In this document: one piece after another, positions 1-58,310 of the stretch
Layout: each line of letters starts with the position of its first letter
Numbering within the stretch: the first letter of the stretch is position 1
Assembly (NCBI GenBank): GCA_949283775.1
Contig: CASDTU010000023.1
Location: 1 to 58,310 of the forward strand
Origin: an uncultured Bacillota bacterium
GTDB taxonomy: Bacteria; Bacillota; Clostridia; Christensenellales; Borkfalkiaceae
Direction: 5' to 3'
Length of the DNA: 58,310 bases
Notes under the pieces: generated by a model
Databases searched by the model: none
Told to the model about the DNA's origin: nothing
The model's input: only the letters and a program-made list of their open reading frames with translations
Program-made: the position numbers and the translations under genes

Positions 1-860
1 AAAAACAACACGCAGAAAGCAAACTGACGCTTCATTAAATAGCTCGCATAGGCATTTGCTATTGCGCTCGAGATCGTATTGTTCGCGATAAAGCGGCCGT
101 TGACAAAGACGGTTTGATAGGAACGGTTCGCCTTTGCAAAGGACGGCTTTCCTATGTATCCGTACAGTCGGATCCCGTGTTTTGTCGCATCGATACGATA
201 ACATTGCTGCAGTGTGTTTGCACCGTACACGGCAAGGAGCGCCTCTTCCAGACCGCCGCCGTACGATTGGAGGTTTAATTTCCCGTCAATAAAATATTGG
301 AAGGCAATGTTTGGGTTCCCCAGCACAAAACGCGAAACGACGGTAGAAATTTCACTCTCTTCTCCCTTGTCCGATTTTAAGAATTTTTCCCGCACCGGCG
401 TATTATAAAAGAGCCCTTCCGCACTGATCTCGGTTCCGCAGCCGAGCGCGCAGGAACGGATCTCGCCGATCTGTCCGCCGTAACAGGAAATTTCAAACGC
501 TTCGTCTGCCGTCGCCGACTTTGATCGGATCGTCAATTTAGACACGGATGCAATACTGGCAAGCGCTTCACCGCGAAACCCTAAAGTATGGATTTGATCC
601 AAATCCTCTACCTTTGCGATTTTACTGGTCGCGTGCGGCATAAGCGCGGATCTTAAATCGCTTTTTTCTATTCCTTCCCCGTCATCCGCGACTTTGATCA
701 AATTTTTTCCGCCGCGCTCAATGTACACGGAAATATGTTTTGCTCCGGCATCGATGCTGTTTTCGATAAACTCTTTCACGACGGAATAAGGACGGTCTAT
801 GACTTCTCCCGCTGCAATTCGATTATAAATGCTGCTGTCCAAAAGATTAATTTTAGCCAT
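1..860 (-). CDS. mutL: DNA mismatch repair protein MutL (N-terminal part, cut by window edge)
   Basis: MutL couples mismatch recognition by MutS to strand removal. The ATG is at 858-860, after a purine-rich ribosome site (GGAAGAAGGAA). About 286 residues are in the window; the C-terminal dimerisation/endonuclease half lies beyond base 1. The GHKL ATPase motifs are clear: NRIAAGEV near residues 13-20, the catalytic Glu in EFIENSIDAGA (about 30-40), DDGEGI (about 59-64) and the ATP-lid motif GFRGEAL (about 94-100). It follows mutS on the same strand after a 130-bp gap in which I see no clear terminator, so one repair operon is likely. Identity is near certain; presence of the endonuclease motif cannot be judged here. 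Confidence 0.96.
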   Translation of the reverse strand, partial: MAKINLLDSSIYNRIAAGEVIDRPYSVVKEFIENSIDAGAKHISVYIERGGKNLIKVADDGEGIEKSDLRSALMPHATSKIAKVEDLDQIHTLGFRGEALASIASVSKLTIRSKSATADEAFEISCYGGQIGEIRSCALGCGTEISAEGLFYNTPVREKFLKSDKGEESEISTVVSRFVLGNPNIAFQYFIDGKLNLQSYGGGLEEALLAVYGANTLQQCYRIDATKHGIRLYGYIGKPSFAKANRSYQTVFVNGRFIANNTISSAIANAYASYLMKRQFAFCVLF

Positions 861-990
861 TTCCTTCTTCCATCCTTAAAGTTTTTTAAAATACAAACAA
901 CGTAAAAGCGCGAATACGGAGATTTTTCTTTTTTAGCCCGAAAGAAAAGCAGTAAAAATGCAAAGGGACAAAAGAAACACGTTACAACGC

Positions 991-3624
991 TCAGTTGTCT
1001 TGCTCCGAGTCTTTGCGCTTTATTTCTTCGGCAAGCTCCATTAGCAATTGCATTGCCTGGATCGGCGTCAGATTGTTAACGTCCGCAGATTGTAAAGTCC
1101 CGATAATATCGTCGTAGCAAACGGACGAGGAAGCCTTTGTTTCAATGTCCGCGCCTCTTGCAATGTCATTTTTCTCCAATGTTTTCAAAATGCTCTTTGC
1201 TCTGGCGGTGACGGCTGCCGGCACGCCGGCCAGCTTAGCCACTTCGATACCAAAGCTTTTATTGGCGCCGCCCCGTACGATTTTCCTTAAAAATACGATG
1301 CCGGCGCTCGATTCTTTTACGCTGACTTTATAGTTTTTAATTCCCTCTATTTTTCCTTCCAGTTCAGTCAATTCATGGTAATGCGTCGCAAATAACGTTT
1401 TTGCGCAAATATTCTGCGTGATATATTCCAAAACGGCCCACGCAATGCTCAATCCGTCAAAAGTGCTCGTACCCCTTCCGACTTCATCCAAAATCAACAG
1501 GGAATTTTTTGTGGCATTCCGAATGATCGACGCCACTTCCGTCATTTCCACCATGAAGGTGCTCTGATCCAAAATTAAGTTATCGCTCGCCCCTACGCGC
1601 GTAAAGATCCTGTCGACGACCGGAATGACGGCCGAACGCGCAGGGACAAAACTTCCGATATGCGCCATCAATACGATCAGGGCGGTTTGACGCATATATG
1701 TGCTCTTGCCCGCCATGTTGGGCCCCGTTATCACCATCGTGCGGGTTTCTTCATCCAAAATTGTATCGTTCGGAACAAAGCGTTCTTTGGAGAGAGCTTC
1801 CACGACGGGATGGCGTCCGTCTATAATTTTTAACTGCGCATTCTCGCTTTCAATTTGCGGCTTGCAATATCCTTTGTCTTTCGCCACAACGGCAAAGGAC
1901 ACGAGGCAATCCAACAGGGCGATCGAATACGCAACTTGTTTTAAATCCTTGATGTGCTCCGATAAAATCGTCTTGATTTCTTCAAACAGATCCGCTTCAA
2001 TACGCAGACATTTTTCCGCGCTTGTCAAAATCTTTTCTTCGACTTCTTTCAGCTCCTGCGTTACAAAGCGCTCTGCGTTCGATAAGGTTTGCCGGCGCAT
2101 ATATTCGTACGGAACTTTATCTTTAAAAGAATTCGTAACTTCGATCGAATAACCGAAAACGCGGTTATACTTGATCTTTAAATTTTTGATCCCCGTTTTT
2201 TCGCGTTCCCGCGCCTCAATTTCGGCAATGACCGTGGCGCCGTGATCGCGGATCTGCCGCAATTCATCGAGCTGGCTGTTATAGCCTTCCCGAATAAATC
2301 CGCCGTCTTTTGTACTGACCGGAGGATTTTCAATAAAAGCGCGCTTTAAAAGATCCGCTAGATCCGAATAATCTCCCAGTCCTTCTGCGATTTCCTGCAG
2401 GATCGGAGAAGTGAAGCCGGAGAGCTGAAACTTAATATTCGGCAAAATACTGAGCGATGAAGCTAAATTTTCACAATCGCGCGGTGTCAGATTGTTGTTT
2501 GAAATTTTACCCGCAATTCTTTCGATGTCGCGGATCCCGCTCAGCGTATCCGCCAAGCCGACACGGATCAGCGTCGCGTTGAACAATTCCGAAACGCCGT
2601 TTAAGCGGTATTCGATCGCCGTTTTATCCTTCAGCGGATTGATCAAAAGCCTGCTTAACAGCCGCGCTCCCATAGCCGTGCGCGTTTTATCGAGCAGCCA
2701 AAGCAAGGATCCGTATCGCTTTCCTTCCGCCAAAGTTTTTTGCAGCTCTAAATTTCGAATTGCGGCAGTATCCAGCATCATCTGCTGCTTATGCCCCACA
2801 AATTTAATGGCGTCGATATTTTTGAGCGCATGTTTCTGCGTTTCGCGCAAGTATTCTAAAAGCGCTCCGCAGGCAGAAACCGCATCCTCCTCTTTTGCCA
2901 ATCCGAAAGGCTCCAGCGTTTTACAGCCCAACTGCTCCAAAACGTTTTGCTGCGCGTGTCGAACAGAGAACGCCCAGGGAACGTAGCAGGATATCGAGGG
3001 CAAAAGGCGGACGGCCGTCATATCCTTTACCGAGGAAACAAACGTATCGTTTCCTATGATTTCGGCCGGAGATAATTTGATGAGCTCTTCCACACATTCC
3101 GAAAGAAAAGTATCCCCTTGAAAAACGGTTACATTGAATTCCCCCGTCGTAATATCCGCCCATGCCAAGGCGCTTTTTTGTTCGGCGGCATAGACGCAGG
3201 CGATATAGTTGTTTTTCTTTTCATCCAGCAAATTTTCTTCGATCAGCGTCCCGGCGGAAACAATGCGGATCACATCCCTTTCCACCATGGATTTACCGGG
3301 TTTCGGTTCCGTAAGCTGTTCGCAGATCGCCACTTTTTTCCCAAGCGCAACCAGGCGCGCAATGTATGTATCCGCAGCATGAAACGGAATGCCGCACATG
3401 GGCGCCCGTTCTTTCAAACCGCAGTCCCTGCCCGTAAGCGTCAGATCCAGCAGCTGCGACACTTCCTGCGCATCCTCGAAAAACATTTCGTAAAAATCGC
3501 CCAGACGATAAAAAAGGACACAGTCTTTGTATTTTTCCTTTATGGTAAGATAGTGCCGCATCATGGGCGAAATATTTGTATTGATCGGTGAAATTTCCTC
3601 TTGCGTTTGTTTCTTATCCTTCAT
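991..3624 (-). CDS. mutS: DNA mismatch repair ATPase MutS
   Basis: Cytoplasmic dimeric ATPase that recognises base mismatches and small loops. At 877 residues it has the usual MutS1 length. The mismatch-binding Phe-x-Glu lies in GDFYEMFFEDA (Phe44, Glu46). The connector, core and clamp domains fill the middle. The ABC-type ATPase has Walker A GPNMAGKST around residue 630, followed by the signature and Walker B (LLILDEVGRGTSTFDG) and the ATHYHELTEL switch. A helix-turn-helix tail with ILKTLEKN closes the protein. The start at 3624 follows an AGGAAAAAG-type site. It sits 18 bp after miaB and ahead of mutL, the typical clostridial miaB-mutS-mutL order. No motif is missing, so it should be active. 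Confidence 0.97.
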   Translation of the reverse strand: MKDKKQTQEEISPINTNISPMMRHYLTIKEKYKDCVLFYRLGDFYEMFFEDAQEVSQLLDLTLTGRDCGLKERAPMCGIPFHAADTYIARLVALGKKVAICEQLTEPKPGKSMVERDVIRIVSAGTLIEENLLDEKKNNYIACVYAAEQKSALAWADITTGEFNVTVFQGDTFLSECVEELIKLSPAEIIGNDTFVSSVKDMTAVRLLPSISCYVPWAFSVRHAQQNVLEQLGCKTLEPFGLAKEEDAVSACGALLEYLRETQKHALKNIDAIKFVGHKQQMMLDTAAIRNLELQKTLAEGKRYGSLLWLLDKTRTAMGARLLSRLLINPLKDKTAIEYRLNGVSELFNATLIRVGLADTLSGIRDIERIAGKISNNNLTPRDCENLASSLSILPNIKFQLSGFTSPILQEIAEGLGDYSDLADLLKRAFIENPPVSTKDGGFIREGYNSQLDELRQIRDHGATVIAEIEAREREKTGIKNLKIKYNRVFGYSIEVTNSFKDKVPYEYMRRQTLSNAERFVTQELKEVEEKILTSAEKCLRIEADLFEEIKTILSEHIKDLKQVAYSIALLDCLVSFAVVAKDKGYCKPQIESENAQLKIIDGRHPVVEALSKERFVPNDTILDEETRTMVITGPNMAGKSTYMRQTALIVLMAHIGSFVPARSAVIPVVDRIFTRVGASDNLILDQSTFMVEMTEVASIIRNATKNSLLILDEVGRGTSTFDGLSIAWAVLEYITQNICAKTLFATHYHELTELEGKIEGIKNYKVSVKESSAGIVFLRKIVRGGANKSFGIEVAKLAGVPAAVTARAKSILKTLEKNDIARGADIETKASSSVCYDDIIGTLQSADVNNLTPIQAMQLLMELAEEIKRKDSEQDN

Positions 3625-3642
3625 TTCTTTTTCCTGTGTCGA

Positions 3643-4962
3643 TTATTTTTCAAGTTCGCCCATCAAGGATACCCCGGAGCTGTCCGAAACCATGATCTTG
3701 ACGAATTGGCCGATGCAATCGTTTTCCGATTGAAAATATCCCATTCGGCCGTATTCATCTCTGCCTAAATAGAGTTTCTTTTTTTCGTCGTAGTCTTCGC
3801 ATAGGATCTCTACGCTCTTGCCTCTGTACGAAAGGGATTTTTCGCGAGTCTGCGCATTCACGACTTCGACCAGGCGCATTATGCGTTCTTTTTTCACTTC
3901 TTCCGATATTTGCCCTTCCATTTGTGCCGCCTTCGTACCGATCCGAGGAGAATATACAAAAGTAAAGGCGGTAAAAAATCCGGCATTTTTTACCAGGGAC
4001 AAAGTATCTGCAAAATCCTCTTCCGTTTCCGTCGGGAAACCCACCATGATATCGGTCGTAACCTGACAATCGGGAACATATTTCCGAAGCAGCTGCAACT
4101 TTTGCAAATATTCCGAAGCGGTATATTTGCGGTTCATCAATTTTAAAATCCTGTCCGAACCGGCCTGAACCGGCAGATGCACCAAGTTGCAAATTTGAGG
4201 GTTTTCCGCGATGACGCGAATCAGTTCCTCCCCGAAATCCTTCGGGTTGCTCGTCATGAAGCGCAGCCGGAATTTTTCCTTCCTCTCGCAGATTTTGGAA
4301 AGCAGCTGCGGAAAAGTACAAATTCCGTTCGTGTCGTATCCGTATGAATTTACGTTTTGCCCCAAAAGAGTAATTTCTTTATACCCTTTATCCAGCAAAG
4401 CATTGACTTCGCTGAGAATTGCTCCCGGCTGTCTGCTCCTTTCGCGGCCGCGCACATAGGGAACGATACAGTAACTGCAAAAATTATTGCACCCGTACAT
4501 TATGTTTACCCAAGCATTCGGATAACTTGTCCGATAGGAATAATCCTCTTCTACAATGCTTCCTTCTTGCGGCCAGATATCGACTACCGCTTTTTTCCCG
4601 GATAATTTTTTATCCAGCAAATCGCCGAACCGATCCAGATTATGCGTGCCGAAAACAATATCAACAAAAGGAAATTTCTTGCGCAGTTTGTCCGCCGCGT
4701 CGGCCTGTTGGGTCATGCATCCGCCAACCGCTATGATCAGATCTTTTTTATTCTTTTTTAATTTCTTCAACGCTCCTATGTTGCCGTATGCATGATTTTC
4801 CGCGTTTTCCCGAATGCAGCAAGTATTAAAAACGATGATATCGGATTTTGTTTCGTCGTTGCTTTCTATATACCCGCGCGCGCGTAAAATACCCGCTATT
4901 TTTTCTGATTCATGCACGTTCATCTGACAGCCGTACGTAATAATCGTATAGTATTTATCCAT
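3643..4962 (-). CDS. miaB: tRNA-2-methylthio-N6-dimethylallyladenosine synthase MiaB
   Basis: Radical-SAM methylthiotransferase that adds a methylthio group to i6A37 of tRNAs reading UNN codons. The 439 residues match the family. The N-terminal UPF0004 domain holds the second Fe-S cluster cysteines (YGCQMNVHESE, FNTCCIRENAE, VGGCMTQ). The radical-SAM cluster motif CNNFCSYC lies around residues 155-162, and a TRAM domain forms the C-terminus (KSVEILCEDYDEKKKLYLG region). It is the first gene of the miaB-mutS-mutL run and has its own near-consensus promoter at 4992-5020. The YGCQMN start and the absence of MtaB-type features favour MiaB over MtaB. Confidence 0.96.
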   Translation of the reverse strand: MDKYYTIITYGCQMNVHESEKIAGILRARGYIESNDETKSDIIVFNTCCIRENAENHAYGNIGALKKLKKNKKDLIIAVGGCMTQQADAADKLRKKFPFVDIVFGTHNLDRFGDLLDKKLSGKKAVVDIWPQEGSIVEEDYSYRTSYPNAWVNIMYGCNNFCSYCIVPYVRGRERSRQPGAILSEVNALLDKGYKEITLLGQNVNSYGYDTNGICTFPQLLSKICERKEKFRLRFMTSNPKDFGEELIRVIAENPQICNLVHLPVQAGSDRILKLMNRKYTASEYLQKLQLLRKYVPDCQVTTDIMVGFPTETEEDFADTLSLVKNAGFFTAFTFVYSPRIGTKAAQMEGQISEEVKKERIMRLVEVVNAQTREKSLSYRGKSVEILCEDYDEKKKLYLGRDEYGRMGYFQSENDCIGQFVKIMVSDSSGVSLMGELEK

Positions 4963-4991
4963 TTTATTCCCGACAAAATTTCTTTCTTTCT

Positions 4992-5020
4992 ATTATAACT
5001 TTTTTTTCGCTTTTTTTCAA
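4992..5020 (-). promoter_or_regulatory. Sigma-A type promoter of miaB-mutS-mutL
   Basis: On the minus strand TTGAAA (5015-5020) and TATAAT (4992-4997) are separated by exactly 17 bp, an AT-rich spacer. The -10 ends about 30 bp before the miaB ATG. It lies in the divergent gap with the penicillin-binding protein gene. Confidence 0.75.
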
Positions 5021-5092
5021 GCCTTTGAATTTGTCCGCCTTTAAATAATTTTCATAAATTTTCAAATACTTTTATATGAGGATCGTTAAAAC

Positions 5093-7321
5093 ATGAAAAT
5101 TATAAAAAAAATACTCATTTTGTCCTTTGCTTTTTTACTGTTGGCCATTGCAACGTGTTTCGGGATCTATTTTTCCGCGACTGCGAATACCGGTTTGGAT
5201 CTCGCTAAATTAGACGCAACGAAGGGATTTATTACCCTTTATGACGGGAGCAATAAAGAGACCGCAACCGTATCCATAAACGGAACAGGAAAAATCGTAC
5301 CCTTTCGCGAAATTCCGGAAACCGTGAAAAACGCATTTATTGCCGCCGAAGATAAAAATTTTTATAAACATCGGGGATTGGATCTGAAAGGGATCGCCAG
5401 AGCGGCTTTCAAAAATTTAAAATCGATGTCGTTTAAGCAAGGGGCTTCCACCATCAGCCAGCAACTCATTAAAAATACGCAACTGTCCAGCGAAAAGACG
5501 CTCAAAAGAAAATTAAAAGAAATTAAATTGACTTTTGCGCTGGAAAAAAAATATTCTAAAAATGAAATTTTAGAAATGTATCTCAATACAATTTATTTCG
5601 GGCATAATTGTTACGGGATCAGTAACGCCGCCGATTATTACTTTTCAAAAAACGTTTCAAAATTAAACTGTGCGGAAAGCGCCATGCTGGCCGCAATTAT
5701 CCGCTCTCCCAACAACTATTCCCCTTTTAATCATCCCGATAAATGTCTGACTGTTCGCAATTCGGTTTTAAAACGAATGAAGACTTTAAATTTTATTTCA
5801 GAGAAAGAATATAAAAACGCGGTTTTACAGGAATTGCCCGTAAAAAAAGAACGGGAAGCGGCCGCGCAGAGCTATGCGGAAGGCGTATTGAACGAATTGG
5901 AACATCTTGCAATCTATTCTCCGTACGGCGTGCTGAACGGTTGTAAAATTTATACCTATCTGGATCCTGAACTGCAAAAATATGCGGAAGAATTAAATAC
6001 GGAAGCGGACCGTTCGGGGAAAAGTATTTTAATTTGCAACAATCAAACGGGCGGGATCCTCACATGGCACACGACGGAAGGCGCTATACGGCGGCAGCCA
6101 GGTTCCGTCTTAAAACCGCTGGCCGTCTATGCTCCGGCCGTCGAAGAAAATTTGATCGTTCCCTGTACGCCTATACTTGATTCTGAAATCAATTTTAACG
6201 GCTATACGCCGTCCAATTATAAAAACGAATATCACGGGTATGTCTCAGCGCGCACAGCGCTTGCTCAGAGCTATAATATTCCGGCTGTAACTTTGCTGAA
6301 TCAGATTGGGATCGACAAAAGCGAACAGTATCTTGAACGGCTTTGTCTGCCGATCGATCAAAAAGACAGAAATCTTTCCTTAGCGCTCGGCGGTCTGACC
6401 GACGGCTTTACCGTCAAGGAAATAGCATCCGCCTATTCCGTATTTTCAAACGACGGACGCTTTGTTCCCTGCTCATTTATTAGGAAAATTGAAAACGCGG
6501 ACGGAAACATCCTATATGAAAACAAATTAAAAAAATATCCTGTCTTTTCTGAAGATACGGCGGCGCTTATCAACGATATGCTCCTCGAAGCTGTGAAAAA
6601 TGGTACTGCAAAAAAACTATCGTCATTGCCATTTGAGATCTGCGCCAAGACGGGAACCTGCGGGACCGAAAACGGAAACACCGACGCATGGACTGTTTCG
6701 TATACAACCGAACACACAACCGCGGTCTGGATGGGAAACGCCGACAACACGCTGTCAACAATCACAGGCGGCGGATTGCCCTGTCACTATGCCTATTTAT
6801 TGAATAAAAAAATATACGCAAAAAAACAGCCTGCCTCGTTTTGTATCGGCGAAAAGACTTCGCAACACAAAATCGACGTCGCCGCATACGAACAGGATCA
6901 CTGCATGCGTCTCGCCTGTGAACGTCAGCCGCAAAAATATACGATAACGGAGCTTTTCCGAAAGTCCGATTCCTCTTTGCAAGTTTCTGATTATTTTCGG
7001 GAAAACGCATTTGGCAACAACTATTCTGTTTTGTATAAAAATAACGCAATATATATTGATTTATGTCACACACAATACTATAATTATAGAATAAAACGAT
7101 GTGTTGACGGAAAAACAAAAGAAATTTATAACGGACAGTGCGACCAATGCTTTATTGATAAAAATATTGAAAGCGGAAAAAAATACACCTATATTGTGCG
7201 GCCGTATTTTAAATCGGATTCCGGGACGATTATTTATGGAAAGGAAACCATTCTCCCCTCTGTTTTTTCAAAAAAACGTATATCTGCACCGCCCTCACAA
7301 TGGTGGGAAAACAATTTATGA
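5093..7321 (+). CDS. Class A penicillin-binding protein (glycosyltransferase + transpeptidase)
   Basis: Bifunctional peptidoglycan synthase that polymerises lipid II and cross-links stem peptides outside the membrane. It has a cytoplasmic N-terminus, one membrane helix (about residues 5-27), a GT51 domain (about 60-235; catalytic Glu86 in AAEDKNFYKHRG, then GASTISQQLIKN) and a transpeptidase domain. The penicillin-binding motifs are S338-V-L-K341 after RRQPG, S393-Y-N395 and K519-T-G521. The roughly 150 residues after the KTG region form an extra tail with several cysteines and a fibronectin-like look (KKYTYIVRPYF), of unknown role. A GAGG site precedes the ATG. It is a single-gene unit, divergent from miaB. 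I cannot say which PBP1 subtype it is. Confidence 0.92.
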   Translation: MKIIKKILILSFAFLLLAIATCFGIYFSATANTGLDLAKLDATKGFITLYDGSNKETATVSINGTGKIVPFREIPETVKNAFIAAEDKNFYKHRGLDLKGIARAAFKNLKSMSFKQGASTISQQLIKNTQLSSEKTLKRKLKEIKLTFALEKKYSKNEILEMYLNTIYFGHNCYGISNAADYYFSKNVSKLNCAESAMLAAIIRSPNNYSPFNHPDKCLTVRNSVLKRMKTLNFISEKEYKNAVLQELPVKKEREAAAQSYAEGVLNELEHLAIYSPYGVLNGCKIYTYLDPELQKYAEELNTEADRSGKSILICNNQTGGILTWHTTEGAIRRQPGSVLKPLAVYAPAVEENLIVPCTPILDSEINFNGYTPSNYKNEYHGYVSARTALAQSYNIPAVTLLNQIGIDKSEQYLERLCLPIDQKDRNLSLALGGLTDGFTVKEIASAYSVFSNDGRFVPCSFIRKIENADGNILYENKLKKYPVFSEDTAALINDMLLEAVKNGTAKKLSSLPFEICAKTGTCGTENGNTDAWTVSYTTEHTTAVWMGNADNTLSTITGGGLPCHYAYLLNKKIYAKKQPASFCIGEKTSQHKIDVAAYEQDHCMRLACERQPQKYTITELFRKSDSSLQVSDYFRENAFGNNYSVLYKNNAIYIDLCHTQYYNYRIKRCVDGKTKEIYNGQCDQCFIDKNIESGKKYTYIVRPYFKSDSGTIIYGKETILPSVFSKKRISAPPSQWWENNL

Positions 7322-7473
7322 CGCTGCTAAAAAACAAACGGCACAACTTTTTTATGCCTTTAAAATCTTGCCGCTTTGCCGCTGCGCCTTAACAAATCTT
7401 AAAAATAAAAAGCCTTGTTTTGCAATGATTTAAGTGTAAATGCTTTAACTGTATGCGGAAGGTTTTTATAAAA

Positions 7474-7504
7474 GAGAGAGAGAAACAAACTGTTTCTCTC
7501 TCTT
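7474..7504. terminator. Two-way intrinsic terminator between PBP gene and gyrA
   Basis: A GA-repeat arm (7474-7486) pairs with a TC-repeat arm (7492-7504) around a 5-nt loop, giving about 13 bp. AT-rich flanks continue the pairing: TTATAA on the right, and TTTTTATAA on the left, which supplies a U-tract for minus-strand transcripts. It lies between the convergent PBP and gyrA genes. Nothing else coding is seen in 7322-7549. Confidence 0.7.
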
Positions 7505-7549
7505 ATAAATTTGAGATTTTTAAAATTTTGTAAGGAAGCAATATTAATG

Positions 7550-10171
7550 TCATTCGTCTTTATCTGTCCGATCATCTTGCGTTTGCACGCCTGCTTCCTC
7601 TGCTATATTTTCGGCCTTTTCCGATCCGGCGTCATCCGGCTGCTTCGTTTCAGTTTTTGCCGCAGAATCGTTTTCCGGCAGCTCGGTATCATTTTCATCT
7701 TCTTCTCTCGGCGCAACGGCCACGGTTGCCACTTCGGAATCTTTCAGCCGCATCACCCTAACTCCCTGCGTGTTTCTTCCGATCTGCGAAATGTCGGAAA
7801 CATGCATACGGATGATCGTACCGTTATTTGAGATAATCATGATATCTTCATTTTCATCGACGATCTTTAAGTTGACGAGGTAGCCCGTCTTTTCGTTAAA
7901 TACGCCGGCTTTAATACCTTTTCCGGCTCTGCCCTGTAAGCGATAATCTTCCGGATCCGAACGTTTGCCGTAGCCTTTGGAAGTCAACGTTAAAATCTGG
8001 CAGCCAGCCTTTATGATCAGCATATCTACCAAATAATCGTCGTCGCCCAAATTCATAGCTCTTACGCCCTGTGTATCGCGCCCCATTGCGCGAACGGCCG
8101 TTTCGCTGAACCGAATGCACTTGCCTTCTTTGGAGGCGATGATCAGCTCGTCATTGCCCCTTGTAAACTGCACGGATATCAGTTCGTCGCCTTCGTTGAT
8201 CTTGATCGCAATTTTACCGACTTTCCGAATGTTGGAGAATTCTTCCAGCGATGTCTTTTTGATCAATCCCTTTCTTGTTGCCATTGCAATAAAGCCCTGC
8301 GTATCGGGTTTGAAAGGTATAACGGCAGTAATTTTTTCATCTTGTGCGATTTGCAGAAGATTTACAATCGCGCGGCCGCGCGCCTGACGCTGCGCTTCCG
8401 GTATTTCATAGGCTTTGATCGCGTACACTTTACCGAACGACGAGAAAAACAAAATATTGTCATGCGTCGAGCATATAAACAATTTTTCAATAAAATCTTC
8501 ATCTTTCGGTCTATGTGCCGTAACACCCATTCCGCCGCGGCGCTGCGCCTTGTATTCATCGACAGGCTGGCGCTTGATGTATCCGGAATGCGTCATCGAA
8601 ACGATCACTTCTTCCTCTTCGATCAGATCTTCGATATCGATTTCGCCGTAATCATAAGAAAGCTCCGTCTTTCTCTCGCTCGGATATTTTTCTTTGATTT
8701 CCAGAAGATCCGCTTTTATGATTGCGATCACGCGCTGTTCGTTCGACAAAATATCCTTTAAATCCGCAATCGTTCTTTCCAATTCAGCCAGCTCTTCTTG
8801 CAGTTTCTCCACTTCCAAAGACGTGAGGCGCTGCAACCGCATTTCCAAAATTGCGTTCGCCTGTTTGTCCGAAAGTTCAAAATTTTGCATTAAATTATTG
8901 ATCGCTACGTTTTTATCCGCCGATTGTTTGATAATGGCGATCACTTCGTCGATGTGCGCCAAAGCCAATACCAATCCGGCAACAATGTGCGCGCGTTCTT
9001 CTGCCTTATTCAAATCATACCGCGTCCTGCGAACGATGACATCCTTCTGATGCTCAATATAATAATGGATGCATTCCTTTAAATTCAGAACTTTCGGTTC
9101 GCCGTCCACCAAAGCAAGCAAGATGATTCCGTTCGAAGTCTGCAACTGCGTATGTTTATACAAGGTGTTTAAAACAACTTGTGCGTTGGCATCTTTTCGC
9201 AGTTCAATCACAATGCGCATTCCGTCGCGGTCCGATTCTTCGCGGATATCTGAAATACCGTCAACCCTCTTGTCTTTCACCAAATCGGCAATATTTTCGA
9301 CAAGCCGCGCCTTATTGACCTGATATGGGATCTCCGTCACGATAATTCTCGTTCGAGTCGTATTGCCGGAGGTATAATCTTCGATCTCGCATTTTGCACG
9401 CAAAATATAATTGCCGCGCCCGGTGCGATATGCTCTCTTAATTCCGGCTCTGCCCATCAAAATCGCGCCGGTAGGAAAATCCGGTGCCGGAATGTATTCC
9501 ATGAGCTCCTCTATCGTAATATCCGGATTATCCATTTGCGCAATGACGCCGCTGACAACTTCCGCCAAATTATGCGGCGGAATATACGTCGCCATACCGA
9601 CTGCGATGCCGTCGCTGCCGTTTACCAATAAATTCGGAAATCTGGACGGAAGCACGCAAGGCTGCATTCCCGTATCGTCGAACGTGGGATAATAATCCAC
9701 GGTTTCTTTTTCCAAGTCCCGCAGCATTTCAGCCGCAAGTTTGGACATTCTCGCTTCCGTGTAACGCATCGCCGCCGGCGGATCGCCGTCTACCGAACCG
9801 AAATTTCCGTGTCCGTCGACCAAAGGGAAGTTGATCGTAAAATCCTGCGCCAAACGCACCAAAGCGTCGTAAACGGCGCTGTCTCCGTGCGGATGATATT
9901 TACCTAATACATCACCGACGATTCTGGCACATTTACGATACGCCTTGTCATTGTATAGTCCCATTTCATGCATGGAATACAAAATGCGGCGATGTACAGG
10001 CTTCAAACCGTCCCGCACATCCGGTATCGCACGGCTCACGTTCACCGCCATAGCATATGCGATAAACGATTTACGGAGTTCGTCGTCCACTTCCACATCG
10101 ATCATGTTTGTCATGGCAAGAGTCTTTTTAAACTCTTCCGTAAGTTCTGGACTTGTTTCTTTTTTTGCCAT
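7550..10171 (-). CDS. gyrA: DNA gyrase subunit A
   Basis: Breaks and rejoins DNA in the A2B2 gyrase that introduces negative supercoils. The 873 residues start with the breakage-reunion domain. The active-site Tyr137 lies in [10 protein letters not shown]. The quinolone-determining region [19 protein letters not shown] keeps the susceptible-type Ser98 and Asp102. The six-bladed C-terminal wrapping domain carries a GyrA box, QRRGGMG, close to the usual QRRGGKG and typical of gyrase rather than ParC. After the last blade an acidic, disordered tail of about 60 residues follows (Asp/Glu/Lys/Thr-rich). It sits 11 bp after gyrB, so co-transcription is clear. The start has an AGGAAT site. Confidence 0.97.
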
Positions 10172-10182
10172 AATATTCCTCG

Positions 10183-12093
<1,911 letters not shown>

Positions 12094-12136
12094 TCATTAC
12101 TCCTAAGCTGTAAAATACAGCATCTCTTACCCTTAT

Positions 12137-12165
12137 ATTATAGCATATTTTCGCCGAAAACAAAA
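12137..12165 (-). promoter_or_regulatory. gyrBA promoter with extended -10
   Basis: The minus strand shows TGCTATAAT (TATAAT at 12137-12142) with a weak TTTTGT -35 (12160-12165), 17-bp spacing. The extended TGn probably compensates for the poor -35. The -10 lies about 45 bp before the gyrB ATG, which is preceded by a GGAG site. Confidence 0.55.
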
Positions 12166-12349
12166 GTGTTTTTTCTCTTTTTTTTCAATAAAATTTTAGC
12201 AATCGCATTTAACGGCTTTAAACAGGCCTCTGTGGCGAGAAAAATTTCGTCTTGATAAAATTATCGGCTTTTATTATGCTTTATCAAACTTTCGGTATAT
12301 TTTTATTTACAGACGGGTATACTAAGCTAAAAAAACACGGAGGCATATC

Positions 12350-12505
12350 ATGACAGATTTGCGATGCGGAAAATGTGGAAAAATTATCAATGTATCCCAT
12401 ATCAATATTTGCAGCGAATGCGGGAGCTTTATCTGCGACAAGTGTAAAAAACGATTCGGAGAAATTTGTCCGGATTGTTTCGGCAAACTAAATAAGCTAT
12501 GTTAA
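12350..12505 (+). CDS. 51-residue four-CxxC zinc-ribbon microprotein
   Basis: A short ORF from ATG 12350 to TAA 12505, preceded by a strong ACGGAGG site 8 nt upstream and a possible extended -10 (GGGTATACT, TATACT at 12318-12323). The protein consists almost wholly of four CxxC knuckles (CGKC, CSEC, CDKC, CPDC), which should bind two zinc ions as a double zinc ribbon. About a sixth of the residues are Cys, and there is no membrane segment. I do not recognise a named family. Such small rubredoxin-like proteins may bind nucleic acid or partner proteins, but that is inference. It is divergent from gyrB and ends ahead of a strong terminator. The ribosome site and motif spacing argue that it is real. 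Confidence 0.72.
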   Translation: MTDLRCGKCGKIINVSHINICSECGSFICDKCKKRFGEICPDCFGKLNKLC

Positions 12506-12517
12506 AGGAGCGCTATC

Positions 12518-12589
12518 GTGTCCGTTGGATTCCCCATAGCGGTAAGTAAAAAGTATCTAAAAGAAAAACAAAACAGCAGAGATCCTTAG
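12518..12589 (+). CDS. Possible 23-residue ORF after the zinc-ribbon gene
   Basis: A GTG at 12518 lies 7 nt after an AAAGGAG ribosome site that overlaps the stop of the zinc-ribbon gene. The frame runs 23 codons and ends inside the terminator stem (12570-12609). The peptide is basic (start SVGFPIAVSKKYLKEK). It may be a real coupled micro-ORF or only a chance frame. The good Shine-Dalgarno spacing is the main support. Confidence 0.3.
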   Translation: MSVGFPIAVSKKYLKEKQNSRDP

Positions 12590-12609
12590 AAAAGGATCTC
12601 TGCTGTTTT
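12570..12609. terminator. Two-way intrinsic terminator (18-bp perfect stem)
   Basis: The arms 12570-12587 and 12592-12609 are perfectly complementary over 18 bp around a 4-nt loop. Both flanks are A/T tracts (AAAACAG... and ...CTGTTTT), so it can stop the zinc-ribbon transcript on the plus strand and the LtaS-like transcript on the minus strand. Confidence 0.9.
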
Positions 12610-12624
12610 CTGTATAGAATACTC

Positions 12625-15093
12625 TTAAACGGCTTTTTTTACATACCGATCGATATCTCTATACTTGAAATAATCAATCGCGTACATAATTTCTATATTT
12701 TCCTGCCGCGTATAATAATCAGACGTCTTTGCCAAAAACTCCTCTACCGGATCGGACAAAAGTTCCCGATGGTCCTGTGATGTCTCGTCGTCGGTTTCAA
12801 AGATCGCATCCAGATTATAAACGATCACGCCCTCTTCTACATGGATAAACTCTGCGACGTCGGCTGCCTCATACTGTCTTTTTTCGCCCTTCGTCAAAAT
12901 CGAAACCGTTTCCTCTTTTATTTCAACAGCGCCGTCTTTGGAAATCCAGGATCCGTCTTGCTGTTCCTGCGCCAAAATATAGACCAAATCACCGTTGGTA
13001 TAAATGTAATCGTTAAACAACCCGGATTCCCGGCTTACAAAAACCGATTCCGGTTCATCGAAAACGCTGATCCCCTGATATAAATTACAGTTATACCGAA
13101 AACCCAGCAAATCTAAAATCGTTGGCAGGATATCCAAAGTATTGCAAAATTTCGTAAGTTTTACGCCTCCTATATCTTTTTCGGGAGGTTTATGTTGCAA
13201 CGCATAATAAAATTTGCCTGAATAGATCGAATCTTTCACGTCCTCATTCTTATATTCTAAGCCGGCATACAATTCGTCCGATATGTTTAAAGACATACAT
13301 TTCCCTGACCACAGAAAGAACGGAATATTATACAATACCGTATTCCACTGTATTCCGTTCTCTACGCCCTTTAAAGCGTATTGCTGTCCGGAATAATAGC
13401 TGTTATGATCCGCGTAAAAGATAAACGTAGTATTTTCCAAAGTTCCTGCGGTTTGCAAATCATAGATCAATCGGTTCACACCCACATCCAAATCCATCAT
13501 CGCGGCCTGGTATCGCTTGTAGCGAAGGTACACGTCTGTCAATGTCCCCTCTTCGTCCGTTGCCGACAAAGTGATTTGCGGAGTCCCTTCAATAAAGTCT
13601 TCCGCGTTCGGGTAACCGTTTATCCGTTCGTAGTATTCTTCCAGATCTTTCAACTGATATTTTTTGGATAACTCTTCTTTTTGTTTGTCCGTCAAATCGG
13701 AAGTATAGTCGCCGTATTGAACCAAATCTTCATATCCGCCGTGCGTCGTAAGCGTCATCATCATCGTAAAAAACGTCTCGTCGCCGCTCAAATAATTAAC
13801 GGTCGTAAATTCATTCAAATATTGTGAAAACACTTCACTGTCGCGCGTCATATCATAAAAATCAGTCGCTTTGTTATAGTTTTTCATTCGCGACATATTA
13901 TCTTTAAAATAAGCGTTGTCAAATCCGTACAACGAGCCAAAAGTTTCATTCCGTTTATAGAATGTACCGGAATTGGCATGAAAATAGTTGGTCGTATATT
14001 GATTTTCATGCAAAATATTCGGCAAAGAGAAGGAAAAATTGTGATCCAAAAGGCCCTGCGGATTGCTGATCGATGGCGTTATGGAATTTTCCAGTTCGCT
14101 CGGATAACTGCCGAGGATCGAAAGAGCTTCGGAATGATTTGTCTTATCGCGCGCATAATACTGCGTCATGGCAATGCCCTGATTTGCCAAAGCATACAGC
14201 GTCGGGGTGTACATCCGATTGATTGCATACCATTCTCCCGACTCTATAACGATCAGAACAATGTTCTGTCCGGCAAAATCGCCCGTTAAAATGTTGTCTG
14301 ACGCTCCGTATTCCGTCAGTTGCAAGTTATCAAGTTCATCGCTCCACTTTTCGTCTGAAAAGAAATATTCGTCCAAAGCGTCAAGATTTTCTTCTAAAAC
14401 ATCTTCATCCACCTCTCCGGAAAAAAGCGGATCCGTTTTCAGAAAATTTCCGATATTTTTATAGTAAAAGCCGAAAGAACCGAATTTCCGAAAGGCTTTT
14501 GCGGAAAGAAATTGCGTATCAAAGAGATACGAATCATCCTTATAAATATAAAATTCATCGTCCGTTGACGCACGCGTAAAGCCGTCTGTCTGCAAATAAT
14601 ATGCGGTTACGGAAACGCCGGAAGCAAGGCAGAACGTAAACAGCAGGACAATTAAAGTTTGAAAACGAAAATTATGTTTTGCTCTGTATTTGCGCAGAGA
14701 AAACAAGATGGCCGCTTCGGCAATCAGAAACAACGTCATCGTTACCAAAAACGGAATATTGATGAATTGATTGTCAAACACGCCTCCAAGTTCGAACATC
14801 AGGTTCAGCATGCTCAAATCAAATACCAAACCGCTCATGGAATACAGAGAAACGTTTGCAATGGAAACCAAAATTTGTGCGAGCAATATAACAAGGATGG
14901 CGATCCCCTGCGCAATAAACGTCGGAATAATAAACAGGATTGCGGCGATCAAAAACAGAACCGCAATATCCAACCAAAAATAAGAGGGAAAGAGCCCTAT
15001 CCCCATCACGTTAAAAGTAATAAATTCAATTAAAAGAGCGACAAAAAAATAACTGCCCGCAAACAATGATTTCTTAATGAGCAAACTTTTCAT
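12625..15093 (-). CDS. LtaS-type membrane phosphoglycerol transferase / sulfatase-fold protein
   Basis: An 822-residue membrane enzyme of the lipoteichoic-acid-synthase type, expected to move glycerol-phosphate units from phosphatidylglycerol onto a cell-surface acceptor. Five membrane helices fill about residues 10-165. An extracytoplasmic alkaline-phosphatase/sulfatase domain follows. A metal-ligand Glu284 lies in IVIESGEW. The catalytic Thr318 lies in DKTNHSE, matching the K-T-x-x-S-E pattern of LtaS. Further motifs are MTLTTHGGY and YADHNSYYSG (Asp-His metal ligands). It is longer than the roughly 650-residue Bacillus and Staphylococcus LtaS because of a C-terminal extension of about 150 residues. 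Whether it makes LTA or another glycerol-phosphate polymer is unknown. It is probably last in a lysC-containing run. Confidence 0.82.
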   Translation of the reverse strand: MKSLLIKKSLFAGSYFFVALLIEFITFNVMGIGLFPSYFWLDIAVLFLIAAILFIIPTFIAQGIAILVILLAQILVSIANVSLYSMSGLVFDLSMLNLMFELGGVFDNQFINIPFLVTMTLFLIAEAAILFSLRKYRAKHNFRFQTLIVLLFTFCLASGVSVTAYYLQTDGFTRASTDDEFYIYKDDSYLFDTQFLSAKAFRKFGSFGFYYKNIGNFLKTDPLFSGEVDEDVLEENLDALDEYFFSDEKWSDELDNLQLTEYGASDNILTGDFAGQNIVLIVIESGEWYAINRMYTPTLYALANQGIAMTQYYARDKTNHSEALSILGSYPSELENSITPSISNPQGLLDHNFSFSLPNILHENQYTTNYFHANSGTFYKRNETFGSLYGFDNAYFKDNMSRMKNYNKATDFYDMTRDSEVFSQYLNEFTTVNYLSGDETFFTMMMTLTTHGGYEDLVQYGDYTSDLTDKQKEELSKKYQLKDLEEYYERINGYPNAEDFIEGTPQITLSATDEEGTLTDVYLRYKRYQAAMMDLDVGVNRLIYDLQTAGTLENTTFIFYADHNSYYSGQQYALKGVENGIQWNTVLYNIPFFLWSGKCMSLNISDELYAGLEYKNEDVKDSIYSGKFYYALQHKPPEKDIGGVKLTKFCNTLDILPTILDLLGFRYNCNLYQGISVFDEPESVFVSRESGLFNDYIYTNGDLVYILAQEQQDGSWISKDGAVEIKEETVSILTKGEKRQYEAADVAEFIHVEEGVIVYNLDAIFETDDETSQDHRELLSDPVEEFLAKTSDYYTRQENIEIMYAIDYFKYRDIDRYVKKAV

Positions 15094-15149
15094 CAGAAAA
15101 AAGACCTCTTTTCCTCGCTGTAACGTCTAAAATCGCTTTAACACGCAAA

Positions 15150-16484
15150 TCAATTTTGAGTTTTTTGAAAAAATTCACGGTAAATTGCCCGCACGCATTT
15201 TTCGTAATCGTCGTTATCGATTCCGACGATAATATTGATTTCGCTAGATCCCTGATCGATCATACGAATATTGATCCCCGCTTCAGACAATGCAGAGAAC
15301 AACCGGGCAGACGTTCCTACGCTGGACGTCATTCCGTGCCCCACTGTGGCGACCAGGGCAATGTTTTCCAGTATGCGGATATAATCCGGCTTCACCGCAT
15401 CGGAAATCTGCCGGATCAGTTTATCCAGAACGCCTTCCGCCAAATATTTGCTCTCGATCACCAAAGAGAGCGTATCAATACCCGAAGGCATATGCTCGAA
15501 ACATATACCGTCCTGTTCGAGAACGGAAAGCACTTTACGCGCAAATCCGATCTCCGAATTCATCATAGATTTTTCCAAAAACAAAACGGTAAAGTCCTTC
15601 TTGCCGGCGATGCCTGTAACGATATTGTTTCCTTTGACATATTTTTTGGAAGGCAGGATCAAAGTTCCCGCGTCTTCCGGACGAAAGGTATTCTTAATTT
15701 TGATCGGGATATCCCCCTTGCGCACGGGAAAAATCGAATCCGCATGCAAAACGTTTGCTCCCATATACGAGAGTTCGCGAAGCTCTTTAAAAGAGATATT
15801 CTCGATCTTTTCCGGGTGGTTGACGATCCTCGGATCGCACGCGAGAAAACCGCTCACATCCGTCCAATTTTCATACAGATCCGCATTGACGCCTCTTGCG
15901 ACAATGGACCCGCTTATATCGCTTCCGCCCCTTGAAAATGTTTTGATATTTCCGTTTATATCTGTTCCGTAAAAGCCAGGTATCACGGCATTTTCGCAGT
16001 TTTGCAAAGCCGCGCGAATTGCTTTATAGGATTTCTCTTCATCAAACAAACCGGCTTTGTTAAAAAAGATTATGTCCTTTGCGTCAACAAACTTCCAATT
16101 TAACTTTGCAGCAACGATCCGCGCATTTAGATATTCTCCTCTCGATGCGGTAAAATCCGAACTCTTCCTCTCTTCGATTTCCTTTTCGGTCTCGTTTAAA
16201 ATCTCTTCGATCGAAAAGCCGTCCATCCCGAGTTCCCGAACAATGGACGTAAAGCGTGTTCTTATCTTTGAAAACGCCTCTCCGCACTGTCCCGTTTCGT
16301 TACATTCTCGATAACATGCGTACAGCAGATCCGTTACTTTAATGTCTTCGGAATATCTTTTTCCGGGAGCGGAAACTACCACATATTTTCTGGAAGGATC
16401 GCTTCGGATAATGTCCGTTACGCGCGTAATATTGGTTCCGTCCGCCAAAGAAGAGCCGCCAAATTTGCAAACTATCAAGCTCAT
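15150..16484 (-). CDS. lysC: Aspartate kinase
   Basis: Phosphorylates aspartate, the first step towards lysine, threonine, methionine and diaminopimelate. The 444 residues include the kinase motif KFGGSSLAD (about 7-15), the substrate region FSRGGSDISGS, and a C-terminal tandem ACT regulatory region (roughly 300-444) that usually senses lysine or threonine. The start codon overlaps the end of the DUF1015 gene by 4 bp, so the two are translationally coupled. No L-box riboswitch is visible, since the gene lies inside an operon. Which end product inhibits it cannot be read from the sequence; the paralog symbol is by analogy. Confidence 0.88.
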   Translation of the reverse strand: MSLIVCKFGGSSLADGTNITRVTDIIRSDPSRKYVVVSAPGKRYSEDIKVTDLLYACYRECNETGQCGEAFSKIRTRFTSIVRELGMDGFSIEEILNETEKEIEERKSSDFTASRGEYLNARIVAAKLNWKFVDAKDIIFFNKAGLFDEEKSYKAIRAALQNCENAVIPGFYGTDINGNIKTFSRGGSDISGSIVARGVNADLYENWTDVSGFLACDPRIVNHPEKIENISFKELRELSYMGANVLHADSIFPVRKGDIPIKIKNTFRPEDAGTLILPSKKYVKGNNIVTGIAGKKDFTVLFLEKSMMNSEIGFARKVLSVLEQDGICFEHMPSGIDTLSLVIESKYLAEGVLDKLIRQISDAVKPDYIRILENIALVATVGHGMTSSVGTSARLFSALSEAGINIRMIDQGSSEINIIVGIDNDDYEKCVRAIYREFFQKTQN

Positions 16485-17674
16485 TTTTTTATCTCCCTGC
16501 CTTCAATATAGTACCTTTTTTCTTCACTTTCCCCCATCGAAAATGTTTTGCGCGGCAAACTTCCGTATTGTTTTACCAGCGCAAAAAGATCGGCCTTATT
16601 CATCTTCGGCAAATAAATTCCGACGCAATCCGAATTTTGTTCGGTAAGGCTGCGAAGTTCTTCTTCTCCGTGTATATAATCCACTTCGCCGCCGAATTCC
16701 GCAATGTATTTGGAAATATATGTATCGACTCCGGCCACAGCCGCCGGCACATCGTCTGCCACGCCGAACGGGCGCTTTTCGCCGCCGACGTAAACGGCGC
16801 CCTCTCCCGTTCCGAACGGAAGCAGGCCCTGTAAAAATTTTTTCGGATCGACCCCTTTCACCACGCGGTGGATCGCTTCAAACGTAATTCCGCTGTCATA
16901 GAGATTGACCGCCTCGCACAAAGCGTATCTGGCGGGATGCGTTTCTCTTTCTTTTTCCGTCAAAGTTTTCCGAATTTGATTCCATGCTTCCTTGGCGGTG
17001 GCGAGAGAATGGTTCCCGTCGCCGACCATAAACAGCAAACCGTCCTTTTCGATTTTGGAAAAGGAATCAATGACTTTTTTGGTATCGGAAATAAATTTGC
17101 CTCGGATATGCCCACCGCCCATGTTCAGCTCTGTATCGTACAGGAGCGGCAGATCTGCATTTTTTTTCAGATCACCGAGCACAATGTCTTCGGGATCGTC
17201 GTACAGCAGCAAAATGTGCGGAAATTCAATTTCCGCAGCCTTGCGGATCTTTAAACGCGGAGGAATTCTCTCCAAGATAGTCGCTTCCGTGGCACGGATC
17301 GCAGCGTCGCTGTGCTTTTCATACGAATATTGTTCCAGATCGACCGCCAGAACGATACCATAGCGGATCGGCGAAATCTTAGTTTTTCTCTCAACCAAAA
17401 CAAAGCCTTTCGGAAGCTTCCGAAAAACATTCGCTTTGCGATAGTCTTTCATCGCCGCGGCTATTTTTTGGATCAGTTCTTCGCTCTCCGATAAATAGAT
17501 TTCCGGCAAAGTCAAACGCAAAGTCGAAGGCTGCTCGCTGACGATCGACTCCACCGTTTCCCAATACTGAGGATCGGAAGTGTGTTGGTCGCAGGCAATT
17601 ACGGCCCATTTATATAAATCGATATTCGCAGCAGGTAAAAGTATTTCCGGCGCGATGATGCAAGATGCGTGCAT
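16481..17674 (-). CDS. DUF1015 family protein
   Basis: A 397-residue cytoplasmic protein with the conserved features of the DUF1015 family: the start APEILLPAANIDLYKWAVIACDQHTS, the central GDGNHSLATAKEAW stretch resembling a nucleotide or phosphate site, and a C-terminal MGESEEKRYYI region. The biochemical role is not established; in some genomes relatives sit near serine or aspartate-family genes. Here the stop overlaps the aspartokinase start by 4 bp, so a link to aspartate metabolism is plausible but inferred. The start at 17674 has a GGAG site 6 nt upstream. It follows the small CdaR-like ORF by 56 bp. Confidence 0.8.
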   Translation of the reverse strand: MHASCIIAPEILLPAANIDLYKWAVIACDQHTSDPQYWETVESIVSEQPSTLRLTLPEIYLSESEELIQKIAAAMKDYRKANVFRKLPKGFVLVERKTKISPIRYGIVLAVDLEQYSYEKHSDAAIRATEATILERIPPRLKIRKAAEIEFPHILLLYDDPEDIVLGDLKKNADLPLLYDTELNMGGGHIRGKFISDTKKVIDSFSKIEKDGLLFMVGDGNHSLATAKEAWNQIRKTLTEKERETHPARYALCEAVNLYDSGITFEAIHRVVKGVDPKKFLQGLLPFGTGEGAVYVGGEKRPFGVADDVPAAVAGVDTYISKYIAEFGGEVDYIHGEEELRSLTEQNSDCVGIYLPKMNKADLFALVKQYGSLPRKTFSMGESEEKRYYIEGREIKK

Positions 17675-17730
17675 AGAATTCTCCGTAAATTTTCAGTCCG
17701 TACTTTTTTTTAGTTTATCGTATACAAAAA

Positions 17731-17850
17731 TCAACCGCCATAATTGATGACAATAAAAACAAATACGGCTAAGGCAATGGCCAAAAGTTTGATCGGTATA
17801 TTGTCAATAAATACACCCGCTATTTTTCTCCAAAAACTTTTTTCCCTCAT
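17731..17850 (-). CDS. 39-residue single-pass membrane protein resembling the CdaR/YbbR anchor
   Basis: The ATG at 17848-17850 overlaps the cdaA stop in the arrangement ATGA, a strong sign of translational coupling. The peptide begins with charged residues (REKSFWRK), then reads IDNIPIKLLAIALAVFVF, one membrane helix, and ends INYGG before the stop. CdaR (YbbR), the usual partner of CdaA encoded just after it, begins with a similar short basic segment, an N-x-x-x-K-[IL]-L-[AS] helix and a V-N exit, then has several external YbbR domains. Here all YbbR domains are missing, and the next gene is DUF1015, not glmM. It could be a reduced CdaR still binding CdaA in the membrane, or a truncated relic. 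The overlap and intact helix favour a kept function. Confidence 0.65.
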   Translation of the reverse strand: MREKSFWRKIAGVFIDNIPIKLLAIALAVFVFIVINYGG

Positions 17851-18671
17851 ACTCTTTTTCTCCCGTCCGCACTTAAATCTTTCCAATAATAATCATTCAG
17901 CGTCTTTTTCAGCAAATCGTAATCCGCATAGCGGGAAATTTTGCCGCGCTGCGCGATCGTAATAATCCCTGTCTCTTCCGAAACGATCAGCGCGATCACA
18001 TTGGACGTTTCCGTTATGCCGATACCTGCCCGATGCCGTGTTCCCAATTCTTTCGGTATATTCACATTCTGCGTCAAAGGCAAAAAACAGCCGGCTGCCT
18101 GGATCTTATAATTGTTGATGATCATGGCTCCGTCATGCAGCGGCGCTTTCGGGAAAAAGATCCCCTCGATCAGCTGTGAAGAAATCTTTGCGTCCAACAA
18201 CACGCCGCTCTCTAAAATCTGAGAAGGTATATTGTCGTTGGATAAAATGATCAAAGCGCCGACATTATCTTTGGACAAATTCTGAAGGGCCTTAATGATA
18301 TCGGATACGTACCGCTCCACTTCATCTTTGGAAACAAGCGTCTGATGTCCCTGTTTTTCCGAAAGGCCGGTAAAGGTCTTCATGTTTAAAATATCCCGTT
18401 TGACTTCCACATTGAAAATTACAAGGACTAGTCCCGCCAATACCATCGGGATCACGATAAAGGCTTCCGCATTCAATCCGTCTTCCGAAATAAAAACAAT
18501 ACCGGTCGCAAAGACCAATAATGAAAAAACGACGATCACTCCTCGGACATTGCTGTTTTTCAATATTCTGAAAACGTAATAGAACATGAGCGCAAATAAA
18601 AGAATAATCAAGACGTCAACTGCATTAAATCCAATAAACACGTCCTTTATTTTTTTCACAAATTCTGACAT
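17847..18671 (-). CDS. cdaA: Diadenylate cyclase CdaA (c-di-AMP synthase)
   Basis: Makes the second messenger c-di-AMP from two ATP, controlling potassium, osmolyte uptake and cell-wall balance. The 274 residues comprise three N-terminal membrane helices (within about residues 15-90) and a DAC domain with the diagnostic PLHDGAMI (DGA) and TRHRAGIG (RHR) motifs. Length and layout match CdaA/DacA rather than DisA. The stop overlaps the start of the CdaR-like anchor by 4 bp. Normally cdaA-cdaR-glmM is found; glmM is absent here. The start at 18671 follows a GGAG site. It is separated from holA by 73 AT-rich bases. Confidence 0.95.
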   Translation of the reverse strand: MSEFVKKIKDVFIGFNAVDVLIILLFALMFYYVFRILKNSNVRGVIVVFSLLVFATGIVFISEDGLNAEAFIVIPMVLAGLVLVIFNVEVKRDILNMKTFTGLSEKQGHQTLVSKDEVERYVSDIIKALQNLSKDNVGALIILSNDNIPSQILESGVLLDAKISSQLIEGIFFPKAPLHDGAMIINNYKIQAAGCFLPLTQNVNIPKELGTRHRAGIGITETSNVIALIVSEETGIITIAQRGKISRYADYDLLKKTLNDYYWKDLSADGRKRV

Positions 18672-18744
18672 ACACTTCTCCGTAGCTTTACCATATTTAT
18701 TATTTTACATTAAATCGAAAAAAAAATAAAGCAATTGCATACTG

Positions 18745-19752
18745 CTAAGCAATGTTATTTGCTTCCAACGTAAAAAATAATGCGGCGTTGATCTTCAATA
18801 AAGCGCTTTGCGGCGTCAATTCTCCGCTTTTTACGGCATTGATCCCCTTTACGATCGCAGAGTAACTCTCTTTCACTTTTTTCAGCCCTATCATGTCCGC
18901 CTGCCTTCGATTTGCTTTTACCGCAAACTCCTTCATGTTTAAAATTTTAGCGGTTTCGGCATCCGTTTTTTTCAGTAACGAAATTTCAAACATTGTACGG
19001 TAATACGAACAGACGATATTCAATATCGACATCTCGTCGAGTCCCTTCGCCAAAAGCTCGTTCATCACCGACAGGTATTTGTTATAATTTTTCATGCCCA
19101 GCGCGTTTGTCATTTCATAAGCTTTGTAATTAGAATCTTTATAGACGACCGCATCCACGTCTTCGACGGAAAGTTTTTTTCCGCCCTGCGCATAAGCAAC
19201 CAATTTATCCGTTTCGCCCACGATCCTTGCCATATCGCCGAGACAGTACTGCATCACTCTCTCACAGGTCTCCGTATCGGCTTCGATTCCGCTTCGTTTG
19301 AATTTTGTATAGATCCAGCGCAAAACGGTTTCTTCATCCGCTCTGGAACAATCCACCGTTACAACGTTCGGCGCTTTTTTCAAATCAAAATATTTCCCCT
19401 TCGGAGCTTGCGAGTTGATGATTAGCAGAATCGTTGTTTCCTGCGGCGACGCAAAATATTTTTTCAAATACGTTTCGTACTCTTTTTCGCTCGGATAAAA
19501 ATCCGTAACTTTGACAATCCGCTTTTCACTCAGAAACGGAAAACTGTCCAACGCGCTGATAAGCTCTTGCAGGGAGGCACCCTTTAAATTTTCGCCCTCA
19601 AAAGTGCTGAAATTTAAAGACGGTTCAGATAAAAATTTATCTTTCAATAAGCTTTCGCCCTTTTCTTTAAAATATTGCTCTTCGCCCTCAAACAAATACG
19701 CGGGCGAAGGCTTTGCTTCTTTAAGGCTTTTTTTCAGCTGTAAAAATTTCAT
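18745..19752 (-). CDS. holA: DNA polymerase III subunit delta
   Basis: Clamp-loader wrench subunit that opens the beta sliding clamp. The 335 residues show the HolA pattern: the N-terminal YLFEGEEQYFKEKGE, the fold of an AAA+ protein without a working Walker A, a central RADEETVLRWI...ARIVGETDKLVAYA segment and a C-terminal collar domain (ALLKINAALFFTLEAN). It lies 6 bp after comEC, the usual comEC-holA order in Firmicutes and many other bacteria; the rpsT gene often found nearby is missing. A GAGGTGAT site precedes the ATG. Confidence 0.92.
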   Translation of the reverse strand: MKFLQLKKSLKEAKPSPAYLFEGEEQYFKEKGESLLKDKFLSEPSLNFSTFEGENLKGASLQELISALDSFPFLSEKRIVKVTDFYPSEKEYETYLKKYFASPQETTILLIINSQAPKGKYFDLKKAPNVVTVDCSRADEETVLRWIYTKFKRSGIEADTETCERVMQYCLGDMARIVGETDKLVAYAQGGKKLSVEDVDAVVYKDSNYKAYEMTNALGMKNYNKYLSVMNELLAKGLDEMSILNIVCSYYRTMFEISLLKKTDAETAKILNMKEFAVKANRRQADMIGLKKVKESYSAIVKGINAVKSGELTPQSALLKINAALFFTLEANNIA

Positions 19753-19758
19753 TTTCGA

Positions 19759-21936
19759 TCACCTCGCCTCTTGTATTGAAATTATATCATCTTTCCATAA
19801 AATTTGCAAGTCGCCCGTTTCATATAGGCTGATTTTATCTGCCTGTTTCGAAAAATAAATTTCAAAGCCGGGCTCGCACTTTTGTACGATTTCTTCGGAA
19901 TAAATCATCGACAGCAAGAGATCGCATTTCGGCAAAAATTCCCCTTCTGCCGTACCGCCGCTCCCCGACACCAAGACTTTTGCGCCGTCAATATTGCAAA
20001 ATAAAAAGTTTTCTCCAAGATAACAGGCCGCAAAGCTGCCTCTTTCAAAAAATCCGTTTAAGAATACGACATTCACGCTTTGAAACGAATTGACAAAGTC
20101 GAGATCCTTCGGCAAATACATCTCATTGACCTGCGCATATTCCAAAACGATCGGCAAAGCGCTGTTGACGGTCGCCGCGTCAGCCAAAACAAACAGTCCG
20201 GCAACCGTCGTAATATTTTCTTCCAAAAAGATCCTCTCCAAATGCGATTTTCTAGGACAACCTATCGCAATCATATACGTTTGCGCATCTTGCTGAAACA
20301 ACAGAAAATTGCTGTCGTAATAAGAAAAGACGCTCATGCGCAGAGTATCGCCAAAGAAAAAATTGCGGCTAAACATACTAAGAACAAGAGCGATGCTTAA
20401 AATTCCCGCTCCGCACAGTTTGGGAACACGCTTCAAATTGATCTTATCCGATAGAAAGAAAAACAGGCAATACCAAAGCGCCGCACAAGCGCCGAATGAA
20501 AAACCGCTGATGAGCAAAGATTTATAATCAAAGGTGATGATCGGCAGAACGGCAATTTTTAAAAGAGTGGAAGGCAAAAACAAAGAAAATTCGGCGATCG
20601 GCAATATTGCCGCAACCATTGTGCAAAGAAATAAGACGGTGTAAACAAAGCTGATCAGCGGAATAAACACGAAATTTAAAACCAATCCGATCGCTGAAAC
20701 ATATCCGAAGGCATCGAGCAGTAAAGGAAAAGTAAAGATCTGCGCCGAGAGGGATATGCCGATCGCAGCGGCGATCTTTTTTGGAAAATGCGGTATTTTT
20801 CTCAGCGCAGAAGTTAAAAAATTTCCCAAAACGACAATACCGCCCGCCGCAGCGATCGAAAGCTGAAAGCCGACGGAAAACAAATATACGGGATTGATCG
20901 CAAGCACAACGATCGCGGCCATGGAAACCGAATTCAATCGATCATACTGTACGCCGAATGCAGACGTTATCATATGCACGGAGCACATTGCCAAAGCCCG
21001 AACGGAGGACGGCGAAAAGCCGCATACTCCGACGTAAAACAGGATCGCCGCAAATTCAACGGGCACTTCAAAAGTCTTTTTTAACCGCAGCCGTTTTAAG
21101 ATCCAGTGGATGATCCCATAGAGCAGCCCGATATGTAATCCGGAAACGGCAAAGATATGCGCGACGCCGCCGTAACGAAAATTCTGAAGCAGACCGACGT
21201 CTATAAAATCGCTGTTACCGGTCAACATTGCGTACGAAAGCGCCGCTTCCGATTGATCCATGTTTGTAAACAGCACGGAGCGGATCTTTTCACGGACCGA
21301 ATAAAATAAGCCGCCTCTTCCCACTCCGCTGAACGACAGAGCATCGGAAGATACCGAGGCGCGGTACCGCATGCCGTCCAATATATAGCTTGTGTTTAAC
21401 TTCCCGTAAGCATAACTGTCCAAGGTGGTAACATTTGCCGAAAAAAACAATTCCTGTCCGATTTTAATGTCCTTATCTCCGTTCATGTATAAAAGAAGAT
21501 TTTTATTCGTCGTCAAACGACCGCTCGGCGTTTCGAATACAACGTCTTTCAGCACTATCGATTTTCCGTAATCCGTTTCAGAAATATCCATAACGATGCC
21601 GCTGCAATCGTTCATTCCCGAAACGGACGGAGAATTTTCAAACGACGAGATCTGCATGGAAAACGATACAATACCGACGGTAAAAAAGCAAAACAGCGCA
21701 AACGCAAACAGCAACTTTCCGAACGATGCGCAGTGGCGTATTTTCTTTGCGATCCAAAAAATACAGACGGCGGCAAAAAGCAGGTTATACCATAGTGCGG
21801 CGAGTCCGCAGGCAAAAGATAAAAATATCCCTAAGCCGAAACTCAGGGATATGAAAAATAAGGGCCTGAAATTTATCACTCTGTAACCCTTAAAAAATAT
21901 ATTTTCATCTGCTCTTTTTATCTTTTGTATTTCCAT
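19759..21936 (-). CDS. comEC: ComEC/Rec2 competence DNA channel
   Basis: Polytopic membrane protein that passes transforming single-stranded DNA into the cytoplasm. The 725 residues include an N-terminal membrane pair, a DUF4131/OB-like extracellular part (about 100-220) and the Competence domain with about eight helices (FAVSGLHIGLLYGIIHW is the family signature). At the C-terminus a metallo-beta-lactamase-like region (about 530-725) is degenerate: the usual HxHxDH is absent, and positions expected to hold it read DSNFLLFQQ and IGCPRKSH. So the nuclease may be inactive. It sits between the SLBB protein and holA. Competence cannot be concluded from this gene alone. Confidence 0.9.
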   Translation of the reverse strand: MEIQKIKRADENIFFKGYRVINFRPLFFISLSFGLGIFLSFACGLAALWYNLLFAAVCIFWIAKKIRHCASFGKLLFAFALFCFFTVGIVSFSMQISSFENSPSVSGMNDCSGIVMDISETDYGKSIVLKDVVFETPSGRLTTNKNLLLYMNGDKDIKIGQELFFSANVTTLDSYAYGKLNTSYILDGMRYRASVSSDALSFSGVGRGGLFYSVREKIRSVLFTNMDQSEAALSYAMLTGNSDFIDVGLLQNFRYGGVAHIFAVSGLHIGLLYGIIHWILKRLRLKKTFEVPVEFAAILFYVGVCGFSPSSVRALAMCSVHMITSAFGVQYDRLNSVSMAAIVVLAINPVYLFSVGFQLSIAAAGGIVVLGNFLTSALRKIPHFPKKIAAAIGISLSAQIFTFPLLLDAFGYVSAIGLVLNFVFIPLISFVYTVLFLCTMVAAILPIAEFSLFLPSTLLKIAVLPIITFDYKSLLISGFSFGACAALWYCLFFFLSDKINLKRVPKLCGAGILSIALVLSMFSRNFFFGDTLRMSVFSYYDSNFLLFQQDAQTYMIAIGCPRKSHLERIFLEENITTVAGLFVLADAATVNSALPIVLEYAQVNEMYLPKDLDFVNSFQSVNVVFLNGFFERGSFAACYLGENFLFCNIDGAKVLVSGSGGTAEGEFLPKCDLLLSMIYSEEIVQKCEPGFEIYFSKQADKISLYETGDLQILWKDDIISIQEAR

Positions 21937-21945
21937 TCTTATCCA

Positions 21946-22287
21946 CTATACAACAAGAATAATATAAAATTCGTTTCCGACAAGAAACGCGTCCGCGAAG
22001 GAAATCGTATCTTGCAAAACAAAATTTCCCGTATCTTCAACTGCGGCAAGCGTAAAAATTTCACCGTAAGTAGCACACCTGTCTACATAAAATGTTCCGG
22101 GATTTTGCGCACCTTCTCCCATGACCATTACTTTGATTTTAGCCTCGAATTCCATTTCGATATCGACATTATTCTGCATCGTTTTGTCCTTTTTCGGAGG
22201 ACAAAACGATGAACAGAAAACAATTAAAATTATTAAAATCAATATCAAGAAAACAGGAACGGCTGCTTTTGTAAAATCTTTCATCAT
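21946..22287 (-). CDS. Membrane-anchored SLBB-domain protein (ComEA-like, without HhH)
   Basis: A 113-residue protein with an N-terminal membrane helix (about 8-27, rich in Ile/Leu) and one external domain. The line MGEGAQNPGTFYVDRCAT resembles the SLBB/ComEA pattern (V-x-G-x-V-x-x-P-G-x-Y-x-x-x-x-x-T), followed by a strand-rich end (FLVGNEFYIILV). ComEA, the DNA receptor of competence, has such a domain plus a helix-hairpin-helix; the latter is absent. It stands directly before comEC, where comEA normally sits, so a reduced DNA-receptor or structural role is inferred. Its ATG touches the stop of the DUF4011 helicase (no spacer), so it is translated from the same transcript. Alternatives: any small SLBB lipoprotein-like protein. 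Confidence 0.6.
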   Translation of the reverse strand: MMKDFTKAAVPVFLILILIILIVFCSSFCPPKKDKTMQNNVDIEMEFEAKIKVMVMGEGAQNPGTFYVDRCATYGEIFTLAAVEDTGNFVLQDTISFADAFLVGNEFYIILVV

Positions 22288-25200
22288 TTAGCACAGACTG
22301 ATGCGATCGCTCATCGAACGGATAAACAGTGAATGCGAAACTCCCAAATTCACGCATTCATTGATAAATTCGGATAATTTATCGCTCGGGCGCGCAATGC
22401 CGAGTTCCGCGCAGACAAGCGAAACAAGTTCATCGGAGTATAAACTGACCTTGTTTTCAAGAAGCCCTTTCACCAGTGCAACGATTTCATAAGGCGTAAA
22501 ATCATCTTCCGATTTTCGGATCGGGTCTCCCTTTTCTACGCGGTAAAAATCATACTCCAAGCATTTGTCCGTTTTGCGCATATATTTCTTGCCGCACAGC
22601 GTTTCGCTCTTTAAGTCGCAAAGATTGATCAGATTCATCATCCGCTCTTCTACTTTTCCGCCGAATTTTTGTATACCCAAAGACGATAAACACCTGCGCA
22701 TTAAAAACCGAATGTTGATCGGCTCTTCCGCAGAGGCGATCGCCTTTAAGCGCGCAAGGATTTCTCCGTCGTTTTCGCCGCCCGTCACATAGGAAGACTG
22801 CTGCGTTTTCGGTTCAAGGTTGGCACAGCGGTATGCTTTTTTATACTTAGACAAATAATCGCGATTTCCTTTCTCGATGCCGATCAAACGATCTAAAATA
22901 TCCTTGATCTTTTTAATTTCGCGCTTGGGATTATTGATGAAATTTATCGTGAATAAGCGCACAACGTTCCAATTGTTAAATTTCAGCGTCTGGATCTGCA
23001 AGATGTTCCGATCTTTTGCGCTCGAATTATAGGCCGTTACGCCGTCGCACATGATCGCCAAAATAAAGCGCTTTTTATTTTTCGGATCGACTACCGCGCA
23101 ATCGATTTTAAAGTCGGAAATCCCGACGTCGTAGCGGCACTCATATCCGTAAGTTTTGAGCTCTTTTGCAATATATTTGCCGATGCCGCTCTTTGCCGGT
23201 TTGAGCTCCTCCGAATTGATGGCGAGCGTCGTCTTTCCCTTTTCCGCAAATTCCAAAAACGCCTTTAATCCCGCAACGCCCTTGCTGTTCGTTTTGTTGA
23301 GGTTGATCATCGCCGAGGTCATCGAAGAAAATACGATCATCTCTTCCCTTGCCCGAGATACGGCGACGTTCAAACGCCGCCAGCCGCCGAACTGATTCAA
23401 AGGCCCGAAATTCAACGAAACGCGCCCTGCCCGATCGGGCCCGTAACACACGGAAAATAAAATGACGTCGCGCTCGTCGCCTTGCACGTTTTCCAAGTTT
23501 TTCACAAAGAGAGGTTCTTCGCGCTCATACGCGACGTCTTCCAGCTTATTTCTGGTCAAAGCGTCCGTCAGCCTTCTTTCAATGTAATCCTGCTGCGCCG
23601 TACTGAACGTTACGATACCGATGCTGGAACGAGATAGTTTCGGATCCTGCAAGCGCCGCACAACTTCCGCAACCAACGCTTCCGCCTCGGCTTTGTTCCT
23701 TTTTGTGATGCCGCGGTCATAAATACCGTCTTCCACCAAACACAGCCGAACTTTGCTTTCCAACGCATCGGGCGAAGGGAAAGTACAGAGTTTGTTTCCG
23801 TAATACATGATGTTGGAAAACGCGATCAAACTTTCATGTTTGCTGCGGTAATGCCAATTCAAATGTTTTTCCGGAATACTCAGCGCTAAACAGTCGTCCA
23901 AGATGCTTTCCAAATCTTCCGCCTCCAAGTTTTCTTCATCGACATAGCCGGAGCTGAAAAACGAGGTGGGCGGCAGCTGTTTCGGATCTCCGACAATCAC
24001 CGCGCTTTTTGCCCTTGCCAACGCGCCGACCGCTTCGCTGGTCGGCAGCTGCGACGCTTCGTCAAATACGACGATATCGAACAGATCCGGCTCCGCCTTT
24101 AAATATTGCGCGACCGTGATCGGACTCATCAGCAGGCACGGGGCAAGTTTGGCGATCAGATTGGGAATTTCTTCAAAAAATTCCTTTAATGTCATTCCGC
24201 GCAGATTACTCTTTACGATGCGCTGAAAGGCTAAAACTTCCAGACTGAGCGCGCCTTCCGTCGAGGTCGTAGGAAGTTCGGATATCAGCTTGTTTCGTAT
24301 GTGCTCTTTGGAAAGTTTGGAAAATTGTTCATCCAAATTCCGGAACAGCTCGATCTTTTCTTCCAGCACTGAGGCTGAAAATTTTGAAAGGATGGGATCT
24401 GCGCCGATATTTGTTTCAATGAAATTCCGATAAACGTTCTTTCGGAAGCTGTCTAAAATATTTTCCGACGATACGGCGCCGGATTCCAAGGAATCGGTAA
24501 CAAACGAGAGCCCTTCCTCGTTCAGCTTCGCGGAGATCTTTTTAAACATACACCAAGCGGCGAGCAGATCGATATTGTCGATGAGAGCACCCGCTTTTAC
24601 GTTGAAATAATCTAAAATGTCCTCATCATAATATTTCTCGGGCGAAGCGGAAACCGTTTCGGTAAAGTTTTCCAAAGCGCTCTCAAAACAAATGATCGCC
24701 TGACGCAGCCCGTCCAAAACGGGATAGTCATATCCGCCCTGCATGGATTGTACGCATACACTGTTGAAACTATCGGCGTTGTAATCCATAAATACGCCTT
24801 CCGCCAGAGCGTGCATCTGTTTTAAATCTTCCATAAACTCTTCTCTTCGGCGGAAGTTGATCCTGCCTCCGCGATCGCAGAAGTTTTGTGAAAGTTTCGT
24901 ATTAGACCTGACGAGTTGGAGATCTTCGTAAATTTGCGCCAATATACCGATATATTTCACTTCATCCTGCGGCGACAGCGCGTTGATGGAAGATTTTCTG
25001 AGCCGCTTTGCCAGCGCAGACAAAATCTTGGAACTCCTGTAATTTTCGCCCCAATTATCCAATTCCTGCTCGATGACTGCCGGATCGACATCGATTTCGA
25101 CCAATGCTTTAAAGACTTTAAAATAATTCCCCAGCAGCCGATCTAGCCTTCTGTTGGCATTGAAAAACACATAAAATTCGTTTTCGTCGCACTGAAAATA

Positions 25201-27963
25201 TTTTTCGAGATCGCCGTTGCGCAGTTTGTCGATCAGCTGGATCAAAGTTTTAAGTTTCTTTTGCGTAAAAGAACTGATCCTCTGTCTGTAAAAATCAAGG
25301 AACAAACTTAAATAACTCTTTAAATGCTTGATTTCTGCCAGCAAAACCTCCGCCACATAATAGACACGGTTTCGGATGTTTGCATCGTATTCCGTTATGT
25401 TGACATTTTCAAAAGGCGAACGATAAACTCCTCCGCACTGTTTTGCGGCGGCGGATACGTCGATCAACAACTGTTCGTAATTTTCAAGTTTTTCCTTCGT
25501 CAAGCTGTCGTAGAAGGTACTTTCTATATCCAGAACGTCCGGCGCATTTTTGTTCTTTAAATAAATCAAAATGCCTTCATATACGGAAACACCGAGTCTG
25601 CGTTTGCGATGCAGTGCTTCGATCGGATCGTTCAACGTTTTTCGAAGCTCCGCTATTTGATCGCTTTTTGCCTGAAATTCCGAATCGGATTGCAGCTCGG
25701 ACAGCGCCAAGGTACTTTCCAATGATTTTAAAAGCTGCGTTTTGTCCAGTTTACTCGAATGCAGTTCGAGACAAAAATCTCCTAACCCAATCGAATTCAA
25801 TCGCTTTTTTACTACTGACAGCGCCGCTTGCTTTTCTGCAACAAACAGTATGCGCTTACCCGCATTCAGACAGTTTGCTATCATATTTGTGATCGTCTGG
25901 CTCTTGCCCGTTCCGGGCGGGCCGTGCAAAACAAACGTCGCGCCGCTTACAGCTTCCGCAATTGCCGAAAACTGCGAACTGTCCGCCATCAACGGGCTCA
26001 ATATTTCCGAAGGCGCAAATTCGTCCTCGGACTTGTCCTCAAATACGTTATTCTGTATATCCAACCTGTTATCTAACAGAGAACGGACCAATGGATTCTT
26101 ACGGAATTTATCGATATTTTTCCGCACATCGTTCCACATCGCAAAGCGCGCAAAGGAAAAATTCGTAAGGTAAACGTCTTCCAGAACATCCCAGCGTTTC
26201 ATGTTTAAAATTTCCATTTTGACCATCGCCATGATCTCGGAAATGCGGATCCCGGAAGATATTGTATCCAAACCGCGGATATCGATTTTAAATTCACGGA
26301 GTAAAAATTCTAATAAGGTTGTGTTAAATTGTAAGGAGTCTTCGCTGAAAGCGACGGAATATCCCTTTCCGCCCTTGCTTCGCGTTATTTTGACGGGACA
26401 AAGAACCAGCGGCGCATATTTTGCTTCATTGCTGCTGGTTTCAAACCACTTTAAAAATCCAAAAGCCAAAAACAGAACATTTGCTCCGGCCTCTTCCTCT
26501 GCTATTTTTCCTTTCTTGATCAGATAGCGCAGAATATCGTCAATCTCTTCTCGTTCTGAAAAGGTACGAAGGCGTTTGTTCTTTAACTCCACTTCCAAAA
26601 GTTCGTGCAGTACGGAAAGATTGGATGACGCATTAAAATAAACCGTCTGCGGCAAGATACCCCGCAAATCGCTCGTCTTTTCTAACACTGCAAAATCCCC
26701 GCCGGCCGCTAGGCTTTCATACGTATCGTTAATATTGGCCGACAGGATATGGAGTGCATTTTTTTCCGGATGAAAATTCAGCAGACTGTTCTTTAAAGAC
26801 AGATCCAGCAAACGGCGCTCCCACTGTTTGTTTTTTGTCGCCTTGCCGTCCAAACTAAGCTTTCGTGTGCCGACGATCGATTCCGGCGCGGCATTTAAGT
26901 CCGTATCTTCTTCCCCCAACAGCTCGTAGCCCTTGATTCCCTTCACTTTCAGAGGCAGCGAATAAATGCGGGCAAGACGGCAGCGCTTGATATCAAGAAC
27001 CGTGTCGTACCAGCCGCTGTCGATTTTCTGCATAAAATGCTTTTCCGCCAGCGTATAATTGACGTTCCGGCCGGCAAAAACGTCCTGAATATCGAACATA
27101 CTGACGTTGTTGATACCGTCCGAAACATACTTTTGCAATAAGGAAGCGTCGTCGCTCGCCGTGTCTTCAAAGCAATTCTCATAGAGCCATGCGCCGCATG
27201 CAATGTCTTTTTCGCCGAAGGCAATGACGGGATATAAACCTGCGCATTCCAGGCAAGACGCTAAAAACAAAGCAAGTTCAAAGGATGTCCCCACTTTATT
27301 CTTTAAAATTTTCGTTATATCCCCGACGGGCATCGGTTCATTGACATTAAATTCAGCAGCCGATTTTTCGATTGATTGTTTTTTTACGGCTGCATAAATT
27401 GCCGCACAGATCTGGCGGATCTTATTCTTATCACCTTCCTGATATCCTCTCCATTCACAGGAAATTTCCCAACGTTTCAACTGCTCCTGCGCGTCGGATA
27501 AAACGCGAAGACAGTCCGCAATTTTAGGCCGCACAAAACAGGAAAGCATCTCCGCATTTCCGCTGCGGCCGCTCCAATAATCAAAAGGAAGAACGGTGAT
27601 CCCAACGTTTTCCTGGGCCAAAACATCTTTGCCGTGCAAAACCTGAACCAAAAGCGTCAGCGTTTGTATTTCGGAAAGTTCAGTCAAATACAGCGGAGAA
27701 ACTATATTTTCCGCAACGACTTCGATTGTGCTTTCAAAAGGAATTTCATCTAGGTGCTTGCAAAACGGCAGCAAAAAACCGTCCCTGCATTCGATTTGAA
27801 TATCCACAGATTCGATCGATTCCGAACCGGAGTTGGATACCTGCAACGACGTAAATAAAGGCACTTTATTCAAATAATCGGCATACCCGTAAAACGGCTG
27901 TGTTTTTACCGACAAGGAAATACATTCTTTTAAAAGGGTTTTTACAGATTTTTTTCCGGCCAT
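22288..27963 (-). CDS. Giant DUF4011 - SF1 helicase - Vsr/MTES_1575-like nuclease - DUF3320 protein
   Basis: A protein of 1891 residues from the ATG at 27963, chosen because AGGAGGGGAGAAT stands just before it; an upstream ATG at 28038 has no such site. Order: an N-terminal beta-rich region and a transglutaminase-like part (about 170-330), DUF4011 with WERRLLDLSLKNSLLNFHP (about 390-430), the SF1 helicase (Walker A GPPGTGKSQT near 680, Walker B VVFDEASQLPTSEA, and motifs NVQGDERDVILFS and LNVAVSRAREEM), an endonuclease-like domain (about 1590-1690) and a DUF3320 tail. Architectures of this type include the antiphage protein Hhe, and also occur as lone chromosomal genes. In the nuclease, the usual I-E-C-D-G motif reads I-M-C-D-G (Met near 1638), and the following YHSS reads YNSS. 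It has its own promoter. Confidence 0.85.
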   Translation of the reverse strand: MAGKKSVKTLLKECISLSVKTQPFYGYADYLNKVPLFTSLQVSNSGSESIESVDIQIECRDGFLLPFCKHLDEIPFESTIEVVAENIVSPLYLTELSEIQTLTLLVQVLHGKDVLAQENVGITVLPFDYWSGRSGNAEMLSCFVRPKIADCLRVLSDAQEQLKRWEISCEWRGYQEGDKNKIRQICAAIYAAVKKQSIEKSAAEFNVNEPMPVGDITKILKNKVGTSFELALFLASCLECAGLYPVIAFGEKDIACGAWLYENCFEDTASDDASLLQKYVSDGINNVSMFDIQDVFAGRNVNYTLAEKHFMQKIDSGWYDTVLDIKRCRLARIYSLPLKVKGIKGYELLGEEDTDLNAAPESIVGTRKLSLDGKATKNKQWERRLLDLSLKNSLLNFHPEKNALHILSANINDTYESLAAGGDFAVLEKTSDLRGILPQTVYFNASSNLSVLHELLEVELKNKRLRTFSEREEIDDILRYLIKKGKIAEEEAGANVLFLAFGFLKWFETSSNEAKYAPLVLCPVKITRSKGGKGYSVAFSEDSLQFNTTLLEFLLREFKIDIRGLDTISSGIRISEIMAMVKMEILNMKRWDVLEDVYLTNFSFARFAMWNDVRKNIDKFRKNPLVRSLLDNRLDIQNNVFEDKSEDEFAPSEILSPLMADSSQFSAIAEAVSGATFVLHGPPGTGKSQTITNMIANCLNAGKRILFVAEKQAALSVVKKRLNSIGLGDFCLELHSSKLDKTQLLKSLESTLALSELQSDSEFQAKSDQIAELRKTLNDPIEALHRKRRLGVSVYEGILIYLKNKNAPDVLDIESTFYDSLTKEKLENYEQLLIDVSAAAKQCGGVYRSPFENVNITEYDANIRNRVYYVAEVLLAEIKHLKSYLSLFLDFYRQRISSFTQKKLKTLIQLIDKLRNGDLEKYFQCDENEFYVFFNANRRLDRLLGNYFKVFKALVEIDVDPAVIEQELDNWGENYRSSKILSALAKRLRKSSINALSPQDEVKYIGILAQIYEDLQLVRSNTKLSQNFCDRGGRINFRRREEFMEDLKQMHALAEGVFMDYNADSFNSVCVQSMQGGYDYPVLDGLRQAIICFESALENFTETVSASPEKYYDEDILDYFNVKAGALIDNIDLLAAWCMFKKISAKLNEEGLSFVTDSLESGAVSSENILDSFRKNVYRNFIETNIGADPILSKFSASVLEEKIELFRNLDEQFSKLSKEHIRNKLISELPTTSTEGALSLEVLAFQRIVKSNLRGMTLKEFFEEIPNLIAKLAPCLLMSPITVAQYLKAEPDLFDIVVFDEASQLPTSEAVGALARAKSAVIVGDPKQLPPTSFFSSGYVDEENLEAEDLESILDDCLALSIPEKHLNWHYRSKHESLIAFSNIMYYGNKLCTFPSPDALESKVRLCLVEDGIYDRGITKRNKAEAEALVAEVVRRLQDPKLSRSSIGIVTFSTAQQDYIERRLTDALTRNKLEDVAYEREEPLFVKNLENVQGDERDVILFSVCYGPDRAGRVSLNFGPLNQFGGWRRLNVAVSRAREEMIVFSSMTSAMINLNKTNSKGVAGLKAFLEFAEKGKTTLAINSEELKPAKSGIGKYIAKELKTYGYECRYDVGISDFKIDCAVVDPKNKKRFILAIMCDGVTAYNSSAKDRNILQIQTLKFNNWNVVRLFTINFINNPKREIKKIKDILDRLIGIEKGNRDYLSKYKKAYRCANLEPKTQQSSYVTGGENDGEILARLKAIASAEEPINIRFLMRRCLSSLGIQKFGGKVEERMMNLINLCDLKSETLCGKKYMRKTDKCLEYDFYRVEKGDPIRKSEDDFTPYEIVALVKGLLENKVSLYSDELVSLVCAELGIARPSDKLSEFINECVNLGVSHSLFIRSMSDRISLC

Positions 27964-28055
27964 ATTCTCCCCTCCTGCACGCTTCTTCATTCCGAGAAAT
28001 ATCCATCCGTAGTTTTTTATCCACGGGCAACGCAGCATAAAATCTTCTTTTCAAT

Positions 28056-28084
28056 ATTATACACAAAAACGTCCGTTTTCGCAA
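28056..28084 (-). promoter_or_regulatory. Promoter of the DUF4011 helicase - SLBB - comEC - holA run
   Basis: The minus strand has TTGCGA (28079-28084), a 17-bp spacer and TATAAT (28056-28061). The leader to the helicase ATG is about 85 nt. It probably drives the helicase, the SLBB protein, comEC and holA, since those genes abut. Confidence 0.65.
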
Positions 28085-28162
28085 GTAATCGAAAGATTTA
28101 AACCGTGAAATTCTAAGTGTTATTCTTTACGCCGTCTTATTTTATATCCGTTCTGATTATTT

Positions 28163-28885
28163 CTAAACCATATCTCCTTGAATCGGCGCAGGACTTTGTC
28201 CGTTATGATTTTTTTCTATCATTTTCAAAACGTCCCGATAGGAACAAGCTATAAAATCCGGACGGATATTGTCGGCATTTTTTAAAGCGGGATTATACCA
28301 GATCGATACGATTTCCGCGTTTTTTGCGCCTAAAATGTCAGACGTAAGCGAATCGCCGATCACGACGCAGTGTTTTTTGTCGACACAAATTTGCCGTAGG
28401 ACCGCATCGAAAAATTTTTTGTCCGGTTTCGCAAACCCTACCTCGTCGGAAATATAAACACCGTCAAAAAAGGAATCCAGCTTTAAACTATGCAATCTGC
28501 CGTATTGCGCCGCAGCAGTGCCGTTTGTAATTAAATGGATCCTTCCGCATTTTTTTAAATGCTTTAAAAAAATATCGGCGCCTGGCAATAAATAACCTGT
28601 CTCACAAAGCTTTCCAAAATATAGTTTATTCGCTTCTTTTGGATCAATTTCCCAATTTTTATAAGAAAAAAATCTGGAAAAACGTTCCGTCATGAGGTTA
28701 GTCTTCGCAATCTGTCCTTTCTCATATTCCCGCCACAATGCATCGTTGATCGACTTAAAGACATAAAAATCATCTCTGTCTGCCTCAAAGCGAAACGTCT
28801 TCATCGCATATTGAAAACTTTCAAAGGATGAACGCACAAAATCAAAGATCGTTTCATCTGCATCCAATAAAAAATCCGTCCACAT
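28163..28885 (-). CDS. HAD-superfamily hydrolase, YjjG-like nucleotidase
   Basis: A 240-residue HAD phosphatase. The nucleophile motif reads LLDADETIFDF near residues 6-16 (Asp-x-Asp-x-Thr), motif II is ITNGTAAAQ, motif III the Lys in GFAKPDKKFFD, and motif IV the acidic GDSLTSDILGA. The helical C1 cap, the DxDETI start and the TNG-T-x-x-Q-x-x-R/K-L segment are typical of the YjjG/YfnB group, which dephosphorylates pyrimidine nucleotides and cleans damaged ones; the substrate is inferred. It starts 2 bp after the HelD-like gene ends, so the pair is one operon. Confidence 0.82.
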   Translation of the reverse strand: MWTDFLLDADETIFDFVRSSFESFQYAMKTFRFEADRDDFYVFKSINDALWREYEKGQIAKTNLMTERFSRFFSYKNWEIDPKEANKLYFGKLCETGYLLPGADIFLKHLKKCGRIHLITNGTAAAQYGRLHSLKLDSFFDGVYISDEVGFAKPDKKFFDAVLRQICVDKKHCVVIGDSLTSDILGAKNAEIVSIWYNPALKNADNIRPDFIACSYRDVLKMIEKNHNGQSPAPIQGDMV

Positions 28886-28887
28886 TT

Positions 28888-31269
28888 TTAAGGCTCCGTT
28901 ACTATTGCCAATTCTTTCAGCGCTCGCGTATACGCAATATATTTTTCATTGACGGTCATATCGGCGTCCACAACGGCGACGCTGGTAAACTCTAAACCTT
29001 TCGATTCATATACCGTCATCAAGTTGATTTTGTTTTTGGAAAGCCTGCCCGTATAGGAGAGCACATTGTAACTTTTCCGTTTGTAAGTTTCCAAAGACTT
29101 TTCCGAGACGATTACCGCTTTCAGTCCGTTTTTATCCCGAAAAAAGCCGGCTATCCCTCTGTTGGATATCCTCTGTACGGGAGGTCCGTCAAAACCGATC
29201 GGCCGCATGGAAATCTTCAAGTGTTCAGAAACAAAATCGACGATTTGATTTGTATTTCTGTAATTTTGATCCAAAGTAAAGATCTCACCCTGCGAAATCC
29301 TTTCCCAATCACGCAGCCCTCTGTAATCGGTTATGTTCTGCGCCAAATCTCCGTATACGTTAAATACGGCATCCTCGTTGATCCCCTTCAACAGTCTGAA
29401 TTCATTGTACGATAAGTCCTGCCCTTCGTCAATAAAGACCATGCCGAAGCGGGGCTCTAATTTTTCCCCTAAAAGCGAAAGCAATAAACAGAGCGCAAAC
29501 GCATCGCAGCGGACCAACCCCTTTCCCATGTTAAATTTATTTTTTACTTTCCGTACGATCTCTTTATAAAATAACCTGGCCAGTTCAAGCTGCGTTCCGC
29601 AATTTCCGATCCGCGCAAAATAGTAGTTGCCCCTGAGAACTTCAAAGAATTCGATGAACTGCCCAAAATACGCCCAAATGCGCTCAACGGAATCCATAAT
29701 CGTATCGATTTCTTCTATGAGCTCGCCTCTTTTGCTGATGCGATCGGCATACGTTTCCACTTCGATTCCGCCGCGAACCAATTTATACCGCTTTAAATCG
29801 ACAATTTCTTTTTGCACGGTCTCTTTCAGCCGTACCAAGTCATCCTTTGCTTCGGCAACGATCTGCCCGGAATATTTTGTTATAAATACGCCGGCCCGGT
29901 AAAAACTCAAAAGACGTTTGTAGAAAAAACTGTAAACCTTAAATTTTTTGTCTTCATAATCGATCGTAAGAAATTCTTCCGCTGCGGTAACTTCGTTCAT
30001 CAAGTTGCGGAAGGGTTTCGTATAATACAGACCGCCCTCCGCCTTTTCTTTAATCTCTCCCAGCACAGCGCGGCGGACGCGAATGCCGGCATTCTTTATT
30101 TTGCCGAATAATTCTATCTGCTCGCGGCAGCCTTTTGCGATTTCATCGATGGTATCCCTGCATTCCGGACTTTGAAACATACCGATGATCCCGTCATAAA
30201 TTTTTTCCAGGCGCGAAGAAATATCCGTATAAAATTTATCGGAATAAACATATTTTAAATATCCGATGGGGATTTTCGCACTCCTGTCAATTTTTTCGTC
30301 GATCGCCAAGCCCGCATTTTGCAGCAGCTGCATGAAATAATCGTCGATCGTCTTTGTCTTGATCTTTTCCAATTCAAGAACCTGCGACAATTCGTCGATA
30401 AACGCATTAAAAGAATCGCTCGGCGTTATGACTAAAACATCGCGCGGCTTTAAATTTTCATTGTTGTACATCAAATAGCTCAGGCGATGCAGCATGATCA
30501 TCGTTTTTCCGCTTCCGGCGCATCCCTGCAAAATAAAATTATCCCGCTCCGGTTTCGTGATGATCTCGTACTGTTTTTCCTGAATCGTTTCGATGATATC
30601 CGAAATTTCCGACTGCTCTTTGCGTGATTTTAAAATTTCTTTCAGATACGGATCAAAGATAATCTCTTCGTCCCTTCCGCCGATCTCTTCCTTCGTCAAA
30701 TAATCCCGCAAGCTCAGATACTCGTTTTTATAATCGTAAAACTTGCCGTTTGACGTCCGAAGCGCCCGCCGCAAGATCAATTTATAATTGTAATCGTTGA
30801 TCGAAAACTGAATCTGACTTTTTTGGTAATATTTTCTCGCAAGCGGCGCCCGCCAATCCACGATTTCAAGTTTTATATCTCCTTTTTTCCCGATATAGTA
30901 ACTGTTATATCCCTCCCGATCATCCAAAAGATCCATTCTGGCAAAATATGGTTCCGTGAAAAATCCTCTGTAACTTTCGATCTCGGCCCGCCACTCTTTT
31001 ATCTGCGCGTTCAGCCCGATGATCGTGCGGTAATTTTCCGCGTTAAAATCCTCGCCCCGCAAATCCTCGACTTGCCTGTACGCGTCCCGTATCTTCTTTT
31101 TTAAAGAATTGATGTAACAGGTCTTTAACAGCGACATGACAACCTCGACGCGCGTTTTCTCAAACTGCCGCTGCTTTTCCTCATCCAACAATTCCAGATA
31201 AAAATTTTTATCCGGATCTTTATGGGGCTGAATCAATTTTAACATCTCGTCCATATTCATTTCTGTCAT
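28888..31269 (-). CDS. helD: HelD-like RNA polymerase-associated ATPase (UvrD-type helicase fold)
   Basis: The 793 residues match the length of Bacillus HelD, which pries stalled RNA polymerase off DNA and recycles it. An N-terminal coiled arm (about 45-110, RVEVVMSLLKTCY...) precedes a HelD signature (PYFARMDLLDD, YIGKKGD, EIVDWRAPLARKYYQ). UvrD-like motor parts follow: Walker A GCAGSGKT near residue 248, Walker B MVFIDEGQDLSYNEF, QNYRNTNQIVDF, YESKGLEFTSVAV and IAYTRALKEL. The WRAP motif separates it from repair helicases such as PcrA or Rep. It is first of two genes with the HAD phosphatase and has an extended -10 promoter (TGCTATACT) just after the gua operon terminator. The gene symbol is by family. 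Confidence 0.82.
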   Translation of the reverse strand: MTEMNMDEMLKLIQPHKDPDKNFYLELLDEEKQRQFEKTRVEVVMSLLKTCYINSLKKKIRDAYRQVEDLRGEDFNAENYRTIIGLNAQIKEWRAEIESYRGFFTEPYFARMDLLDDREGYNSYYIGKKGDIKLEIVDWRAPLARKYYQKSQIQFSINDYNYKLILRRALRTSNGKFYDYKNEYLSLRDYLTKEEIGGRDEEIIFDPYLKEILKSRKEQSEISDIIETIQEKQYEIITKPERDNFILQGCAGSGKTMIMLHRLSYLMYNNENLKPRDVLVITPSDSFNAFIDELSQVLELEKIKTKTIDDYFMQLLQNAGLAIDEKIDRSAKIPIGYLKYVYSDKFYTDISSRLEKIYDGIIGMFQSPECRDTIDEIAKGCREQIELFGKIKNAGIRVRRAVLGEIKEKAEGGLYYTKPFRNLMNEVTAAEEFLTIDYEDKKFKVYSFFYKRLLSFYRAGVFITKYSGQIVAEAKDDLVRLKETVQKEIVDLKRYKLVRGGIEVETYADRISKRGELIEEIDTIMDSVERIWAYFGQFIEFFEVLRGNYYFARIGNCGTQLELARLFYKEIVRKVKNKFNMGKGLVRCDAFALCLLLSLLGEKLEPRFGMVFIDEGQDLSYNEFRLLKGINEDAVFNVYGDLAQNITDYRGLRDWERISQGEIFTLDQNYRNTNQIVDFVSEHLKISMRPIGFDGPPVQRISNRGIAGFFRDKNGLKAVIVSEKSLETYKRKSYNVLSYTGRLSKNKINLMTVYESKGLEFTSVAVVDADMTVNEKYIAYTRALKELAIVTEP

Positions 31270-31320
31270 AAATACGCCTGCCTCTTTCAGAGATCTCGCT
31301 ACAAAAATAGCTATTGATTT

Positions 31321-31329
31321 AGTATAGCA
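31321..31329 (-). promoter_or_regulatory. Extended -10 element (TGCTATACT) ahead of the HelD-like gene
   Basis: The minus strand reads TGCTATACT about 52 bp before the HelD-like ATG. No good -35 is present 17 bp upstream, where the U-tract of the gua terminator lies, so recognition would rely on the TGn extension. Confidence 0.45.
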
Positions 31330-31347
31330 TGCTTATGCAAAAAAAGA

Positions 31348-31379
31348 AACACCTTTGCAAAAATTTTTGCAAAGGTGTT
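31348..31379 (-). terminator. Intrinsic terminator of the guaB-guaA-guaA2 operon (32-bp perfect palindrome)
   Basis: AACACCTTTGCAAAAA (31348-31363) and its exact reverse complement (31364-31379) form a perfect palindrome; the RNA hairpin would have about 14 bp and a 4-nt loop. On the minus strand it is followed by a TTTCTTTTTTT tract. It lies 32 bp after the stop of the last gua gene. Confidence 0.9.
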
Positions 31380-31411
31380 AAAATTTTCGACATTTAAACT
31401 ATATATGTTGA

Positions 31412-32392
31412 TTATTCCCACTCGATCGTGCCGCAGGGCTTCGGTGTCAAATCATATAAGACGCGGTTTACGCCGGGCACTTCGCTCGTGATTCTCTTCG
31501 TGATATGCAGCAAAAGCGCAAACGGAACATCTTCCACGGTCGCAGTCATCGCGTCGATTGTATTGACCGCACGAAGGATCACCGGATATTCAAAGGAACG
31601 CTTTCCGTCTTTGACGCCGACCGATTTAAAATCGGGCACAATCGTGAAATATTGCCAGACCTTGCCTTCCAAACCGTTTTTGGCAAACTCTTCCCGCAAG
31701 ATGGCATCCGATTCCCGAACGCATTCCAAACGTTCCCGCGTGATTGCGCCGAGGCAGCGAACGCCGAGTCCGGGTCCAGGGAACGGCTGTCTATACACCA
31801 TGGAATCGGGTAAACCCAAAGCTTTCCCAACGACGCGAACCTCGTCCTTAAATAAGAATTTCAAAGGTTCGACCAATTCAAACTTCAAATCCGAAGGCAA
31901 TCCGCCGACGTTATGATGCGCCTTGACAGGACCGCTCTCCAAAATGTCCGGATAAATCGTTCCCTGCGCCAAAAACTCGATACCGTCCTGCTTTCTCGCC
32001 TCTTCTTCAAAGACGCGGATAAATTCCGCTCCGATGATTTTCCGTTTCTTTTCAGGTTCTGCAACCCCTGCTAATTTATCCAAAAAACGATCGACCGCAT
32101 CGACATAGACAAGGTTTGCGTCCATTTGATTGCGGAATACTTCGACGACCTGTTCGGGTTCGCCCTTGCGCAGCAAACCGTGATTGACGTGCACGCACAC
32201 GAGATTTTTCCCGATCGCTTTGATCAGCAGAGCGGCAACGACAGACGAATCCACTCCGCCGGAAAGTGCCAAAAGAACTTTTTTGTCCTTTACCTGCTTT
32301 TGAATGGCCTGAATCTGTTCCGCAATAAATTCATTCGCCAATTTTTCATTGTTGATGCGCGCCATGGATTCCGGTCTCTTATTGTTTTCCAT
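31412..32392 (-). CDS. Stand-alone GMP synthetase subunit (ATP-pyrophosphatase + dimerisation domain, no glutaminase)
   Basis: A 326-residue paralog of the C-terminal two thirds of GuaA. It adenylates XMP and aminates it to GMP. The PP-loop SGGVDSS is at residues 44-50; [16 protein letters not shown], the XMP-binding DLTPKPCGTIEWE end and the dimerisation domain are all kept. A class I amidotransferase domain is absent from the protein and is not encoded beside it. It may work with free ammonia, or borrow a glutaminase partner as the archaeal GuaAb does with GuaAa. It lies 52 bp downstream of a complete guaA, which makes it a tandem, well diverged paralog. An AAGGAG site precedes the ATG. Confidence 0.85.
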   Translation of the reverse strand: MENNKRPESMARINNEKLANEFIAEQIQAIQKQVKDKKVLLALSGGVDSSVVAALLIKAIGKNLVCVHVNHGLLRKGEPEQVVEVFRNQMDANLVYVDAVDRFLDKLAGVAEPEKKRKIIGAEFIRVFEEEARKQDGIEFLAQGTIYPDILESGPVKAHHNVGGLPSDLKFELVEPLKFLFKDEVRVVGKALGLPDSMVYRQPFPGPGLGVRCLGAITRERLECVRESDAILREEFAKNGLEGKVWQYFTIVPDFKSVGVKDGKRSFEYPVILRAVNTIDAMTATVEDVPFALLLHITKRITSEVPGVNRVLYDLTPKPCGTIEWE

Positions 32393-32444
32393 ACTCTAAT
32401 TCTCCTTCGCAAATAAAATATGATTTTTACCTATCAAAACGCTT

Positions 32445-33977
32445 TTATTCCCACTCGATCGTAGCGGGCGGTTTGCTCGTGATGTCGTATACGATCCGAT
32501 TCGCGTGCGGCACTTCGTTGATGATACGGACAGAGATCTTTTCCAGCACCGGATACGGGATCCTCGCCCAATCCGCCGTCATCGCGTCCACGCTCGTTAC
32601 CGCGCGCAGCGCAATCACATTCTCGTACGTCCTGGAATCGCCCATGACACCGACCGTTTTCGTCGAAGTGATGACCGCAAAGTATTGCCAGATCTCTTTA
32701 TCCAGCCCTGCTTTGGCGATTTCATCCCGCAAAATATAATCTGCATCGCGCAACGTTTCCAGCTTCTGCTTTGTAACTTCGCCCATAATGCGTATCGCCA
32801 GACCGGGACCGGGAAACGGCTGTCTGTTTACGACAAAATCAGGAAGCCCCAACTGTTTTCCGACTTTTCGAACCTCATCTTTGAAAAGGTCGCGGAGAGG
32901 TTCGATAATTTCTTTAAAATCAACGACCGAAGGCAATCCGCCGACATTATGATGACTTTTGATCACCGCCGAAACGCCCTTGCCGCTTTCTATGACGTCC
33001 GGATAAATCGTGCCCTGCACGAGAAAATCCACTTTTCCTATTTTTTTTGCTTCTTCTTCAAAAACTTTGATAAACTCTTTTCCGATCCTTTTACGCTTTT
33101 CTTCCGGATCCGCAACGCCTTTCAGCCGTTCCAAAAAACGCGCGCGCACATCGACTTTGATCAAATTCATGCCGATTTGTCCGCGAAAGACCGATTCTAC
33201 TTCTTCCGCTTCGCCCTTACGCAAAAAACCGTGATCCACAAACACGCAGATCAAGTTGTCGCCTGCCGCACGATGAATCAGCGTTGCGGCGACAGCGCTG
33301 TCGACCCCGCCGCTCATGGCGCATAAAACTTTTTTTCCCGCCAGCTTTTCCTTTAAAAACCTGACTTGCTCTTCTACGAAGTCCGACATGATCCAATCGC
33401 CCTTTGCACCGCAGACTTTATATAAAAAATTATACAAAATCCTATCGCCTTCCTGCGTGTGCCGAACCTCCGGATGAAATTGAATACCGTATATGCGGCT
33501 GCCTTGTTTTTCAAAACCTGCGGCAGGACACGTTTTCGTAGTTGCCGTTACTATAAACCCTTCCGGAACTTTGCTCACAAAATCCGTATGGCTCATCCAA
33601 CAAATATTTTCGCTCTTGATGCCGTCAAACAGCGCGCTTTGTGTATAATCAATTTTGCTTTTGCCGTATTCGCGCGTTTCGGCGTGCGTAACTTCGCCGC
33701 CCAAACTGTTTGCGATCAGCTGACAGCCGTAGCAAATGCCCAAAATCGGAATTCCCAGCGCAAAGATACTCTTATCCACTTGCGGCGCCCCCTGCTCATA
33801 CACGCTGTTCGGCCCGCCCGTAAAAATAATTCCGATCGGTGCATATGCCCGTATCTCATCCATGCTCATTGTATGAGGCTTCAAGTCGCAATAAACGCCC
33901 AGATCGCGTACTCTTCTCGCTATCAGCTGATTGTACTGTCCGCCAAAATCCAAAATTAAAACTTTTTCATGCTGCAT
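32445..33977 (-). CDS. guaA: GMP synthase (glutamine-hydrolysing)
   Basis: Converts XMP to GMP using glutamine, the last step of guanine nucleotide synthesis. With the ATG at 33977 the protein has 510 residues and begins [13 protein letters not shown], the usual start; a frame extension to 34028 adds 17 residues without family support. The class I glutaminase has its nucleophile Cys82 in GICYGCQ and the His168/Glu170 pair in FHPEVRH. The PP-loop is SGGVDS at 222-227, and [11 protein letters not shown] and [10 protein letters not shown] close the XMP site. It lies 68 bp after guaB. It is complete, so the downstream truncated copy is not needed for GMP synthesis as such. Confidence 0.96.
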
Positions 33978-34045
33978 ACGTTCACTCTCTTTACAAATAA
34001 GAATGTACCGCATTTCCTCGCGGTACATCTAATTTAAATCTGATT

Positions 34046-35515
<1,470 letters not shown>

Positions 35516-35585
35516 TTAATAAAATTTATATCAACAGTAAAATTTATTGCAGTTTTTCAATCGGAAAACTATTTTTCCGCAACGT

Positions 35586-36188
35586 TTATTCGGAACAAAC
35601 TTGAAGCAAAATCTCTCTTAAATCGCGCAGAGCCTCCGACTGATCATCCAAATATTGCAAAGCGCTTAAAATATTGCCGCAATACTCGATATCGTCCTTT
35701 TCAACGGCGAGAAACGCCAAATAAGCAACGGAACTGTTTTCCGGAAATGGATCGCCGACCGCGCCCAGCGCAGTTTCCAACGCAAGATCTTTCTGTCCGA
35801 TCTCATACTGCGCACAAGCGACGATCCCCGTTGTATATTGCTGAAAATTACCGCCCGCATAGCCCTGGGATTCCGTTTTTTGATCTCTCTCCTTGCAATA
35901 GGAATAATAATCTTCCCGGCCCAATAGTTTTTCCCCATATTCGGCAACCGTATCATAGCGCCCTACATTATAGCACCTTTCGACGGCTGTTGCCAAATCA
36001 CTCGTCTTATTGCTGCGCTCAAAAACGGACAGACTGTATGTTGCACAGGCTCTTTCCATTCCTAAACCATTCGTAACATCGACCATGACGGACGGAAAAA
36101 AGATGCTGAATACTCCAAACGATATAAGACATACCGCCAAAAGCGCCGCCAATGTAAGTGTTGCAGTTTTTGCAATCAATTTTCCCAA
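35586..36188 (-). CDS. Hypothetical membrane-anchored protein with helical repeats
   Basis: I do not recognise this 200-residue protein. It begins with a basic start and one membrane helix (about 8-31, TLTLAALLAVCLISFGVFSIFF), then a mostly alpha-helical external part with paired helices and repeated small-x-large spacing (TAVERCYNVGRYDTVAEYGEKL; GIVACAQYEIGQKDLALETA), which looks TPR-like. Several cysteines are spread through it. It precedes guaB by 82 bp on the same strand and is divergent from a lipoprotein gene. No function is proposed. Confidence 0.6.
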   Translation of the reverse strand: MGKLIAKTATLTLAALLAVCLISFGVFSIFFPSVMVDVTNGLGMERACATYSLSVFERSNKTSDLATAVERCYNVGRYDTVAEYGEKLLGREDYYSYCKERDQKTESQGYAGGNFQQYTTGIVACAQYEIGQKDLALETALGAVGDPFPENSSVAYLAFLAVEKDDIEYCGNILSALQYLDDQSEALRDLREILLQVCSE

Positions 36189-36394
36189 ACCAGTATCCTC
36201 TTACTCAAAAAATTCACACACAAATTTTTATCTAAAAAAATATCTCGCCTTATATTTTAGCTATTTTATCATAAATCACCGAAAAATGCAACAGTGTAAA
36301 GAAAATTTTTACATTCGATTCAATATTTTTATCATTTTTTTCGAGCCGTACTAATACAATAACACTGTATAAAATATTTGATACGAGGTGCTAA

Positions 36395-37072
36395 ATGAAA
36401 AAGAAAATTTCCGTGTTTATTCTGGCAATATGCATGACTGCCCTGTTTTTGATCGCAAACGGCTGTTCAAAAACTTCCGATTATAAAAAACTTGTATCGG
36501 AATTCCGCAGCGATATTTATATAGGCACAAACGAAGAATACTCTGTCTTTGCGTCCTTTTCGCAAAAAGAATATCCGTATACGGCCGACGGCAACGTCGG
36601 TTCTATGACAAATATCTTTGAAATCGTTTTGACCGCTCCGCAAAATACGAAAGGATATACGGTAACGTACTTTATCGGAGAGAAAAGTTATACTTCCGAC
36701 TTGTCTTTTGACAGCGTAAAAATGGTGCATTATTGCTCGCAGTCGCTTGAAAAGCCCTCCGCGGACGAAATTACCTTTACTGTGTCCGAAACAAATTCCG
36801 AAACTTTTACCCCCGTTTCGATAACGGCAAAATCCGTCGGCGGCGCCAATATATTATCTTTGGACGATCTTTTGGAAAAAATCGTAACCTCTTCCGACGA
36901 AACGGCAAAATCTATCTTTTCCGATCAAAAATTCAGCGGCGAACTCTATGTAAGGCTCCTGTACGACAACGACAAATGTTTTTACTATGTAGGAGCCATC
37001 GATAAATCAGGCAAAATTACGCATATGCTTTGCGACGCGACGACCGGTGAAGTCATAGCTACGCGAAAATAA
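36395..37072 (+). CDS. Hypothetical lipoprotein
   Basis: A 225-residue secreted protein. The basic start KKK, a hydrophobic stretch to about residue 22 and the lipobox IANGC predict lipid attachment at Cys24; Asn at -2 is unusual. The mature part is rich in Ser/Thr/Lys/Glu and beta-type strands (YTVTYFIGEKSYTSDLSF). A C-terminal segment (YYVGAIDKSGKITHMLCDATTGEVIATRK) resembles the PepSY-like end of some exported proteins, which could inhibit proteases or bind ligands, but this is weak. A GAGGTG ribosome site precedes the ATG, and a possible extended -10 (TGTATAAAAT, TATAAA at 36368-36373) stands upstream. Confidence 0.62.
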   Translation: MKKKISVFILAICMTALFLIANGCSKTSDYKKLVSEFRSDIYIGTNEEYSVFASFSQKEYPYTADGNVGSMTNIFEIVLTAPQNTKGYTVTYFIGEKSYTSDLSFDSVKMVHYCSQSLEKPSADEITFTVSETNSETFTPVSITAKSVGGANILSLDDLLEKIVTSSDETAKSIFSDQKFSGELYVRLLYDNDKCFYYVGAIDKSGKITHMLCDATTGEVIATRK

Positions 37073-37140
37073 TCTGTCTGCACCCAATACAGACGCGGCA
37101 GCAACATTTTCCCTGATCTTATAATTTTTACAAAAAGCGA

Positions 37141-38253
37141 TTACTCTTTCAAAAAATCCGTCAAGATCTGATTCTGCACATACAGATATTGATCACGAAT
37201 TTTAATGCGGCTGTTTTTTACTTCTAAAAAGTCCTTGTTTTTTTGGAGCGCATCGTAAAAATCAGCTGTAAAATCGCTTGAAAAATTGCGCCTGTATTCT
37301 TCTAACGACAGTCCTTCTTCGGTACGAAAAGCGAGCATGACCATTTCAAATTTTGCGTCCTGCTCGCTGATTTTTTCAGAATCGATCACGGGATAATAAT
37401 TCGTCAGAATACATTTTATATATTCGTCCAGATCGCTCGTGTTCGTAAAACGAACGCCGGACATAAAAGAACTCGCCGCAACGCCGAATCCGATATATTC
37501 GCCGCGCCGCCAATAGTTCATATTGTGTTTTGATTCAAACCCTTCTTTTGCAAAATTGGAGACTTCATAGCGATTAAAGCCCTTGCTTTTTAAAAACTTT
37601 CTGGCGGTATCGTACATCATCGCTACCGTATCCGAATCGGGAAGCAACCCGTTCAGATAATCCGAATAGATCGGCGTTCCGTCTTCCGGCGTCAACGCAT
37701 ACAAAGAAATATGGCTGACTCCCCCTTCTATTGCAAGCTCTATCGACCTGCGAATGTCTTCATTCGTCTGGTCGCGAAGGCCGATCATGATATCTGCGCT
37801 TTTATTGGCGTCTCCGATCAGACGGCAGCATTCGGAAAAATCAGCGGACGTATGAATCCTCCCCAAATCTTCCAGCTGCGCATCCACTGCTGATTGCAAG
37901 CCGATGGAAAAGCGATTGATCCCCGCACTTTTATAGGTGCGGATTTTTTCTGCGCTTACAGTGCCGGGATTTACTTCAATTGTAATTTCCGCATTTTCCG
38001 CAATCGTATAAAAATTGCGAAGTTGCCGCAAACAGCCTGCGATCCATTTTTCATCGATAACCGACGGCGTTCCTCCTCCGAAATAAACGGTATCAAACTT
38101 TTTATTTTTTAAATCATCGGAGCGAAGTTTTATTTCTTTATAGACGCACGCCATATAGGCTTCTGCAAAGCCGATTTTGCCCGGATAGGAAGTAAAATCA
38201 CAATAACGACATTTCGATCTGCAAAACGGAATATGAATGTAAATTCCTGCCAT
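37141..38253 (-). CDS. hemW: HemW-like radical SAM protein
   Basis: 370 residues from the ATG at 38253, which follows GGAGGATTGT; an upstream GTG at 38268 would lie on the ribosome site itself. The start AGIYIHIPFCRSKCRYCDF holds the radical-SAM CxxxCxxC motif. Then come VYFGGGTPSVID, EVNPGT and the HemN C-terminal domain (about 300-370). HemW was long annotated as oxygen-independent coproporphyrinogen oxidase but is now seen as a heme chaperone or carrier; this one lacks the extra N-terminal part of true HemN. It lies downstream of lepA, the common Firmicute lepA-hemW order, but two short coding regions separate them here and hrcA does not follow. Confidence 0.9.
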   Translation of the reverse strand: MAGIYIHIPFCRSKCRYCDFTSYPGKIGFAEAYMACVYKEIKLRSDDLKNKKFDTVYFGGGTPSVIDEKWIAGCLRQLRNFYTIAENAEITIEVNPGTVSAEKIRTYKSAGINRFSIGLQSAVDAQLEDLGRIHTSADFSECCRLIGDANKSADIMIGLRDQTNEDIRRSIELAIEGGVSHISLYALTPEDGTPIYSDYLNGLLPDSDTVAMMYDTARKFLKSKGFNRYEVSNFAKEGFESKHNMNYWRRGEYIGFGVAASSFMSGVRFTNTSDLDEYIKCILTNYYPVIDSEKISEQDAKFEMVMLAFRTEEGLSLEEYRRNFSSDFTADFYDALQKNKDFLEVKNSRIKIRDQYLYVQNQILTDFLKE

Positions 38254-38307
38254 ACAATCCTCCGACACGATTGCTTATGTCACACATAGTACTAAAATTA
38301 TATCAAT

Positions 38308-38634
38308 TTAAAAGCGCCACAGATAAATTTCAAGGTCAACATAGAATAAATTATTTTCTTCATACACTGTAACGCCTTCTTGTTCCAAAAGCTGTTTTTG
38401 AACTTCCGGACCGCCGAAAGCAAATGCCGGCGCCAATCGCCCCTGCCTGTTTACGACGCGATGGCAAGGTATAATGCCGGGATACGGATTTACATGCAGC
38501 GCGTACCCCACGGCGCGCGATGAACGGACATTGCCGCATAGACGGGCTATCTGACCGTACGTTGCGACGCAACCGTACGGAATTTGTTTGACTGCGGAAT
38601 AAACTTTTTCAAAGAAATTTAATTCTTCTGCCAT
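38308..38634 (-). CDS. Short MGMT/ATL-family DNA repair protein keeping the PCHR cysteine
   Basis: The 108 residues correspond only to the C-terminal DNA-binding half of O6-alkylguanine-DNA alkyltransferase. The winged-helix YGCVATYGQIARL and the Arg finger in NVRSSRAVGYAL are present, and the active-site-like motif IPCHRVVN keeps Cys, where the bacterial alkyltransferase-like proteins have Trp. It may be a minimal methyltransferase or a lesion-flagging protein feeding nucleotide excision repair. The start ATG lies only 2 nt after the stop of an upstream start-less frame (38637-38819). It lies between lepA and hemW. Confidence 0.8.
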   Translation of the reverse strand: MAEELNFFEKVYSAVKQIPYGCVATYGQIARLCGNVRSSRAVGYALHVNPYPGIIPCHRVVNRQGRLAPAFAFGGPEVQKQLLEQEGVTVYEENNLFYVDLEIYLWRF

Positions 38635-38636
38635 AA

Positions 38637-38819
38637 CTATACTCTCTTGATTTTTTGATCAAAACAACTTAAATCGTCAAAATCTGCAATCCCTTTCCAA
38701 GCTAAGCCGCCGCTTTTCAAAATAGCGCTTTTTGGTCGTACGATCTCTTCTTCCGTTTTTAGAAATCCCCTGTATACAACAGAAGAAGGACCGCATAACC
38801 TTTCCGCAACAACTATTCT
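38637..38819 (-). pseudogene. Start-less 60-codon coding-like remnant in the lepA-MGMT gap
   Basis: The gap 38635-38950 holds no intact gene. On the minus strand a frame runs from just after a TAA (38820-38822) to a TAG (38637-38639), 60 codons with no ATG or usable start. Its translation looks protein-like (VVYRGFLKTEEEIVRPKSAI, then GLAWKGIADFDDL), with mixed charged and hydrophobic residues. In a second frame further upstream about 20 open codons end in FAKRFAAMFDKE and stop across the same point, as expected after a frameshift. I do not recognise the parent family. It could be a dying gene of the lepA operon or chance. I see nothing in 38823-38950 beyond the leader of that second frame. 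Confidence 0.33.
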
Positions 38820-38950
38820 TTATCGAACATTGCAGCAAATCTTTTGGCAAAATATAAAAACAAACCGTTTGTAACCTATCTTCCCTTGCAAATCAAACCG
38901 AACTTTTTGCGGATCGACAAACCGACTTTTTGAAGCGTGCTAAATTCAGG

Positions 38951-40756
38951 TTATTTATTGGTTTTCAGGATCGACATGAACACTTCGGAAGGTACTTCGA
39001 CGGAACCTATGCTGCGCATCCGCTTTTTACCTTCTTTTTGCTTTTCCAGCAATTTCTTTTTTCTCGTTATGTCGCCGCCGTAGCATTTTGCCAAAACGTC
39101 TTTCCGCACGGCTTTTACCGTTTCCCGCGCAATGATTTTTCCTCCGACAGCCGCCTGAATCGGTATTTCAAACAACTGCCTCGGAATGGCATCTTTCAAA
39201 TTTTCCGCAAGCTCCCTTCCTCTCGGATACGCTCTGTCTTTATGAACGATCATAGACAGCGCGTCGCACACGTCTCCGTTCAATAAGATGTCCAACTTTA
39301 CAAGTTCACTTCTTTCATAGCCGATTATTTCATAATCAAAACTTGCATATCCGCGCGTGCGGGATTTTATTTGATCAAAAAAATCATAAATGATTTCATT
39401 GAGGGGCAAAGTATACAACAGTTTCACTCTCTTAGCATCCAGATACGTCATATCTTTAAAAATACCGCGCTTATCCTGGCAAAGATCCATGATCGAACCG
39501 ATATATTCCGGGGGTGAATAGATTTCAACCTTTACGATCGGCTCTTCCATGTATTCAATATCCGAAGCTTCGGGCAAATGGGAAGGATTGTCTACAAAAA
39601 ACTCTTCCCCGTCCGTTTTATGAACTTTATAAGAAACGCTCGGCGCTGTCGTAATAATATCCAAATTAAACTCACGCTCGATTCTTTCCTGAATGATTTC
39701 CATATGCAGCAATCCCAAAAATCCGCAGCGAAACCCAAAACCTAACGCAACCGAAGTATCCGGTTCAAAAATCAAAGCGGCATCATTGAGCTGCAATTTT
39801 AAAAGCGCATCTTTTAAATCGTTAAATTTGCTCCCGTCCAAAGGATAAATCCCGCAAAAAACAACCGGCTGCACTTTTTTATACCCGGGCAACGGTTCTT
39901 TCGCCGAATTGATCGCATCGGTCACGGTATCGCCGACCGCTACATCCTGAATGCTCTTTATGCTGGCCGCGATATAACCGACTTCGCCAGCCTGCAAAAA
40001 ATCTTTTGGCGTGAGCTTGGGACTGAATGCTCCGACTTCGGTCACATCAAACTGTTTATCCGAACGGAATGTTTTAATGATATCCCCGACTTTTACCGTT
40101 CCGTCTTTTACGCGAACAAATAAAATCACGCCTTTATAATTGTCATAATAGCTGTCAAAAATCAAAGCTTTTAGCGGTGCGTCAGCATCTCCGCTCGGCG
40201 AAGGGATATGCGCCACGATGCTCTCCAAAATATCGCGGATATTCGTTCCCTCTTTTGCGGAAACGCAGGGCGCATACGAAGCATCCAAGCCTATCACATC
40301 TTCGATCTCTTTGCGGGTCCCCTCAATATCGGCGGAGGGCAAATCGATTTTATTGATAACGGGAACAATTTCCAAATCGTTTTCCAATGCCAAGTAAACA
40401 TTGGCAAGCGTTTGCGCCTCGATCCCCTGCGTAGCATCTACGACCAAAATCGCGCCTTCACAAGCTGCAAGGGATCTGGATACCTCATACGTGAAGTCGA
40501 CGTGTCCGGGCGTATCGATCAGATTGAATTCATATTCTTTCCCGTCATCTGCTTTATAAAACATCCGAACAGGCGTCAGTTTAATCGTGATCCCGCGTTC
40601 CCGTTCCAAATCCATCGAATCCAACAGCTGATCTTCCATATCCCGTTCAGATACTTGGCCCGTCAACTCTATGAGACGATCCGCTATCGTACTCTTACCG
40701 TGATCTATGTGGGCTATGATACAAAAATTTCTTATAAATTTGTTCGGATTTGCCAT
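38951..40756 (-). CDS. lepA: Elongation factor 4 (LepA)
   Basis: Translational GTPase that acts on stalled or back-translocated ribosomes and in initiation. The 601 residues have G1 [13 protein letters not shown] near residue 15, G2/G3 with RERGITIK and DTPGHVDF, G4 NKIDLPSA and the LepA-specific C-terminal domain ([33 protein letters not shown]...). Length and motifs are standard. It follows the metallo-hydrolase gene by 78 bp on the same strand. A CGGAG site precedes the ATG. Confidence 0.97.
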
Positions 40757-40834
40757 TCTGTACTCCGTCCCGTTAAAAATTACGTATTCGATCCGCTAAA
40801 AGAATTGCACTTCACATCAGCACGCTGACGGCTT

Positions 40835-41674
40835 TTAAATCTGAACCGTCAATCCGTCATATGCGGCAATAAATCCTCTCTTTTGCGCCGCTTCCGCAAT
40901 GCGTACGCGCAACGGAGAAGAATTGTGTGAAAAATGCGTGACATAATACTTCGTATCTTTCGATGCAATGGAATATTTCAACAATTTCTCTCGTACAATT
41001 TCGTTTTCATGAAAGCCCATATGCCGAAAAGAATGACTGCCTGAACTATCGGCAAACGTACAATCCATGCTGACCGCATCAGCAACAACATTGTTTTCTT
41101 GTAAAAATTGATAGCATTCTTCATGCAGCAGACCGCTGTCATTGAAATGTAAAAAAGTCTTTCCGCTTTTTTCTATGCAATACAGTAATGCCTGTTCTTT
41201 CGTTGAATGCAACGCAGGCAAAACTTTCACCGTATATTCATGCGAAGAAAAAATCGAATACGGTTTTATTACATGAAACGAAATCGAATCTTTTACGCAT
41301 TTTTTTATTTCTCTGCGAATCCCCTCTTTAAATACCTTATAGACCGCATTGTTGCCATAAATCGAAATTTCATTCTGACGCATATTCCAAGCAAATTTAT
41401 AACCGCGATTGATAAATTCCTGCGCATAAAAATGATCTGTATGAGAATGGGTTATTAAAACCGTATGGATTGCAGATAAATCAATATTATTTTTCATAGC
41501 GTGCACATACGTATCGGCAGGAAAATCAATCAGCAGGTCATCATCAATCAAAATCTGCGAACGAGTACGCGTTTCGATTTGTATGTTTTCACGAGCCCGC
41601 GTACAGGCATCACAATTACAAAATACTGCCGGAAAGCCTTCTGTAGCCGCCGTACCCAAAAATCTGATCTTCAT
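40835..41674 (-). CDS. Metallo-beta-lactamase-fold hydrolase, PhnP-like
   Basis: 279 residues starting MKIRFLGTAATEGFP, the typical first strand and turn of the PhnP/YycJ-type phosphodiesterases, followed by a CNCDACTRARE segment like the PhnP zinc-structural cysteines. The metal motif is ITHSHTDHFYAQE (HxHxDH), with further ligands in DSGLLHEE and MDCTFAD. The C-terminus has VTHFSHNSSP, the last His. The family cleaves cyclic or diester phosphates; no other phn gene is present, so phosphonate metabolism is unlikely and the substrate is unknown. It is 9 bp after dtd, apparently coupled. Confidence 0.8.
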   Translation of the reverse strand: MKIRFLGTAATEGFPAVFCNCDACTRARENIQIETRTRSQILIDDDLLIDFPADTYVHAMKNNIDLSAIHTVLITHSHTDHFYAQEFINRGYKFAWNMRQNEISIYGNNAVYKVFKEGIRREIKKCVKDSISFHVIKPYSIFSSHEYTVKVLPALHSTKEQALLYCIEKSGKTFLHFNDSGLLHEECYQFLQENNVVADAVSMDCTFADSSGSHSFRHMGFHENEIVREKLLKYSIASKDTKYYVTHFSHNSSPLRVRIAEAAQKRGFIAAYDGLTVQI

Positions 41675-41683
41675 ATTGCTTCC

Positions 41684-42121
41684 TCAACATTCATAAATAA
41701 TGGTCACAGGCCCGTCGTTATATTGTTCGATTTTCATGTCAGCTCCGAAAACACCCGTTTTGACAGACAATCCATACCCCTTCAAACAGTCAGCCGTATA
41801 CTCGAACAGCGGCTTTGCTTTTTCCGGCCGCGCCGCGGCAATGAAACTCGGGCGGTTTCCGTGCGAACAATCGCCGTATAACGTAAATTGCGATATCAAT
41901 AAAACAGATCCGCCGACATCTTTCAAGGCCAAATTCATTTTTCCGGCACTATCTTCAAAAATCCGAAGCTGCGATATTTTTTTTGCCATCTGTTCGGCAT
42001 TTCTTACATCGTCTTCGACGGAAATGCCCAAATAAACTGCCAGCCCAAAATCGATTTCTGAAATCAAACGGCCGTCCACTTTTAAGGATGTTTTTCTTAC
42101 ACGCTGAATAACCGCTTTCAT
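41684..42121 (-). CDS. dtd: D-aminoacyl-tRNA deacylase
   Basis: Removes D-amino acids and glycine mischarged on tRNA, a proofreading step. The 145 residues have the family's two signatures: SQFTLYGDCSHGNRPSF (catalytic Thr region) and the cis-Gly-Pro motif NDGPVTIIYEC at the very end. The start MKAVIQRV is canonical. It is preceded by a strong hairpin (42147-42174) and possibly a local -10 (TATAAA), so it may be re-initiated rather than read through from efp. Confidence 0.95.
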   Translation of the reverse strand: MKAVIQRVRKTSLKVDGRLISEIDFGLAVYLGISVEDDVRNAEQMAKKISQLRIFEDSAGKMNLALKDVGGSVLLISQFTLYGDCSHGNRPSFIAAARPEKAKPLFEYTADCLKGYGLSVKTGVFGADMKIEQYNDGPVTIIYEC

Positions 42122-42146
42122 CTTACCTTTCGCCTTTTATACACTA

Positions 42147-42174
42147 CGAGCCGCATTGCAAAAAATGCGGCTCG
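42147..42174. terminator. Strong hairpin between efp and dtd
   Basis: CGAGCCGCAT (42147-42156) pairs perfectly with ATGCGGCTCG (42165-42174), 10 bp mostly G/C, 8-nt loop. It lies between the efp stop and the dtd start. The minus-strand side lacks a clean U-tract, so it may be a weak terminator, a processing or stability element. The plus-strand flank is T-rich. Confidence 0.55.
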
Positions 42175-42197
42175 TTTCTACTTTCGCTCTTTATAAA

Positions 42198-42755
42198 TTA
42201 TTTTACGCGCTCCATATATTCGCCCGTACGCGTATCGACACGAATCACTTCGCCTTCATTTACAAACATAGGAACCTGAATCTTTGCCCCCGTTTCCAAT
42301 GTAGCAATTTTTGTAGCGTTCGTAGCCGTATTCCCTTTTACGCCCGGTTCCGCTTCCACGATTTTCAGCTCGACAAAGTTTTCGCACTCAACCGAGAACG
42401 CGGCGCCCTTATAAAAACGAACGGTTACCGTATCATTCTCCTTGATATATTTTAAAGCGTCTTCGACCTGATCGTAATTCAGCGGCGTCAAGTTGAACTC
42501 TTCATCCATAAACCAATAAAGCTCGCCGTCGCTGTACGAATACGTCATTTTCTTTGTCTCGATATGCGCGTTTTCAACTTTTTCAGAAGGGTTGAACGTC
42601 TGTTCCAAAACGGCGCCCGTAACAACGTTTTTTAACTTTGTTCTTACAAAAGCCGCGCCTTTGCCGGGCTTAACATGCTGAAATTCTACAACCACATACA
42701 CGTTGCCGTTATATTCAATCGTAACGCCTTTTCTGAAATCTCCTGCTGAAATCAT
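42198..42755 (-). CDS. efp: Elongation factor P
   Basis: Rescues ribosomes stalled at proline runs. The 185 residues give the three-barrel EF-P fold. The tip loop [13 protein letters not shown] contains the conserved Lys that is modified or naked in different lineages, and the C-terminal signature [20 protein letters not shown] is intact. It follows the Xaa-Pro peptidase gene, a typical pepQ/efp neighbourhood in Firmicutes. No modification enzyme (epmA or ymfI) is visible here. An AAGGAGAG site precedes the ATG, and a small AAGGGA-N3-TCCCTT hairpin lies in the 72-bp leader. Confidence 0.96.
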
Positions 42756-42827
42756 AAACTATCTCTCCTTCCTAATTGAATCTTAAATCGTAAAAGGGAT
42801 ATTCCCTTATAATAAAACTTGATGAAT

Positions 42828-43880
42828 TTATAAAACCATCAATTTTTTATCCGTCTTCATAAAATCAAAAATTTTCCCGTCTTGCAGCATCACGGTATTT
42901 TCGATCCGAATGCCGAATTTGCCTTCAAAATATACTCCGGGCTCTATGGAAAAGGTCATCCGATCTCGCAGCACGGCTTCGCTTTTCGGGCTCAAATTGG
43001 GATATTCATGAATGTTGATACCGATACCGTGTCCCAACGAATGCGTAAAAAATTTATCGAGGTTAAACTTTTGAAGATACCCGCGCGCGATTGCGTCCGC
43101 ATCCCGACCGCTGATACCCGAAACAATTTGCTCCGTCGCAAGCTGCTGCGCGGATAAAACCGCTTCGTATGCTTCAAAAAAGGAAGAGTCCGCCCCTTTC
43201 CCAAAGCAAAAAGTCCTGGTCATATCGGAGCAATATCCTTTGTATGTACAGCCGAAATCCAAAAGAACCGGCATCCCTGCTTTTAAAGCCGTCTGATCGG
43301 GCGCGTGATGCGGAACGGACGTATTTTTGCCAAAGGCAACGATCGTCTCAAACGAGCGATCCTCTGCCCCGCCTTTGCGCATCAGATATTCCAAATACCC
43401 GGCCGCTTCGTTTTCGGTCATCCCTTCCTTGATCTCGCCGATAAATTCAAGATATGCCTTTTCCGCGATCTGACAAGCTCTTGAAATATAGGAAATTTCC
43501 TCTTCGCTTTTCACAGCCATCGCATCGCGAAAAGCCGGCATACTGTCGCAAAGTTTAAATTTCATTGACCGCAAAAGTTCCGCCTGCGGAAAACTCAACC
43601 GCTCCAAAGGGACAGCCAAATGTTTAATTTTTTTACTCTTTATATAATCCAGTACGCTCTTCTGCTCTTTTGCGACCTCAACGGCGATGTACGACCCGCT
43701 GAGCGCATTCTTTGCAGCCTCCGCATAACGTGGATCCGTAAAAAAGATGCTTTCCTGCGCATCGGTGTATACAAACCCGAAGGAACTCGTAAAACCTGTC
43801 AGATACATTCTCAGGTCAGCGCTTTCCGTTAGCATTGCATCCGCTTTCAAACTGCGCAGCAATCTTTCCGTATTGTCCAT
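42828..43880 (-). CDS. M24 family Xaa-Pro peptidase
   Basis: Metal-dependent pita-bread peptidase, cleaving peptide bonds next to proline. The 350 residues are a creatinase-type N-domain (about 1-125) and the catalytic domain with the five metal ligands: two Asp in LDFGCTYKGYCSDMTRTF, His in HSLGHGIGINIHEYP, Glu in FSIEPGVYF and Glu in RIENTVML. Length fits PepP/PepQ-like enzymes of Firmicutes. Aminopeptidase versus dipeptidase cannot be fixed by eye. Placement before efp matches the common order. Confidence 0.92.
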   Translation of the reverse strand: MDNTERLLRSLKADAMLTESADLRMYLTGFTSSFGFVYTDAQESIFFTDPRYAEAAKNALSGSYIAVEVAKEQKSVLDYIKSKKIKHLAVPLERLSFPQAELLRSMKFKLCDSMPAFRDAMAVKSEEEISYISRACQIAEKAYLEFIGEIKEGMTENEAAGYLEYLMRKGGAEDRSFETIVAFGKNTSVPHHAPDQTALKAGMPVLLDFGCTYKGYCSDMTRTFCFGKGADSSFFEAYEAVLSAQQLATEQIVSGISGRDADAIARGYLQKFNLDKFFTHSLGHGIGINIHEYPNLSPKSEAVLRDRMTFSIEPGVYFEGKFGIRIENTVMLQDGKIFDFMKTDKKLMVL

Positions 43881-43939
43881 ACTATTATTTTACCAAATTT
43901 TCAGATATAAGTCAATTTCTCAGGTATGTTTTTTTCGCT

Positions 43940-44794
43940 TTATTTCAATGCAATCGCCGTATAAATTTCCTTCATACGCTTCGCATCTTCCGCTTGCGTG
44001 CCCGCCGATTCACAAATGACATACGGCTCTAATTTCAATTCTTTTACGGCTATGGCAAAAGGCTCAAACTCCGGTCCGTACAGCATATCGTCAAATGTCA
44101 AATGTCTGATTTCACCTTTTGCCGAATACTGGATTTTGGAAAAATGCACGTGAAAATTCTTTACCCGTTCAAATCCCAATTCACCGATCATGTATTCCAA
44201 CCGATCTTTAAAGTCAAAAGTTGTACGCAAGCTGCCCTGCTCTCTGGCATTTATGTGCCCAAAATCGATTGCAGGCAGAAATATTTTATCGATCTTGCAA
44301 AACCGTACGACTTCCTCTAAGGTTCCGATCTGCGCAAGTTTTCCCATCGTTTCCGGACAGAAAAATAGTTCTTCCAAATTGTTCAGATAAATTAAATCGC
44401 GCAAAACTTTCAACCGACCCTCGGAAAGGGCTACCGCCTCTTCTCTGGAAATCTTACCCTGTGCCGCCGTATGAAATACGCAGCGATTCCCTCCCATAAG
44501 TTTTAAGGCTTTGGCACTGTCTAAGACATACGTGTACGATTTTTGCGCGCTTTCGTCCGACGGGTTCGCAAAATTGATAAAGTACGGGGCATGCACACTG
44601 ATTTCCACACCTTGCTCGTGAAAGGCCTCACCGATCGAAATTGCTTTGTCTTCGCTCATCCGAACGCCGCGCCCAAACGAATACTCAAAACAATCCAACC
44701 CCATTTCGCGCACAAACGCCGCAGATTGTTCCGTATGCGTATATCCCTTTGCATAAAAGCTCTCGCTGTTTCCGCTCGGTCCAAATTTAATCAT
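43940..44794 (-). CDS. Endonuclease IV-like TIM-barrel protein
   Basis: 284 residues of the AP-endonuclease-2/xylose-isomerase fold. The start KFGPSGNSESF, VHAPYFINFANP, the metal-binding CVFHTAAQG, PETMGKLAQIGT (Glu), IDFGHINAR (Asp/His), HVHFSKIQYSAKGEIRHL and ICESAGTQAEDA follow the zinc-ligand order of Nfo, so a trinuclear zinc site is likely. Family members cut DNA at abasic sites. It is clearly related to bacterial Nfo but diverged, so the substrate is inferred. The start overlaps the ribF stop by 4 bp. Confidence 0.82.
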   Translation of the reverse strand: MIKFGPSGNSESFYAKGYTHTEQSAAFVREMGLDCFEYSFGRGVRMSEDKAISIGEAFHEQGVEISVHAPYFINFANPSDESAQKSYTYVLDSAKALKLMGGNRCVFHTAAQGKISREEAVALSEGRLKVLRDLIYLNNLEELFFCPETMGKLAQIGTLEEVVRFCKIDKIFLPAIDFGHINAREQGSLRTTFDFKDRLEYMIGELGFERVKNFHVHFSKIQYSAKGEIRHLTFDDMLYGPEFEPFAIAVKELKLEPYVICESAGTQAEDAKRMKEIYTAIALK

Positions 44795-45696
44795 CGTATC
44801 TTTTTTAAATCCTCTTTTAATTGTAAAATCAACTTTTCTTCCGATTCAAATTTTTCGATCGGCCTGATATAAAATAAAAATTCCAGCTTCAACTCCCGAC
44901 CGTATAAATTGCCGCTGAACCCGTCAAAAAACGCTTCCAGAACAATTCTCTCGTCTTGAAACGTAGGCCTGTTTCCATAGTTTGCGATTCCTTTAAAAAC
45001 TTTTCCGTCTATTATGGACGAAACCGCATAGACGCCGTAGCGCAACGGATATTTTTCTTTCCCGACATGAATATTTGCCGTAGGAAAGCCCAGACTCCTG
45101 CCGACTTTTCTCCCCTCCGTCGTAACGTTCCCCTGAATAAAATACGGCTCGCCAAGTAATTTTGTAAGGGACAGCATATCCCCTTCGTCCAAATATCTTT
45201 TGGCCAGCGTTGCAGCTGCTTTTGACGCTTCGACTTGAACCAACGGCTCAATATACGCGCAGATTTCATGCGAATTTGAAAATTTTTTCAAAAACGAAAC
45301 ATCCCCCTGCGCGCCTTTTCCAAACCGAAAATCTTCACCGCAGACAAATGCTTCGACCTTTAAATCCGAAATGACCGTTTTTAAAAACTTGTCGGCGCTC
45401 AAATTGCGAAAGGATTCATTATATTTTGCCACATATACAAAATTTAAACCTAATTTTTCGAACAGAGAAAGGCGTTCCTTAAAATTATAGATCTGCGCGC
45501 CTTGCTTTGCTTCATAAAAGGTCATGATCCCGACACGGCACTCTTGCGTATCCTGCATTGCGTGCCGCTTTGCAGCAATCTCTTTTGCCTTTTGAATCAA
45601 GCGGCGATGCCCTATGTGTACGCCGTCAAAATATCCCAACAACAATACGCAGGGAAAATCAGCTTGTCCCTTTTTATATTCCAATATATCTATCAT
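44791..45696 (-). CDS. ribF: Bifunctional riboflavin kinase / FAD synthetase
   Basis: Makes FMN then FAD. The 301 residues join an N-terminal FAD-synthetase domain (LLLGYFDGVHIGHRRLI; FVCGEDFRFGKGAQGD) to a C-terminal flavokinase barrel (GRSLGFPTANI, YGVYAV, GIANYGNRPTF, VLEAFFDGFSGNLYG). All motifs are intact. It follows truB by 3 bp as in Bacillus (truB-ribC), while rpsO, the usual next gene, is replaced here by the endonuclease-IV-like gene. Confidence 0.95.
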   Translation of the reverse strand: MIDILEYKKGQADFPCVLLLGYFDGVHIGHRRLIQKAKEIAAKRHAMQDTQECRVGIMTFYEAKQGAQIYNFKERLSLFEKLGLNFVYVAKYNESFRNLSADKFLKTVISDLKVEAFVCGEDFRFGKGAQGDVSFLKKFSNSHEICAYIEPLVQVEASKAAATLAKRYLDEGDMLSLTKLLGEPYFIQGNVTTEGRKVGRSLGFPTANIHVGKEKYPLRYGVYAVSSIIDGKVFKGIANYGNRPTFQDERIVLEAFFDGFSGNLYGRELKLEFLFYIRPIEKFESEEKLILQLKEDLKKIR

Positions 45697-45699
45697 ACG

Positions 45700-46551
45700 T
45701 TACACTAATTTGACCTTCGCGCGAAGTTTGCCGGAAGCCACTTCTCCGATTCCGTAAAAGCCGTCTTCGAAATACAGTTTAAACTCTCCGTCCGACTCGT
45801 CATAGGAAACCGACAGCCCGTTTCGCAATTTTCTCGATTCATCCTGCCCGACCACGATGATCGGAAAATCAAAAACTTCGTCAGCAGGAACCAAATAATC
45901 CTGCCAATTCTCCGTGTTTAATTCAGACAATTTTACACTGTCTTTCAAACAGAAACAACCGCTCTTTTCACGGACCAATGAAGTCATAATCGCCTTTGTT
46001 CCGCACGCCTTGGCGATATCGCGGGCCAAAGAGCGGATATAGGTGCCGCCACCGCAGGCGATCCGAAGTGTATAAGAATCCTTTCCCGCCTGTCCGAGCA
46101 AATCAATCGAATAAATTTTAACTTTTTTTGTGTTTAAAGAAACTTCCTTCCCCTGCCTTGCCAATTTGTATGCGCGCACGCCATTTACGCTTTTTGCACT
46201 GAACTGCGGCGGCATTTGATCGATTTCGCCGACAAAACTTCTTAAAACGGAAGATATTTCCTCTTGACTCGGCACATAATACCCTTCCGATATCTCTTTT
46301 GCCGTTGCGTCGAGCGTCGCTGAATCAGCGCCGAACAAAAAAACAGCCCGATAAACCTTCTCTTTATTTAAAAGATAATCAAAGAGCCTCGTCGCGTTTC
46401 CGACGGCAACAGGCAAAACGCCGCTTGCCATCGGATCCAAAGTGCCCATATGCCCGCAGGCCAAGCCGGTCAGCCGTTTGATCTTCGATACAACCGCGGC
46501 ACTGGACAGGCCCTCCGGTTTATTGACATTAATAAATCCGCTCGAAAACAC
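45700..46551 (-). CDS. truB: tRNA pseudouridine-55 synthase
   Basis: Isomerises U55 in the T-loop of tRNA. The catalytic Asp lies in CGHMGTLDPMASGVLPV. KVYRAVFLFGADSATLDATA and the C-terminal PUA-like end complete the family pattern. I choose the GTG at 46551 because AGGAGG stands 6 nt before it and the protein then starts FSSGFINVNKPEGLSS, as relatives do (283 residues); the longer frame from 46653 adds 34 residues with no support and crosses a terminator-like hairpin. It is the first gene after nrnA. Confidence 0.95.
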   Translation of the reverse strand: MFSSGFINVNKPEGLSSAAVVSKIKRLTGLACGHMGTLDPMASGVLPVAVGNATRLFDYLLNKEKVYRAVFLFGADSATLDATAKEISEGYYVPSQEEISSVLRSFVGEIDQMPPQFSAKSVNGVRAYKLARQGKEVSLNTKKVKIYSIDLLGQAGKDSYTLRIACGGGTYIRSLARDIAKACGTKAIMTSLVREKSGCFCLKDSVKLSELNTENWQDYLVPADEVFDFPIIVVGQDESRKLRNGLSVSYDESDGEFKLYFEDGFYGIGEVASGKLRAKVKLV

Positions 46552-46571
46552 GCATTTCCTCCTAATAAAAA

Positions 46572-46598
46572 ATCGCCGAATAAAAATCAACCGGCGAT
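46572..46598 (-). terminator. Terminator-like hairpin between nrnA and truB
   Basis: On the minus strand ATCGCCG (46592-46598) pairs with CGGCGAT (46572-46578), 13-nt loop, followed by a TTTTTATT run just before the truB ribosome site. It may partly stop transcription after nrnA or attenuate truB. Confidence 0.5.
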
Positions 46599-46609
46599 CA
46601 AAAGAAAAA

Positions 46610-47566
46610 TCAAACAACCATATGCTGTTTAATCGTAAACCGAAGCTTATCAATCACTTCTTCCAGACAGCCGTTCAGCATACAACCGCTAGCCAAAATG
46701 TGCCCACCGCCTCCAAAGACCGAAGCGACAGCATTCACATCGGCACTGCCTTTCGATCGAAGCGAGATCTTGAACCGCTCATTCGCCGTTTCCAACAGGC
46801 AAACAGCCACCTCGACCCCATCAATCGATAAAGGAAAATCAATAAAACCTTCCGTTACATCCGCGCCCGCACCGCATTCTTGAAGGTCCGAACGCAAAAC
46901 AGTTATAAAAGCAATTGTATTGTCTTCAAAATATCGGATCCGAGACATGGTTTTGCCAAATAGCAAAGCCCGCGCGCGCGACTGCTTTTTAAACATATTG
47001 TATTGGATCAAATTGATATCGCCGCCGCAAGATACCAATTTCGCCGCGGCCAAAAACGTCTTTTCGGTTACGTTTTTATGCGCAAAATTTCCCGTATCGG
47101 AACTTAATCCGAGCAAGAGATAATTCGCGCCGAGCGGAGTCAGTTTTACGGAAAAATACGCAACCAGCTCCGTCATGATCTCACAGGTCGCCGCCCTTTC
47201 TTCCACAAAACAATAATCGCCGAAGCGAGAATTGGAAATGTGATGATCGATATTGAATTTCGGCTTTTTGGAGCGAATAAAATAATCTCCGAGCGCACCG
47301 AGTCTGAATTCATCGCTGGAATCTACCGCAATCAGCGCTTCAAAAGTATCGTCCGGCTCCTTTGTGATGCCATCCATGCCTTCCAAAAACAAAAATTTTT
47401 CCGGAATTTCGCTTTCACAAAAAACTTTGCTCTGAATATTGCACGATTCCAACAAAAATTTTAAGCCCATAGCGGCGCCGAGCGTGTCACCGTCCGGCCG
47501 CATATGGCAAAATATTGCCGCGCTCTTTAATTTTTTTAAATGTTTCGCTATTTCCTGTAATGTCAA
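46610..47566 (-). CDS. nrnA: DHH-family nanoRNase/pAp phosphatase
   Basis: Degrades 2-5 nt RNA oligomers and 3'-phosphoadenosine-5'-phosphate. 318 residues with the DHH-type first motif CHMRPDGDTLGAA, DSSDEFRLG, NIDHHISNSRFG (Asp-His-His) and the DHHA1-domain GGGGH motif FGGGGHILASG. The start is TTG at 47566, preceded by ACGGAGC. It sits between rbfA and truB, the usual Firmicute order. The region just upstream is a triplicated 32-bp repeat (47573-47667). Confidence 0.9.
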   Translation of the reverse strand: MTLQEIAKHLKKLKSAAIFCHMRPDGDTLGAAMGLKFLLESCNIQSKVFCESEIPEKFLFLEGMDGITKEPDDTFEALIAVDSSDEFRLGALGDYFIRSKKPKFNIDHHISNSRFGDYCFVEERAATCEIMTELVAYFSVKLTPLGANYLLLGLSSDTGNFAHKNVTEKTFLAAAKLVSCGGDINLIQYNMFKKQSRARALLFGKTMSRIRYFEDNTIAFITVLRSDLQECGAGADVTEGFIDFPLSIDGVEVAVCLLETANERFKISLRSKGSADVNAVASVFGGGGHILASGCMLNGCLEEVIDKLRFTIKQHMVV

Positions 47567-47572
47567 ATCGTT

Positions 47573-47667
47573 TGCTCCGTTCTATTTTTGTAATTTTGAA
47601 CCAATGTTCCGTTTTGTTCTTGTAATCTTGAATCAATGCTCCGTTTTATAATTGTATCTTAAACCAA
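47573..47667 (-). repeat. Three imperfect 32-bp tandem repeats upstream of nrnA
   Basis: Three head-to-tail units at 47573-47604, 47605-47636 and 47637-47667 share a TG[CT]TCCGTT start and a CTTGAA[CT]CAA-like end (plus strand). Read on the minus strand, each carries an ACGGA[GA]C ribosome-site-like element. The start region of nrnA itself (ACGGAGC then TTTGACATTACAGG) resembles the following part of the units (TTCAAGATTACAAG), so the repeats look like duplicated copies of the translation start. Confidence 0.75.
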
Positions 47668-47707
47668 ATCGGCTCCACCGCTGACGATTAAACCCGATAC
47701 ATCAAAG

Positions 47708-47736
47708 CCGTACGGCATACAACAGTACGGTTTTTT
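47708..47736 (-). terminator. Weak hairpin after rbfA
   Basis: CCGTAC (47708-47713) and GTACGG (47725-47730) form a 6-bp stem just after the rbfA stop. The T6 run is on the plus-strand side, overlapping the rbfA stop codon; on the minus strand only CTTTG follows, so termination would be inefficient. Confidence 0.3.
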
Positions 47737-48103
47737 AATGCGCATCGTCTTCTTTATGGATTTCTTTGATGATCCGATCGATCTTATCCCCATATTCCAT
47801 GGTATCGTCTCGAATAAAATGCAGTTCCGGAACCGTACGCATCTGCATCATGTGCGCAAGTTCATATCGGATAAAGCCGGCATTCGACTGTATCGCTTCA
47901 AACGCAGCAGCGTTTGCTTCTTCGCTTCCGGCTAAAACGCTGATATAGATCTTGGCATTCTTCAAATCCGGAGACACATCCGCTTTCGTTACGCTGATTA
48001 TGCCGCGGATAGCGGCAGAGCGATCTTTTAATTTTTTGGATATAACTTCATACACCGCCTTTTGATATTCGGCAGACAATCTCTCTCCGCGAAGCGATTT
48101 CAT
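47735..48103 (-). CDS. rbfA: Ribosome-binding factor A
   Basis: 30S maturation factor. 122 residues in the single KH-like fold: ERLSAEYQKAVYEVISKKLKD start, SVTKADVSPDLKNAKIYISVL middle and MMQMRTVPELHFIRDDTMEYG near the end, all matching the family, length typical. It starts 15 bp after infB. Last gene of the nusA-infB operon before nrnA. Confidence 0.95.
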   Translation of the reverse strand: MKSLRGERLSAEYQKAVYEVISKKLKDRSAAIRGIISVTKADVSPDLKNAKIYISVLAGSEEANAAAFEAIQSNAGFIRYELAHMMQMRTVPELHFIRDDTMEYGDKIDRIIKEIHKEDDAH

Positions 48104-48118
48104 TTTGCCTCCTCCGCC

Positions 48119-51040
48119 CTATGCCGGAATCTCTTCCGTTATATAGCATTCGATCACATCTCCGACTTTAATTCCGTCAAACCCTTCGATACTGACACCG
48201 CACTCAAAGCCGCCGGAAACTTCCTTGACGTCATCTTTAAACCGCTTTAACTGACGTACGGCCCCCTCTACGATCATAACATCGTCGCGATAAATGCGCA
48301 GTTTGCCTTGCCGTACAATTTTTCCTTCCGTTACATAGCAGCCCGCGACCATGCCGACGCCTGTAATTTTAAAGGTTTGCAACACGTCGCATTTTCCCGT
48401 CATGATCTCACGGTATTTCGGCGCAAGCATTCCTTTAAGCGCCGCCTGGATATCGTCTAACAGTTCATAAATGATCCTGTAAGAACGAACGTCTACTCCG
48501 CTGTGTTCCGCCAAATTTTTCGCCTTAGCATCCGGTCTTACGTTGAACCCGACAATGATCGCGTTCGAAGAATCTGCAAGCATTACATCCGATTCCGTGA
48601 TCGCGCCGGCACCGCTGTGAATAATATTCACGCGCACTTCATCGTTTGATAATTTCAGCAAAGATTGTTTTACGGCTTCCACAGAGCCCTGCACGTCGCC
48701 TTTTACGATAATATTCAAGCCCTTGATTTTTCCTTCGGCAATTTTATCAAACACATCGTCGAGGGTTACGCGCGTCTGCGATTTGATCATGGACTCGCTC
48801 TCTTTCCGCTTGCGCTCGTCCAAAACCTGTTTCATCAATTTATCCTGCTCCACCGCAATGATCGAATCCCCGGCATTGGGAACGTCTTCCAAACCTAAAA
48901 TCGAAACAGCCATGGAAGGACCGGCCGACTTGACGGTGCGGCCCTTGTCGTCGATCATCGCACGGACTCTTCCCATCGTCGTTCCCGAAATAACGTTGTC
49001 GCCCGTATGCAGCGTTCCGTTTTGAATCAGCACGGAGGCAACCGGCCCCTTGCCTTTGTCGAGCTTCGCTTCAATGATCGTGCCGCGTGCCATCTGATTC
49101 GGGTTCGCTTTATATTCGCGGACTTCCGCTATCAAATTGATCGATTCAAGCAGATTATCGATCCCTTCTCCGGTCTTTGCCGAAACGGGACATACGATCG
49201 CATCACCGCCCCATTCTTCGGGAACAAGGCCGCTATTCGTCAAGCCCTGCTTGACCTTTTCGAGGTTCGCTTCCGGTTTATCCATCTTATTGACGGCAAC
49301 AATGATCGGAACGTCCGCCGCTTTTGCATGATTGATCGCTTCAACCGTCTGCGGCATGATCCCGTCGTCAGCAGCCACTACAAGCACCACGATGTCGGTA
49401 ACCGAAGCGCCTCTGGCACGCATTGCCGTAAAAGCTTCATGTCCCGGCGTATCCAAAAACGTAATGATCTTGCCTCCGACGTTAACCGAATATGCGCCGA
49501 TATGCTGCGTAATACCGCCTGCCTCTCCCGCCGTTACATTCGAACTGCGGATCTTATCCAGCAAAGACGTTTTGCCGTGGTCGACGTGTCCCATTACCGT
49601 TACAACAGGCGGACGTGTTACTGCATTTTCATCGTTTTGATTTTCGCCCTGATAAATCTCGTCCAGCGCCTCTTCCGCCGTCTTTTCCGGCTTATATTCA
49701 AGCTCGATCCCCAAATCATTGGCTATATATGCCGCCGTATCGTAATCGATAGAGTCGTTGATCGTCTTTGCGATGCCCTCTTTAAACAAGCGTTTTGTAA
49801 TTTCTACCGCCGTAATGCCGAGCTTTTCACTTAAAACTTTTAAAGCGATATTTTCCGTCGTAACGACCGCATGCTCAATCTTGATCGTCTGAACGGCTTC
49901 TTGTTTCTGCTTCTTTACGCGAAGTTTTCTGTAACCGCTCTTATCCTCGTCGAAGTCGGATACCGACACCTGCTGTTTGATCAGAGCACGTTTGCTGACC
50001 GTACGTTTTTGTTCGACGTATTGTTTGTCAAACGCCGCTTTTTTCTTCGATGCAGCTAAATTTTTATTTTGCGCAACCGACGGAATAACGGGAGCTGCTG
50101 CCGCCGCATTGAAACGGTTTGCGGCAGGTGCTCGTCCGCCTGCCGCAGGACGAGTCTGCGTCCCCACAGCGTTCTTACCGTTGAATCTGCCCTGCTGACC
50201 TCCGGACAAATTCGGTTTCGGGCCATAAGGCTTTGATCCGGCCGGAGCAGATGCGTATCCGCCGCGAGGCGAGGTCTGCGCGCTGTTGTACGAAGGACGT
50301 ACTCCTTGCTGCGAGTTTGCATATGTTCCGCGCTGAGTATTTTGGAAATTACCGCCGCGCTCGCCTTGTCCCTGATATTGTCTTTCCGTGCGCGCGCCGC
50401 TTAGCATACGATCCGCCGTCGACCGTTCTGTATTCAACTGCGCCGCACGATTGGCATTTTGCTGTGCACGCCGCTCCGCATATTGCGTACGGATCACGCT
50501 CTCGCCGTTACTGCGGATTTGCGTCTTCGCTGTGATTTCAGCCGATGCGGATGAATTGGAAACAGATGTCTCTCCTTGCTTGATCGCCTCTTCTTTTTTC
50601 GGCGCAGTCTGATGATCCGCATCATTCAAAGAATCCGATGTGCCCGCTGCATCGACCGTCGGATGTTTTTTTACGGCCTGCGCGTTTTTTTCTTGAACAG
50701 CGTTAAGATCTTCCTCTGCCCTCGCCGTCGATTTTTCAGCCGCTTTCTCTGCCGGCGCTTCCGGTTTTGCGTTAGATTCGAAAGAGTCAACTTTTTCCGT
50801 AAAATTCTGTGCTTCAGACTTGCTTTCCAATTCTGCGGCATGCGCAGTCTCTTCCGCTTTGGATAATTCTTCCTGTAAGCGTTTTGCCGCCGCATTTTCC
50901 AAATCTGAAAGTTTACGGAGAATATCGCTCACTTTTTTCTCCGTACTTTGCACATTTTTCAACAAGGCACCGATCCCTTCCGTTCCCAGAAGAGACCCTA
51001 TATTTTCGATATTCGCATAATTCTTTTTGCTGTCTGCCAT
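48119..51040 (-). CDS. infB: Translation initiation factor IF-2
   Basis: GTPase that places initiator tRNA on the 30S subunit. I use the ATG at 51040 (973 residues, start [13 protein letters not shown]); the frame is open to 51133, but that part overlaps the L7Ae gene. TAAGATG joins the L7Ae stop and this start, so coupling is expected; GGGAGG is 14 nt upstream. A long low-complexity N-terminal half (Glu/Lys/Ala, then Gln/Asn/Arg/Gly/Pro-rich, to about residue 370) precedes IF2-N ([17 protein letters not shown]). The G domain has [20 protein letters not shown] and NKMDKPEA, and domains II-IV follow. All motifs are present. Confidence 0.96.
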
Positions 51041-51041
51041 C

Positions 51042-51371
51042 TTATTGAATGTTGCCTCCCGAATATTTTCTAAAATTCTCATCTTCCGCCTGTAAAATTG
51101 CATTTGCAAGGTTTTTATCCCGAACCGCCGCAATTTTACAGTTCTCTCTTCCCGTTATTCTCTCCAATTCACCGGAAAGTAGAATCATCATTTCGCAATG
51201 AAACTTATCCATCAGTTTTATGGCGCTCTTTTTCGCATTTTCTGACGCGCCGCTGCAAAGCAAGAGCAAAAACACATCTTTTCTCTGCGTTGCGATCGCA
51301 TTGAAGCCGCAAGTCAATTTACCTGCTTTTATACAAAATCCTATAAATGTTTCAGCTCTGCTTTTTTTCAA
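51042..51371 (-). CDS. rplGA: L7Ae/L30e/YlxQ-type RNA-binding protein
   Basis: 109-residue protein of the L7Ae/L30e/S12e fold (FIGFCIKAGKLTCGFNAIAT, LLLLCSGASENAKKSAI), the homolog of Bacillus YlxQ/RplGA, thought to bind kink-turn RNA. It overlaps ylxR by 20 bp and infB begins 1 nt after its stop, so the three are tightly coupled. The KAGKL-x-x-G core is preserved. The precise RNA target is unknown. Confidence 0.88.
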   Translation of the reverse strand: MKKSRAETFIGFCIKAGKLTCGFNAIATQRKDVFLLLLCSGASENAKKSAIKLMDKFHCEMMILLSGELERITGRENCKIAAVRDKNLANAILQAEDENFRKYSGGNIQ

Positions 51372-51627
51372 AAAAAGTCTCCTCTATTTTATCATATACC
51401 GCAAGAGGTATTTCCGCCGAAAAAGTCTTATTTAAAAGCCGCGCTTTTTTTAATTTTTTTATACAATCCGGATTGTCGCAGATATATGCCCCTCGTCCGG
51501 CCGCCTTGCCGGTAAAATCAATAAATGCGTCTTCATCCTTCGGTTTTACGATCCGAAGCATTTCTTTTTTCGGCTTCATCTCATGACAGGCTATGCACAT
51601 CCGCATCGGGATTTTTTTTACTTTCAA
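51352..51627 (-). CDS. ylxR: YlxR family RNA-binding protein
   Basis: 91 residues from a TTG at 51627 that stands behind GAGGTG with about 4 nt spacing; a longer frame to 51681 lacks a ribosome site. The family signature is visible: MRMCIACHEMKPKKEMLRIV and GKAAGRGAYICDNPDC. YlxR has been linked to the RNase P RNA and to regulation of ribosome-related genes in other Firmicutes. It lies 78 bp after nusA, in the standard order. Confidence 0.88.
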   Translation of the reverse strand: MKVKKIPMRMCIACHEMKPKKEMLRIVKPKDEDAFIDFTGKAAGRGAYICDNPDCIKKLKKARLLNKTFSAEIPLAVYDKIEETFFEKKQS

Positions 51628-51705
51628 AGAACACCTCAAACTTACTGTTTTCGTATCCGCGCGCCGATTTTCGCCGCGCAAAAAAACTTGCTTCGCCGAA
51701 TTTAC

Positions 51706-52809
51706 TTATTCCTCAGACGGTTCGTCATCCTCGCTCATCTCAGCGGGCACTTGCAAACTTTCCATTTTGGCAGCCGCGCTCTCGCTCTTAACGTCGATTT
51801 TCCAGCCCGTGAGCCGCGCCGCAAGGCGCGCGTTTTGCCCGTCTCTTCCGATCGCCAAAGACAATTTATCGTCCGGAACGACCGCAACGGCAGACTTCTC
51901 ATCGACCTGCGTGACCGAAATCACTTTCGCAGGCGAAAGTGATTTCGCTATAAATTCAAGCGCGTTCTCGCTCCAAGGAATGATATCGACCTTTTCTCCG
52001 CCGAGCTCCGCAACGACCGCATTTACGCGGGCGCCTTTGTTGCCCACGCAGGCGCCGACCGCATCGACCTGCGGATCTTCGCTGTAAATCGCCATCTTCG
52101 TGCGCTGGCCCGCTTCACGGGAAATCGATTTAATTTGCACGGTACCGGATTTAATTTCCGGTACTTCGTTTTCAAAAAGCCGCTTGACAAGTCCGGCAGA
52201 CGTCCTGGACACCAAAACCTGCGCACCGCGGCCGCTGTTTTTGATGTTTTTGACATATACCTTCAATCGGTCATTGACTTCGTATTTTTCTCCCGGGACC
52301 TGATCTTGCGGCAGCATTACGCCCTCGATCTGACCCTTTCCGAGTTCCACATAAACATTCTTTGCATCGACTTTGCGCACGACGCAGCTCATCAGCTCGT
52401 CTTTTTTGTCGGAAAACTCGTTTAAAGTATTATCTCGCTCCGTTTCGTGCAGTTTTTGCAAGATCACTTGCTTCGCCGTCTGTGCGGCGATACGGCCGAA
52501 GTCCTTCGGAACAAATTCTTCATAGACCAGATCACCCAATTTATAGCTCTTCTTTAACTGCTGCGCCTCGGCCAACGAAATTTCTTTTTCCTTATCAACG
52601 ACTTCTTCCACGGCAGTCCGAACCGTATAGTATTTGATACTGTTTTTCTCCGGATTGATCTTGATATCTACGTCCCCTGCGCCGCCCTCGTACTGCTTTT
52701 TATACGCCGAAATCAACGCATTCCGCAACGCTTCGATAAATATCTCGCTGCTGATACCTTTTTCTGCTTCCAAATCCGCCAAAGCCTCAAAGAACTCTTT
52801 GCTAACCAT
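51706..52809 (-). CDS. nusA: Transcription termination/antitermination factor NusA
   Basis: RNA polymerase-binding factor that promotes pausing and hairpin termination. 367 residues: N-terminal polymerase-binding domain (about 1-125), S1 domain (about 130-200), KH1 and KH2 (about 205-345; GNKGARVNAVVAELGGEKVD and AIGRDGQNARLAARLTGWKID). A short acidic tail (EMSEDDEPSEE) follows instead of the acidic repeats of proteobacteria; the length fits Firmicutes. It lies 37 bp after rimP. Confidence 0.96.
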   Translation of the reverse strand: MVSKEFFEALADLEAEKGISSEIFIEALRNALISAYKKQYEGGAGDVDIKINPEKNSIKYYTVRTAVEEVVDKEKEISLAEAQQLKKSYKLGDLVYEEFVPKDFGRIAAQTAKQVILQKLHETERDNTLNEFSDKKDELMSCVVRKVDAKNVYVELGKGQIEGVMLPQDQVPGEKYEVNDRLKVYVKNIKNSGRGAQVLVSRTSAGLVKRLFENEVPEIKSGTVQIKSISREAGQRTKMAIYSEDPQVDAVGACVGNKGARVNAVVAELGGEKVDIIPWSENALEFIAKSLSPAKVISVTQVDEKSAVAVVPDDKLSLAIGRDGQNARLAARLTGWKIDVKSESAAAKMESLQVPAEMSEDDEPSEE

Positions 52810-52846
52810 CGTCTTCTCCTAAATTATTTTTGCTTGAAATAAGCAA

Positions 52847-53320
52847 TTATTCGAAATCAATTGCCTGTGATATTTTTACAATCTGTGTCAGATTCAACTT
52901 TAAAATTTCGCCCAGTTTATCGACCGTGATGTTTCCTGCCTGCGCATTATACTCCAGCAGGATCGCCTCAAAAAATTTCTGTCCTTTCAGCGGGGCATAA
53001 AGTTTAATCTCCACTTTCTTACCCAGGTTCCTTAAAAAGTCTTTATCCTTTTTAAACGGTCTGTCCAATCCGGGGCTGCTGACATTCAGCGTGTAGCCCT
53101 GCCCGAACGTCGGATCAAGCTCATCCAACACCGGATCGGCTGCCATGTGAAATTTTTCACAGGTATTTAAATCGATCCCGCCTTCCGCATCCGTATCCAA
53201 ATAAATGGTCAAAGAAGGATTCTTACCCTGATGAAAAACAATTTCATAAATCGAAACACCGCACCTTTGGGCGACGGGCGTTAAAGCCTGTTCAATTTCT
53301 TCCAACGGTTTTACTTTCAT
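52847..53320 (-). CDS. rimP: Ribosome maturation factor RimP
   Basis: Assists 30S assembly. 157 residues with the RimP signature (IYLDTDAEGGIDLNTCEKF and LNVSSPGLDRPFKKDKDFLRN) and a C-terminal SH3-like part. It is first in the rimP-nusA operon with a promoter (53404-53432), a candidate operator and a hairpin leader. Confidence 0.95.
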   Translation of the reverse strand: MKVKPLEEIEQALTPVAQRCGVSIYEIVFHQGKNPSLTIYLDTDAEGGIDLNTCEKFHMAADPVLDELDPTFGQGYTLNVSSPGLDRPFKKDKDFLRNLGKKVEIKLYAPLKGQKFFEAILLEYNAQAGNITVDKLGEILKLNLTQIVKISQAIDFE

Positions 53321-53352
53321 TCAAACACCTAAAAAACTGCACATAAAAAGAT

Positions 53353-53376
53353 TTGAGAGCGGAAACCCACTCTCAA
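53353..53376 (-). promoter_or_regulatory. Leader hairpin of the rimP-nusA operon
   Basis: On the minus strand TTGAGAGTGGG pairs with CCGCTCTCAA around a short loop (7 perfect pairs, a T-G wobble, 2 G-C pairs), followed by an ATCTTTTTA tract, about 33 bp before the rimP ATG. It resembles the terminator-like GAGTGGG leader I recall upstream of rimP in other Firmicutes, probably for NusA-dependent attenuation. Confidence 0.6.
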
Positions 53377-53385
53377 TTCCAAGCT

Positions 53386-53402
53386 AACATATTCAGTATG
53401 TT
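53386..53402 (-). promoter_or_regulatory. Inverted repeat at the start of the rimP-nusA transcript
   Basis: AACATA-N5-TATGTT lies just downstream of the -10 element, where transcription should start. It may be an operator or the first RNA hairpin. Confidence 0.35.
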
Positions 53403-53403
53403 C

Positions 53404-53432
53404 ATTATACCATATCTTTACGCTTTTGGCAA
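53404..53432 (-). promoter_or_regulatory. Promoter of the rimP-nusA-infB operon
   Basis: TTGCCA (53427-53432) and TATAAT (53404-53409) are 17 bp apart on the minus strand. The -35 lies within the last codons of the polC-like gene, so the operon can be transcribed separately from it. Confidence 0.7.
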
Positions 53433-54947
53433 GCATTTTTTGGCTTTTATCAACTCGATAAATATTTTTGCGGTCGTAAGCGCATCGTCCCATGCGCGGT
53501 GATGATTGAAGGTGATTCCGTAATGATCCGCCAACGTATTCAGCTTATAATTCGGCAAAAAGAGCATGCTTTGGGCGATCGAAAGCGTATCCAATGTACG
53601 AAACTCAAAGGGATATTCTTCCTGCTGCGCATAATAATGCACAAATTTGTAGTCAAACTGCACGTTGTGCCCAACAAGCAAGCATCCGTCACAAAACTTG
53701 TAAAAATCCGGGATCACTTCCGATATTTTCGGAGCGCCTTTGAGCATCTCGTCCGTGATGCCCGTCAGCTTAACAATCTCATCGTCGAGCTTCCGCTCCG
53801 GATCGACCAAGGTAGTGAATTTTTCACGGATCTCTCCGCCGATGATTTTGACCGCGCCGATCTCTGTGATCGCATCCATCTTCCCGCCCGTCGGAGTATT
53901 GACGAGCCCGGTCGTCTCCAAGTCAAAAACGACGAACGTATTTTTCACGAGATCTTCCGGCAAAACGTCCTGCGCAAATAAGTTCATCTGATTGTAATCG
54001 GTAAGTTTCTCCGGAAACACCTTACTGTAATGAAGCGGCACCGCTTTCCCTTGCTTCTTTTCCGGAACGAAATCTGCCGGCATGGAACCGCGATTGATAA
54101 ATTTTGCCGTAAAACTCAGGCGTTCGTTAAACATTTCATTGCTGCCTGTACAGACGATCCGATCCCCCTCTTTCAAAGCCCGAATTTTCTCTTCCGTTTT
54201 CTTTTTTATAAAATACGACAACGTCATCCGATCAGTCGTGTCGGATATCGTAAAACGCAAATACGGCTTGCCTTTTTGCGATACCCTTTCCTGAATATAC
54301 GTAATTTCTCCGCAAACCGTCAGCGATTCGCTCGTAAAATTGCAATCCGCCAGATACGTCGCGATTTTGGGTACGTTTGCCTCGTCGATGGTTTCAAAAT
54401 CGGCGATCGGAAATGTGCGAGCCGGACGAAAATCAAAGGGTTCGTCCTGCGTCTCTTCTTCCGTTTCTTCGGGGGGCACCTTCTCCTTGTCGACGAGCTC
54501 TCCGCGAAAAGAACCGCAAAAATTTTTGGAAAGCATCTTTTCGATTCCCGGCAACAGCTGTTCATTCTTTTCAAAAAAGCCTCTTTCCGCGGCGTCGACC
54601 CCGAATTGGAAGCGAATCGGTTCGCCGGGGATCACTTCTATGTCTTCCGCCCGAATACACGCCGCCGCAGCTCGATGATTCCGATCCAAATATTCCAAAA
54701 TTTTTTGCCGGACGATCTGCGGATCGGCTACCACTTTTTTGATTTGCAACTCCGCACTTAGATTTTGCGGCACCGCTTCTTTTGCCAGCTCCTGCGCCAA
54801 GCGGACGCTTTCCTGTGAATACGCTCTGTCCGTAATGATATGAAATTTACAGGATAACGTTTCTTTTTTCAGCGTTATACTGTTTAAGACCGCGCTTTCA
54901 AACCCGTTTATATTTCTCAGCTTCTCTAAAAATACCTGTTTGTCCAT
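53418..54947 (-). CDS. PolC-derived protein: N-terminal, OB and DEDDh exonuclease domains only
   Basis: 509 residues. The PolC-type N-terminal part is at about 1-175, an OB-fold segment (VCGEITYIQERVSQKGKPYL) at about 195-300, then a DEDDh exonuclease: FVVFDLETTGL (Asp342, Glu344), GHNVQFDYKF (Asp432) and HRAWDDALTTA (His483, Asp488). PolC, the main Firmicute replicase of about 1400 residues, has a PHP domain interrupted by the exonuclease, followed by the polymerase. Both PHP halves and the whole polymerase are missing; no remnant follows, since the rimP promoter overlaps the stop. The location between ispG and rimP is exactly the polC locus. It may be a proofreading exonuclease acting with a separate polymerase, or a reduced gene kept for another repair role. 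Confidence 0.85.
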   Translation of the reverse strand: MDKQVFLEKLRNINGFESAVLNSITLKKETLSCKFHIITDRAYSQESVRLAQELAKEAVPQNLSAELQIKKVVADPQIVRQKILEYLDRNHRAAAACIRAEDIEVIPGEPIRFQFGVDAAERGFFEKNEQLLPGIEKMLSKNFCGSFRGELVDKEKVPPEETEEETQDEPFDFRPARTFPIADFETIDEANVPKIATYLADCNFTSESLTVCGEITYIQERVSQKGKPYLRFTISDTTDRMTLSYFIKKKTEEKIRALKEGDRIVCTGSNEMFNERLSFTAKFINRGSMPADFVPEKKQGKAVPLHYSKVFPEKLTDYNQMNLFAQDVLPEDLVKNTFVVFDLETTGLVNTPTGGKMDAITEIGAVKIIGGEIREKFTTLVDPERKLDDEIVKLTGITDEMLKGAPKISEVIPDFYKFCDGCLLVGHNVQFDYKFVHYYAQQEEYPFEFRTLDTLSIAQSMLFLPNYKLNTLADHYGITFNHHRAWDDALTTAKIFIELIKAKKCLPKA

Positions 54948-54972
54948 TCCGCTGCTTTTTTCCTCGCTTTTG

Positions 54973-56013
54973 TTACTTCAATAAATTCAAAACCATTTTC
55001 TTAAAATATCCCGGAGCAATGTCTGCCGACACCGATTCCGTCGGCTTGCCATGCCGAAAAATCACGCATTTCTCTTTTCCGCCTGCAATCCCGATATCGC
55101 AATCGTTTGCTTCACCCGGTCCGTTCACAACGCATCCCATCACGGCAATCTTGAGCGGCTTTTTGCTGGCAAAAGTCATTTTTTCAATTTCCTGCGCGAG
55201 TTGCATACTGTTCCATTCACAGCGTCCGCAAGTGGGACAGGACACGACTTCCACATATTCTTTTTCCAAACCGCAGGCGCGCAGTATCCTTTTGGCCGCA
55301 TAGACCTCCTCCAACGGATCGTCCGTCAGAGAGACACGGATTGTATCGCCGATCCCGTCCAACAGCAACGCGCCGATTCCGACGCTGCTCTTTACGACGC
55401 CGCTCTCTTTCGTACCCGCTTCCGTAACGCCCAAATGCAACGGATAGTCTGTCTTTTTTGCAATTTTTCTGTATGCTTCAACAGTCAATGGCACCGAGGA
55501 CGCCTTTACCGATATGACGATATCGCCGATCCCGTACTTTTCCAAGATGCCGACGTTGCAGAGTGCACTCTCCACCAAAGCGTCCGCAGTGCGGCCGTAT
55601 TTCTCCAAAAACGTCTTTTCGATACTGCCCGTATTGGCGCCGACCCGTATCGGAATCTTATGCGCACGCACGCAGTCGGCGACCAAGCGAATCTTATCTT
55701 CGTTTCCGATATTTCCGGGATTGATGCGGATTTTATCCGCGCCGTTTTCGATCGCCAGCACCGCCAGCTTCGCCGAAAAATGAATGTCAGCAACAAGCGG
55801 AACCGATGAAGATTCCTTGATTTTTTTTAATGCCCTTGCATCTTCTTCGTCGCGGATCGCCACCCGAACAATTTCACAGCCGGCCGCAGCAAGTTTTTCG
55901 ATTTGCCCGATCGTCGTTTCCGTATCGGACGTATGCGCCGTCGTCATCGACTGGATGCGGACAGGCTCCCCTCCGCCGAGAAATACGCGGCCGACCTGTA
56001 CTTTCTTACTCAT
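54973..56013 (-). CDS. ispG: 4-hydroxy-3-methylbut-2-en-1-yl diphosphate synthase (flavodoxin)
   Basis: Fe-S enzyme of the MEP isoprenoid route converting MEcPP to HMBPP. 346 residues: barrel start VGRVFLGGGEPVRIQSMT, DIHFSAKLA, RINPGNIG, and the Fe-S domain with SCPTCGRCEW and GCVVNGPGEANDCDIGIAGG. Length and cysteines are standard. It is 25 bp upstream of the polC-like gene and 36 bp after nrdR, in the standard dxr/ispG-polC neighbourhood, though dxr is not in this window. Confidence 0.96.
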   Translation of the reverse strand: MSKKVQVGRVFLGGGEPVRIQSMTTAHTSDTETTIGQIEKLAAAGCEIVRVAIRDEEDARALKKIKESSSVPLVADIHFSAKLAVLAIENGADKIRINPGNIGNEDKIRLVADCVRAHKIPIRVGANTGSIEKTFLEKYGRTADALVESALCNVGILEKYGIGDIVISVKASSVPLTVEAYRKIAKKTDYPLHLGVTEAGTKESGVVKSSVGIGALLLDGIGDTIRVSLTDDPLEEVYAAKRILRACGLEKEYVEVVSCPTCGRCEWNSMQLAQEIEKMTFASKKPLKIAVMGCVVNGPGEANDCDIGIAGGKEKCVIFRHGKPTESVSADIAPGYFKKMVLNLLK

Positions 56014-56049
56014 TTTTTAAACACCGCCCTATGAACTGAAAAGGAAGTC

Positions 56050-56544
56050 CTACTCTTCGGACTTCCGCTCTGTTATATTCTTAGGTTCTTTTGTTTCTTT
56101 CATCATCGATTGCAATTCGTTCATAAAGGAAGAGATATCCGTAAACTGCCTGTATACGGAAGCGTAGCGAACATAGGCAACTTCGTCGATATCTTTCAGC
56201 CCGTCCATCACCATTTCACCGATTTTTTTTGAAGTGATCTCCTGCTCCAAAGAATTATACACCTGCTTTTTGATATCTTCCACAAGTTTATCGATTTTTG
56301 ACATCGAAACAGGACGCTTTTCACAAGCCTTGATAATGCCGTTTTTTATCTTGTTCGGATCGAATGCTTGGCGGTTTCCGCCGTTCTTGACGACCAGCAC
56401 CGGCGTCGTTTCGATCGTTTCATACGTCGTAAACCTTCTTCCGCACTGCATACACTCCCGCCTGCGGCGAATCGTTCTGTCCTCGTCCGTCGAACGGCTG
56501 TCAATTACTTTGCTTTCCGTGCAACCGCAATACATACATTTCAT
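56050..56544 (-). CDS. nrdR: Transcriptional repressor NrdR
   Basis: Zinc-ribbon/ATP-cone repressor of ribonucleotide reductase genes. 164 residues with the zinc ribbon CMYCGCTESKVIDSR and CMQCGRRFTTYE, then the ATP-cone (VVKNGGNRQAFDPNKIKNGI). An extra tail runs past the cone (MNELQSMMKETKEP...). Ribonucleotide reductase genes are not in this window. A palindrome lies over its own promoter. Confidence 0.95.
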   Translation of the reverse strand: MKCMYCGCTESKVIDSRSTDEDRTIRRRRECMQCGRRFTTYETIETTPVLVVKNGGNRQAFDPNKIKNGIIKACEKRPVSMSKIDKLVEDIKKQVYNSLEQEITSKKIGEMVMDGLKDIDEVAYVRYASVYRQFTDISSFMNELQSMMKETKEPKNITERKSEE

Positions 56545-56566
56545 AAAAAACTCCCGAACACAATCT

Positions 56567-56585
56567 ATAGTATATCTAATACTAT
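56567..56585 (-). promoter_or_regulatory. Inverted repeat over the nrdR transcription start
   Basis: ATAGTAT-N5-ATACTAT is a perfect 7-bp inverted repeat overlapping the end of the nrdR -10 and the start point. It is a candidate operator. It differs from the known ACACTATATAT-type NrdR box. Confidence 0.4.
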
Positions 56586-56612
56586 TTTAACACAAAATGG
56601 CAATTCTGTAAA
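56584..56612 (-). promoter_or_regulatory. nrdR promoter
   Basis: The minus strand has TTTACA (56607-56612), 17 bp, TAAAAT (56584-56589). About 40 bp separate the -10 from the nrdR ATG, with a GGGAG site. Confidence 0.5.
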
Positions 56613-56647
56613 GTCTTTATTTCAAAAACTGTCTTTTTTACGGAATT

Positions 56648-57064
56648 TTAATTGCCTTTGCAGAGCAATTCGAGTTCTTTATAAAAATTTTCCGAAGTTT
56701 CGCCGTTCAGATCCAAATAAAAACACCGTCCGTTATATCCTTTTCCGTCCCAACGGATCAGATTCAGTCCGCAGTCCTTCGGCTTTACTGCCGCCAGCAG
56801 CTTTGTGAACGGCATGTCGCAATCGCTCTTCTCCTCGCCGAACACAAACTCGATCCAAAGTCCGCTCTTCTTTTCCTCCCTCGTCAGGTCGTCGATGCTG
56901 ACTCCGAAAGCAGGCATCTGATGGGCTTTCTCCGTCATAGCACTCCACTCTTTTAGGATTTTTTTATAGAGCGAATCGCCTTTCGACACTTTAAATGCGA
57001 CTGCACCGTCCTTTATTATCTCGATCTGTTCCGCTTCGTAAATTTTTTCTTTGATCGCAAACAT
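56648..57064 (-). CDS. Hypothetical cytoplasmic protein divergent from the clpB regulator
   Basis: 138 residues from the ATG at 57064, preceded by GGGGAGGCGGAAGT; an upstream start at 57118 would lie over the promoter. The protein is acidic/basic mixed with no membrane helix and no motif I recognise (starts FAIKEKIYEAEQIEI; centre FGVSIDDLTREEKKSGLWIE; NLIRWDGKGYNGRCFYLDLN). The WDGKGYNGRCFYL segment suggests a compact alpha/beta fold. It shares an intergenic region with the ribbon-helix-helix gene and has a strong promoter. Confidence 0.68.
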   Translation of the reverse strand: MFAIKEKIYEAEQIEIIKDGAVAFKVSKGDSLYKKILKEWSAMTEKAHQMPAFGVSIDDLTREEKKSGLWIEFVFGEEKSDCDMPFTKLLAAVKPKDCGLNLIRWDGKGYNGRCFYLDLNGETSENFYKELELLCKGN

Positions 57065-57089
57065 ACTTCCGCCTCCCCTCTTTTTTATC

Positions 57090-57118
57090 ATTATAGCAAA
57101 CTTTTTCTCGGAATGCAA
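57090..57118 (-). promoter_or_regulatory. Promoter of the 138-residue hypothetical gene
   Basis: TTGCAT (57113-57118) and TATAAT (57090-57095) with a 17-bp spacer and extended TGC before the -10, minus strand. The -10 is 25 bp before the ATG. Confidence 0.7.
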
Positions 57119-57131
57119 TCGATCAAATCTA

Positions 57132-57171
57132 AAATTTGTAACAATTTTTATATAAAACTGTTGACAAATTT
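57132..57171. promoter_or_regulatory. Candidate operator: inverted repeat between the divergent promoters
   Basis: AAATTTGTAACA (57132-57143) and TGTTGACAAATTT (57159-57171) are reverse complements except for one extra base. The right arm covers the -35 TTGACA of the clpB-regulator promoter, and the left arm lies 14 bp from the -35 of the divergent promoter. Binding there could repress both. Confidence 0.5.
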
Positions 57172-57188
57172 AAAATTCTTGCTATAAT
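57161..57188 (+). promoter_or_regulatory. Consensus promoter of the RHH-clpB operon
   Basis: Perfect TTGACA (57161-57166) and perfect TATAAT (57183-57188), 16-bp spacer, extended TGC before the -10. Such strength suggests that a repressor is needed. No CIRCE or CtsR heptad is seen near it. Confidence 0.8.
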
Positions 57189-57216
57189 ATAGGCAAACAA
57201 AAAAGGAGGGACTTGC

Positions 57217-57873
57217 ATGAAAAAAAATATGTACAGTTTGATGCTGTCGGAAGACGTCATACGCGAGATCGATCGGATGGCATCTGAAAAAAATACAAAT
57301 CGTTCGAATCTTGTCAATCAAATATTGGCGGAATACGTATCTTTGATCACACCGGAAAAACATATTCAAAATATTTTTGATATCATTGAAAATATGTTCG
57401 GACAAAATCAAAGCTATATGCTGTATTCGCAGCCGAACGATCTGACGATGTCCATTAAAAGCTCCTTAAAATACCATTACAGGCCGACGATCCGTTATGA
57501 AGTCGAAATGTACCGCACCCCTAAGGAAACGATCGGACAACTGAAAATCATTTTCCGCACCACTTCTTCCGAACTGATGCTGGAACTGACGCAGTTTTTT
57601 AAAATTTGGATGCAACTTGAAAAAATTTACATTCATCATTATTTCTCGCAGGGCGCGATCGAATACGGCATGGAAAACGGAAAATTCCTTCGCAGTTTCG
57701 CCGTACCCAACGATTCCGATTACAGCGAAGAACAGATCGGAAAAGCAATCAGTAACTATATTGCCGCATTTGATGAAATTTTAAAACAATATCTCGCCGG
57801 AAATTTCCGTTCGACGCAGGATATTGAAAAGCGTTATTTAGCCTACCTCAACAGCGGCGTTCAGATCATTTAA
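57217..57873 (+). CDS. Ribbon-helix-helix regulator linked to clpB
   Basis: 218 residues. The start MKKNMYSLMLSEDVIREIDR and MASEKNTNRSNLVNQILAEY (about 1-45) match a CopG/Arc-type ribbon-helix-helix: one beta strand, then two helices with a basic turn. A C-terminal domain of about 170 residues (IRYEVEMYRTPKETIGQLKI, FFKIWMQLEKIYIHHYFSQG) has no recognised family and may sense protein stress, a ligand or a partner. The gene begins a transcript that continues into clpB after 18 bp, with AAGGAGGGAC before its start. A repressor of clpB and of itself is inferred from position; DNA binding is suggested by the fold only. Confidence 0.72.
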   Translation: MKKNMYSLMLSEDVIREIDRMASEKNTNRSNLVNQILAEYVSLITPEKHIQNIFDIIENMFGQNQSYMLYSQPNDLTMSIKSSLKYHYRPTIRYEVEMYRTPKETIGQLKIIFRTTSSELMLELTQFFKIWMQLEKIYIHHYFSQGAIEYGMENGKFLRSFAVPNDSDYSEEQIGKAISNYIAAFDEILKQYLAGNFRSTQDIEKRYLAYLNSGVQII

Positions 57874-57891
57874 TACAAGGAGGTGATTTTT

Positions 57892-58310
57892 ATGAATGCA
57901 CAGAAACTTACCAAAAAAGCCTTAGAAGCCTTAAACGCAGCGCAAAGCATTGCCCTGGAAAACCAGAATATGCAAATCATGCCCGAACACCTGCTCTACG
58001 CTTTGGTGGATCAGGAAGGCGGCTTGATCGCCCAACTCTTGAAAAAAGCGGGTATCGATACCGATAATTTGCTTGCACTTGTCGATTCTGCAATCAGCAA
58101 AATCCCGGGCGTAAGCGGCAGCGGCCGCGAGCCCGATAAAATCTATATCGCGCCTTTGACGGATAAAATCTTAAACGACGCAGAAAAACTTGCCTCTTCC
58201 ATGAAAGACGAATACGTTTCCGTCGAACACATCATGCTCGCCATTTTTGACAATGCGCAGGATGAAATCAGAAACATTTTCCGCAGCGTCGGATTGACGA
58301 AGCAGATGTT
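57892..58310 (+). CDS. clpB: Chaperone ClpB (N-terminal part, cut by window edge)
   Basis: Hexameric AAA+ disaggregase that works with DnaK. Only about 139 residues are in the window. The Clp-N double repeat is visible: AQKLTKKALEALNAAQSIA, MPEHLLYALVDQEGG and its second copy (LTDKILNDAEKLAS...VSVEHIMLAIFD). These fit ClpB (N-M-Q-I-x-P-E-H-L-L) rather than ClpC. The ribosome site AAGGAGGTGATTTTT at 57876-57890 is near perfect. The rest runs off base 58310, so the AAA modules cannot be checked. Confidence 0.88.
   Translation, partial: MNAQKLTKKALEALNAAQSIALENQNMQIMPEHLLYALVDQEGGLIAQLLKKAGIDTDNLLALVDSAISKIPGVSGSGREPDKIYIAPLTDKILNDAEKLASSMKDEYVSVEHIMLAIFDNAQDEIRNIFRSVGLTKQM

Follow-up and report, generated by a model that had tools for sequence, protein, structure and literature searches.

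A 2026 survey of complete genomes recognised three combinations of bacterial replicases, namely DnaE1 only, PolC with DnaE1, and PolC with DnaE3 (PMC12926913, in part). A survey from 2013 reported that some Clostridia have a single DnaE1, that PolC lacks its exonuclease in some Clostridia and Negativicutes, and that the set of PolC plus DnaE1 was experimentally uncharacterised at that time; fragments without a polymerase site were removed from that survey (PMC3919608, in part). According to an excerpt of PMC12592400, the PolC exonuclease is inserted in the PHP domain, between PHP strands three and four, and the N-terminal domain is unresolved in the structure of the Enterococcus faecium enzyme. 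In the titles and abstract openings of the CC-licensed PubMed Central papers that our searches listed, no stand-alone protein made of the N-terminal, OB and exonuclease parts of PolC is described.

Such a protein is encoded in the window, i.e. the whole stretch of 58,310 nucleotides analysed here, where the following features were found:

53418..54947, minus strand: short polC-derived gene of 509 aa, with N-terminal domain, OB fold, clamp-motif linker and DEDDh exonuclease (ORF, ATG start)
54483..54947, minus strand: PolC N-terminal domain, residues 1-155, two alpha/beta subdomains in the AlphaFold2 model (hhalign against the full PolC N-terminus, secondary structure)
54351..54482, minus strand: acidic, partly disordered linker, residues 156-199 (pLDDT below 50 at residues 156-172)
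54078..54350, minus strand: OB fold, residues 200-290 (Pfam PF01336; hhalign)
53943..54077, minus strand: linker, residues 291-335, in place of the first PHP half of full PolC (OB-exonuclease spacing, absence of the PHP motif)
53976..53990, minus strand: putative clamp-binding motif QMNLF, residues 320-324 (Qxx[LIMF][FL] in 97/103 aligned short forms; motif as defined in an excerpt of PMC12309361)
53439..53942, minus strand: DEDDh 3'-5' exonuclease domain, residues 336-503, with D342, E344, D432, H483 and D488 (Pfam, structure comparison, alignment)
54973..56013, minus strand: ispG, upstream neighbour, 25 bp from the short gene (ORF, locus comparison)
52847..53320, minus strand: rimP, downstream neighbour (ORF, locus comparison)
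51706-52809: nusA, after rimP (gene order)
48119-51133: infB, after nusA (gene order)
53404..53432, minus strand: promoter-like match TTGCCA, 17 nt, TATAAT, over the 3' end of the short gene (consensus only, not above shuffles)

The Pfam scan placed an Exonuclease domain (PF00929) at residues 339-496 (E 3.5e-38) and the OB fold match at residues 210-283 (E 4e-7), and found neither a PHP nor a polymerase domain; the C-family palm with its catalytic aspartates is absent from the 509 residues. The PolC model NF001688 matched the exonuclease part, scoring 173.2 bits where its cut-off is 873; when run on the genome, it matched the N-terminal part as well (profile positions 21-328, E 1.3e-5). Profile-profile comparison with hhalign recovered both the N-terminal domain (96.8%, E 2e-10) and the OB fold (99.2%, E 2e-19) of full PolC in the short protein. 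TIGR00573, an exonuclease domain subfamily, was above its cut-off (119.4 vs 71.5 bits) and epsilon equivalogs were under theirs (e.g. TIGR01406, 87.4 vs 222.7 bits), and the best solved relative by sequence was the Thermotoga maritima PolC exonuclease (2p1j, E 8.3e-35). An AlphaFold2 model of the protein, obtained from a 16-row alignment, reached a mean pLDDT of 84.5 and a pTM of 0.50. Its top Foldseek match by E-value was E. faecium PolC (9qpc_A, 402 columns), with an rmsd of 19.4; as modelled, the single domains match and their arrangement differs. The five DEDDh residues are kept in 103-104 of 105 aligned rows, two of which are cut full PolCs (L159, L168) that were left out of later counts. 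The preliminary description of this gene had assigned it only the N-terminal, OB and exonuclease parts of PolC, in 509 residues, with Asp342, Glu344, Asp432, His483 and Asp488 intact and no PHP or polymerase domain, and it was right on all these points, down to the residue positions.

The position of the gene, also proposed in that description to be exactly that of polC, agrees with what is seen in relatives, as the order ispG-X-rimP-nusA-infB is common to the short gene and to the full polC, a comparison that extends to the full order where the fetched stretch has all genes, some stretches being partial. A rimP promoter had been placed over the end of the gene, and a match to 11 of 12 consensus positions does overlap it (53432-53404, minus strand), but such matches are no commoner than in shuffled sequence, with two in the region against a shuffle mean of 3.1. 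Between this match and rimP lies a hairpin of ten pairs followed by a T run (53353-53376, minus strand), which may act as a terminator or leader attenuator for the rimP-nusA-infB operon.

E. faecium PolC (9QPC) has the same type of locus, N-terminal domain, OB fold and DEDDh exonuclease as the short protein, which differs from PolC in having no PHP domain, palm, thumb, fingers or C-terminal clamp motif, and in having the PHP-N half swapped for a linker with an internal clamp motif. The distance from the end of the OB fold to the start of the exonuclease is 49 residues (45-59) in 103 short forms, against 94 residues (87-127) in 49 full PolCs, and the PHP motif H.H[TS] between the two domains is present in 49/49 full PolCs vs 0/103 short forms. 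From this short spacing and the loss of H.H[TS] ahead of the exonuclease it follows that both PHP halves were removed, the half ahead of the exonuclease included; since plain truncation would have left PHP-N in place there, the change is not a simple truncation. One short form of 448 aa (L278, from G066 in f30) seemingly consists of N-terminal domain and exonuclease, without the OB fold.

The motif Q-x-x-[LIMF]-[FL] is present in the linker of 97 of the 103 aligned short forms, which, as far as sequence tells, gives them a feature of the DnaQ/epsilon type. Q320 is kept in 99/105 and F324 in 94/105 aligned rows, in the midst of variable linker columns, and residues 320-325 are disordered in the AlphaFold2 model. 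Four exo-active short forms lack the motif (L048, L126, L127, L216). An excerpt of PMC12309361 defines the clamp-binding motif as QxxLF, in which positions 1, 4 and 5 are critical, and places it at the very C-terminus of Bacillus subtilis PolC, from which it could not be deleted. Of 56 closed PolC-related frames of at least 900 aa in our genomes, 50 match the motif within their last 25 residues. The short protein is without the C-terminal clamp motif of PolC and has a putative internal one instead. E. coli DnaQ/epsilon is likewise a separate DEDDh exonuclease paired with a DnaE1-type polymerase. It also has a clamp motif, which is placed after the exonuclease domain, whereas the putative motif of the short protein comes before it; the short protein differs further in its derivation from PolC and in its length of ~510 aa, with the extra N-terminal and OB domains.

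The genome of the window is a draft of 1.83 Mb in 94 contigs, about 90% complete, which gives some room to the idea that the gene is a decaying relic or an assembly artefact. An orthologue, however, was found in 35 of 36 same-genus genomes, at 62-76% identity and with no internal stop, the one genome without it (G034) being 77% complete, and an assembly error would not account for the same short gene in so many genomes. Selection was analysed within the genus on 30 sequences, with synonymous sites near saturation for most pairs: dN/dS was 0.07-0.17 in the four pairs with dS below 0.75 and 0.07 to 0.36 over the 15 lowest-dS pairs, the values of 0.25-0.36 coming from some more distant pairs, and the median pN/pS over all pairs was 0.32. 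Over the 60 lowest-dS pairs, the clamp-motif segment (0.21) and the exonuclease (0.24) had the smallest pN/pS, followed by the OB fold (0.40), the linker (0.45) and the N-terminal domain (0.51). These ratios indicate that the short gene is under purifying selection. With dN/dS well below 1 and open frames conserved across the genus, and with the gene present in many families besides, we rejected pseudogene and assembly error, and a relic or artefact of any kind is hardly conceivable.

Beyond the genus, we surveyed 297 genomes of the order in 33 families, mostly draft metagenome assemblies of varied completeness; the GTDB name of the order is Christensenellales. In 144 of the 297 the best match had an E-value no higher than 1e-83. 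The open frames that contain these matches are 266-759 aa long, the shortest being partial or cut at contig ends, and none of the matches lay in a full-length PolC. A few of the 144 genomes show one in-frame stop in the matched stretch. The 144 short-form genomes fall in 14 families (f1, f3, f6, f8, f9, f10, f14, f18, f19, f20, f24, f28, f29, f32), and a decayed short form was found in the five f16 genomes read, so that the short form, by these matches, spans about 15 families of the order. A full PolC of ~1300-1500 aa was seen in f2, f4, f5, f11, f12, f13, f15, f17, f21, f22, f23, f25 and f33, as judged from the member read in each; we left unclassified 18 genomes that gave no match at E 1e-15, together with poorly read families such as f7 (51% complete). 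Among named records, the closest are MAGs of uncultured Clostridia, including one from chicken at 67% identity, and Candidatus Coproplasma at 44%; NCBI assigns the latter to Clostridia, Eubacteriales incertae sedis. We also searched 391 genomes across the class at E 1e-68. Of the 51 matches, 15 were short forms, each from this order, and 36 had the exonuclease domain within open frames of 986-1490 aa; no short form was found outside the order among these genomes at this threshold, which a strongly diverged form could escape.

We built a DnaE tree of 53 rows (36 short and 17 full, G042 with its long DnaE row left out) with a quick method and rooted it on five class outgroups. The short-form genomes group together in a single clade (SH-aLRT 100), which is nested among the full-PolC families and has the full-PolC genome G048 as its sister. 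Because of this nesting, the short form is derived and not ancestral. A marker tree of NusA, InfB and IspG, for which we required two or more markers per row and so kept 25 of 35, likewise has the short-form genomes in one clade (100/100). This limit excludes the full-PolC genome G056, which in the sparse 35-row tree, represented by IspG only, falls in the short clade beside G053 (95/95); the grouping of its IspG (L196) with that of G053 (L041) may be due to ispG transfer or a mixed bin. An unusually long stem branch in DnaE was also considered and dropped, its length being 0.34 in DnaE vs 0.24 in the markers.

In the genome of the window no PolC match was over the NF001688 cut-off, and the single C-family polymerase is a DnaE of 1201 aa on contig C17 (one PF07733 match), with the catalytic sequence PDFDVDF, a clamp motif QMSLF and an intact nine-residue PHP site, whose closest solved relatives are DnaE-type alpha subunits. 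The clamp-loader family PF12169 had no match in this genome, nor did it in Bacillus subtilis. One PF07733 match each was found in all 11 short-form genomes of other families surveyed (G038, G041, G043, G044, G045, G049, G051, G053, G054, G055, G059), and DnaE plus PolC in 11 of 12 full-form genomes, G047 showing PolC only; G042 (51% complete, seven matches) was excluded from this survey. A second survey found one polymerase in 37 of 38 short-form genomes of the order, several of the 38 being 99-100% complete, and no polymerase match in the remaining one (G129, 79% complete, with the short protein in pieces only); the full-form genome G069 and five class outgroups had DnaE and PolC in 6/6 cases. 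Among the 37 genomes of the same genus, the window's included, a DnaE match was seen in 32, and the five without one are 66-81% complete. As a separate observation, four genomes (G002:C10, G015:C5, G017:C21, G036:C8) carry an ORF of 320-330 aa whose match is confined to the initial part of the C-family palm. In G002 and G015 this ORF shares its contig with a separate small DnaQ-like exonuclease; these ORFs possibly belong to a mobile element with a split C-family polymerase.

The preliminary description had offered two options, a split replicase and the replacement of PolC by DnaE with the remnant kept as an accessory exonuclease. A split replicase, with the PolC polymerase half elsewhere in the genome, is very improbable given that the only PF07733 match in the window's genome is DnaE and that in the short-form genomes tested we saw one polymerase at most, and it was rejected, as no detached PolC polymerase turned up in any of them. 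The second option fits the single DnaE and the absent PolC. Of the outcomes that the same description had named as speaking against it, namely a full polC elsewhere (a C-terminal piece was sought as well), neutral drift and assembly error, all were looked at and none was found; comparison of the locus in relatives, also suggested there, gave the short form shared within the genus and its purifying selection. Much as in DnaE1-only replicases, one DnaE1 is here the sole C-family polymerase; the difference is that the PolC exonuclease module was kept and remodelled. The exonuclease-less PolC mentioned above also shows exonuclease and polymerase to be separable, and is the reciprocal case, with the polymerase kept and the exonuclease lost. 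Within the order, two f11 genomes (G217:C77, G331:C65) have PolC-size frames of 1435-1444 aa in which the exonuclease region is matched weakly or not at all, which suggests decay of the PolC exonuclease in these two; another f11 genome, G046, has a normal exonuclease match.

DnaE itself differs between the two groups of genomes. In aligned columns, its clamp motif is at the usual place in 34/36 short rows and 16/16 readable full rows, the motif being degenerate in two short-form genomes (G059, G072), and the PHP signature HHDHEHCDH is kept in 35/35 readable short rows and 17/17 full rows. A segment falling between E. coli alpha residues 463 and 483, a stretch that we take to be thumb, has exactly 26 residues in 17/17 PolC-bearing genomes (12 of the order, five outgroups) and 27-57 residues in 36/36 short-form genomes, only 27 in two of them. 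The exonuclease lies on top of the thumb in E. coli epsilon and below it in PolC (PMC12592400, in part). Because the exonuclease adjoins the thumb in both, the longer segment would be a candidate docking change; it need not be the docking site, since two rows gain a single residue and the segment is also long in lineages whose exonuclease is dead.

Eighteen of the short proteins read are exo-dead (L206, L049, L258-L263, L265-L267, L269, L271-L273, L280, L285 and L287; the 105 rows hold two of them, and sixteen more were fetched later). They come from f16, f19 (not genus g96) and f32 (genus g85), are 484-551 aa long with N-terminal domain and OB fold kept, and 16 of them have none of the five DEDDh residues, the other two keeping one. 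In the clamp motif, the Q is kept in 18/18 and the final F/L is lost in 17/18, three times to Y, with G121 ambiguous. Exo-active relatives in f19 (G208) and f32 (G091, G308) keep both the catalytic residues and the motif, and the joint decay of motif and active site suggests that clamp binding serves the exonuclease. Another DnaQ-like exonuclease was seen in 12 of the 18 exo-dead genomes, weakly in G121 and with an in-frame stop in G158. By a hand count, which may include fragments of a single gene as second matches, 11 of 18 exo-dead genomes had at least two matches at E 1e-15, vs 18 of the 144 strong-match genomes. In the exo-dead genomes a different exonuclease may thus frequently stand in.

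The persistence of these proteins suggests a second, structural role, and a likely one. A stronger form of this idea is that the protein is mainly a non-catalytic scaffold, whose N-terminal domain and OB fold would bridge DnaE1, the clamp loader or ssDNA, with a dispensable exonuclease. The exo-dead forms, with one DEDDh residue at most and their N-terminal domain and OB fold still kept, and the other DnaQ-like exonuclease in most of their genomes, speak for it, and the exonuclease could indeed be dispensable, because every readable DnaE1 keeps the PHP signature. Nonetheless, we regard a scaffold as unlikely, if worth keeping in mind, since outside the exo-dead lineages the catalytic residues are kept almost throughout and within the genus the exonuclease is among the most constrained parts. 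The short-form exonuclease is probably a second proofreader beside the PHP site of DnaE1, a status that would explain its catalytic loss in three families with the rest of the protein kept for a structural job.

By its derivation, its domain content, its clamp motif and the absence of a PolC polymerase in the genomes tested, the gene is best described as a remodelled polC. We consider it probable, if some way from secure, that the PolC polymerase was lost once, that DnaE1 took over, and that what remained of PolC turned into an exonuclease tethered to the clamp and working in trans, as an analogue of epsilon. In the ancestor of the clade of ~15 families, PolC lost its PHP domain (both halves flanking the exonuclease) and the polymerase body, and DnaE1 would now copy both strands. 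The remnant would occupy the DnaN ring's second cleft, next to a DnaE1 that has its own clamp motif, would be held further by its N-terminal domain and perhaps by the DnaE thumb insertion, and would trim mismatched 3' ends left by DnaE1, as an independently evolved counterpart of E. coli epsilon. Binding to DnaN, docking on DnaE1 and proofreading in trans are steps that we infer from sequence comparisons. With regard to docking, domain V of E. coli tau binds alpha. The N-terminal subdomains of PolC are related to this domain (PMC12926913, in part), and kinship and binding together suggest the N-terminal domain as a contact with DnaE1.

Alternatively, the protein could be a repair or recombination exonuclease that uses the clamp away from the replication fork. 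Clamp motifs are common to replication and repair proteins (PMC12309361, in part), and DnaE1 has an intact PHP proofreading site of its own. This reading is nevertheless rather improbable, as the locus descends from a replicase, the PolC N-terminal and OB parts are kept, and on the tree the change coincides with the absence of PolC polymerase and with the change in DnaE. The role at the replisome claimed in the preliminary description on the strength of the kept N-terminal parts still has to be stated conditionally, and the conserved clamp-binding motif backs it more directly than those parts do. If the clamp-tethered exonuclease does work in trans, the clade might hold a fourth kind of bacterial replicase, made of DnaE1 and a PolC-derived exonuclease docked through its tau-V-like domain and the thumb insertion of DnaE, with a single origin and a later, purely structural function in three families; this wider proposal we advance tentatively, with slightly less than even confidence.

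The short-form genomes also bear on the strand bias attributed to PolC. For the short form we took G229, sampled as 20 blocks of 20 kb on a single 824-kb contig; of its 277 ORFs with at least 150 aa, 230 lie on the positive-GC-skew strand, and in the GC-rich G069 (full PolC, 20 blocks) 177 of 303 do, by a crude method in which antisense ORFs in GC-rich DNA inflate the counts and each form is represented by one genome. A exceeds T on the positive-GC-skew strand in 19 of the 20 blocks of G229. In the window (1-58310), the minus strand carries 34 of the 37 called ORFs, and the GC skew is -0.147. Strong strand bias can therefore persist without the PolC polymerase, in one genome. It has been put forward that purine asymmetry may warrant PolC (PMC4070872, in part), and the bias of G229, with its excess of G plus A in spite of the missing PolC polymerase, is relevant to how PolC, leading-strand gene bias and purine asymmetry are connected.

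The gut bacteria of this clade would be without the polymerase target of PolC-directed antibiotics such as ibezapolstat. More generally, the clade is a natural experiment in which the polymerase of PolC was removed and its proofreading half kept, and it can show what task PolC has in Clostridia and whether its exonuclease serves DnaE1 in trans.
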